Positions 1 to 33,001 of a stretch of DNA of 33,001 nucleotides are shown here, one piece after another. The stretch is taken from assembly GCA_027030405.1 (NCBI GenBank), contig JALVEZ010000101.1, positions 1 through 33,001 on the forward strand. The letters run 5' to 3'. The DNA is from Hydrogenothermaceae bacterium. GTDB lineage: Bacteria > Aquificota > Aquificia > Aquificales > Hydrogenothermaceae. Positions within the stretch are counted from its first letter, which is position 1. Every line of letters starts with the position of its first letter. The notes beneath the pieces were generated by a model. The model made no database searches, was not told where the DNA came from, and was given only the letters and a program-made list of their open reading frames with translations. The translations under genes and the position numbers were made by a program.

Positions 1-1
1 A

Positions 2-1861
2 GATAAAAATTTTTATGATGGTTTAAAACTTTTTATAAAAAATTACAGCTTTAAAAAAGCATCGTGGAACGATATACAAAAATCTTTTGAAACTGTATCT
101 AAAAAGAATTTAGACTGGTTTTTTAAGCAGTGGCTTTACAGAAAAGGGATACCTCAGATAGAGATACAAAAGCCAGAAGTTAAAGTTTCTAAAGGCAAAT
201 TCTTAGTTTCTTTTGATATTGTGCAAAAAAATGAACCTTACATCTTAGGTATTCCAGTGGTTATAAAAACAGTTTTTGGTGATGTTAAGAAAGTTATCAG
301 ACTTTCAAAAAAGAAACAGAGTTTTAAACTTTATCTAAATGATGAACCGATCAAATTAGTATTTGATCCTGATTATGACCTGTTTAGGAGTTTATCAAAA
401 GATGAAAAACCTCCTGTTCTTTATGATTTTTTAGGTGCAAAAAAAGTGGTTTTTGTTGTTGATAATAAACTAATAAATAAATACCAGCCGCTTATAAACA
501 TATTTAAAAATCATCAGATCGTTTCACCTGAAAATCTGAATTATAAAACGATGAAAAATAACTACCTTATTTTCCTTGATAAAACAAATCCTAAAATAAA
601 ATTTTATTTTGGGGATGTTCAGTTCAGGCAGGATTTCCACCTTATCTCCAAGAAAAATCCGTGGGATAGTATAAAATCTGTATTGCTTATTAATGCAGTT
701 GATAAGTTTGAGATAAATATGATTTCTCGAAGGCTTAAACATTACGGAAAATATTCTGAACTGATCGGTAAAGATGGAAGGATTATTCAGAAAAAAGTTT
801 ATCCTTCAGAAAAGGGAATCAATGTAAACCTTAGAAAAAAGACCGTAGGCGTTTATTTACCTTTAGTTGAAGATATAAATACAATCATTTCAAACTTAGA
901 AAATGAGCGTATTGTTTACGTAGGTGAACAGCATAATAAGTTTTCCCATCATACAACACAGTTAGATATAATCAAGGGACTTTATAAAAAACATAAAAAA
1001 GTTGCCATTGGGATGGAGATGTTCCAGAGACCATTCCAGAAATATATAGATCAGTATATAAACGGGCAGATCGATGAAAGAACGTTCTTAAAAAAGACAG
1101 AGTATTTTAAGAGATGGGGATTTGATTATAACCTTTATAAACCAATAATCGACTATGCAAAAGAACATAAGATTCCTATTATTGCTTTAAATATAGAAAA
1201 AGAAATAACAAAAAAGGTTTTAAGAAAAGGGATAGATTCACTTTCAGAAGAAGATAAGAAAAAACTGCCTGAAGACATCGATTTTTCGAATATAAAATAC
1301 AAGGAAAGATTAAAAAAAATATTTTTTGAACATAAAGGATCAAATCATATGAACTTTGACTACTTTTATCAGGCTCAAGTTCTATGGGATGAAACAATGG
1401 CAGAATCAATTGACAAATATCTGAAAAAACATCCGTATTTCAGAATGGTTGTGATGGCAGGAAACGGTCATATTGCTTATAAAGATAGTATTCCTTTGAG
1501 ATGTTTTAGAAGAAATGGATTTTTCTTTAAAACTGTTTTAAACGATGAAGAAGAGGATCCAGAAATTGGAGATTATGTTGTATATCCGCAGGATTTAAAA
1601 GGTGAACAGGCTCCGAAGTTAGGTGTTTTAATTGAGGATAAAAATGGGAAAGTTATAATAAAAAAAGTATTAAAAGGTAGTCTTGCTGAGAAAATTGGGT
1701 TAAAAAAAGGCGATCAGATTGTTAAGATGAACGGTTATCCAATAAAGGATATATATGATTTAAAGATTGAGCTTTACTTTTTAGGTCAAAATGGAAAAGG
1801 GATATTAGTGATAAAAAGAGGAAGAAATTTAAAAGAGATAAATATAAACCTTGAAAAGTAA
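2..1861 (+). CDS. M1-peptidase-like C-terminus fused to ChaN (Tiki/haem-binding) and PDZ domains, 5'-truncated by window
   Basis: The frame is open from the left edge, so the GTG at 221 is internal and the true start lies outside the window; 619 residues are visible. The first ~75 residues (NLDWFFKQWLYRKG, then IPQIEI) look like the C-terminal end of an M1 aminopeptidase-type protein. A linker domain follows. From about residue 304 to 515 there is a clear ChaN/PF04187 domain: IVYVGEQHN, GMEMFQRPFQ, LNIEKEI, FYQAQVLWDETMA and GNGHIAY (about residue 487). The last ~80 residues are PDZ-like (LGVLIED, AEKIGLKKGDQIVKMNG). ChaN proteins are iron/haem-linked and belong to the Tiki/TraB superfamily, which includes metalloproteases. 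An envelope location is likely, but the signal sequence is not visible. The gene ends at a hairpin shared with the convergent flagellin gene. Domain calls are confident; the substrate is unknown. Confidence 0.8.
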   Translation, partial: DKNFYDGLKLFIKNYSFKKASWNDIQKSFETVSKKNLDWFFKQWLYRKGIPQIEIQKPEVKVSKGKFLVSFDIVQKNEPYILGIPVVIKTVFGDVKKVIRLSKKKQSFKLYLNDEPIKLVFDPDYDLFRSLSKDEKPPVLYDFLGAKKVVFVVDNKLINKYQPLINIFKNHQIVSPENLNYKTMKNNYLIFLDKTNPKIKFYFGDVQFRQDFHLISKKNPWDSIKSVLLINAVDKFEINMISRRLKHYGKYSELIGKDGRIIQKKVYPSEKGINVNLRKKTVGVYLPLVEDINTIISNLENERIVYVGEQHNKFSHHTTQLDIIKGLYKKHKKVAIGMEMFQRPFQKYIDQYINGQIDERTFLKKTEYFKRWGFDYNLYKPIIDYAKEHKIPIIALNIEKEITKKVLRKGIDSLSEEDKKKLPEDIDFSNIKYKERLKKIFFEHKGSNHMNFDYFYQAQVLWDETMAESIDKYLKKHPYFRMVVMAGNGHIAYKDSIPLRCFRRNGFFFKTVLNDEEEDPEIGDYVVYPQDLKGEQAPKLGVLIEDKNGKVIIKKVLKGSLAEKIGLKKGDQIVKMNGYPIKDIYDLKIELYFLGQNGKGILVIKRGRNLKEININLEK

Positions 1862-1863
1862 AA

Positions 1864-1887
1864 AATCGGGGAAAGCTTTCCCCGATT
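1864..1887. terminator. Bidirectional terminator hairpin between the ChaN fusion gene and flagellin
   Basis: A perfect 24-nt inverted repeat has arms AATCGGGGAAAG (1864-1875) and CTTTCCCCGATT (1876-1887). On the minus strand it is followed by a run of T, giving a good intrinsic terminator for flagellin. On the plus strand the downstream T-run is weak. Confidence 0.8.
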
Positions 1888-1895
1888 CATAAAAA

Positions 1896-2768
1896 TTATC
1901 TGAGTAATTGCATAACAAGTTGAGGCTGTTGATTTGCCTGAGCAAGCATAGCCATACCAGACTGCATGAGTATTTGATTTCTTGTGAAATCTGACATCTC
2001 TTTTGCAAAATCAACGTTTCTAATACGGGATTCTGCTTCTGATGTATTTACTCTTGTTGTTTCATTATTTGAGATAATTTTTTCAAGTTCAATCTGTGCA
2101 GAACCAAACTGAGCTGCAATATCATCAACTGCTTTAATTAAATCATCTACAGTTTTTACAGAATCATTTGCACAAGCCTGTGAAGTAACATCAATAGTAT
2201 ATCCAGTAGCTCCAATAGTAACTAAAGAAGCAGATGCCATAGATGCACTTCCAGTAGCTGCAACAACTCCAGCACCAGCTGTAGCAGAAGTTACAGTTAA
2301 TTCTTGATCTGTTCTACCACCATAATGAATTGTAAATGTTGTAGTTGTTCCACTTGAGAAAAGGTTTTGTCCATTGAATTCAGTATCTTCAAATATCTTT
2401 TTAACAGAATCTATCAGCTTATTAATATCCTGCTGAATTTGAGCTCTTGATGTATCATCAGATGTGTTTGATGCCTGAATTGTTTTAGCTTTAACATCAT
2501 TTAATATGTTGTAAACTTCTGATAAGGCACCCTGTGCAATCTGAGCAATACTTACTCCATCCTGTGCATTTCTTGTTCCTTGATCTAACGAAATAGCATA
2601 TGTTTTTAACTGGTCTGCTATAAATAAACCTGCAGCATCATCAGCAGCTCTGTTTACTCTATAGCCAGTTGCTAATCTTTCTAAGTTTTTGTTCATATTA
2701 GCTTCTGTTTTTAGAAGATTAGCGTGTGTGAAGTCTGACTGAAAGTTGTAGTTAATTCTTAGTGCCAT
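1896..2768 (-). CDS. fliC: Flagellin
   Basis: This 290-residue flagellin is the helical filament subunit secreted by the flagellar type III system. The N-terminal D0/D1 region (MALRINYNF, NMNKNLERLATGYRVNRAADDAAGL) and C-terminal D1/D0 region (ESRIRNVDFAKEMS, NQILMQSGMAMLAQANQ) are canonical. The middle is short, rich in Ala, Ser, Thr and Gly, and carries one cysteine (TSQACAND), which is rare in flagellins. The start at 2768 is chosen over an in-frame upstream start at 2906 because GGAGG lies at 2778-2782, flagellin homology begins at MALR, and a sigma-28 promoter at 2803-2829 sits inside the would-be extension. No other flagellar gene is in the window, so it is a solitary late-class gene. 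Confidence 0.95.
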   Translation of the reverse strand: MALRINYNFQSDFTHANLLKTEANMNKNLERLATGYRVNRAADDAAGLFIADQLKTYAISLDQGTRNAQDGVSIAQIAQGALSEVYNILNDVKAKTIQASNTSDDTSRAQIQQDINKLIDSVKKIFEDTEFNGQNLFSSGTTTTFTIHYGGRTDQELTVTSATAGAGVVAATGSASMASASLVTIGATGYTIDVTSQACANDSVKTVDDLIKAVDDIAAQFGSAQIELEKIISNNETTRVNTSEAESRIRNVDFAKEMSDFTRNQILMQSGMAMLAQANQQPQLVMQLLR

Positions 2769-2802
2769 GACTAAATACCTCCAATTTTTTTGTTGGATTC
2801 TA

Positions 2803-2829
2803 TTATCGGAGAGGTTTTTTGATTTTTTA
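2803..2829 (-). promoter_or_regulatory. Sigma-28 (FliA) promoter of flagellin
   Basis: On the minus strand, TAAA (2826-2829), exactly 15 nt, then TCCGATAA (2803-2810). The FliA consensus is TAAA-N15-GCCGATAA, so only one -10 base differs. Transcription would begin near 2796, leaving a short leader with GGAGG before the ATG at 2768. Confidence 0.85.
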
Positions 2830-2976
2830 GTCTTTATGTATCTTTTTTGAAAATGTTGATAAATCTTACTTATATTGTTTATATATTGTTTAATAGAAAA
2901 TGACAATACTTTGAAAAATTTGAAAAATTTAAGATTTTATATAAAATATTACAAACTCTAATGAGGAAGGTAATCT

Positions 2977-3408
2977 ATGCAAAAAGCAGAAGCTAAAATC
3001 CCAAAAGGATATAGAAATACAAAGCAAAGACAGGCTATTTTAGAGATTTTAGAAAGTCTTGAAATTCCAGTTCATGCTGAAGACATATATATGAAACTAA
3101 AAGAAAAAGGAATGAATATAAGTTTATCTACAGTATATAGAAATCTTGAAATGCTTATGTCAGAAGGTATCGTAGTAAAATCCCATATGATGAATGAAGA
3201 TAAAGCAAGATACGGACTATCAGATAAAAAACATTTTTTAGTATGTGAAAGTTGTGGAAAGATACTGATAATAGACAACTGCCCATTTGATGTATTTAAA
3301 AAAGAGCTTATGGAAGTTCATCAGTTTGATATAACAGGGCACAGTATTGAAGTCTATGGAATATGCCCTGAATGCAAAACTAAGAATAAAAAGAAAATCT
3401 CTGCTTAA
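2977..3408 (+). CDS. Fur/PerR-family metal-dependent transcriptional repressor
   Basis: This 143-residue protein has the Fur architecture. An N-terminal winged helix covers about residues 10-80 (TKQRQAILEIL, LSTVYRNLEML, EGIV), followed by a dimerisation/metal domain. Two CxxC zinc motifs are visible (C90/C93 and C130/C133), plus an extra C102. The sequence does not separate Fur, PerR and Zur: only some regulatory histidines are conserved (KKHFLVC, EVHQFDITGHSIEVYG). The start is supported by GAGGAAGG upstream. Its stop codon overlaps the convergent hisH stop within the tetranucleotide TTAA at 3405-3408, so there is no intergenic terminator. It diverges from flagellin across about 200 bp of AT-rich DNA. 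Confidence 0.88.
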   Translation: MQKAEAKIPKGYRNTKQRQAILEILESLEIPVHAEDIYMKLKEKGMNISLSTVYRNLEMLMSEGIVVKSHMMNEDKARYGLSDKKHFLVCESCGKILIIDNCPFDVFKKELMEVHQFDITGHSIEVYGICPECKTKNKKKISA

Positions 3409-4022
3409 CTTTTTTTAACAAACTCTTTAAAATTCTTTAAAAGTTGAAGTCCAGCTTTCTGACTTTTTTCAGGATGGAACTGGACTGCCCATACATTGTC
3501 TTTCTGTACAGATGAAACAAATTCCACAGAATAATCAGTCGTAGAAGCAACTATAGTTTCATCTTTAGGAACCACATAAAAAGAATGGACAAAATAAAAA
3601 AACTCATTTTCTTTTATATCTGAAAAAAGACCTTCTTCCTGTTTTTTATGAATCTGATTCCATCCCATATGTGGAACTTTGAAACCTTCTTTATTTTCAA
3701 ATCTTATTACCTTACCTTTAAAAATACCTAATCCTTCATGTTCACCAAATTCATATCCATATTCAAAAAGAATCTGAAGACCTAAACATATCCCTAAGAA
3801 GGGTTTTCCTTTTTCGATCGATTTAATGATTTTGTCTTTGAGTCCAAATCTTTCAAGATTATGAACCGCATCACCAAAAGCGCCTACACCGGGGACGATG
3901 ATACCTTTTGCATTTTCTACATCTTTTGGATCTGAAGATACTTTAACATCAAGTCCCACCGTTTCAACTGCTTTGGCAACACTTCTTAAATTTCCCATTC
4001 CATAATCAACAACTATAATCAT
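3405..4022 (-). CDS. hisH: Imidazole glycerol phosphate synthase, glutaminase subunit HisH
   Basis: This 205-residue class I glutamine amidotransferase supplies ammonia to HisF in histidine biosynthesis. The triad is visible: C79 in GICLGLQ, and H183 and E185 in QFHPEKS. The N-terminus (VVDYGMGNLRSV) and the oxyanion strand (VPGVGAFGD) are typical of HisH. Its ATG overlaps the trpA stop as ATGA at 4019-4022, which suggests translational coupling. It is the last gene of the purT-trpA-hisH run, and HisF is not nearby, in keeping with the dispersed his genes of Aquificota. Confidence 0.96.
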   Translation of the reverse strand: MIIVVDYGMGNLRSVAKAVETVGLDVKVSSDPKDVENAKGIIVPGVGAFGDAVHNLERFGLKDKIIKSIEKGKPFLGICLGLQILFEYGYEFGEHEGLGIFKGKVIRFENKEGFKVPHMGWNQIHKKQEEGLFSDIKENEFFYFVHSFYVVPKDETIVASTTDYSVEFVSSVQKDNVWAVQFHPEKSQKAGLQLLKNFKEFVKKS

Positions 4023-4786
4023 TCAGTAAAACCTTCCTTTAGTTCTTTTACTAAGTTTTTCATACCTTCAGAATCTTTTTTACCCTGCAGTTTTACAATA
4101 GCACTTCCTACAATAACTCCATCAGCAATTTTTGATAACTGCTGTGTATGTTCTTTCTTAGAAACACCAAAACCAACTGCAACATACTTTCCTGTCAATT
4201 CTTTAATCTCTTTCACTTTATTTCTTAGTTCTTCCCACGGAAGAGTTTCCCTTTCTCCTGTGATTCCTGTAAGGGATACATAATATATGAAACTATCAGT
4301 TAAAGATCCAATAAGTCTCACCCTATTCTCATTGGAAGTGGGAGCAAGTAAAAACACAAGTTCTAATCCATGTTTATTTGCTATCTTTTTAAAGTCTTCC
4401 GATTCTTCAGGCGGCAAATCTGGAACAATAAAACCATCTATTCCGTTTTCTTTTGCCAGTTTGCAAAAATTTTCTTCACCGAAAACAAATATTGGATTGT
4501 AATATGTCATTGCTATCAGGGGCACATTGGGATTTTTTTCTTTTATCTCTTTTGTTATTTCAAAAACATTAATAGGTGTAATTCCATCTTTAACTGCTTT
4601 TTCATGGGCTACCTGAATGGTCGTTCCGTCTGCAACAGGGTCAGAAAACGGAACCCCAACCTCTAAAATGTCAGCACCAGAATCTATTAAGGCTTGGGCT
4701 GTTTCTATGCTATCTTTTACGGATGGATATCCTGCCATAAAATAGCATATTAAAGGTTTCTTTTTTTGGAAAATTTCTTTTATCAA
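4019..4786 (-). CDS. trpA: Tryptophan synthase alpha subunit
   Basis: This 255-residue TIM-barrel protein cleaves indole-3-glycerol phosphate to indole and glyceraldehyde-3-phosphate and hands indole to TrpB. The catalytic acids are E42 and D53, in LEVGVPFSDPVADG, with the same 11-residue spacing as E49/D60 of E. coli. The phosphate-binding parts (GFGVS, GVIVGSAIV) are present. The start is TTG (4784-4786) with AGGAG at 4796-4800, overlapping the end of purT. TrpB is not in the window. The gene is coupled to hisH by a 4-nt overlap. Confidence 0.96.
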   Translation of the reverse strand: MIKEIFQKKKPLICYFMAGYPSVKDSIETAQALIDSGADILEVGVPFSDPVADGTTIQVAHEKAVKDGITPINVFEITKEIKEKNPNVPLIAMTYYNPIFVFGEENFCKLAKENGIDGFIVPDLPPEESEDFKKIANKHGLELVFLLAPTSNENRVRLIGSLTDSFIYYVSLTGITGERETLPWEELRNKVKEIKELTGKYVAVGFGVSKKEHTQQLSKIADGVIVGSAIVKLQGKKDSEGMKNLVKELKEGFTE

Positions 4787-4800
4787 TTTATAAAACTCCT

Positions 4801-5979
4801 TTATGTGTAAACTTTCATAAGTTCTGCAGCTTTTCTGGCATTTTCTCTTGCTTCCATTAGCGAATCTGCAGTGGCAAGTGCTACACCCATTCTTCTTTTA
4901 GGTCTTGTTGTAGGTTTTCCAAAAATTCTGATTTTGGTATTTGGGATAGAGAGAGCCTGTTTTATACCCTCATAAGAAGGAGCAACTCCGTAGTCTTTGG
5001 CATGGAAACAGTAAGATGCACCTGTTGAAACGAGATCTATACTGATGGGAAGTCCCAATATTGCCCTTAAATGTATTTCAAACTCGGACATATTCTGAGT
5101 TACCATTGTAACCATTCCTGTGTCGTGTGGACGAGGTGAGATTTCGTTAAACCATACTTCATCATCTTTTACAAATAGTTCACATCCGAAAATACCATAT
5201 CCACCTAAAGCATCTGTAACGGTTTTAGCTATGTATTTAGCTTTTTCTATTGCAATCGGCGATACAGGTTGAGGTTGCCAGCTTTCCCAGTAATCACCTT
5301 CAACCTGAAAATGTCCAATCGGTTCACAGTATAAAGTCCCCTGATTTTTTGTTCTGACAGTTAAAAGTGTTATTTCAAAATCAAAGTCAATAAATTCTTC
5401 AATAATTACCTGTCCTGCTCCGCCTCTGGCATTTTCCTGTGCGTATTTCCATGCAAATTCTATATCCTCTTCAGAATTTAAAACAGACTGACCCTTTCCA
5501 GAAGAACTCATAACAGGTTTAACCACACAAGGAAATCCTATTTTCAAAACTTCCTCTCTAAATCTGTTGAACTCTTCAGCAAATGAATATTTAGACGTTT
5601 TCAGTCCTAACTCTTCTGCGGCAAGTTTTCTTATTCCGACTCTATCCATTGTGTATTTAACAGCTTTTGCAGAAGGTATTACAGTAAAACCTTCCCTTTC
5701 AAGTTCTAAAAGAACATCTGTGTTTATTGCCTCAATCTCAGGAACTATAAAATCAGGTTTCTCTCTATAGACTATATTCCTTATTTGATCAGCATTTTTC
5801 ATATCAATAACATAATATCTATGTGCAACCTGTTGGGCAGGTGCGTATTGGTAACTATCCACTGCAATAACTTCTATACCTATTCGCATTGCTTCAATGG
5901 CAAACTCTTTTCCAAGTTCACCACTACCTAAAAGCAGTATTTTGGTAGCATTATATGCCATCGGCGTTCCGATTCTCAT
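4801..5979 (-). CDS. purT: Formate-dependent phosphoribosylglycinamide formyltransferase PurT
   Basis: This 392-residue ATP-grasp enzyme makes formyl-GAR from GAR, formate and ATP in purine biosynthesis, as an alternative to folate-dependent PurN. The N-terminal motif [13 protein letters not shown], the ATP-grasp segment ([16 protein letters not shown]), the metal-binding region ([16 protein letters not shown]) and the C-terminal [16 protein letters not shown] are diagnostic. I chose ATG at 5979 because GAGGTG lies just upstream at about 5984-5989; a TTG at 5991 overlaps that ribosome-binding site. It leads the purT-trpA-hisH run. A TATAAT at 6012-6017 (minus strand) may be its -10 element, but the matching -35 is weak. 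Confidence 0.95.
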
Positions 5980-6036
5980 GATACACCTCAAAATTGAATT
6001 TAATAAATAAAATTATAAAACATTTATAACAAATGA

Positions 6037-6942
6037 TTAATTAACATTTTCGCATTTGAAGTTTTTGAGTTCTGGCTGTATGGTTATATGGTTAATGCCT
6101 TCTTTTCTTAAAATCTCAATTATCTGCTGGATAATCTCATCAACTCTTTTGAAAGATAAACCATCTTTTAATGTTATATGTCCTGAAAAATATATATCAT
6201 TAGAAGACAGAGCCCATACATGAATATCATGAACACTCTCAATCTCAGGAATTTTTAATATCTCTTCTTCTATTTTATTTAGATTGAACTGTTCAGGAAC
6301 ACCTTCCATCAGGATTTTATAACTTTTTTTCAAGATAGGAACTGTTTCTTTTAAGATATAAAGACTGAAGAGTATAGAAATTACAGGGTCTATCCAGTAA
6401 ATATGGAAAAAGTATATAAAAATACCGCCTATTACAACAGCCAACGATATGCCAGCATCACTTAACAAATGTAGATAAGCAGCAGAGATATTTAGATCTT
6501 CGTGATGATGGTGATGATCATCATCACCGTGTCCGTGATGATGAAACCCTAAAATAAAAACAGATAAACTGTTTAAAACGAAAGCAATAAATCCAACAAC
6601 AATAACATATAGCCCTTCAATTTCTTCTGGAAATAAAAGTCTTTCAATTCCAGAAAAGATGATAAAAAACACAGCACCAACTAAAAAAAGAGCATTTACA
6701 AATCCTGCCATAGCCTCAGCACGGAGATAACCGAATGTCATTGTTTCGGTTGGTTTCTTGGTCATCCAGATAGCAGCAATAAGTGCAATTATTAGTGAAA
6801 CAACATCTTGAAAGTTATGAACTGCATCTGTTATAAGTGCCAGCGAATTGCTTATAAATCCAAATAAAACCTGAGCAATTACAATTCCTAAGTTTAAAGC
6901 AATAACTAAATAAAGTTTTTTTATGTTCTTATTTATTTCCAA
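6037..6942 (-). CDS. Cation diffusion facilitator (CDF) metal-efflux transporter, CzcD/ZitB type
   Basis: This 301-residue inner-membrane proton/divalent-cation antiporter has six predicted TM segments and a cytoplasmic ferredoxin-like domain. TM2 carries the metal-site motif TDAVHNFQD and TM5 carries HLLSDAG, both typical of zinc CDFs. A histidine/aspartate-rich cytoplasmic loop (residues about 143-156, HHHGHGDDDHHHHH) lies between TM4 and TM5. The C-terminal domain has VHDIHVWALSSN. Zinc, cobalt or cadmium is the likely substrate. The start is TTG at 6940-6942 behind AGGTGG. It diverges from the Kazal-like lipoprotein gene with only about 46 bp between the starts, so the promoters must share or overlap that space. 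Confidence 0.92.
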   Translation of the reverse strand: MEINKNIKKLYLVIALNLGIVIAQVLFGFISNSLALITDAVHNFQDVVSLIIALIAAIWMTKKPTETMTFGYLRAEAMAGFVNALFLVGAVFFIIFSGIERLLFPEEIEGLYVIVVGFIAFVLNSLSVFILGFHHHGHGDDDHHHHHEDLNISAAYLHLLSDAGISLAVVIGGIFIYFFHIYWIDPVISILFSLYILKETVPILKKSYKILMEGVPEQFNLNKIEEEILKIPEIESVHDIHVWALSSNDIYFSGHITLKDGLSFKRVDEIIQQIIEILRKEGINHITIQPELKNFKCENVN

Positions 6943-6988
6943 GTCTTACCACCTACCAGAAATTGATAACATTACTATAATATTATTT

Positions 6989-7294
6989 ATGAAAAAAATA
7001 AAAATTATTTTTTTGAGCTTCTTGTTTATTTTGAGTTACGGTTGCTATTTAGATGATAATCATGATCATTTTCGTAAAGGTTGTGATACCAACTCAGATT
7101 GTAAGATAGATCAGTTTTGTAAAAAAGAAGATGGCGATTGCAATGGTATCGGTGAATGTGTAGAAAAACCCGAAGTTTATCCAATGATATTTGATCCTGT
7201 GTGTGGATGTGATGGAAAAACATACTCAAATAAATGGGAAGCGTGGCATTTCGGAACGAATGTAGCATATAAAGGAGAATGCATAAAGAAATAA
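6989..7294 (+). CDS. Kazal-like cysteine-rich lipoprotein
   Basis: This 101-residue protein has a lipoprotein signal peptide ending in LSYGC, with lipidation expected at C19. The mature part has C32, C38, C44, C51 and C57, then the Kazal signature PVCGCDGKTYSN with C72 and C74, and GEC with C98. Kazal domains inhibit serine proteases in animals; bacterial versions are surface or periplasmic and mostly uncharacterised. Two positions that are usually Cys in bacterial relatives are Y64 (PEVY, normally PEVC) and W83 (NKW, normally NxC), so one disulfide seems to be lost. ATG at 6989 is preferred over 6923 because the signal peptide starts there. Its stop overlaps the next start as TAATG. Confidence 0.8.
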   Translation: MKKIKIIFLSFLFILSYGCYLDDNHDHFRKGCDTNSDCKIDQFCKKEDGDCNGIGECVEKPEVYPMIFDPVCGCDGKTYSNKWEAWHFGTNVAYKGECIKK

Positions 7295-8265
7295 TGGTAA
7301 AAAACAAAGGAAAATCTGAAATTTTAAACTTTAAAATAGATAAAGAAAGTGAAGGTAAAAGAATTGATCAATTCTTATCCTCTGCATATCCAGAATTTTC
7401 ACGTTCTTATTACCAAAATCTTATTAAAGAAGGATACGTTCTAAAAGATGATAAACCAGTTAAAAAACCATCAACGAAAATAAAAGAAAGTGAAGAATAT
7501 ACATTAATCATCCCGCCACCTGAAAAAATAGATATTGTCCCAGAAAATATACCTCTTGATATCTACTATGAAGATGAAGATCTTGCTGTTATTTATAAAC
7601 CACCTGGGATGGTTGTTCATCCATCGCCAGGGCATTCTTCAGGGACTTTAGTAAATGCCCTTCTGTACCATTTTGAAAATGTTTCTGAATATGGTGGAAG
7701 AGAAAGAGCAGGTATAGTTCATAGGCTTGATAAGGATACTGCAGGGCTTATGATTGTTGCAAAATCAGAATTTGCACATAAAGAACTTCAAAAACAGTTT
7801 CAGGATAGAACTGTAGATAAGAGATATAAAGCCATTGTTACAGGAATTGTTAAGAAAGACCATGGAACTATCGATTTTCCAATAGGAAGATCGATTCATA
7901 ATAGACAAAAAATGGGAATACATAGCACAAGTTCAAGGGATGCACTTACCGAATACTGGACAGAAAAACGTTCCGAAGAACATAATCTAACACTGGTTGA
8001 TATAAAACTCCATACAGGAAGAACACACCAGATAAGAGTTCATTTCTCAACAATAGGACACCCACTTTTTAATGATAAAGTTTACGGTTTTAAATTATCA
8101 CAGTTAAAATCAGAAGAGATGAAAGAAATTGCAAAAAATATGGATTATCATGCCCTTGTTGCTTATAAAATTGGTTTTTACCATCCTCGAACAAATGAAT
8201 ATAAGGAATTCCAGCTTGAAGAGTTTCCTGAAGTAATTAAAACTATAATTAAAAATTTGAAATGA
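7294..8265 (+). CDS. rluD: RluD-type 23S rRNA pseudouridine synthase (RluA family)
   Basis: The protein has an N-terminal S4 RNA-binding domain (about residues 15-75: KRIDQFLSSAYPEFSRSYYQNLIKEG) and an RluA-family catalytic domain with the active-site Asp in HRLDKDTAGLM. YKPPGMVVHPSPGH and LHTGRTHQIRVH complete the family signatures. It isomerises uridines in 23S rRNA (RluD positions 1911/1915/1917 in E. coli), but the exact sites cannot be read from sequence. I take ATG at 7294 (323 aa), coupled to the upstream stop as TAATG. An in-frame ATG at 7279 is possible but sits only 1 nt from a GGAG. Confidence 0.9.
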   Translation: MVKNKGKSEILNFKIDKESEGKRIDQFLSSAYPEFSRSYYQNLIKEGYVLKDDKPVKKPSTKIKESEEYTLIIPPPEKIDIVPENIPLDIYYEDEDLAVIYKPPGMVVHPSPGHSSGTLVNALLYHFENVSEYGGRERAGIVHRLDKDTAGLMIVAKSEFAHKELQKQFQDRTVDKRYKAIVTGIVKKDHGTIDFPIGRSIHNRQKMGIHSTSSRDALTEYWTEKRSEEHNLTLVDIKLHTGRTHQIRVHFSTIGHPLFNDKVYGFKLSQLKSEEMKEIAKNMDYHALVAYKIGFYHPRTNEYKEFQLEEFPEVIKTIIKNLK

Positions 8266-8270
8266 AATTG

Positions 8271-8299
8271 TTGACAAAATAAGGTTGTCGGTATATTAT
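8271..8299 (+). promoter_or_regulatory. Sigma-70 promoter for the tRNA-Val/tRNA-Asp unit
   Basis: TTGACA (8271-8276), a 17-nt spacer, then TATTAT (8294-8299). This is a consensus -35 with one mismatch in the -10. The predicted start near 8306 is about 14 nt before tRNA-Val. It is the strongest vegetative promoter I see in the window. Confidence 0.85.
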
Positions 8300-8319
8300 A
8301 TTTATCCGTTGTTTGAAAC

Positions 8320-8393
8320 GGGCGGTTAGCTCAGTTGGCTAGAGCACCTCCCTTACAAGGAGGGGGTCATAGGTTCGAATCCTATACCGCCCA
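8320..8393 (+). tRNA. tRNA-Val (anticodon TAC)
   Basis: The acceptor stem GGGCGGT pairs with ACCGCCC (8386-8392), with discriminator A at 8393. The anticodon arm is CCTCC-CTTACAA-GGAGG with anticodon TAC, reading GUA/GUG valine codons. The T-loop GGTTCGAATCC is canonical. The 3' CCA is not encoded (A is followed by TTT) and must be added after transcription. Confidence 0.96.
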
Positions 8394-8404
8394 TTTATTT
8401 TTAC

Positions 8405-8482
8405 GGAGCCGTAGTTCAGCTGGCCCAGAACGCTGGCCTGTCACGCCAGAGGTCGCGGGTTCGAATCCCGTCGGCTCCGCCA
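8405..8482 (+). tRNA. tRNA-Asp (anticodon GTC)
   Basis: The acceptor stem GGAGCCG pairs with CGGCTCC (8472-8478), with discriminator G and an encoded CCA at 8480-8482. The anticodon arm is CTGGC-CTGTCAC-GCCAG with anticodon GTC, reading aspartate codons. It lies 11 nt after tRNA-Val and is probably co-transcribed. Both stems are very GC-rich compared with the surrounding DNA, as expected for a thermophile. Confidence 0.96.
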
Positions 8483-8506
8483 TTAATTCTAAAAATTAGG
8501 AAGAAT

Positions 8507-9301
8507 ATGCAACGAAAAAGAAATAAAGGACAATACGTTGTTCACAACGTAGAAACAGCCTTCAAAATACTATTCTTTTTAGCCGAAAATCCAAACTCAC
8601 CATTAGAACATATAAAACAAAATATCAAAGGTACATCCCAACAAATAGATAAAATTTTAGAAGTATTAGTTGAAAGAGGCTATATCTATTTCAACAAAAA
8701 AAAGAAAACATTTTCTTTAGGAATTAAAAATTTCGAAATAGGACATTCATATCTTTCACATATAGAAATAAGAAAAATTTCTCGACCTTATTTACATAAG
8801 TTAGGTGATTTTATAAATGAAAATGTTTATCTGGCAACTATGAGTAACTGGGAAGTTGTTTATATAGATGCATATGAGATAGATAGAACCGTTGTTGTAA
8901 AATCCCGTGTTGGTAAACTTTTACCTGCATATGCATCTGCTTCAGGTAAAATACACCTTGCATACTTAAGTGATGATGAATTGGAAGAATTTTTTAAAGA
9001 AGTAGAATTTAGGAAGTTTACACCCAAAACTATAACAGACAAAGATGAACTCTTACAGCATCTAAAAAAAGTAAAAGAACAAGGTTATGCAATAGATGAT
9101 GAAGAGTGGGAAAAGGAAGTAAGATGTTTATCAGTTCCTATCAGGAACTATTCTGGAAAGGTAATTGCGGCAATAACTCTATCTGCCCCTGCATACAGAC
9201 TACCTTTTGAAAAAATAAATGAAATTAAAGATGAATTTTTACAGGCATCATCAGAAATTTCAGAAAAATTAGGTTACTATCAGGAAGCAAATGCAAGATA
9301 A
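8507..9301 (+). CDS. IclR-family transcriptional regulator
   Basis: This 264-residue protein has an N-terminal winged helix (about residues 8-72: VETAFKILFFLAENPNSPLEHI, LEVLVERGYI) and a C-terminal IclR effector-binding domain (YLATMSNWEVVYIDA, KLLPAYASASGKIHLAYL, DDEEWEKEVRCLSVPIRN). IclR proteins bind small metabolites and act as local repressors or activators. Its end overlaps the dapE start by 11 nt, so the two are co-transcribed, which is an unusual partner for an IclR protein. The effector cannot be deduced. It starts 24 nt after tRNA-Asp, and some of its transcript may be read-through from the tRNA promoter. AGGAAG precedes the ATG. Confidence 0.9.
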   Translation: MQRKRNKGQYVVHNVETAFKILFFLAENPNSPLEHIKQNIKGTSQQIDKILEVLVERGYIYFNKKKKTFSLGIKNFEIGHSYLSHIEIRKISRPYLHKLGDFINENVYLATMSNWEVVYIDAYEIDRTVVVKSRVGKLLPAYASASGKIHLAYLSDDELEEFFKEVEFRKFTPKTITDKDELLQHLKKVKEQGYAIDDEEWEKEVRCLSVPIRNYSGKVIAAITLSAPAYRLPFEKINEIKDEFLQASSEISEKLGYYQEANAR

Positions 9302-10352
9302 GTTAATAAAATATACTAAAAAACTAGTAGAAATACCATCTGTAATAGGAAATGAAAAAGAAATAGCAGACTATACTGAAAATTTTGTGAAACAGTTTTA
9401 TCCTGAGAAAAATATTCTCAGATATAACAACTCAATCATAGTTCATGATGATTTTAATCCTAATAAAAAAACCATAGCTTTAATAGGCCATCTTGATACT
9501 GTCCCTGGAGAGAATGATTATACAGGTCAGATAATAGATAATAAGATTTACGGTCTCGGTTCAAGTGATATGAAAGGTGGTCTTGCAGTTATGATGGGAC
9601 TTATAGAACACTTTAAAGATAAAGAAAAAAGATTGAACACCATTTATGTTTTTTATGAAAAAGAAGAAGGCCCTTATGTGGATAATGGATTAGAACCTCT
9701 TTTATCAGATTATGACATTATTCAAAAAGCTAATCTGGCATTTGCATTGGAACCTACCAATAATGTAGTTCAGGTAGGTTGCGTAGGAACAATGCATGCA
9801 TCTATTATTTTCAAAGGAAAAAGAGCACATTCTGCACGTCCATGGGAAGGTGATAATGCTATCCATAAATCTGCACAATTTTTGCAAAAATTAGCCGAGT
9901 TTGGACATAATGAAATAGAATTTGAAGGTTTAAAATACTATGAAGTTATGAATGCTACAATGGTAAATTATTCTGGAGGCAGAAATATTATTCCAGAAGA
10001 ATTTGTAGTCAATGTGAATTATAGATTTGCTCCTGGAAAAACGATAGAGCAGGCCAAAGAAGATATAATTAAGCTTGTTGGAGATGAAGCTGAAGTAGAA
10101 TTTACAGATCTTTGTCCTTCAGGTTCCGTATGTTTATACAATCCTGTTTTGTCAGAATTCCTTGAAAAATTTAAATTACCTGTGGAAGCTAAACAAGCGT
10201 GGACTGATGTAGCACGTCTCAGTTTGTATGGTATCGATGCAGTTAATTTCGGCCCTGGAGATCCTGCACAGGCACATCAAAGAAATGAATATATTCCAAT
10301 TCCTAATTTAGTGGAAAATTTCAATTATTTTAAAAATTTTATTGAAAAATAA
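9291..10352 (+). CDS. dapE: Succinyl-diaminopimelate desuccinylase (M20 metallohydrolase)
   Basis: This 353-residue di-zinc M20 enzyme removes succinate from N-succinyl-LL-diaminopimelate in lysine and peptidoglycan synthesis. The zinc ligand/catalytic motifs are visible: H67 and D69 in GHLDTVPG, D93 in SSDMKGGLA, and E125/E126 in EKEEGP. GKRAHSARPWEGDNAI is the dimerisation-domain motif. Length and motif order fit the DapE branch typed in Gram-positive and deep-branching bacteria; ArgE or another M20 amidase is the alternative. The ATG lies inside the iclR-type gene. The 3' end overlaps the convergent PilT-like gene by 14 nt. Confidence 0.85.
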   Translation: MQDKLIKYTKKLVEIPSVIGNEKEIADYTENFVKQFYPEKNILRYNNSIIVHDDFNPNKKTIALIGHLDTVPGENDYTGQIIDNKIYGLGSSDMKGGLAVMMGLIEHFKDKEKRLNTIYVFYEKEEGPYVDNGLEPLLSDYDIIQKANLAFALEPTNNVVQVGCVGTMHASIIFKGKRAHSARPWEGDNAIHKSAQFLQKLAEFGHNEIEFEGLKYYEVMNATMVNYSGGRNIIPEEFVVNVNYRFAPGKTIEQAKEDIIKLVGDEAEVEFTDLCPSGSVCLYNPVLSEFLEKFKLPVEAKQAWTDVARLSLYGIDAVNFGPGDPAQAHQRNEYIPIPNLVENFNYFKNFIEK

Positions 10353-11226
10353 TATCCTGAATATCTTCTTTATCTATTAAAGGTTTTCCGACAAAGTAAT
10401 TTATCTTTTCATCTTCTTCAAGTTCTACTTTTATAACTCCTTTTATATGCTGTATAAAATCTTTATACACGTACGGATCAAGAGAGTCTTTTAATGTTTT
10501 TTTCAATAATGAAGTAGAAGGAATAGGAAAACTTAAAAGATTAAATCTAAAAAATTCTATTTTATTTAAAAATGGTAAAACCGATTCACTGATATTCTTT
10601 CCGATAAAAACAAGATCAGGTTCTAAAATTGAGGCGTCTTCTATACCTTCTTCAAAGGATCTTACATCAACATCTACATCCCTCTGAATAATGATTGAAG
10701 ATTCATGTTTAATCAGATAAGACATTGGGTGTTCCAAAACATATATAAATTTTTCTGATCTTTTGTTTATGATGTTCAGTAAAGAGTAGTTAAACGCTGC
10801 ATTTTTTAACCAGTGTTCACCGATAACAAAATATATACCCTGTGTTTCTTTTCCTAACTTTTCCGCAAATTCTATAAATCCGATTGGATCTCTAAACAGT
10901 TCTTTAGGTTCTGGAATATAATAAGGAACTTTCATTATGTTTAAAACGTAGCTACCCCTTTGCATTATATAGCTGACTCTAATTCTACCAACATATGGCA
11001 TACCAAAAGAAAATATTTCTTTTTCCTGTAATAAAGATTTCATATGAATATTTGATCTGAGGGATATTAATGTATCTTTAACATCTCTTGCTGTTAACTT
11101 TCTATTGAAAAGTTTTCTGAATTGTTTCCCTTCTCTTTGAATGATTTCAGAACCAGGTATAAGTAATAATTCTATAAGTTCATGATTTTTCTCGAAATAG
11201 TTCAGTATCTCAGCGGCAAAATTCAT
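10339..11226 (-). CDS. Degenerate PilT-like protein lacking ATPase motifs
   Basis: The 295 residues align by eye with the twitching-motility ATPase PilT (usually about 350-370 aa). Conserved blocks are EIFSFGMPYVGRIRVSYIMQRGS (residues 70-92), VPYYIPEPKEL (100-110), SIIIQRDVDVDVRSFEEGIEDA (177-198), EPDLVFIGKN (202-211) and a C-terminal helix pair (KDFIQHIKGVIKVEL). The catalytic elements are missing. Walker A reads GEHWLKNA at 136-143 instead of GPTGSGKS. The Asp box reads LEHPMSY. The Walker B glutamate is a lysine (IGKN instead of VGEM). The His box (TLHTN) is absent. It should therefore not hydrolyse ATP. The gene is intact, with a GAGGG ribosome-binding site and ATG start, so it is probably a functional pseudoenzyme, perhaps binding a type IV pilus motor; that role is inference. 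Confidence 0.72.
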   Translation of the reverse strand: MNFAAEILNYFEKNHELIELLLIPGSEIIQREGKQFRKLFNRKLTARDVKDTLISLRSNIHMKSLLQEKEIFSFGMPYVGRIRVSYIMQRGSYVLNIMKVPYYIPEPKELFRDPIGFIEFAEKLGKETQGIYFVIGEHWLKNAAFNYSLLNIINKRSEKFIYVLEHPMSYLIKHESSIIIQRDVDVDVRSFEEGIEDASILEPDLVFIGKNISESVLPFLNKIEFFRFNLLSFPIPSTSLLKKTLKDSLDPYVYKDFIQHIKGVIKVELEEDEKINYFVGKPLIDKEDIQDIIFQ

Positions 11227-11290
11227 AGCTACCCTCTAAAAGTATTTATAATTTATATTTCGTAAGGAAAGGCGAGAATCTTTAAATAAA

Positions 11291-11312
11291 AAAGGGGATT
11301 TTTATCCCCTTT
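11291..11312 (-). terminator. Intrinsic terminator of gapA
   Basis: The stem AAAGGGGAT (11291-11299) pairs with ATCCCCTTT (11304-11312) across a 4-nt loop. On the minus strand it is followed by TTTATTTAAA. It lies just after the gapA stop codon. Confidence 0.8.
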
Positions 11313-11316
11313 AAAA

Positions 11317-12342
<1,026 letters not shown>

Positions 12343-12410
12343 TTAAATTGTTCTTTATATTATAAAATATAATTTACTAAATTACTTTAACACTATAAAA
12401 GGAGACAGTA

Positions 12411-13121
12411 ATGATAAATATAGAAAAGATTCATTTACTACAGGATGATGTTCTTACATTCTTAGGTGGGATTCAGGATTTTCCGTTTATTTTCAGTGGA
12501 TCTACTCTCTTGGCAAGGGCTTATTTACAGCACAGAAACTCTTACAATTTAGATTTTTTCGCAAAAGAAGAAGGTTTTGATACTGAAGAGATTAAAGAAA
12601 TTATAGATACCATGTCAGATTTTTTTGACATTCAAGACCTTCCTTCAAAAGATTTTAGTTTTCCTAAAAATATAGAAAACAAAGTTTTTCAGGTAAACAG
12701 GAAAAAGGAAGAAGATACAAAAATACAGATTATTTTCTGGGAAAATCTGTTTGTTGGAAAATTTGAAACGGTTCCTATAGAATTTGGGATAGAAATTGAA
12801 GATATGTCAGGAGTTTATAATAGAAAAATAAATGATATTTTCAATGAACCTTTAAATACAGAACATTTCATGGATCTATATGCCTTAGATGAAGAAATTC
12901 CATTAGAGTTGGTATATGAAAAAGAGTTTATACCACTTGTAGGAGAGTTTAACGTGTCATTAACAAAAGGTGATCTAAAAGAAAAACTTCAAAATTATCT
13001 AAATTTTGTTGAAAATGATAAAATAAAAGTGGATAAAGAACTTAAATTCTATGGTGTTACATATAATCCAAACACCCTTGAAAAATGGTTAAAAGAAAAG
13101 ATTCAAATACTGGAGAAATAG
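12411..13121 (+). CDS. AbiEii/AbiGii-like nucleotidyltransferase-fold protein
   Basis: This 236-residue protein looks like the AbiEii/DUF1814-type Pol-beta nucleotidyltransferase fold: [23 protein letters not shown] at residues 28-50 matches the family pattern GGTaL.l.y...R.S.DlDf, with G30, S31 and D48 as the catalytic-like positions. A later segment, [14 protein letters not shown], matches the usual RDlyDly.L. The second acid of a DxD pair is not obvious (N46 instead), so activity is uncertain. No AbiEi antitoxin partner is adjacent. It has AAGGAG before its ATG and is followed 1 nt later by mtnA, suggesting a housekeeping operon and not a toxin-antitoxin locus. Confidence 0.6.
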
Positions 13122-13122
13122 A

Positions 13123-14187
13123 TTGAGAAAGCTAAAAGACATAAAACCTTTAGAATTTAAAGATCAAAAACTTTACGTAATAGATCAGTTGAAACTCCCT
13201 TCTAAGATAGAATGGGTGGAGCTTGCATCTTACTTAGATGTGGCAAAAGCAATAAAAGATATGATAATTAGAGGAGCTCCGTTAATTGGGATTGTTGGAG
13301 CTTACGGATTTGCAATCGGAATAAAAGAGAAAATCGATCAACCTGACATTCTAAAAAATGCAGAAGATATATACAAAACTTTAAAAGAAACCCGTCCTAC
13401 AGCAGTAAACTTAGAATGGGCATTAAACAGAATGTTTGAAAAACTGAAAAATCTTTTAAGTGAAAATAAAAATAATCAAAAGATTATCAATGCTTTATTT
13501 AAAGAAGCAAAAATTATCGAATTAGAAGACTATCACGCAAATAAATCAATCGGTGGATTCGGTCAGATACTTATACCTGATAACAGCAATGTTTTGACAC
13601 ACTGCAATACAGGAGCCCTTGCCACTGCAGGCTGGGGAACTGCTTTAGGTGTTATACGTTCTGCTTATGAAGAGGGAAAAAATATTAATGTTTTTGTGGA
13701 TGAAACAAGACCTTATTTACAGGGTTCAAGACTTACTGCATGGGAACTTCTTCAGGAAGGAATACCTCATAAGATAATAACAGATTCATCGGCAGGATTT
13801 TTGATGTCAAAAGGAATGGTGGACGTTGTCATTGTTGGAGCAGATAGAATTACTGCAAATGGAGATGTTGCAAATAAAATAGGAACTTACAGCCTTTCTG
13901 TTCTGGCAAAACACCACGGAATTCCTTTTTATGTTGCAGCTCCTTCTTCAACGTTTGATTTAAATATGGATTCAGGGAAAGATATTCCTATTGAGGAGAG
14001 AAATCCAGATGAGGTTAAATACTGCGGACAGTGTATGATTGCTCCTGAAGAATCTCCAGCACTGAATTATAGTTTTGATATAACCCCTGCAGAAAATATT
14101 ACAGCCATCATTACAGAAAAAGGATTAATTTCCGAAATAAACAGGGAAACAATTTTGAAATTTTTTAACAAAGTCGTGTCAAAATAG
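13123..14187 (+). CDS. mtnA: S-methyl-5-thioribose-1-phosphate isomerase
   Basis: This 354-residue member of the eIF2B-like isomerase family converts methylthioribose-1-phosphate to methylthioribulose-1-phosphate in methionine salvage; homologues can also act on other 1-phospho-aldoses. Signatures: [16 protein letters not shown], the catalytic Cys in [27 protein letters not shown], and the catalytic Asp in [18 protein letters not shown]. The start is TTG at 13123-13125, with GGAG at about 13112-13115 and only 1 nt after the preceding stop. No other methionine-salvage gene is near. Confidence 0.94.
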
Positions 14188-14231
14188 AATTTTGATTTAT
14201 ATTTAAATATAAAAATTAAGAGGTTTAGTTT

Positions 14232-15215
14232 ATGAAAGTTGTTGCATTAGGTGGAGGCACAGGCTTATCCTCTCTCTTAAGGGGTCTAAAAACTTTAGTT
14301 CCTGAAAAAATAGATGATTTATCTGCAATCGTAACGGTAGCAGATAATGGGGGAAGCTCAGGAAGACTAAGGGAAGAAATGAATATCCCAGCTCCTGGAG
14401 ATATCAGGAACTGTATCGTTGCACTGGCAGAGGATGAAGATATTTTATCAAAAGTTTTTCAATATAGATTTCAAGAAGGTGAAGGTCTAAAAGGACATAG
14501 TTTCGGTAACCTCTTTTTAACAGTCTTAACCAAGATAACAGGTGATTTTTTAGAAGCAGTTGAAATAACATCTGACATTTTAAAAATTAAAGGTAGAATA
14601 ATCCCTTCAACAGATGAAATAGTGAATCTTGTTGCTGAATTTTCTGACGGAAAAATCATAAAAGGTGAATCAGAAATAACAGAGTATGGAAAACAACTAA
14701 AAGCAAAAATAAAAAAGATATGGTTAGAACCTGAAGATGTAAAAGCACCACCAGAAGCTGTTGAAAAAATAATGAATGCAGATTTTGTTTTATTAGGCCC
14801 AGGAAGTTTATTTACAAGTATAGTTCCAAATCTATTGGTAAAAGATATTAGAGAAGCTTTATTAAAAACGAAAGCTTTTAAGATTTATATAGTTAATGTT
14901 ATGACACAGTACGGTGAAACAGATGGTTTTTCTGCATCTGATCATGTAAAAGCTCTACATGAGGTTGTAGGAAAACCATTTATCAATGGAGTAATTCTTA
15001 ATACACAATTACCACCTGATGATGTTCTAAAAAGATATCTTCAAGAACATGCAGAACCTGTTGTGGCAGATGCAGGAAACCTTTCAAGGATGGGAATAAC
15101 TGTCTGTTCTGGGGAGTTACTAGATGAGGGTACATATGCAAGACATAATCCTCAAAAATTAACTCAGATGTTAATGACATTCTTTGAAAAACATTTACAA
15201 ACTGCACAGGCTTAA
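14232..15215 (+). CDS. yvcK: YvcK/GlmR-type gluconeogenesis and cell-wall factor (CofD-like)
   Basis: This 327-residue protein has the YvcK/CofD-like fold. KVVALGGGTGLSSLLRGLK is the nucleotide-sugar-binding start, followed by VTVADNGGSSGRLREE, APGDIRNC, GHSFGNLFLT and LLGPGSLFTSIVPNLL. In Bacillus, YvcK/GlmR binds UDP-GlcNAc and supports GlmS-dependent cell-wall precursor supply during gluconeogenic growth; it is not a known enzyme. That role suits an autotroph that lives by gluconeogenesis. The usual rapZ and whiA neighbours are absent. The stop overlaps the nadB ATG by one base (TAATG, 15213-15217), implying translational coupling. Confidence 0.92.
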   Translation: MKVVALGGGTGLSSLLRGLKTLVPEKIDDLSAIVTVADNGGSSGRLREEMNIPAPGDIRNCIVALAEDEDILSKVFQYRFQEGEGLKGHSFGNLFLTVLTKITGDFLEAVEITSDILKIKGRIIPSTDEIVNLVAEFSDGKIIKGESEITEYGKQLKAKIKKIWLEPEDVKAPPEAVEKIMNADFVLLGPGSLFTSIVPNLLVKDIREALLKTKAFKIYIVNVMTQYGETDGFSASDHVKALHEVVGKPFINGVILNTQLPPDDVLKRYLQEHAEPVVADAGNLSRMGITVCSGELLDEGTYARHNPQKLTQMLMTFFEKHLQTAQA

Positions 15216-16789
15216 TGGAAAGATATCTTACTGATTTTAACACATCAAAACTTCCTACATGTCAGACAGATACGATAGTTATCGGCTCTGGGATTGCAGG
15301 ATTATCAACGGCTATTCAGCTAAAACAGTTAGGTCAAGAAGTTCTAATTGTAACTAAAAAATATGTTGGAAAATCCAATTCATTTCTAGCTCAAGGTGGA
15401 ATCGCAGCAGCCATCGGTAAAGACGATTCAACCGATCTTCATTTTTACGACACAATAAAAGCAGGAAAAGGACTCTGCATAGATAGAAATGTAAGAATAT
15501 TAGTAGAAGAAGGTGTTGAGAGAGTTATTGATTTGATTGAAAAAGGTGTTCCGTTTGATAGGGATGAAAATGGAATGCTTAAGCTTACAAAGGAAGGAGC
15601 CCATTCAACAAGAAGAGTTCTTCATGTGAAAGACCGAACAGGTAAAGAAATAGGTCAGACTCTTTGGAAAATATTAAAAGAAAAAAAGATTCAGATAAAA
15701 GAAGATTATGTTTTAGAAGAGATCATAACAGAAGACAATAAATTCGTAGGCGTGATTTTAAAGAAAGATGAGAAATTATATTTAATCAGAGGGAAATCCC
15801 TGGTTCTTGCCACAGGTGGATACAGCCCAATCTATAAAAGAAATACATCTGCGTATTTTATATCTGGAGATTCTATTTCTGTGGCTTTTCGTGCAGGTGT
15901 AAAACTAAAAGATTTAGAGTTTATTCAGTTTCATCCTACAGCTTTAGATCTGGAAAATGAACCTGCATACCTGATATCTGAAGCAGTTAGAGGAGAAGGG
16001 GCTATCCTTGTGAATGATAAAGGAGAAAGGTTTGTTGATGAACTAAAACCAAGGGACGAGGTAGCAAGGGCAATATTCAACGAGAAGGAAAAAGGTCATC
16101 AGGTATATTTAGATATATCTCCTCTTTTAAAAAATGGGATGAATTTTGAAGAGCGTTTTCCAACTATTTTCAGTATGTTGAAAGAGTTTGATTTAGGAAA
16201 AGAAACTAAAATACCTGTTAGCCCTGCAGCCCATTTTTCAATAGGAGGCATCGAAGCTGGAGCAAATGGAAAAACAAATGTAGAAGGAGTTTTTGCAGTT
16301 GGAGAAACTTCCTGCACAGGAGTTCATGGGGCAAATCGTCTTGCAAGTAATTCATTGTTAGAATGTGTTGTATTTGGTTTTAAAACTGCGTATAGTATAT
16401 ATACATACAATATGTATTCTGAAATAGAAAGGTATAACATAAAAAGTGAGATTAAAAAGAAAGAACCACTTTCTAAAGAAGTTAAAAGAGAGAAATTGGT
16501 AAATTTAAAAGAAATTATGTGGAAAAATGTTGGATTAATTAGAGATGAACAGTCTCTAAAAAACGCATTAAGTACAATAAACTCAAGAATAGAACAATTA
16601 CAAAAATATTCAAATGTTAGAATGATTTTAGACATTCATTATCTTTCAAAAGGTATAATATTATCAGCATTAAACAGGGAAGAAAGCCGAGGAACTCATT
16701 TTAGGACTGATTTTCCTGAAGAAAGAGAAAAATTTAAAAAACATTCGATAATAGATAAAAATTTTAAAATAAAACTGGAGGTAAATTAG
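15215..16789 (+). CDS. nadB: L-aspartate oxidase
   Basis: This 524-residue FAD enzyme oxidises L-aspartate to iminoaspartate, the first step of de novo NAD synthesis; NadA uses the product. The dinucleotide fold VIGSGIAGLSTAIQL, the FAD-contact segment SNSFLAQGGIAAAIG, the active-site region EFIQFHPTAL, and GVHGANRLASNSLLECVVFG all fit NadB, as does the length. Fumarate reductase flavoprotein is the main alternative but is less likely given the TKEGAHSTRRVLHVKD stretch. It is coupled to yvcK upstream, and its last codons carry the GGAGG used by infC. Confidence 0.95.
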   Translation: MERYLTDFNTSKLPTCQTDTIVIGSGIAGLSTAIQLKQLGQEVLIVTKKYVGKSNSFLAQGGIAAAIGKDDSTDLHFYDTIKAGKGLCIDRNVRILVEEGVERVIDLIEKGVPFDRDENGMLKLTKEGAHSTRRVLHVKDRTGKEIGQTLWKILKEKKIQIKEDYVLEEIITEDNKFVGVILKKDEKLYLIRGKSLVLATGGYSPIYKRNTSAYFISGDSISVAFRAGVKLKDLEFIQFHPTALDLENEPAYLISEAVRGEGAILVNDKGERFVDELKPRDEVARAIFNEKEKGHQVYLDISPLLKNGMNFEERFPTIFSMLKEFDLGKETKIPVSPAAHFSIGGIEAGANGKTNVEGVFAVGETSCTGVHGANRLASNSLLECVVFGFKTAYSIYTYNMYSEIERYNIKSEIKKKEPLSKEVKREKLVNLKEIMWKNVGLIRDEQSLKNALSTINSRIEQLQKYSNVRMILDIHYLSKGIILSALNREESRGTHFRTDFPEEREKFKKHSIIDKNFKIKLEVN

Positions 16790-16791
16790 CC

Positions 16792-17316
16792 ATTACAGAG
16801 TTAAGAACAAACGAACAGATTAGAGCAAGAGAGGTTCGATTAATAGGAGAAAACGGAGAAAACTTAGGTATAGTTCCTATTGAAGAAGCATTAAGACTTG
16901 CAGAAGAAAAAAACTTAGATTTAGTAGAAATCTCACCAAATGCAAAACCACCTGTCTGCAAGATAATGGATTACGGAAAATACAAGTTCGAACAGAAGAA
17001 AAAAGAGAAAGAAGCAAAGAAAAAACAAAAAGCAAAAATGCAAAATGTTAAAGAGATAAAATTCAGACTAAACATAGAAGACCACGACTATAATACAAAA
17101 GTTAAACATATCAGAGAATTTTTAGAACACGGAGATAAAGTTAAAATCTGGATATGGTTCAGAGGAAGAGAGAATATACATCCTGAAATAGGTGAAAAAT
17201 TAGCTCAAAGAATAATTAATGATGTTTCTGATATTGCATTGGTTGAGAAAAAACCGGTAAAAGAAGGAAGAAACATGCTTTTTACACTTGTTCCAAAACC
17301 TGAAAAATCAAAGTAA
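16792..17316 (+). CDS. infC: Translation initiation factor IF-3, AUU start codon
   Basis: The 174-residue IF-3 binds the 30S subunit, prevents premature 50S joining and proofreads the initiator tRNA and start codon. The frame begins ITELRTNEQIRAREVRLIG, the normal IF-3 N-domain start, and ends in the C-domain (KIWIWFRGRENIHPEIGEKL). No ATG, GTG or TTG lies in frame between the stop at 16765 and the family N-terminus; the first ATG (16966) would remove most of the N-domain. The codon at the expected position is ATT (16792-16794), 10 nt after GGAGG (16777-16781) and 2 nt after the nadB stop. AUU starts of infC in other bacteria allow IF-3 to repress its own translation. rpmI and rplT, the usual partners, do not follow. 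Confidence 0.9.
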   Translation: MTELRTNEQIRAREVRLIGENGENLGIVPIEEALRLAEEKNLDLVEISPNAKPPVCKIMDYGKYKFEQKKKEKEAKKKQKAKMQNVKEIKFRLNIEDHDYNTKVKHIREFLEHGDKVKIWIWFRGRENIHPEIGEKLAQRIINDVSDIALVEKKPVKEGRNMLFTLVPKPEKSK

Positions 17317-17400
17317 ATTTTTTAAGAAATTTATAATTTTTAAACTTAGAGGGTAGCTCTCGTTTTCAACCAATAGGTACGGTTCTATACCGTATCTATT
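17312..17400 (-). pseudogene. Remnant of a paralog of the 135-aa helical protein gene
   Basis: Reading the minus strand from 17400, the frame gives NRYGIEPYLLVENESYPL, then SLKIINFLKK. The C-terminus of the intact gene at 17922-18329 reads NRYGIEPYLSIENQELHL, then NLETINLLKQ, so about 17 of 28 residues are identical. A stop codon lies just upstream in frame and there is no start, so only the last ~30 codons of a former second copy remain. The first 23 bp are identical to the intact gene. The piece overlaps the end of infC and abuts a short unrelated membrane-protein gene. Confidence 0.75.
17378..17400. repeat. 23-bp direct repeat, copy 1 (inside the gene remnant)
   Basis: The 23 bp are identical to 17995-18017 in the same orientation, about 617 bp away. 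The core folds as a hairpin (ACGGT, TCTAT loop, ACCGT), extended by a G-T pair. It marks the best-preserved part of the remnant. Confidence 0.85.
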
Positions 17401-17409
17401 ATATTTATT

Positions 17410-17532
17410 TTATAACTGCTTATTTTCGTTAATTTCTTTACCTGTTTTATGAGTTTTCCACGCCATCAAACCAAAAGCTATAATAAGCATTAAACCTATG
17501 ATCCATACAAAAAACATCAACAAAGTTTCCAT
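17410..17532 (-). CDS. 40-residue single-pass membrane microprotein
   Basis: ATG at 17532 has GAGGTGA a few bases upstream and lies 5 nt after the stop of the 86-residue membrane protein gene, so both are in one operon. The protein starts METLLMFFVWIIGLMLIIAFG, one hydrophobic helix of about 22 residues, followed by a short basic/polar tail (WKTHKTGKEINENKQL). By the positive-inside rule the C-terminus is cytoplasmic. I do not recognise a family. It resembles in form the small single-helix subunits of respiratory complexes and transporters, but nothing in the sequence fixes a partner. Confidence 0.65.
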   Translation of the reverse strand: METLLMFFVWIIGLMLIIAFGLMAWKTHKTGKEINENKQL

Positions 17533-17537
17533 TATAA

Positions 17538-17798
17538 TCACCTCTTTTTCATTTCCTCTAATTTAAACCATAAATCAACGGCTATCCATAAAATAAAAGC
17601 AAATATTAAAGTTCCTATACCTATTAAGGTTATGATCAAATTAGGATTATCATATTTAGTAAAATTAACAACTAACGTTGCTAAACCACCACCGAGAGCG
17701 ATAATTAGCAAAATTAAACCTCTAATTTGCCCTTCTACGACTTTTGCTTTCTCAATTTCTAATTTTTTAAGCTCTATATCTTTTTGATCTTTTCCCAT
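17538..17798 (-). CDS. Small two-helix membrane protein, unknown
   Basis: This 86-residue protein has an N-terminal charged helix (KDQKDIELKKLEIEKAKVVEG), then two TM segments (about residues 28-47 and 54-76) and a short basic tail (KLEEMKKR). ATG at 17798 is chosen because GAGGT (17806-17810) is 7 nt upstream; a TTG at 17804 is too close to it. A good sigma-70 promoter lies at 17816-17844. The gene and the 40-residue microprotein form a two-gene unit sitting between the two paralogous copies of the helical-protein gene. No family is recognised. The N-terminal helix may form a coiled coil. Confidence 0.7.
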   Translation of the reverse strand: MGKDQKDIELKKLEIEKAKVVEGQIRGLILLIIALGGGLATLVVNFTKYDNPNLIITLIGIGTLIFAFILWIAVDLWFKLEEMKKR

Positions 17799-17815
17799 TT
17801 TCAATACCTCTTTTT

Positions 17816-17844
17816 AATATATCTTCTTTGCCTCTTATTATCAA
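17816..17844 (-). promoter_or_regulatory. Sigma-70-like promoter of the small membrane protein operon
   Basis: On the minus strand, TTGATA (17839-17844), a 17-nt spacer, then TATATT (17816-17821). Predicted transcription starts near 17809, giving an almost immediate ribosome-binding site before the ATG at 17798. Confidence 0.55.
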
Positions 17845-17921
17845 GAAATGGAGAAAAAAATTTATAAATTTGCTAAACGTTAACGCAAAGGAACAAATTC
17901 TTAATAAAACTATTAATGTTT

Positions 17922-18329
17922 TTAGGAAAAAATTTGTTTTAAAAGGTTTATGGTTTCTAAGTTTAGATGGAGTTCTTGATTTTCGATTGATAAATACGGT
18001 TCTATACCGTATCTATTGAATAATTCGCTAAATTTTGTTTTATCAAGGTTATCAATTATAGACAAGTATTCTTCAAATAAAAATTTATCTGCTACTTTAA
18101 AAGCAGAAACAAGTGCCATAAATTTTGCGTCAATATGTGAAGATAACTGAAAATATTTTATAGCTTCTGTGTAATGTCTTTCGGTTATATGCCTGCAACC
18201 TTTTAAAAACCATTTATCATCAATCTGTATATCTTCTTCCAATAACTTTTCAAAATAATCCTTATCTAAAAGATTTCCTTCTTTCTTTAAAAGAATTTTT
18301 ATTCTTCTAAAATTTAAATTTTCAGTCAT
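17922..18329 (-). CDS. Small predicted helical (TPR-like) protein, unknown
   Basis: This 135-residue protein has no signal peptide and is probably all-helical. The stretch DDKWFLKGCRHITERHYTEAIKYFQLSS (residues 37-64) has the spacing of a TPR/Sel1-like repeat. I do not recognise a named family. It is the third gene of gltX, phosphatase, this gene, joined by 8-nt overlaps, so it is co-translated with them. A truncated paralog of its last ~30 codons lies at 17312-17400. The motif WFLKGC (W40-C45) resembles WFLKAC in the exported Cys-rich protein at 27882-28163. A direct repeat and hairpin occur within its 3' coding part. Confidence 0.6.
   Translation of the reverse strand: MTENLNFRRIKILLKKEGNLLDKDYFEKLLEEDIQIDDKWFLKGCRHITERHYTEAIKYFQLSSHIDAKFMALVSAFKVADKFLFEEYLSIIDNLDKTKFSELFNRYGIEPYLSIENQELHLNLETINLLKQIFS
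17995..18017. repeat. 23-bp direct repeat, copy 2 (inside the intact gene)
   Basis: Identical to 17378-17400. Here the inverted repeat is longer: ATACGGT and ACCGTAT form a perfect 7-bp stem around TCTAT (starting one base before the repeat). The bases encode NRYGIEPY on the minus strand. Confidence 0.85.
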
Positions 18330-18768
18330 TTCTAGTCAACTTTTCTAAATTTTGTAAAAATGATATCTGTTCGAATGTTTCTGGCAAAAAACCTTTTAAC
18401 ATAACAGTATCCAGTGCATCATTATAACTTTTTCCTTTGTATATAAGATATCCAGCTAAAATTGTTCCTGTTCTTGCCCTTCCGTATTTACAATGGACAA
18501 CAACCTTTTTCCCTTTATTCAACAACTCATCAATATATTCATAAATAGGGATTATTTCATCAACTTCTAGATGAGAATACATACTCAATGGCAGATACAC
18601 TGCGTTAAATCCTTTTTCTTTCTGTTTTTCAAAGAGGAAGGTTCCGTATGAACCTTCCAAGAGATTAACAATAGTATCTATTCCGTATTCTTTCCATTTG
18701 TCAAGTTCATCAACATCAGGGGCTCGACTGCCCCCTAAATTTTCAGTTATCCATCTGAAATTATCCAA
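18322..18768 (-). CDS. Dual-specificity-type protein phosphatase
   Basis: This 148-residue protein has the Cys-phosphatase loop HCKYGRARTG (H92, C93, R99; pattern HCx5R-T) preceded by the beta strand KVVV, as in dual-specificity phosphatases. The N-terminus (WITENLGGSRAPDVDELDKWKEYGIDTIVNL) is the usual DSP start. It would dephosphorylate phospho-Ser/Thr/Tyr or possibly a phospholipid or polyphosphate; the substrate cannot be told. The start is TTG at 18766-18768, inside the end of gltX, with only a weak ribosome-binding site, so translation probably depends on coupling. Its end overlaps the helical-protein gene by 8 nt. Confidence 0.85.
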   Translation of the reverse strand: MDNFRWITENLGGSRAPDVDELDKWKEYGIDTIVNLLEGSYGTFLFEKQKEKGFNAVYLPLSMYSHLEVDEIIPIYEYIDELLNKGKKVVVHCKYGRARTGTILAGYLIYKGKSYNDALDTVMLKGFLPETFEQISFLQNLEKLTRND

Positions 18769-20197
18769 AGTACTCTAATGCCCTCTCTAATCTGTGTAAT
18801 ACTCTGTCTTTACCAATTACTTCAACTAAAATATCAACACCTACACCTGAAGTTTCTCCTGTAAGTGCAACACGAATAGGCATAAAAAGTTTTTTTCCTT
18901 TTACTCCTAACTCTTTCTGAATCTCCTTTGTAATTCTTTTAAAATCTTCTTTTGTAATAGTATCAAGCTGTTTTACCTTTTCATAAAAGAGCTGAACCAC
19001 TTTATAAGCATTTTCATCAGACATTATTTCTTTAACTTCATCAGAATATGGAAAATCGTCAACAAAGAAAGGTTTTGCTCTTTCTTCAATATCCATAAAT
19101 GTTTCTATACTATCTCTTATGGCTTCCATAACTTTTTTGTAATAATCAAAATCAGCTATATATCCAAATCCTTTAAAGAATGGAACTGCCCTTTTTGTCA
19201 GCTCATCAATGTCGATAATTTCCCTTATATATACACCGTTCATCCATTTTAATTTAGTTTTATCAAAAATTGCAGGGGATTTATGAACATCTGCAAGATC
19301 AAATTTTTGAATAATCTCTTCTTTTGACATGATCTCTTTATCATCTTTAGGATGCCATCCTAACAGCGACATATAGTTGAACAGTGCTTCTGGCAGATAG
19401 CCTTCATCTTTAAAAGCTCTTACAGATATTGCACCGTGCCTTTTGGATAGTTTTGTTCTATCTTCTCCTAAAATAATAGGCATATGTGCAAATTCAGGTT
19501 CTTTAAAGCCCAACGCTCTATAAATCAAAATCTGTTTTGGAGTATTTGAGATGTGATCCTCACCTCTAATGACGTGGGATATTTTCATCAAAGCATCATC
19601 AACCACAACAACAAAATTATAAGTAGGCGAACCATCGGCTCTGACTATAACAAAATCACCAAAATCATCAACATTTATTTCAATATGACCTCTTATCAAA
19701 TCTTCAAAAACAATTGTTTCTCCATCTGGAACTTTAAATCTGATAACAGGCTTTATTCCTTTTGTTTCGTAATCCATTCTTTCTTCTGGTGTTAGATTTC
19801 TACATTTACCACTGTATCTCGGTGGTCTTCCTTCTGCTAAGGCTTTTTCTCTTTCTTTTTCAAGTTCTTCCACACTACAATAGCAGTAATAGGCATCTCC
19901 AGACTCTAAAAGTTTTTCAATATATTTTCCGTAAATTTCAAATCTTTCAGATTGTCTATAAGGGCCATATTCTCCACCGACATCAGGGCCTTCATCCCAT
20001 TCTATCCCTAACCAGCTTAAATCTTCATATATAACGTCTTCATACTCTTTTTTTGATCTTTCTAAATCTGTGTCTTCAATTCTTAAAACAAGTTTTCCGT
20101 TATTGTGCCTTGCAAATAAATAGTTGAACAATGCAGTTCTTGCATTTCCTATGTGTAAATATCCTGTTGGACTCGGTGCAAATCTTACTCTTACCAA
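18761..20197 (-). CDS. gltX: Glutamyl-tRNA synthetase
   Basis: This 478-residue class I synthetase charges tRNA with glutamate. The HIGH motif appears as HIGNA in RFAPSPTGYLHIGNARTA, and KMSKS as KLSKRHG. CYCS and GKCRN mark the zinc-like insertion. In bacteria lacking GlnRS such an enzyme also charges tRNA-Gln for later amidation, which may apply here but cannot be tested in the window. The start is TTG at 20195-20197, directly behind GGAGGAAT. It leads the gltX-phosphatase-helical protein unit. Confidence 0.97.
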   Translation of the reverse strand: MVRVRFAPSPTGYLHIGNARTALFNYLFARHNNGKLVLRIEDTDLERSKKEYEDVIYEDLSWLGIEWDEGPDVGGEYGPYRQSERFEIYGKYIEKLLESGDAYYCYCSVEELEKEREKALAEGRPPRYSGKCRNLTPEERMDYETKGIKPVIRFKVPDGETIVFEDLIRGHIEINVDDFGDFVIVRADGSPTYNFVVVVDDALMKISHVIRGEDHISNTPKQILIYRALGFKEPEFAHMPIILGEDRTKLSKRHGAISVRAFKDEGYLPEALFNYMSLLGWHPKDDKEIMSKEEIIQKFDLADVHKSPAIFDKTKLKWMNGVYIREIIDIDELTKRAVPFFKGFGYIADFDYYKKVMEAIRDSIETFMDIEERAKPFFVDDFPYSDEVKEIMSDENAYKVVQLFYEKVKQLDTITKEDFKRITKEIQKELGVKGKKLFMPIRVALTGETSGVGVDILVEVIGKDRVLHRLERALEYFG

Positions 20198-20348
20198 TTT
20201 ATTCCTCCGTTGAAATTTAAAACTTTATGATACTACAAATTAATAAACTGGTTAAGACCTGTTTAGATAATCGTGAATTTCATTCTGCAGATAATGATTG
20301 AATCTAATTTGTTATATAATTTTATAAAATTTTAAAGAGGTTATACCG

Positions 20349-21632
20349 ATGAAAATAGTTGATTTAAGACATAAAGTTTATTATGAAAATGAAGATCTTA
20401 ATAATCTTATAAAAAGAAGTGAGATGGAGATTGACCAGTTTGAAGGTAGTGTAAAAGAAATCATTAAAGCGGTTAAAGAAAAAGGTGATCAGGCATTAAT
20501 AGAATTTACTGAAAAATTTGATAAAGTCAAAATAACTCCTGAACAAATTCAAGTTCCTTTTAAAGAAATGGAAAAAGCGTACGAGGAACTTGATGATGAA
20601 CTAAAATGGGCTTTGGAAGTTGCAATAGAAAGGGTTAGGGAGTTTCATGAAAAACAGGTTGAAAACTCATACTTCAAAGAAGAAGAAGGAATGATTTTAG
20701 GTCAAAAAGTTATTCCTATGGAAAGGGCTGGACTATATGTTCCAGGTGGAAAAGCTGCTTATCCTTCAACAGTTATAATGAATGCTATTCCTGCTGAAGT
20801 GGCAGGAGTTAAAGAAATAGTTATGTGTTCACCAAATCCTAACAAATATACTCTTGCCGCTGCATTTTTATGCGGTGTTGAGACTGTTTATAGAATTGGT
20901 GGTGCACAGGCAATTGCTGCAATGGCATTTGGAACGGAAACGGTCAAAAAAGTTGATAAAATTGTCGGGCCAGGAAATATATTTGTTGCCCTTGCGAAAA
21001 AAAATGTTTACGGTGCTGTTGATATAGACTCTATTGCCGGGCCTTCTGAAATACTTGTTATAGCAGATGACACTGCCAATCCAAGATGGGTAGCCGCAGA
21101 TCTTTTATCTCAGGCAGAACACGATGAACTTGCTGCATCTATTCTTGTTACAACTTCTGAAGAGTTGGCAAAAAAGGTAAAAGACATTTTATATAATGAT
21201 TTTTTAAAAGACTTTTCCCGTAGGGAAATCGCAGAAAAATCGCTAAACACTTACGGTCATGCATTTATAGTGGAAGATCTTAATAAAGCCTGTGAGGTTG
21301 CTAACTACATAGCCCCAGAGCATTTGGAAATTATCACAGAATCCCCTTTTGATTATTTAGATAAAATCAAACACGCAGGAGCTATTTTCTTAGGCCCTTA
21401 TTCTACAGAGCCTTTAGGTGATTATATATTAGGGCCAAATCACGTTTTACCGACAGGAAGAGCTGCAAGATTTTCTTCTCCTTTAGGTGTTTATGACTTT
21501 GTGAAAAGAAGCTCTGTTATTTATGTTTCAAAAGAAGGTTTTGAGAGGGTTAATAAATACGCTAAGAAGATTGCAGAAGCTGAGGGATTGGAAGCTCACA
21601 AGCTGGGAATAGAGATAAGAGAAGAAGATTAA
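20349..21632 (+). CDS. hisD: Histidinol dehydrogenase
   Basis: This 427-residue zinc enzyme performs the last two oxidations of histidine synthesis, histidinol to histidine. Signatures include AGLYVPGGKAAYPSTVIMNAIPA, VDKIVGPGNIFVALAKK, DSIAGPSEILVIAD, the zinc-ligand SQAEHDELA, and GPNHVLPTGRAARFSSPLGV. AGAGG precedes the ATG. The gene stands alone, apart from hisH about 16 kb away. Its stop shares TTAA (21629-21632) with the convergent ruvB stop. Confidence 0.97.
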   Translation: MKIVDLRHKVYYENEDLNNLIKRSEMEIDQFEGSVKEIIKAVKEKGDQALIEFTEKFDKVKITPEQIQVPFKEMEKAYEELDDELKWALEVAIERVREFHEKQVENSYFKEEEGMILGQKVIPMERAGLYVPGGKAAYPSTVIMNAIPAEVAGVKEIVMCSPNPNKYTLAAAFLCGVETVYRIGGAQAIAAMAFGTETVKKVDKIVGPGNIFVALAKKNVYGAVDIDSIAGPSEILVIADDTANPRWVAADLLSQAEHDELAASILVTTSEELAKKVKDILYNDFLKDFSRREIAEKSLNTYGHAFIVEDLNKACEVANYIAPEHLEIITESPFDYLDKIKHAGAIFLGPYSTEPLGDYILGPNHVLPTGRAARFSSPLGVYDFVKRSSVIYVSKEGFERVNKYAKKIAEAEGLEAHKLGIEIREED

Positions 21633-22609
21633 TCTTGTTTAATATGGTTTAAAGCTTTTTCTGTAGGTATTCTTCCTTTCGGTGTTCTTGTTATGAAACC
21701 GAGCCTGAGGAGATAAGGTTCTATTATCTCTTCTATGGCACCTTTATCTTCTGATATGGTGGAAGCGATCGTGTTTATTCCTACTGGCTTACCGTTAAAT
21801 TTATTCACCAAAGCATCAAGATATTTTCTATCTGTTATATCTAATCCATATTCATCTATTTCAAAGAAATTAAGTGCCTCTTCTGCAATTTTTTGTGTTA
21901 TCTGTCCTGTATGTTTGATAAGTGCAAAGTCGTGAACTCTTTTTAAAAGACGATTTGCTATTCTCGGCGTTCCTCTTGAACGTTTTGCAATCTCAAGGGC
22001 TGCATCTTCTGTGATATCTATCTTTAAAAGAATTGCAGTACGTTTTATAACCTCTTTTAAAACCTCTTTTTCATAATAGTCAAAATTCAGTATTATTCCA
22101 AAAAGTGAAAGAAGTGGAGAAGTTAATAGACCTGTTCTTGTGGTAGCACCGATTAGGGTGAATTTTGGTACATCAAGTCTTATAGATTTTGAAGATTGAC
22201 CTTTACCTAAAATGATGTCGATTTTGTAATCTTCCATAGCAGGATAAAGGGCTTCTTCCACAGCAGGATTTAGTCTATGAATCTCATCTATAAAAAGTAT
22301 ATCCCCTTCGTTTAACGAGGTTAATATCCCTGCTAAATCACCTTTTTTCTCCAGAACAGGCCCTGATGTTGTAACGATATCAACATTAAGTTCTTTTGCT
22401 ATTATATTGGCAAGGGTTGTTTTCCCGAGACCAGGAGGGCCGCTTAAAAGTGTGTGATCTAATGTCTGATTTTTCCTTTTTGATGCTTCTATGAATATAC
22501 GTAGCTGTTCTTTTATTTTTTCCTGTCCAATATATTCATCTAAATTTGAAGGTCTTATACTTACCTCAAAGCTATCTTCTTTTTGAAATTCCTGTCCTAA
22601 TATATCCAT
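21629..22609 (-). CDS. ruvB: Holliday junction branch-migration helicase RuvB
   Basis: The 326-residue AAA+ motor of the RuvAB complex drives branch migration during recombination and repair. Walker A is GPPGLGKTTLA, Walker B is ILFIDEIHRLNP, sensor 1 lies in FTLIGATTRTGLL, and the arginine/sensor 2 segment is RSRGTPRIANRLLKRV. The C-terminal winged helix ends IEPYLLRLGFITRTPKGR. RuvA is not adjacent. It is the last gene of rsmD-coaD-lptE-holA-ruvB; its ATG directly abuts the holA stop with no gap. Confidence 0.97.
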   Translation of the reverse strand: MDILGQEFQKEDSFEVSIRPSNLDEYIGQEKIKEQLRIFIEASKRKNQTLDHTLLSGPPGLGKTTLANIIAKELNVDIVTTSGPVLEKKGDLAGILTSLNEGDILFIDEIHRLNPAVEEALYPAMEDYKIDIILGKGQSSKSIRLDVPKFTLIGATTRTGLLTSPLLSLFGIILNFDYYEKEVLKEVIKRTAILLKIDITEDAALEIAKRSRGTPRIANRLLKRVHDFALIKHTGQITQKIAEEALNFFEIDEYGLDITDRKYLDALVNKFNGKPVGINTIASTISEDKGAIEEIIEPYLLRLGFITRTPKGRIPTEKALNHIKQD

Positions 22610-23626
22610 TTAAATTACTCTTTTTGCTATGAAATTTATAGAGGTTTCGTTTATATCTTCATAAAAGATTTTTTGTTTTTGTTCCAATTCATACATCTCT
22701 TTTATCAGGTCTATAAGCTCATTTTCTGTTGTAAATTTTGCAAGTTTTTTAATTGTTGCTTTTTGTGCAGGGTGATTAACTTTCATCTCAGAAAAAATCT
22801 GGTGTTCATTTTTGCCCTGCTTTAACATTGTTTTGTAGGTGAGTATTTTGTTTGCCTGTGTAAGTATCAAAGACTGTATTTCGAACGGATGATGGGATGT
22901 TTCGATTAGATCCATATAAATTTTAAGTGCATTTTTATCTTTGGTAAAAAATCTATCAACAAATGCAAAAACATTTTCTTCTATTTTTGGGATTACTACT
23001 GCGTCTATGTCTTCTTTTGTTATTTGGTCTTTTTCATTTGTATAGATCAGCAACTTTTCTATTTCCTGTTTTGCATAGTAAAGGTCGTTTTTAAGTTTTG
23101 AAACAAGGTATTTTAATGTTTCATCGTTTATCTGTTTGCCTTCCCTTTCTATTTTCTTCTTAATTGAAACAGCAAATGCTTTCGGTGTTAGATTTGGTGA
23201 ATGGATTATCTCAGATAAAGAAGTTATCGATTTATAAGGTTCTTTCACCAGCAGTTTTTCTTTCATACTTACAAGAACTAATCTATTTGGACTGCTGATT
23301 TTCTCAACTAACTTTATAAAATCTTTCTTTTCTTGCTGGTTTAGATTTGATATAAAAGCATCTACATTCCATATAACTACCGTATCACCTGCTGAAAAAA
23401 GGGATGAACTGGCAAAAATTTCATCTAATAGTTTTAAATTTATATCGTCTCCCCAGACAAAATGAAAATCATTTTTTGTATGCTCTTTTATTTTATCTAC
23501 GAACTGTTTCTTCAAAAGATTTTCTTTTCCGTAAATAAATAGACGAGGACTTAACTCTTCTAAATTAAACTCTTTTAATAACTTAACTATATTTTTTTCT
23601 TCTTTTTGTGTTTTTGCTGACGCCAT
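22610..23626 (-). CDS. holA: DNA polymerase III delta subunit
   Basis: This 338-residue clamp-loader subunit opens the beta sliding clamp. It is divergent, as HolA proteins are, but shows the delta layout: RLFIYGKENLLKKQFVDKI, the beta-interaction-type segment IFASSSLFSAGDTVVIWN, NRLVLVSMKE, DLYYAKQEIEKLLIYT, and a collar domain with VFAFVDRFFTKDKNALKIY. The neighbour lptE is a common partner of holA in diderm bacteria, supporting the call. It is 1 nt from lptE and abuts ruvB. Confidence 0.88.
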   Translation of the reverse strand: MASAKTQKEEKNIVKLLKEFNLEELSPRLFIYGKENLLKKQFVDKIKEHTKNDFHFVWGDDINLKLLDEIFASSSLFSAGDTVVIWNVDAFISNLNQQEKKDFIKLVEKISSPNRLVLVSMKEKLLVKEPYKSITSLSEIIHSPNLTPKAFAVSIKKKIEREGKQINDETLKYLVSKLKNDLYYAKQEIEKLLIYTNEKDQITKEDIDAVVIPKIEENVFAFVDRFFTKDKNALKIYMDLIETSHHPFEIQSLILTQANKILTYKTMLKQGKNEHQIFSEMKVNHPAQKATIKKLAKFTTENELIDLIKEMYELEQKQKIFYEDINETSINFIAKRVI

Positions 23627-23627
23627 C

Positions 23628-24113
23628 TTAAATTTTTACCAGTAAAGAGAAAATTCTAATTCTTATAAGTTCTGCAAGATTTTCAAAGGCATATCTTCTT
23701 TCGAAATCTGCCCTTAATCCTGCTCCTACATACTGGGTTGTTTCTTTTATTTCTTTTGAAAATATAGTCTTTCCATTATCATCTTCAACTTCAAAATCTA
23801 AAACAATAGACATTTTATAAATAGTAGCCCTCTGTGCACTTGAAAATCCAATAGGTTCAAACTTGATAGACCTGACTTTTATGTATATGTATCTTTCTGT
23901 TTTTGTTGAACATTCTAATATGTTGTTTGACGATATGATTGCATCAGAAACTTTTTGAGTAAGAACATCGTAAGCTGTTGCCTCTGCCATAGGTATATCA
24001 ATCTTTTTTATACAATAAACTTTTGGTTGTTTTTGATCAAATTTTATAGGTTTGTATCCACAGGACACAAAAATTATCGGAAAAATGAGAAACAGTAAAA
24101 TTTTTTTATTCAT
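23628..24113 (-). CDS. lptE: LPS-assembly lipoprotein LptE
   Basis: This 161-residue protein has a lipoprotein signal peptide ending FVSCGYKP (lipidated Cys18); CGY right after the lipobox is typical of LptE. LptE plugs the LptD barrel and helps deliver lipopolysaccharide to the outer leaflet of the outer membrane. The body is weakly conserved, with a predicted alpha/beta fold and the VDDNGKTIFSKEI/TQYVGAG-like segment. Its position next to holA is the main supporting evidence. It implies a diderm, LPS-bearing cell. It overlaps the end of coaD by 8 nt. Confidence 0.82.
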   Translation of the reverse strand: MNKKILLFLIFPIIFVSCGYKPIKFDQKQPKVYCIKKIDIPMAEATAYDVLTQKVSDAIISSNNILECSTKTERYIYIKVRSIKFEPIGFSSAQRATIYKMSIVLDFEVEDDNGKTIFSKEIKETTQYVGAGLRADFERRYAFENLAELIRIRIFSLLVKI

Positions 24114-24594
24114 AATTGAACTTCTCTTTTAATTTTTTTTCTATATATTCAGGAACCATAGAACTTACATCACCTTTATGGAATGCCACGTCTTTTACAA
24201 TGGTTGAGCTTATATGTATATATTCCTGTGAAGGCATCATAAAAAATGTTTCGGCTTCGGCAAGTTTATAGTTAGTCATTGCAATTTGAAGCTCGTATTC
24301 AAAATCAGTAAAAAGTCTTACACCTCTTACGATAATGTTTGTATCATAATTTTTCATAAAATCAATCAGTAATCCATCAAATCCTTCTACTATTATCCTG
24401 TCTTCATATTCTTTCAATGATTCTTTGAACATTTCCACTCTTTCTTCAAGGGAAAAAAGAGGCTTTTTTTTCGGATTTTCTGCTACTGCTATAACAACAG
24501 TTTCGAATATGTTTAAAGCCCTTTTTACAATATCAATATGTCCAAGATGGGCAGGATCAAACGTTCCTGGATAAACACATGTTTTAGTTATCAT
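24106..24594 (-). CDS. coaD: Phosphopantetheine adenylyltransferase
   Basis: The 162-residue enzyme transfers AMP from ATP to 4'-phosphopantetheine, the penultimate step of coenzyme A synthesis. The nucleotidyltransferase motif is in YPGTFDPAHLGHIDIV (T/HxGH). NPKKKPLFSLEERVEM, IVRGVRLFTDFEYELQIA and the ISSTIVKDVA motif (SSTxxR-like) are typical. It overlaps rsmD by 4 nt (ATGA), the common rsmD-coaD pairing in bacteria. Confidence 0.96.
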   Translation of the reverse strand: MITKTCVYPGTFDPAHLGHIDIVKRALNIFETVVIAVAENPKKKPLFSLEERVEMFKESLKEYEDRIIVEGFDGLLIDFMKNYDTNIIVRGVRLFTDFEYELQIAMTNYKLAEAETFFMMPSQEYIHISSTIVKDVAFHKGDVSSMVPEYIEKKLKEKFNYE

Positions 24595-25061
24595 TCTTTT
24601 CTCCAGAAAGATAGTATCGTATCGCCGTATTTTCTTTCTTCATCTGCATCAAAACTTTTATCACTTCTATGTTCAAGTATAAATATTCCGCCTTCTTTAA
24701 GGTTTTTCAATGCAAGCTGTATCAATTTTTGATAATTTTTAAAATCATACGGTGGATCGGCAAATATTATATCAAATGGTTCTTTTTTATAAATTTTTAA
24801 AAATTTTAGAGCATCTCCACAATAAACATCAAAATTTTTTGAAAATTTAGATACTTTTTTTCTTATGTCCTGACACCGTTTCTTTTCTGCTTCTACGAAC
24901 GTAACATGTTTTGCTCCTTTTTTTAATGCTGTAAGTCCGATCTCACCTGTTCCTGCAAATAGATCTAAAAAGTTAGTATCAGAAACATCATAAAGAATAT
25001 TAAACAGTGCCTGTCTTACTTTATTTGAAGTAGGTCTTAATTCTCTCATTTTTATATCCAT
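24591..25061 (-). CDS. rsmD: 16S rRNA (guanine-N2)-methyltransferase RsmD, short N-terminus
   Basis: The 156-residue protein has the SAM-binding strand FLDLFAGTGEIGLTALKKGA and the catalytic motif ADPPYDF for N2-guanine methylation (m2G966 in E. coli). The typical N-terminus (a GG-containing hairpin leading to TRPT) is reduced to MDIKMRELRPTSNKVRQALFNIL, so about 20-30 residues usual in the family are missing. A stop codon lies 24 nt upstream in frame, so this is not a wrongly chosen start. No Shine-Dalgarno is visible. It leads the rsmD-coaD-lptE-holA-ruvB operon. Confidence 0.9.
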   Translation of the reverse strand: MDIKMRELRPTSNKVRQALFNILYDVSDTNFLDLFAGTGEIGLTALKKGAKHVTFVEAEKKRCQDIRKKVSKFSKNFDVYCGDALKFLKIYKKEPFDIIFADPPYDFKNYQKLIQLALKNLKEGGIFILEHRSDKSFDADEERKYGDTILSFWRKE

Positions 25062-25076
25062 TAATAACTTTTTAAA

Positions 25077-25104
25077 ATAATATTATCATTATTTAGCCTA
25101 TCAA
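25077..25104 (-). promoter_or_regulatory. Candidate sigma-70 promoter of the rsmD operon
   Basis: On the minus strand, TTGATA (25099-25104), a 16-nt spacer, then TATTAT (25077-25082). Transcription would start near 25070, leaving a leader of only about 9 nt before the ATG and no room for a Shine-Dalgarno. Confidence 0.5.
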
Positions 25105-25196
25105 TTCATTTATGACTTGAAACAATATTGGTTTTCTTTACAAAATTAACTTAAAATATTCTTTTAAATAAAACTTTTAAAAATCAGGAGGCATTA

Positions 25197-26402
25197 ATGA
25201 AAGAAAGAGTAGTATTAGCTTATTCAGGTGGATTGGACACATCCGTAATTGTTAGATGGCTTACGGATAAAGGATTTGAAGTAATCACTTATACTGCTGA
25301 TGTGGGACAAGGTGAAGAGTTAGATGAGATAGAAGAAAAAGCAAAAATGGCAGGGGCAGTTGAAGCAATTATTGACGATATCAAAGAAGAATTTGCCAGA
25401 GAATACTGCCTTCCTCTCATGAAATCAGGTGCTTTGTATGAAAACAGATACACTCTTTTATCTGCTCTTTCAAGACCTTTAATCTCTAAAAAATTAGTTG
25501 AATTAGCCCACAAATATAACGCCCATTATGTGGCCCACGGTTCAACAGGAAAAGGAAATGATCAGGTGAGATTTGAAACATCCGTATGGGCTTTAGATCC
25601 AGATATTGAAGTATTGGCACCAGTTAGAGAATGGGAGTTTAAGTCAAGGGATGAAGAGATAGAATACGCAAAAAAACACGGAATACCTGTAAAAGCAACA
25701 AAAGAAAAACCTTACTCTTATGATAGAAATTTGTGGGGTGTGGCAATAGAAGCTGGGCCTCTTGAAGATATCTGGGCTGAACCACCTGAAGATGCATTCG
25801 AAATAACCGTAAATCCAAAAGATGCTCCTGACGAACCTGAATATATAGAGATAGAGTTTAAAGAAGGAACTCCTGTGGCAATAAATGGAAAGCAGTATCC
25901 TGAATTATGGAAACTTATATGGGATCTGAATGAAATAGCAGGAAAACACGGAGTAGGAAGAATTGATATGGTTGAAAACAGGCTTGTTGGTATAAAAACA
26001 AGGGAAGTTTATGAATCACCTGCTGGATTAATTCTGATTAAAGCTTATGATGAAATTGAAAGTCTTGTTTTAGATAGATTCACTTACCATTACAAATTGC
26101 AGCACATTTCACAGCCTTATGCAGATTTAACTTATGAAGGACTGTGGTTTTCAAAATTAAGAGAATCTTTAGATGCTTTTAACAACGAGATAGCAAAACT
26201 TGTAAACGGCGTTGTTAGATTTAAGCTTTACAAAGGAAGTGCCAATATTGTAGGTAGAAAATCTCCAAACGGACTGTATTTTGAAAACCTTGCAACTTAC
26301 AGCCCTGAAGATGAGTTTGACCATAGAGCAGGTGGAATGTTTACAAAGGTTTGGGGATTACCTCTTAAAGTTTTTGCTAAAGTGAACAAAAAGAAAAGTT
26401 GA
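25197..26402 (+). CDS. argG: Argininosuccinate synthase
   Basis: The 401-residue enzyme joins citrulline and aspartate with ATP to argininosuccinate in arginine synthesis. The P-loop-like pyrophosphatase motif is AYSGGLDTSVIVRWL; HGSTGKGNDQVRFE, YSYDRNLWGVAIEAGPLEDIW and HRAGGMFTKVWGLP are family blocks. Length is normal. AGGAGG precedes the ATG. It is divergent from rsmD across a 135-bp AT-rich spacer, and argH is not adjacent. Confidence 0.97.
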   Translation: MKERVVLAYSGGLDTSVIVRWLTDKGFEVITYTADVGQGEELDEIEEKAKMAGAVEAIIDDIKEEFAREYCLPLMKSGALYENRYTLLSALSRPLISKKLVELAHKYNAHYVAHGSTGKGNDQVRFETSVWALDPDIEVLAPVREWEFKSRDEEIEYAKKHGIPVKATKEKPYSYDRNLWGVAIEAGPLEDIWAEPPEDAFEITVNPKDAPDEPEYIEIEFKEGTPVAINGKQYPELWKLIWDLNEIAGKHGVGRIDMVENRLVGIKTREVYESPAGLILIKAYDEIESLVLDRFTYHYKLQHISQPYADLTYEGLWFSKLRESLDAFNNEIAKLVNGVVRFKLYKGSANIVGRKSPNGLYFENLATYSPEDEFDHRAGGMFTKVWGLPLKVFAKVNKKKS

Positions 26403-26471
26403 TAACTTTTGTCAGATTAGAGGTAATAACATATATTAAAGAATGATAAATAAAAATTTGAGGTAAACAGT

Positions 26472-27857
26472 ATGAGCTTTTCACCACAGGATATAAAGTT
26501 TGATTTGGATTTAATAAAAAAATACGATAAACCTGCACCGAGATACACAAGTTATCCTCCTGCAACAGAATTTTCTGAAGATGTCACACCTGAGGATTTT
26601 AAACAAAAAATTGCAGAATCAAATCTAAGAAAGTCACCGCTTTCCCTATACTTTCATATACCTTTTTGTGAAAGTGCATGTCATTTTTGCGGCTGTAATG
26701 TTATCATCTCTCACAGGAAAGATGTCGCAGAGCCTTATTTACAGTATCTTTATAAAGAAATAGAAAATACATCTGCTCTTATTGATAAAGATAGAAAGGT
26801 TACACAGCTCCACTGGGGCGGTGGAACACCAAACTATCTCAGCAACGAACAGACAGAAGCCCTATGGAATAAGATAAATGAACATTTTGATGTGGATAAA
26901 AACGGTGAAATCTCAATAGAACTTGATCCGAGACACGTTGATAAGGAAAAAATTCATCTGTTGAGAAAATTGGGATTTAACAGGGTAAGTTTCGGTATTC
27001 AGGATTTTGATCCGAAGGTTCAGGAAGCCGTAAATAGAATTCAGCCAGAAGAGATGATTTTTAATGTTATGAAATGGCTAAGAGATGAAAATTTTGAAAG
27101 TATAAATATCGATCTTATATACGGGCTACCATACCAGACACTTGAAACATTTGAAAAAACAATAGAAAAAACAATTGAACTAAATCCAGATAGAATTGCT
27201 GTATTTAACTTTGCATATGTTCCGTGGTTAAAACCGCTACAGAAAAACATAATCGAAGAAGCACTGCCTCCTGCACATGTCAAGTTAGACATCTTAAAAA
27301 TGACAATAGAAAAGCTTACAAACGCAGGATATGTATTTATAGGAATGGATCATTTTGCTAAACCTGATGATGAACTTGCAGTGGCCCAGAGAAAAGGTGA
27401 ACTACACAGGAATTTCCAGGGGTATACCACTCAACCTGATGCAGAACTTTTCGGGTTCGGTGCAACTTCAATAAGTATGTTATACGACATCTACACACAG
27501 AATTACAAAAAGCTTAGGGATTATTACGAAGCTATAGATGAAGGAATTCTTCCTATAAATAGAGGTGTGATCCTCAATGAAGACGATATTATCAGAAGAG
27601 ATGTAATAATGAGCCTTATGTCGAACTTCCAGTTAAAGAAAAGAAAAATTGAGGAAAAACATAATATCGTTTTTGATGAATATTTTGCTGAAGAGTTGGA
27701 AATGCTAAAAGAACAAGAAAAAGACGGTCTTATCGAGATGTATCCAGACAGAATTGAGGTTACACCTGCTGGAAGATTGTTAATCAGAAATATTGCTGTT
27801 AATTTTGATATATACTCAAGAAATAAACAGGAACAAAGATTTTCAAAAGCTATCTGA
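26472..27857 (+). CDS. hemN: Oxygen-independent coproporphyrinogen III oxidase (HemN)
   Basis: This 461-residue radical-SAM enzyme decarboxylates coproporphyrinogen III to protoporphyrinogen IX for haem synthesis without oxygen. The cluster motif is C66-x3-C70-x2-C73 in [14 protein letters not shown], including the extra Cys75 typical of true Hem[12 protein letters not shown] at the N-terminus, [29 protein letters not shown] and [13 protein letters not shown] are HemN-specific, separating it from HemW. GAGG precedes the ATG. It ends at a strong terminator at 27859-27880. Confidence 0.96.
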
Positions 27858-27858
27858 T

Positions 27859-27880
27859 AAAATCCCCGAAAGGGGATTTT
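27859..27880. terminator. Terminator between hemN and the convergent Cys-rich gene
   Basis: AAAATCCCC (27859-27867) pairs with GGGGATTTT (27872-27880) across a GAAA tetraloop, followed on the plus strand by GTTATTTTTTT. It is a strong intrinsic terminator for hemN and can also serve the minus-strand gene. Confidence 0.88.
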
Positions 27881-27881
27881 G

Positions 27882-28163
27882 TTATTTTTTTAATTTAGTT
27901 TTACATTCATTAAATATAAATTCACTCATTTCGTTTGCTTCATACATAGATTCAGAAAGGCATCCATACTGACAGGCTTTTAAAAACCAGTTTTTATATT
28001 TTTTATCAAACTTTAATTTGCTATATTCTTTATTCGAACAGGACTTTATTTCACCGAACTCCCTTTTTTCAAAACATACAAGAACAAAATCAGAAATATC
28101 TTTACATATTCCTGCGTATGAAAAATTAAATAAAACAAAAAGAAAGAAAATTATTTTTTTCAT
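27882..28163 (-). CDS. Small secreted six-cysteine protein, unknown
   Basis: This 93-residue protein has a Sec signal peptide (MKKIIFFLFVLFNFSYAG; the residues before the first Cys do not form a lipobox). The mature part has six cysteines (C20, C30, C42, C64, C68, C87), enough for three disulfides, and is lysine-rich. The segment KYKNWFLKACQYGC resembles DDKWFLKGCRH in the cytoplasmic helical protein at 17922-18329, perhaps a divergent TPR/Sel1-like unit. I do not recognise a family. It diverges from msrA, sharing a 106-bp region with a CRP/FNR-like palindrome. Confidence 0.65.
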   Translation of the reverse strand: MKKIIFFLFVLFNFSYAGICKDISDFVLVCFEKREFGEIKSCSNKEYSKLKFDKKYKNWFLKACQYGCLSESMYEANEMSEFIFNECKTKLKK

Positions 28164-28199
28164 AATTTAATAGATAATGAAAAGAATAAAAATTTTCAA

Positions 28200-28215
28200 T
28201 GTGATTTAAATTACA
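28200..28215. promoter_or_regulatory. CRP/FNR-family-like operator upstream of msrA
   Basis: TGTGATTTAAATTACA is a 16-bp near-perfect palindrome, one base from the CRP pattern TGTGA-N6-TCACA. If TATATT (28237-28242) is the msrA -10, the start falls near 28249 and the site is centred about 41.5 bp upstream, the usual class II activator position. No regulator gene is nearby. Confidence 0.4.
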
Positions 28216-28269
28216 GAATTAAGGAAAATTAGTCTATATATTGAAATAAAAATTTATGAGGAAGTTAAT

Positions 28270-28878
28270 ATGAAAAAAATTTTCAGTATTATATTGTTAA
28301 TGACAGTATTAATAATATCAGGTGGTAAAAGTATGGAAAAAAATTATGAAAAAGCAACATTTGCAGGTGGATGTTTCTGGTGTATTGAAGAGATATTTGA
28401 ACAGATTCCAGGTGTAAAAGAAGCCATCTCTGGATATACAGGAGGATTTGTGGAAAATCCAACCTATGAACAGGTATGCTCTGGAACAACGGGACATAGA
28501 GAGGCCGTTCAGGTAATATATGACCCTTCCAAAGTAAGATATGAAGACCTACTAAAAGTTTTCTTTGCCAATATAGATCCAACCGATGAAGGTGGACAGT
28601 TTGCAGATAGAGGATCACAATACAAAACTGCCGTGTATTATCACAATGAACAGCAAAAAAAGATTGCTGAAGAATATATTCAGAAGTTAAACAAATCAGG
28701 ACTGTTTTCAAAACCAGTAGTTACGGAAGTTTTACCTGCACAAAAATTTTATCCTGCAGAAGAATACCATCAAGGTTATTATAAAAAGAATCCTCAACAC
28801 TACTATTTATATAAAGAAGGTTCAGGAAGAAAAAGATGGTCTGAAATATTTGGTAAAAAAATAAGAAGAATAAACTAA
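28270..28878 (+). CDS. msrA: Peptide methionine sulfoxide reductase MsrA, exported form
   Basis: This 202-residue reductase repairs methionine-S-sulfoxide in proteins. The active site is GGCFWCIEEIFEQIPGV; GYTGGFVENPTYEQVCSGTTGHREAVQV, DRGSQYKTAVYY and FYPAEEYHQGYY are the MsrA blocks. A hydrophobic N-terminus (MKKIFSIILLMTVLIISGG) suggests export to the periplasm, unlike the common cytosolic form. ATG at 28270 is preferred over an internal ATG at 28333 because GAGGAAG precedes it. It is followed 11 nt later by the methyltransferase gene, probably in one operon. Confidence 0.95.
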   Translation: MKKIFSIILLMTVLIISGGKSMEKNYEKATFAGGCFWCIEEIFEQIPGVKEAISGYTGGFVENPTYEQVCSGTTGHREAVQVIYDPSKVRYEDLLKVFFANIDPTDEGGQFADRGSQYKTAVYYHNEQQKKIAEEYIQKLNKSGLFSKPVVTEVLPAQKFYPAEEYHQGYYKKNPQHYYLYKEGSGRKRWSEIFGKKIRRIN

Positions 28879-28889
28879 AAGAGGAAAAG

Positions 28890-29510
28890 ATGGAAATAGC
28901 AAAAAGATTTGATGAAGCATCTAAAACATATGACACACCAGACAAAATAGAAAGGGCAAAAAAAACAGTAAAAATCCTACTTGATAAACTTCCAGTGAAC
29001 AAAGAGTGGAAAGTTTTAGATTTTGGAACAGGAACTGGGACAATACCTGTTGAACTTTCATCTTTTGTTAAACATATAGTCGGAATCGATTTATCAAAAG
29101 GTATGTTAGAAGTATTTAAGCAGAAAATAAAAGAAAAAGATTTAAAAAATATAACCATAAAACAGCAGGATATCTTCAAAGAAGATTTAGAGCAAAAGGA
29201 TTTTGATCTGATCATAACATCGATGACATTTCATCATATTGAAAACATTAAATCTGCCTTAGAAAAACTGAAAAAATATTTAAAAGAAGAAGGATATATT
29301 GTAATAATAGATCTGGATAAAGAAGATGGAACGTTCCATTCTTCAAATTTAGATGTAAAGCATTTCGGATTTTCTAAAGAAGAGATAGATAAATTTTTTA
29401 AAGAATCAGGATTGGATACGATTTTAATTGAAAATTTTGATTCTATAAAAAAAGAAAGAAACGGAAAGGAAAGAGACTATCCTCTTTTTATTGCCATAGC
29501 AAAGAAATGA
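28890..29510 (+). CDS. Class I SAM-dependent methyltransferase
   Basis: This 206-residue protein has motif I VLDFGTGTGTIPVEL, motif II GIDLSKGML, motif III (QQDIF, DLIITSMTFHHIEN) and a C-terminal strand, i.e. the UbiE/methyltransferase-11/25 type used on small molecules. The substrate is unknown; quinone or thiol methylation is possible but unsupported. AGAGG precedes the ATG. It lies between msrA and the periplasmic protein gene, overlapping the latter by 4 nt (ATGA). Confidence 0.85.
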   Translation: MEIAKRFDEASKTYDTPDKIERAKKTVKILLDKLPVNKEWKVLDFGTGTGTIPVELSSFVKHIVGIDLSKGMLEVFKQKIKEKDLKNITIKQQDIFKEDLEQKDFDLIITSMTFHHIENIKSALEKLKKYLKEEGYIVIIDLDKEDGTFHSSNLDVKHFGFSKEEIDKFFKESGLDTILIENFDSIKKERNGKERDYPLFIAIAKK

Positions 29511-30196
29511 TAAAAAAATTTTTAATTTTATTCTTATTCTTAAGTTCTTCAGTTTTTTCCTCAGATTTTTCAGGGGAGTATGAAGGGAAGATAGATAACA
29601 TGAAATCCTCTCTGATCATTAATCAGATCAATGACTTTATAACTGGAGAATTGATAACTCAAGGATACCATTACCAGATACACGGAAAAGTTGTGAATAA
29701 GAAAGAGATTAAAGGGGTTATTAACGATGCCATTACAAAGGTAAAAGTAGAATTTACAGGAAAACTACAGGATAAAAATTTGCATTTTCATTTTGGAAAT
29801 AAAAGCTATACATTCCAGAAAGTTAAAAATATAAAGCCAATAAAAATAAAAATAAAAAAAACATTAGACAAAAAAATTATCGGAAAATGGACGAGGGCAG
29901 AAATCAGTGCAGGAAATCAAGAAAATATCTTAAAACTTCCAATTGTTCTAAATCTTAAACAAAGCGGGGATTTTGTTTTTAAAGATAGATACATAACACG
30001 AACAGGGGAAATCAGAACAATTTTTTCAAAAAAAGGAAATTACTATACAGGTCAATGGCAGGCAATCGATAACATACTATACATAAAAGTAATAGACGGA
30101 TACAGATGGGAACCTGTCGGAAAATATAAATTGATAAATAAAAAACTTTTTTTAACTTTACCAGATGGAAGTCTCGAAACATGGATTAAAAATTGA
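29507..30196 (+). CDS. Predicted periplasmic beta-rich protein, unknown
   Basis: This 229-residue protein has a Sec signal peptide (MIKKFLILFLFLSSSVFSS, cleavage before DFSGEYEG). The mature part is rich in beta-strand patterns and lysine and shows two lipocalin-like openings: FSGEYEGKIDNMKSSLIINQ near the start and IIGKWTRAEI at about residue 124, each followed by antiparallel strands. No cysteine or lipobox is present. I do not recognise a family. Its ATG overlaps the methyltransferase stop, so it belongs to the msrA-methyltransferase unit. Confidence 0.65.
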   Translation: MIKKFLILFLFLSSSVFSSDFSGEYEGKIDNMKSSLIINQINDFITGELITQGYHYQIHGKVVNKKEIKGVINDAITKVKVEFTGKLQDKNLHFHFGNKSYTFQKVKNIKPIKIKIKKTLDKKIIGKWTRAEISAGNQENILKLPIVLNLKQSGDFVFKDRYITRTGEIRTIFSKKGNYYTGQWQAIDNILYIKVIDGYRWEPVGKYKLINKKLFLTLPDGSLETWIKN

Positions 30197-30279
30197 ATCA
30201 TTTATGTTTCTTATGAATATCAAATATATTAAAATATTAAACAATTCTAATTTAAAACCAAACTGAAGGAGGTATTTGC

Positions 30280-31044
30280 ATGTCAGAAAAGAAATGGAGA
30301 ACCGCAATCAGTACACACATAGGACACGAAGCGTATGTAAGAGGTTATAACCTTACAGATTTAGTAGGAAGAATATCTTTTCCTGAAGCTATCTATCTTG
30401 TTTTAAAAGGCGAATTACCTACAGAAAAAGAAGCAAAAATGTTAGATGCTATTTTCGTATCAGTAATTGAACACTCTATCGCACCACCATCTGTAATAGC
30501 TGCAAGAGCAGTTGCAAGTGGTGGAAACTCATTAAACGTAGGTGTTGGAGCTGGTGTTTTAGCATTCGGTGAGGCTCACGGAGGAGCTTTAGAGGGTTCT
30601 ATGAAATTCTTCCAGGAAAATGCTGATAAAGATCCTAAAGAAGTTGCTAAATGGGCAGTTGAAAACAAAATAAGAATACCTGGATACGGACACAGATATT
30701 ACAAAGAATACGATCCAAGAACAAAAAGAATGATGGATATGGCAAAAGAGATAGGATTTTATGGAAAATACTGTGATTTTGCATTAAAACTTGAAGATGC
30801 AATTGCAGAACTAAAAGGAAAAAGACTTATTTTAAACGTTGACGGAGCAATTGCAGCAATTGCTTCAGAAATGGGATTCGACTGGAGACTTGGAAAAGGA
30901 TTCTTCATTATCGGTAGAGTTCCAGGGCTTGTGGCTCACGTTTATGAAGAATTAACAACGGAAAAACCATTTGCAAAAAGACTTGATGAAGAAAAAGAAG
31001 TTGAATATTTAGGGCCTGAACCAAGAGAACTTCCTGAAAGATAA
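30280..31044 (+). CDS. Citryl-CoA lyase (citrate-synthase-like, reductive TCA cycle)
   Basis: This 254-residue member of the citrate synthase family is much shorter than citrate synthase (about 370-430 aa) and matches in size the stand-alone citryl-CoA lyase of Hydrogenobacter, which splits citryl-CoA into acetyl-CoA and oxaloacetate. The citrate-synthase triad is present: H100 in EAHGGALEG, H138 in PGYGHRYYKEYDPR and D188 in LNVDGAIAA. The same domain forms the C-terminus of ATP-citrate lyase. AAGGAGG precedes the ATG. It is monocistronic and ends in a hairpin. A role in acetyl-CoA release during CO2 fixation is the best inference. Confidence 0.85.
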   Translation: MSEKKWRTAISTHIGHEAYVRGYNLTDLVGRISFPEAIYLVLKGELPTEKEAKMLDAIFVSVIEHSIAPPSVIAARAVASGGNSLNVGVGAGVLAFGEAHGGALEGSMKFFQENADKDPKEVAKWAVENKIRIPGYGHRYYKEYDPRTKRMMDMAKEIGFYGKYCDFALKLEDAIAELKGKRLILNVDGAIAAIASEMGFDWRLGKGFFIIGRVPGLVAHVYEELTTEKPFAKRLDEEKEVEYLGPEPRELPER

Positions 31045-31050
31045 AAATTA

Positions 31051-31074
31051 AGTGGGGCTTTACCAAGCCCCACT
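31051..31074 (+). terminator. Terminator of the citryl-CoA lyase gene
   Basis: AGTGGGGCTT (31051-31060) pairs perfectly with AAGCCCCACT (31065-31074) across the loop TACC. The downstream tract TGTTATAAATTTT is only moderately T-rich. Confidence 0.8.
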
Positions 31075-31141
31075 TGTTATAAATTTTCAAAATCCTATCT
31101 TTATTTCCGAAGAGGAATTAAAATCATTTCAAAGGATTGCT

Positions 31142-33001
31142 TTGTTTAAAGAAAAATTATTTGCTACTTCTGGAAGAAGAAATTTTTTTATACTGCTTGT
31201 TGTAACTATCATCTTTGTTATTGGTAATTATTATATTCTTCAAAAGCTAACAAAAGAAGAAGGATTTTTTAATCCTTATATCTTTCTTATCATTTTAAAT
31301 ATTGACGTAGTTTTTTTACTGACCATTTTAGCCGTATCCCTGAGACATTTTATTAAACTTTTTTTCGAAGGGGAAAAAGCCCAGGGAAAACTCAGGAAAA
31401 AGTTATCGCTCATTTTGATATCTATGGTTGTTATTCCTTCGATGATTTTATCTATTGCATCTATCAGTATTCTTTCTGATGCAACAAAAGTGTGGTTCAG
31501 TGGAAAGGTAGAAACTGCCCTTGAACGTTCAAAAGAGATAATACAGAAAACAGTAAAAGATTACGCATATGAGATATCAAAAATCGCAAATCTTATAGCA
31601 GATAAAAAACTTACACCAAAAGAAGCCATACGGTATTTTGACTTAGAAGCTGTTATTATAGTAAAAGGTAGCAAAAAAGAGATCTATGGAAGATTGCATC
31701 TTCCTTTGGAATGGACGGTTCCTAAAGAACGATTCAAGATTTATACATATAAAGGTATTCCCTTTATCCGTGTATATAAAATCATAAGAAATGAAAAAAT
31801 TGTAATTGATAAACGTCTCCCAGAATTTTTATACAAAAATCAGACTGAAATCAAATTTATATCTGATATTTACTCTGAATTTAAAAAGTATAGAAGTCCT
31901 GTCAGAATAGGATATATCCTTACAATGCTCACAATCACAATGTTTGTTATATTTGCTGCCATCTGGTTCAGTCAATATATAGTTAGAAATCTAACTTCTC
32001 CTATAGAAAAGCTGGCTGAGGCTGCCAAAAGGCTGGCTTCTGGAGATTTAGATGTAAAAGTCGATGCCAAAGGAAAATATGAAATAGGCATACTGATCGA
32101 TGAATTTAACCATATGACTCAGGAACTTAAAAATTTATATTTTGAGATAGAAAAAAGAAATAAAGAGCTGAAATATAAAAACGAGTACCTTGAAGCAATC
32201 CTTGAAAATGCACGGACAGGAGTAATCTACTCAGATAGATTAGGTCATGTTGAAAAGATAAACAAAGCCGCCATAAATATTTTGGAAATAGATCCTGAAG
32301 AGATTTTAGGTAAAGATATAGAAGATGTTTTAAGAATGTTAAATATTGATATAAACAAACTGAATGAAGAACAGACTATCCAGTATAAAGACAAAATACT
32401 TATACTGAAACTTACAAAAATTGCCAACACGTATAAAGGATATGTTTTAGTGTTTGATGATATTACGGATATTGTGCAGGCTCAAAAGATTCTTGCATGG
32501 AAAGAGATAGCCCAGAGAATAGCCCACGAAATAAAGAATCCGTTAACACCTATAAAACTATCGGCAGAAAGGATTTTAAGACAGTATGAAAAAGGTAATC
32601 CGAATTTTAAAGAAATTTTAGAAAAATCTGTTGATGTGATAATAAAAGAAGTAAACCATTTATCAAATTTAGTTAAGGAGTTCGGTCAGTTTGCTTCTGC
32701 TTCGTCTAAAATAAACAGAGAAAATATTAATCTATCCCAGCTTTTTAAAGAATTAAAAGAAGGATATGAAACGGAAAATTTCCACATAGAGCTTAATATT
32801 CAGGATGATGTGGAAATTATAGGAGATAGAAAACTACTGAAGCAGGCATTTTCCAACATTATCCAAAATGCGTATGAAGCTACAGAAGGTTTAGAAAATA
32901 GAAAACTTCAGATCAATATCAATAAAAAAGATGGAAAAGTTGTTATCACATTCCATGATAATGGAAAAGGGATAAACAAAGAAGATAGCGACAAAATATT
33001 T
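31142..33001 (+). CDS. NtrY-like membrane sensor histidine kinase, 3'-truncated by window
   Basis: The 620 visible residues show four hydrophobic segments (about residues 10-30, 44-66, 88-110 and 258-283), with a sensory domain between the last two. A HAMP domain follows (LTSPIEKLAEAAKRLASGDLDVKV), then a PAS domain (LEAILENARTGVIYSDRLGHV), HisKA (WKEIAQRIAHEIKNPLTPIKLSAERI, phospho-His at about H462) and the start of the ATPase domain (N box SNIIQNAYEATEG, G1 box FHDNGKGI). This order fits NtrY/AtoS-type kinases that usually pair with sigma-54 activators. The start is probably TTG at 31142, with AGGA five bases upstream. The ligand is unknown and the partner regulator lies beyond the window. 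Confidence 0.9.
   Translation, partial: MFKEKLFATSGRRNFFILLVVTIIFVIGNYYILQKLTKEEGFFNPYIFLIILNIDVVFLLTILAVSLRHFIKLFFEGEKAQGKLRKKLSLILISMVVIPSMILSIASISILSDATKVWFSGKVETALERSKEIIQKTVKDYAYEISKIANLIADKKLTPKEAIRYFDLEAVIIVKGSKKEIYGRLHLPLEWTVPKERFKIYTYKGIPFIRVYKIIRNEKIVIDKRLPEFLYKNQTEIKFISDIYSEFKKYRSPVRIGYILTMLTITMFVIFAAIWFSQYIVRNLTSPIEKLAEAAKRLASGDLDVKVDAKGKYEIGILIDEFNHMTQELKNLYFEIEKRNKELKYKNEYLEAILENARTGVIYSDRLGHVEKINKAAINILEIDPEEILGKDIEDVLRMLNIDINKLNEEQTIQYKDKILILKLTKIANTYKGYVLVFDDITDIVQAQKILAWKEIAQRIAHEIKNPLTPIKLSAERILRQYEKGNPNFKEILEKSVDVIIKEVNHLSNLVKEFGQFASASSKINRENINLSQLFKELKEGYETENFHIELNIQDDVEIIGDRKLLKQAFSNIIQNAYEATEGLENRKLQININKKDGKVVITFHDNGKGINKEDSDKIF

Follow-up and report, generated by a model that had tools for sequence, protein, structure and literature searches.

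Gene structure and reconstruction of the full-length protein

The window, i.e. the whole 33,001-nucleotide stretch of DNA analysed, begins with a 619 amino-acid ORF (2-1861, plus strand), the 5′-end of which is open because the window represents the entire contig C101. The 5′ remainder of the gene was located on C113, another contig of this genome (locus L112, 3184 bases), in a minus-strand ORF at 1201-2 with an ATG at 1201. The terminal 146 bases of C113 and window positions 1-146 were identical at 145 sites, and in a search of the organism's own genome, residues 1-48 of the window part recurred at the C113 end with 98% identity. The joined product comprises 971 residues, of which the window ORF encodes residues 353-971, and consists of a signal-peptide-like start, an M1 core, a region designated domain X, a ChaN/Tiki domain and a PDZ domain.

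The initial annotation had proposed M1-peptidase-like, ChaN and PDZ domains in one polypeptide, and Pfam identified all three on the joined protein: M1 (57 bits, residues 257-396, cut-off 27.7), ChaN (232.8 bits, residues 648-852) and PDZ_2 (residues 890-969). The M1 model PF01433 was matched from its position 72 only, and the window part alone retained the tail of the domain (residues 2-44, 14.5 bits, below the cut-off of 27.7). The M1 catalytic core anticipated upstream does lie on L112, where HEILH-x17-E and the catalytic Tyr were found, and the start of the joined protein, as judged by eye, resembles the signal peptide that was also to be looked for.

On the plus strand of the window, the gene starts with the terminal stretch of the M1 catalytic domain (2-145, by Pfam; HExxH-x17-E and Tyr337 are upstream on L112), followed by the M1 beta-sandwich, or domain III (146-376, approximately residues 401-477), delimited by eye from model strands and structural alignment, and by domain X (377-865, limits by eye), an alpha/beta region of about 160 residues with an HYGKYS motif. 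The ChaN/Tiki domain (PF04187, 887-1501, window-part residues 296-500, 234 bits) carries the motifs GEQHN (923-937), GMEMFQRPFQ (1010-1039) and GNGH (1460-1471), which on the basis of translation and alignment contribute E661 and H663, E691, and H842, respectively, to the Tiki 2His/2Glu set. All three had been described as intact and are present in the translation. The HtrA/DegP-like PDZ domain is located at 1613-1852 (window-part residues 538-617, PDZ_2 37 bits).

An assembly chimera, or a chance joining of unrelated frames, can be regarded as refuted. A contig end does cut the gene in this genome, but the overlap of C113 and C101 has a single mismatch in 146 bases, and M1, ChaN and PDZ_2 were found together, each at E 0.001, in 45/45 proteins of alignment A2, a subset of the fetched relatives.

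Other window genes include a flagellin-like gene, identified by eye (1896-2906, minus strand), with a listed TTG start 46 residues before a likelier ATG. A small protein of 123 residues, exported-looking by eye (6923-7294, plus strand), contains a Kazal-type inhibitor domain (26 bits against a cut-off of 21), which is unusual for a bacterium. A CofD-like 2-phospho-L-lactate transferase (14232-15215, plus strand, 382 bits), which as a coenzyme F420 enzyme would be unexpected in this organism, is followed by a FAD_binding_2/Succ_DH_flav_C protein, and a gene for a dual-specificity-phosphatase-like protein (18322-18768, minus strand) adjoins a class I Glu/Gln-type tRNA synthetase gene.

Conserved residues and fold of the M1 part

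Scanning of GTDB genome contigs returned 291 stretches encoding relatives, and the best 80 of the 291 were retained. The record titles of these 80 name Hydrogenothermaceae or Aquificota, Nitrospirae, Deltaproteobacteria, Syntrophaceae, Schekmanbacteria and a few others, including 'uncultured archaeon' (titles as deposited); the best titled relative (Hydrogenothermaceae, Aquificota) had 51-52% identity. Conservation was followed in an alignment of 90 proteins, taken from these stretches and from further relatives and including the joined protein, with frames of 880-1120 residues devoid of long X runs; four duplicates were removed, and frames that were contig-cut, masked or short did not enter the alignment.

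As read from the alignment, the zinc-site residues of the M1 core are intact. H258, E259, H262, E280 and Y337 were each kept in 89/90 proteins, and the spacing from HExxH to the third ligand was 17 residues in 85 proteins, 15 in three, 16 in one and unmatched in one. The sole exception was L053, in which all five catalytic residues were changed and M1 identity was down to 45%, ChaN identity still being 56%; such a joint loss is as expected if the five residues form one site. Structure models were obtained for the window part (pLDDT 91.7, pTM 0.79) and for relative L002, of which 941 residues without the signal were modelled (pLDDT 92.1, pTM 0.83), and the latter model matched the M1 core fold of tricorn factor F3 (1z1w) with a Z-score of 30.3 and 2.8 Å over 434 residues.

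The canonical M1 motif GxMEN, which holds the free substrate N-terminus, was present in 0/90 aligned proteins. It was present in 31/31 canonical M1 proteins, these being E. coli PepN and the 30 best-scoring of a phylum draw described below, i.e. not a random sample and one without the divergent M1 proteins that scored lower in the draw. In hhalign, a conserved VEN, a candidate stand-in for the motif, fell near GAMEN, its E226 being 32 residues before the HExxH His, when the GAMEN Glu is 33 before; going by the secondary structure of the model, GYSMP and not VEN would lie on the strand corresponding to GAMEN. With the zinc site and fold present and GxMEN absent, the protein has an M1 fold but would not be a classical M1 aminopeptidase. 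Without the motif, the usual mode of holding free N-termini would not be available to the M1 site, and its specificity is probably unusual. A branch of M1 without the exopeptidase motif is thereby described.

The ChaN/Tiki domain

ChaN is known mainly from one haem-bound structure. The Tiki set of E661, H663, E691 and H842 was conserved in 90/90 aligned proteins, as were H669, R852, W814, D815 and E816. Within GNGH, the first G and the H were each found in 90/90 proteins, and the N position was variable (N in 11/90). The ChaN model aligned with haem-bound ChaN 2g5g (Z 23.4, rmsd 2.7 Å, 228 residues), and further with the Ere-family protein BcR135 (3b55, Z 15.1) and EreC (6xcs, Z 14.5). In haem-binding 2g5g, the E/H, E and H fall at the four Tiki-set positions of the alignment, and with these residues in common, the set does not tell an enzyme apart from a carrier of haem.

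Passages of PMC6254334 present 2His/2Glu as the catalytic set common to TIKI enzymes, and describe a TIKI endopeptidase that needs this set together with a nearby basic residue and works without metal. According to the same passages, a superfamily member without the set failed to cleave the tested substrate, and therefore the fold alone is no proof of proteolysis. The invariant R852 may be the counterpart of the TIKI basic residue.

Domain X, PDZ and export signal

Both catalytic cores are better conserved than the parts between and around them, when compared by mean pairwise identity: 57% for the M1 catalytic part and 55% for ChaN, against 36% for the N-terminal beta region, 28% for the beta-sandwich, 36% for domain X and 37% for the linker. 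The PDZ domain had 40% and the signal peptide 19%. Structural alignment to M1 aminopeptidases extended across the beta-sandwich, and domain X was barely covered by the VIA-align rows for the window model. Among 40 members, no Pfam match to domain X reached E 0.001 (best E 0.0019), and its best sequence match in PDB had an E-value of 0.048 only. BcsB and Cwp6 chains, listed by Foldseek for the window model, had TM-scores of 0.11-0.15 and were set aside. The PDZ model matched the DegP PDZ 8f0a_D (Z 12.8, rmsd 1.2 Å, 73 residues), and also HtrA. Among the NCBIfam matches listed for the window part, L002 and L074 (25 of 28 for L074), none reached cut-off.

A crude export-signal test was passed by 71 of the 81 proteins for which a Met start was assigned, and 0/81 showed the lipobox pattern; the remaining nine of the 90 were the joined protein and eight without an assigned Met start. 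By eye, the N-terminus of the joined protein has no lipobox-type Cys. The location would most likely be periplasmic, without a lipid anchor.

Distribution, neighbourhood and origin

In the organism's own genome and 60 relatives of the same family or order, PF04187 was found in 46 genomes, with one ChaN match per genome, and PF01433 in 21, and all 21 M1-bearing genomes had ChaN as well. The two domains were in one frame in 18 of these, and in three (G000, G011, G017) split over two contigs cut at their ends; no M1 apart from ChaN was detected at E 0.001 in the 61 genomes. A short ChaN only (frames of 211-346 residues), without an M1 match, occurred in 24 genomes, one (G035) had only a contig-cut ChaN end matching the fused form, and 15 had neither domain. 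Outside this set, many divergent M1 frames, about 665-1200 residues long, had no ChaN match. In 14 named control genomes, PF04187 was matched in one, below cut-off.

The phylum draw consisted of 100 genomes from the phylum to which G063 belongs; L009 lies in this genome, which is titled Nitrospirae. ChaN was present in 42/100, and in 13 genomes it was in frames of 990-1050 residues, with M1 in-frame in 13/13; in G130 the in-frame M1 match was below cut-off. Seven of the 13 had a second, separate ChaN, and beyond the 13, ChaN matches of comparable strength were found in G112, G125, G140 and G135, in frames that were shorter. The M1-ChaN-PDZ combination is common to several bacterial groups.

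Neighbouring genes were clustered across 6.5 kb at 73 loci, those of 71 relatives together with the window and L112, and no widely conserved neighbour was found, the commonest cluster besides the gene itself covering 13/73 loci. Within 150 bases, the upstream neighbours in 71 loci were on the same strand in 21 and on the opposite in 15, and the downstream neighbours in 23 and 27, respectively. The two recurrent neighbours, a downstream gene in seven loci and an upstream gene in six, which we take to be HflX-like and DUF362-like, respectively, were rejected as functional clues, their recurrence probably being synteny of related genomes. In 15 phylum-draw genomes a short ChaN and a canonical M1 gene were about 6-14 kb apart. 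This was likewise set aside as a functional link: the five regions inspected were largely syntenic throughout, which is taken as a block inherited by shared descent.

Trees were built with a quick method from 42 of the 90 fused proteins. On the ChaN tree, the fused label needs two changes, with a single fused clade not rejected (p-AU 0.53), and on the M1 tree it needed three. Standalone Aquificales ChaN was placed beside L080, L039, L058, L052 and L053 on the ChaN tree; when the long rows S_L159_2, S_L161_4 and S_L111_1 were removed, it grouped with the Aquificota fused clade with a support of 96.

Proposed function

A single-chain, exported peptidase with two active sites is our favoured reading, at slightly under even confidence. 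It draws on the retention of the M1 residues (89/90) and of the Tiki set (90/90), on the better conservation of both cores compared to the rest of the protein, signal peptide aside, and on M1 always being accompanied by ChaN in the own genome and 60 relatives. An exported protease with PDZ capturing substrates fits the data. The domains, the active-site residues and an export-like start are established by sequence and models; proteolysis, the order in which the sites act, the part played by PDZ and the location are inferred.

Large M1 aminopeptidases are capped by a helical C-terminal domain. In its place, the protein would have domain X, ChaN/Tiki and PDZ. The PDZ domain would capture envelope proteins that are unfolded or damaged by binding their C-termini, or else would bind a partner; internal cleavage of the captured protein would fall to the Tiki domain, and the M1 site would trim the resulting products. 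This more specific picture of a one-chain envelope proteolysis machine, with PDZ for capture, Tiki/ChaN as the endopeptidase and a GxMEN-less M1 for trimming, is put forward tentatively, as a possibility with the chances against it.

Handling of haem or haemoproteins would instead have ChaN bind haem and M1 trim or degrade cytochromes or haem proteins outside the cytoplasm. The top structural match of the domain is indeed C. jejuni ChaN with cofacial haem (2g5g), which retains the E/H, E and H positions, but no neighbour gene of any sort is widely conserved, and in the passages of PMC6254334, Tiki domains that are related and carry these residues act as hydrolases; we consider haem handling unlikely. 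The EreC and BcR135 matches bring in another alternative, rated as distinctly unlikely: ChaN would be a non-peptide hydrolase, esterase-like as the erythromycin esterases, and M1 would process the peptide moiety of that substrate, which could be a lipopeptide or a peptide of the cell wall. The absence of GxMEN does hint at an unusual M1 substrate, but no data point to a given small substrate, and PDZ domains of HtrA type are known for protein substrates in the consulted part of PMC6411480.

If ChaN were the sole catalytic site and the M1 part mainly a scaffold, then L053, a natural homologue that lost the entire M1 site and keeps ChaN and PDZ, would be accommodated, as would the modest M1 Pfam score of 57 bits. 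All five M1 residues are nevertheless kept in 89/90 proteins, and the M1 catalytic part is as well conserved as ChaN, which makes a scaffold highly improbable. Should the reading as a two-site machine be true, the widespread ChaN fold would be an enzyme and not merely a haem carrier, with the fusion as the natural clue to the role of ChaN. With the fusion conserved and the ChaN residues invariant in 90/90 proteins, the question whether ChaN is a hydrolase becomes testable on one soluble protein, and the fused protein is available from heat-loving bacteria.

Comparison with known systems

In the open-licence full-text literature searched, the M1-ChaN-PDZ architecture was not described by title or abstract, and M1-X-ChaN-PDZ is apparently a new and unstudied arrangement of known domains. 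Among the closest published counterparts are those in PMC6411480, the consulted part of which counts 37 PDZ-ChaN proteins in 37 organisms, one of them in Aquificae. They are uncharacterised, classed as non-proteases, and iron binding is suggested. PDZ and ChaN are combined in them as here, but no M1 partner is named in that part, and a figure legend gives M61, not M1.

The modules also occur separately, as is evident from a ChaN-less M1 and X protein of 731 amino acids encoded at L026 (9732-11924, minus strand), a locus that also has a fused M1-ChaN gene. It aligns along M1 and X with 36% identity to the fused L026 protein and 29% to the joined protein, but unlike the fused form it has no ChaN match and is too short for PDZ.

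With the M1 zinc aminopeptidases (PF01433; F3, PepN) the family shares the core fold, HExxH...E and Tyr, but it is devoid of GxMEN and has ChaN and PDZ appended. The spacing is x18 in E. coli PepN and x17 in 85/90 proteins here, and the alignment to F3 stops at F3 residue 548 of 780. C. jejuni ChaN (2g5g, PF04187) has the same fold and the E/H, E and H positions; however, it is a putative lipoprotein of 268 residues, when here ChaN is inside a protein of 971 residues and a lipobox was found in 0/81. The TIKI superfamily hydrolases, including erythromycin esterases by fold and the endopeptidase of PMC6254334 (as described in its passages), have the 2His/2Glu set in common with the family, and their basic residue may be matched by the invariant Arg, but their accessory domains differ from those found here.

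Follow-up and report, generated by a model that had tools for sequence, protein, structure and literature searches.

A PilT-like protein family without the catalytic motifs of the retraction ATPase in Aquificales and a second bacterial phylum

An intact pseudo-PilT gene

The window, a 33,001-nucleotide stretch of DNA from a Hydrogenothermaceae bacterium, carries on its reverse strand an intact gene for a relative of the pilus retraction ATPase PilT, which we refer to as pseudo-PilT (Table 1). The open reading frame starts with ATG, runs for 295 codons with zero internal stops and is preceded by an AGAGGGT ribosome-binding site. These features agree with an earlier note made on this DNA from its letters alone, and the peptides quoted in that note are present in the frame. 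The antisense overlap of 14 nt that it described with dapE was recovered against the convergent M20 peptidase (dapE-like) gene, and convergent overlaps of 4-50 nt are found at most of the orthologous pseudo-PilT loci. An intrinsic terminator was identified between gapA, which lies upstream, and the pseudo-PilT gene. This suggests that pseudo-PilT is probably transcribed alone, as a transcription unit separate from gapA. Elsewhere in the window, a 236-aa ORF (12411-13121) gave no significant Pfam match (best E 0.09).

Table 1. Features of the pseudo-PilT locus. Positions are those of the window; fractions refer to aligned family members unless stated otherwise.
Feature	Position	Strand	Details
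Pseudo-PilT gene	10339..11226	(-)	295 aa, intact; open reading frame, TIGR01420 2.6e-20, PDB PilT 4e-18, orthologues in 49/136 Aquificota genomes
Ribosome-binding site AGAGGGT	11231..11237	(-)	4 nt ahead of the pseudo-PilT ATG; from sequence
14-nt antisense overlap	10339..10352		Pseudo-PilT 3' end with the convergent M20 peptidase (dapE-like) gene, 9291-10352
Intrinsic terminator between gapA and the pseudo-PilT gene	11291..11312	(-)	1 found, 0.1 expected
N-terminal (N2D-like) domain, residues 1-105	10912..11226	(-)	AF2 model; dN below that of the C part in most relative pairs
Retained N2D motif FSFG..GRIRV.Y..QRGSY, residues 72-93	10948..11013	(-)	R81, Q89, R90 in 54/54
Met98, putatively at the invariant phosphate-binding Arg finger of PilT (PilT R98, PilB R286)	10933..10935	(-)	Arg lost in 54/54
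Walker A position, residues 136-144 GEHWLKNAA	10795..10821	(-)	Lys lost in 54/54; in the model the helix begins nearly at the strand end
Asp-box position, residues 163-170 VLEHPMSY	10717..10740	(-)	E165 kept in 54/54; Mg-binding Glu lost in 54/54; Asp lost
Retained QR(E/D)xxxD motif, residues 181-187	10666..10686	(-)	Q181 54/54, acidic 183 54/54, D187 53/54
Walker B position, residues 204-211 DLVFIGKN	10594..10617	(-)	Lys210 in the window copy; Asp/Glu in 46/54 relatives

Relationship to PilT

The window protein was compared with profile, sequence and structure databases. Against NCBIfam it matched TIGR01420 (pilT_fam) over residues 21-209 at a level well beyond chance, but its 72.9 bits did not reach the curated cut-off of 319.1 bits; the true PilTs of the same genome scored 508 and 447 bits on this profile. 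PilT1 of this genome lies at L084:4182-5282 and PilT2 at L085:5342-6469. A Pfam scan of the window protein gave no match at E 1. In a sequence search of the PDB the only real matches were PilT and PilU chains, the best of which was PilT from A. aeolicus (2gsz / 2ewv), and a family profile constructed from 19 relatives reached PilT in the PDB at 2.6e-32. An AlphaFold2 model built on the relatives (pLDDT 90.4, pTM 0.86) contains the PilT fold with N2D and C1D. Foldseek, one of the comparisons that the earlier note had recommended, returned PilT4, PilT2 and PilU as the best PDB matches of the model (TMq 0.71-0.77), including PilT4 6ojy at E 5e-20 and PilU 9n32 at TMq 0.77. The resemblance of the window protein to the PilT family, first suggested by eye, is certain. 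Its extent had been overstated, however, as the likeness was said to continue to the C-terminal helices; sequence homology is confined to residues ~21-234, and the protein lacks the PilT C-terminal domain, for which 38/38 Aquificota rows have no aligned residues.

Catalytic motifs lost and residues retained

To describe the catalytic positions across the family, column counts were taken from 54 aligned family members and 14 canonical PilTs; one orthologue (L012) was left out of the alignments for a masked run of N in its 3' end (~2226-2427, G055:C72). The GEHWLKNA sequence reported at the Walker A position was confirmed, and the Walker A lysine (consensus GxxGxGK[ST]) is present in 14/14 true PilTs but in 0/54 family members. 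In the model the helix begins almost at the end of the strand, and therefore no P-loop is formed. Gly136 is kept at this position in 50/54 members, and the loop itself varies freely among them. The Asp box (EDPIE in PilT) had been described as erased, which is correct for its Asp (0/38 Aquificota members) and its Mg-binding Glu but not for the first Glu (E165) and Pro167, both of which remain. Similarly, the replacement of the Walker B Glu by Lys is real in the window copy but peculiar to it, as most relatives have Asp or Glu at this position. The His box is indeed missing from the window protein: neither aligned position holds a His in any of the 38 Aquificota members, and His is not among the residues listed there for the 54. 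The first of the two Arg fingers in N2D (R83) is kept in 48/54 members and the second is lost in all of them, their equivalence to PilB R271 and R286 being assigned by alignment spacing. On the basis of this 15-residue spacing, Met98 would be equivalent to PilT R98 and PilB R286. The losses are shared, as no homologue with a Walker A motif was found among the 54 members from two phyla. On the defining features tested, the window protein falls outside the PilT ATPases.

The residues that are retained form two conserved faces. R81, Q89, R90, E165, H174, Q181 and an acidic residue at position 183 are strictly kept, and D187, R83 and S73 (44/54) are kept in most members. R81, Q89 and R90, mostly together with R83 and S73, make up the N2D face, and E165, H174, Q181, acidic 183 and D187 make up the C1D face. 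In structures of PilT and PilB, E164 binds Mg, R81 and R83 touch the Asp box and R286 binds phosphate; the contacts T221-H230 and R195-D161 belong to the ATP-closed interface and the contact E178-S73 to the open interface (PMC6858323, PMC5424180). The equivalents of PilT T133, R195, T221 and H230, which couple adjacent subunits in an ATP-dependent manner, are gone in the family, and the open-state S73-E178 pair is largely kept.

Distribution, phylogeny and selection

Pseudo-PilT orthologues occur in Aquificales only among the 136 Aquificota genomes, with Hydrogenobacter and Thermocrinis assemblies among the carriers. By family, they were found in 4/41 genomes of the family to which the window belongs, in 43/64 and 2/7 genomes of two further families of the order, and in 0/24 genomes of the class's two remaining families. 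Orthologues are distinguished from canonical PilT by a clear score gap across the 136 genomes (E <=9e-51 versus E >=1e-33). Complete genomes without pseudo-PilT (e.g., g16) show that some lineages can dispense with it.

A wide scan of 84,980 species was carried out with a narrower family alignment, as the first alignment (A1) was too diverged for this purpose. The scan also recovered a member labelled Verrucomicrobia bacterium S02.Bin004 (L122), whose flanks have no match to the Aquificota neighbourhood clusters. Within this second phylum (NCBI label Verrucomicrobiota) there are nine carriers among 388 genomes, the S02.Bin004 genome included, and in one class of the phylum pseudo-PilT is present in at least 16 of 174 genomes. 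In length and in their losses, the second-phylum members match those of Aquificota; lengths in the family are 275-295 aa, compared with about 360 in PilT. A candidate for a third phylum, "Acidobacteria bacterium isolate J001" (L100, RFFP01000016.1), was rejected: its flanks are 67-92% identical to Aquificaceae loci, and the record very probably represents a wrongly labelled bin of Aquificaceae. No pseudo-PilT relative was detected in the viral contigs searched, and the phage and plasmid records searched gave ordinary PilT-like matches only. Three "Bacteriophage sp." records without annotation, all from human faeces (MT836798, MT836211 and MT836175; H3-H5), contain a stretch that is 29-34% identical to residues 72-210, which is probably ordinary PilT-like ATPase sequence.

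In the phylogeny, all pseudo-PilTs formed one clade (100/100), separate from the PilT1 and PilT2 sequences of the two phyla. The Aquificota members grouped together (97/93), with the second-phylum members branching next to them. The clade sits on a long stem, whose exact attachment point is not to be read, and the window copy is on a long branch.

Among pairs of relatives with more than 70% identity, dN/dS was 0.009-0.23, a range that is approximate at its low end as many dS values are saturated and that does not include the window copy, which has no close relative. Ratios below 1 had been proposed as a check in the earlier note and were thus observed among the relatives. In nearly all pairs dN is lower in residues 1-105 than in the rest of the protein. 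Judged by these substitution rates, the pseudo-PilT family is maintained under purifying selection and is not decaying. A decaying PilT pseudogene would account for the loss of all catalytic motifs, and the window copy is both on a long branch and short of a residue that most relatives keep. Against this, the 295-codon frame is unbroken, the losses and the length are common to 54 members from two phyla, non-catalytic residues are strictly conserved and selection among the relatives is not relaxed. We rejected a pseudogene as extremely improbable. The match to the PilT profile, the shared losses and the low dN/dS all bear out the original description of a catalytically dead but maintained relative of PilT.

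Genomic neighbourhood and co-occurrence in Aquificota

No pilus genes were found near pseudo-PilT in 20 Aquificota loci, where the neighbours are unrelated housekeeping genes. Conserved neighbours differ by family: Aquificaceae have a diaminopimelate-decarboxylase-like gene, and the family of the window has the M20 peptidase with an IclR regulator. Most Aquificota copies converge and overlap with either the decarboxylase-like gene or the M20 peptidase. The convergent 3' neighbour appears lysine-pathway-like in both lineages, being DapE/ArgE-like in one (M20; window 9291-10352) and diaminopimelate-decarboxylase-like in the other (cluster c1, L034-L045, L047), but these are two different genes and the likeness is probably a coincidence.

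In a single genome (G064), a gspC-gspE pair (L080:3456-5658) is located beside the pseudo-PilT gene in divergent orientation. This arrangement, along with the gspC-like matches seen in most carrier genomes, would be expected if pseudo-PilT served a type II secretion motor (GspE) instead of a pilus. However, no other genome has such a neighbourhood, gspC-like matches are equally common in non-carrier genomes, and both sequence and fold are those of PilT/PilU. The 295-aa window protein has no N1D, no Walker A and zero cysteines, and therefore no tetra-Cys site, and its best matches are to PilT, not to GspE or PilB. We consider a role in type II secretion decidedly unlikely.

The proposed co-occurrence with true PilT does hold in the sense that every carrier genome has canonical PilT-family genes, but PilT-family matches are present in 135/136 Aquificota genomes and the co-occurrence is therefore uninformative. 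The distribution of pseudo-PilT across Aquificota matched that of none of PilB, GspC, CheW or PilZ. Five Hydrogenobacter-type genomes (g15) carry pseudo-PilT with zero CheW or PilZ matches, and so neither CheW nor PilZ is needed for pseudo-PilT in Aquificota.

A signalling partner in the second phylum

In three second-phylum genomes (G314, G305 and G573), pseudo-PilT is followed by a partner gene, the two overlapping by 4 nt at the closest and lying ~20 nt apart at the widest, giving three operons. The partner has the domain order receiver, GGDEF, receiver, receiver, and its GGDEF domain is degenerate in 17/17 homologues, with an intact motif in none. Loci of the partner family were recorded at L145:8709-10712 and L144:4688-6874 and in L148-L153, L156, L157 and L171-L179. 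Full-length partner homologues are present in 6/9 carriers but only 2/379 non-carriers in the phylum sample (Fisher 5e-10), and in 10/16 carriers but only 5/158 non-carriers in the class sample (Fisher 4e-9), both p-values being without correction for shared ancestry. An unlinked partner homologue in G499 adjoins cheA, cheB and a REC-GGDEF gene. The idea that pseudo-PilT is regulatory thus has indirect support from the three operons and from the statistical association with a multi-receiver, degenerate-GGDEF protein. In the Aquificota genomes tested there is no full-length homologue of the partner, only generic GGDEF or REC matches; together with the g15 genomes that have neither CheW nor PilZ, this means that the signalling link does not apply generally.

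The partner also bears on whether the ATP site has been rebuilt into a pocket that senses a different ligand, for example a nucleotide second messenger. The partner belongs to a c-di-GMP-type domain family, and the fact that most members retain Gly136 and an Asp or Glu at the Walker B position indicates that the pocket is not random. Such a pocket is difficult to reconcile with a Walker A loop that varies freely between members, with the Lys at the Walker B position of the window copy, and with the degenerate GGDEF site of the partner itself, and we regard it as quite unlikely.

Proposed function

We interpret pseudo-PilT, with moderate confidence, as a PilT/PilU paralogue in which catalysis was lost once, long ago, and which has been kept as a non-catalytic partner of type IV pilus (T4P) motors. 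It is most likely a regulator of pilus motors, the motor being its presumed partner. Under this interpretation, ATP binding and hydrolysis would have been lost in a single ancient event and the protein would have been kept in Aquificales and the second phylum. From the loss of the contacts that need ATP and the retention of most of the S73-E178 pair, we infer an open-like state, so that pseudo-PilT would be a PilT-like protomer locked open independently of ATP. It would act by binding, most likely to the ring of a canonical motor (PilT1, PilT2 or PilB), where it could break the ATP cycle as one of the subunits or serve as a cap or adaptor, and would thereby set the timing of pilus retraction. 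In the second phylum, the level or state of pseudo-PilT is probably tied to the receiver-domain protein of the same operon, the probable source of the signal. Among possible targets, a ring formed by a canonical motor of the same ATPase family appears the likeliest, because the retained surface is that of a PilT protomer and because a Walker-dead PilT is still useful to PilU: V. cholerae PilT K136A still supports PilU-driven retraction, which indicates a non-catalytic role for PilT (PMC6821130). Slowing, capping and licensing of the motor are outcomes between which sequence cannot discriminate.

PilT and PilU form separate homohexamers (PMC6821130), and therefore hetero-rings are not the default in the PilT family. 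Separate rings are also what would be expected of an independent scaffold, in which pseudo-PilT uses the conserved faces of N2D and C1D to form an oligomer of its own and binds the PilC/GspF platform or the stator without mixing with PilT rings. The retained residues could equally support self-assembly and the gene is monocistronic in Aquificota, but the residues of the ATP-driven ring contacts (equivalents of T133, R195, T221 and H230) and the PilT C-terminal domain have been lost, which makes a scaffold of this kind rather unlikely. Beyond a non-catalytic partner of T4P motors, our preferred interpretation, we tentatively suggest a possible broader picture: a cross-phylum family of pilus-motor pseudo-ATPases that arose by one ancient catalytic loss, whose subunit controls active T4P rings and which in one phylum pairs with a degenerate-GGDEF, multi-receiver pseudoenzyme that feeds chemosensory signals to the motor.

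Comparison with known systems

PilT and PilU (TIGR01420; PDB 2gsz, 6ojx, 9n32) are the only clear sequence relatives of pseudo-PilT, with which they share the N2D and C1D fold, the FSFG..GRxRV..QRG motif, the first Asp-box Glu and the QRE..D motif. Pseudo-PilT differs from them in its missing elements (Walker A, the Mg-binding Asp-box Glu, the second Arg finger, the His box and the C-terminal domain), in its shorter chain (275-295 aa), in its score (73 bits versus a cut-off of 319) and in forming a separate clade. V. cholerae PilT K136A is likewise a non-hydrolysing PilT that supports retraction if PilU is present (PMC6821130), but it was made in the laboratory by a point mutation in a PilT that is otherwise complete, whereas pseudo-PilT is a natural family. 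Receiver/GGDEF regulators of the FimX-PilB type provide a precedent for a degenerate GGDEF regulatory partner (PMC11656802), comparable to the second-phylum partner with its degenerate GGDEF and receivers, but FimX, which acts on PilB, is itself unrelated to PilT, and no FimX-like protein is linked to pseudo-PilT in Aquificota.

Our search of the open-access literature found no description of a natural Walker-less or catalytically dead PilT family. To our knowledge, a naturally occurring, catalytically dead subunit has not been described for any retraction motor. Pseudo-PilT bears on the open questions of what switches PilT-type rings and what triggers retraction, as a naturally occurring protein that may act as a motor brake or adaptor. 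As the family has kept the subunit faces but none of the parts that contact ATP, it shows which PilT surfaces matter without catalysis. The named conserved residues and the second-phylum partner make the idea directly testable. Structural studies may benefit from the Aquificota members, which are thermophilic.
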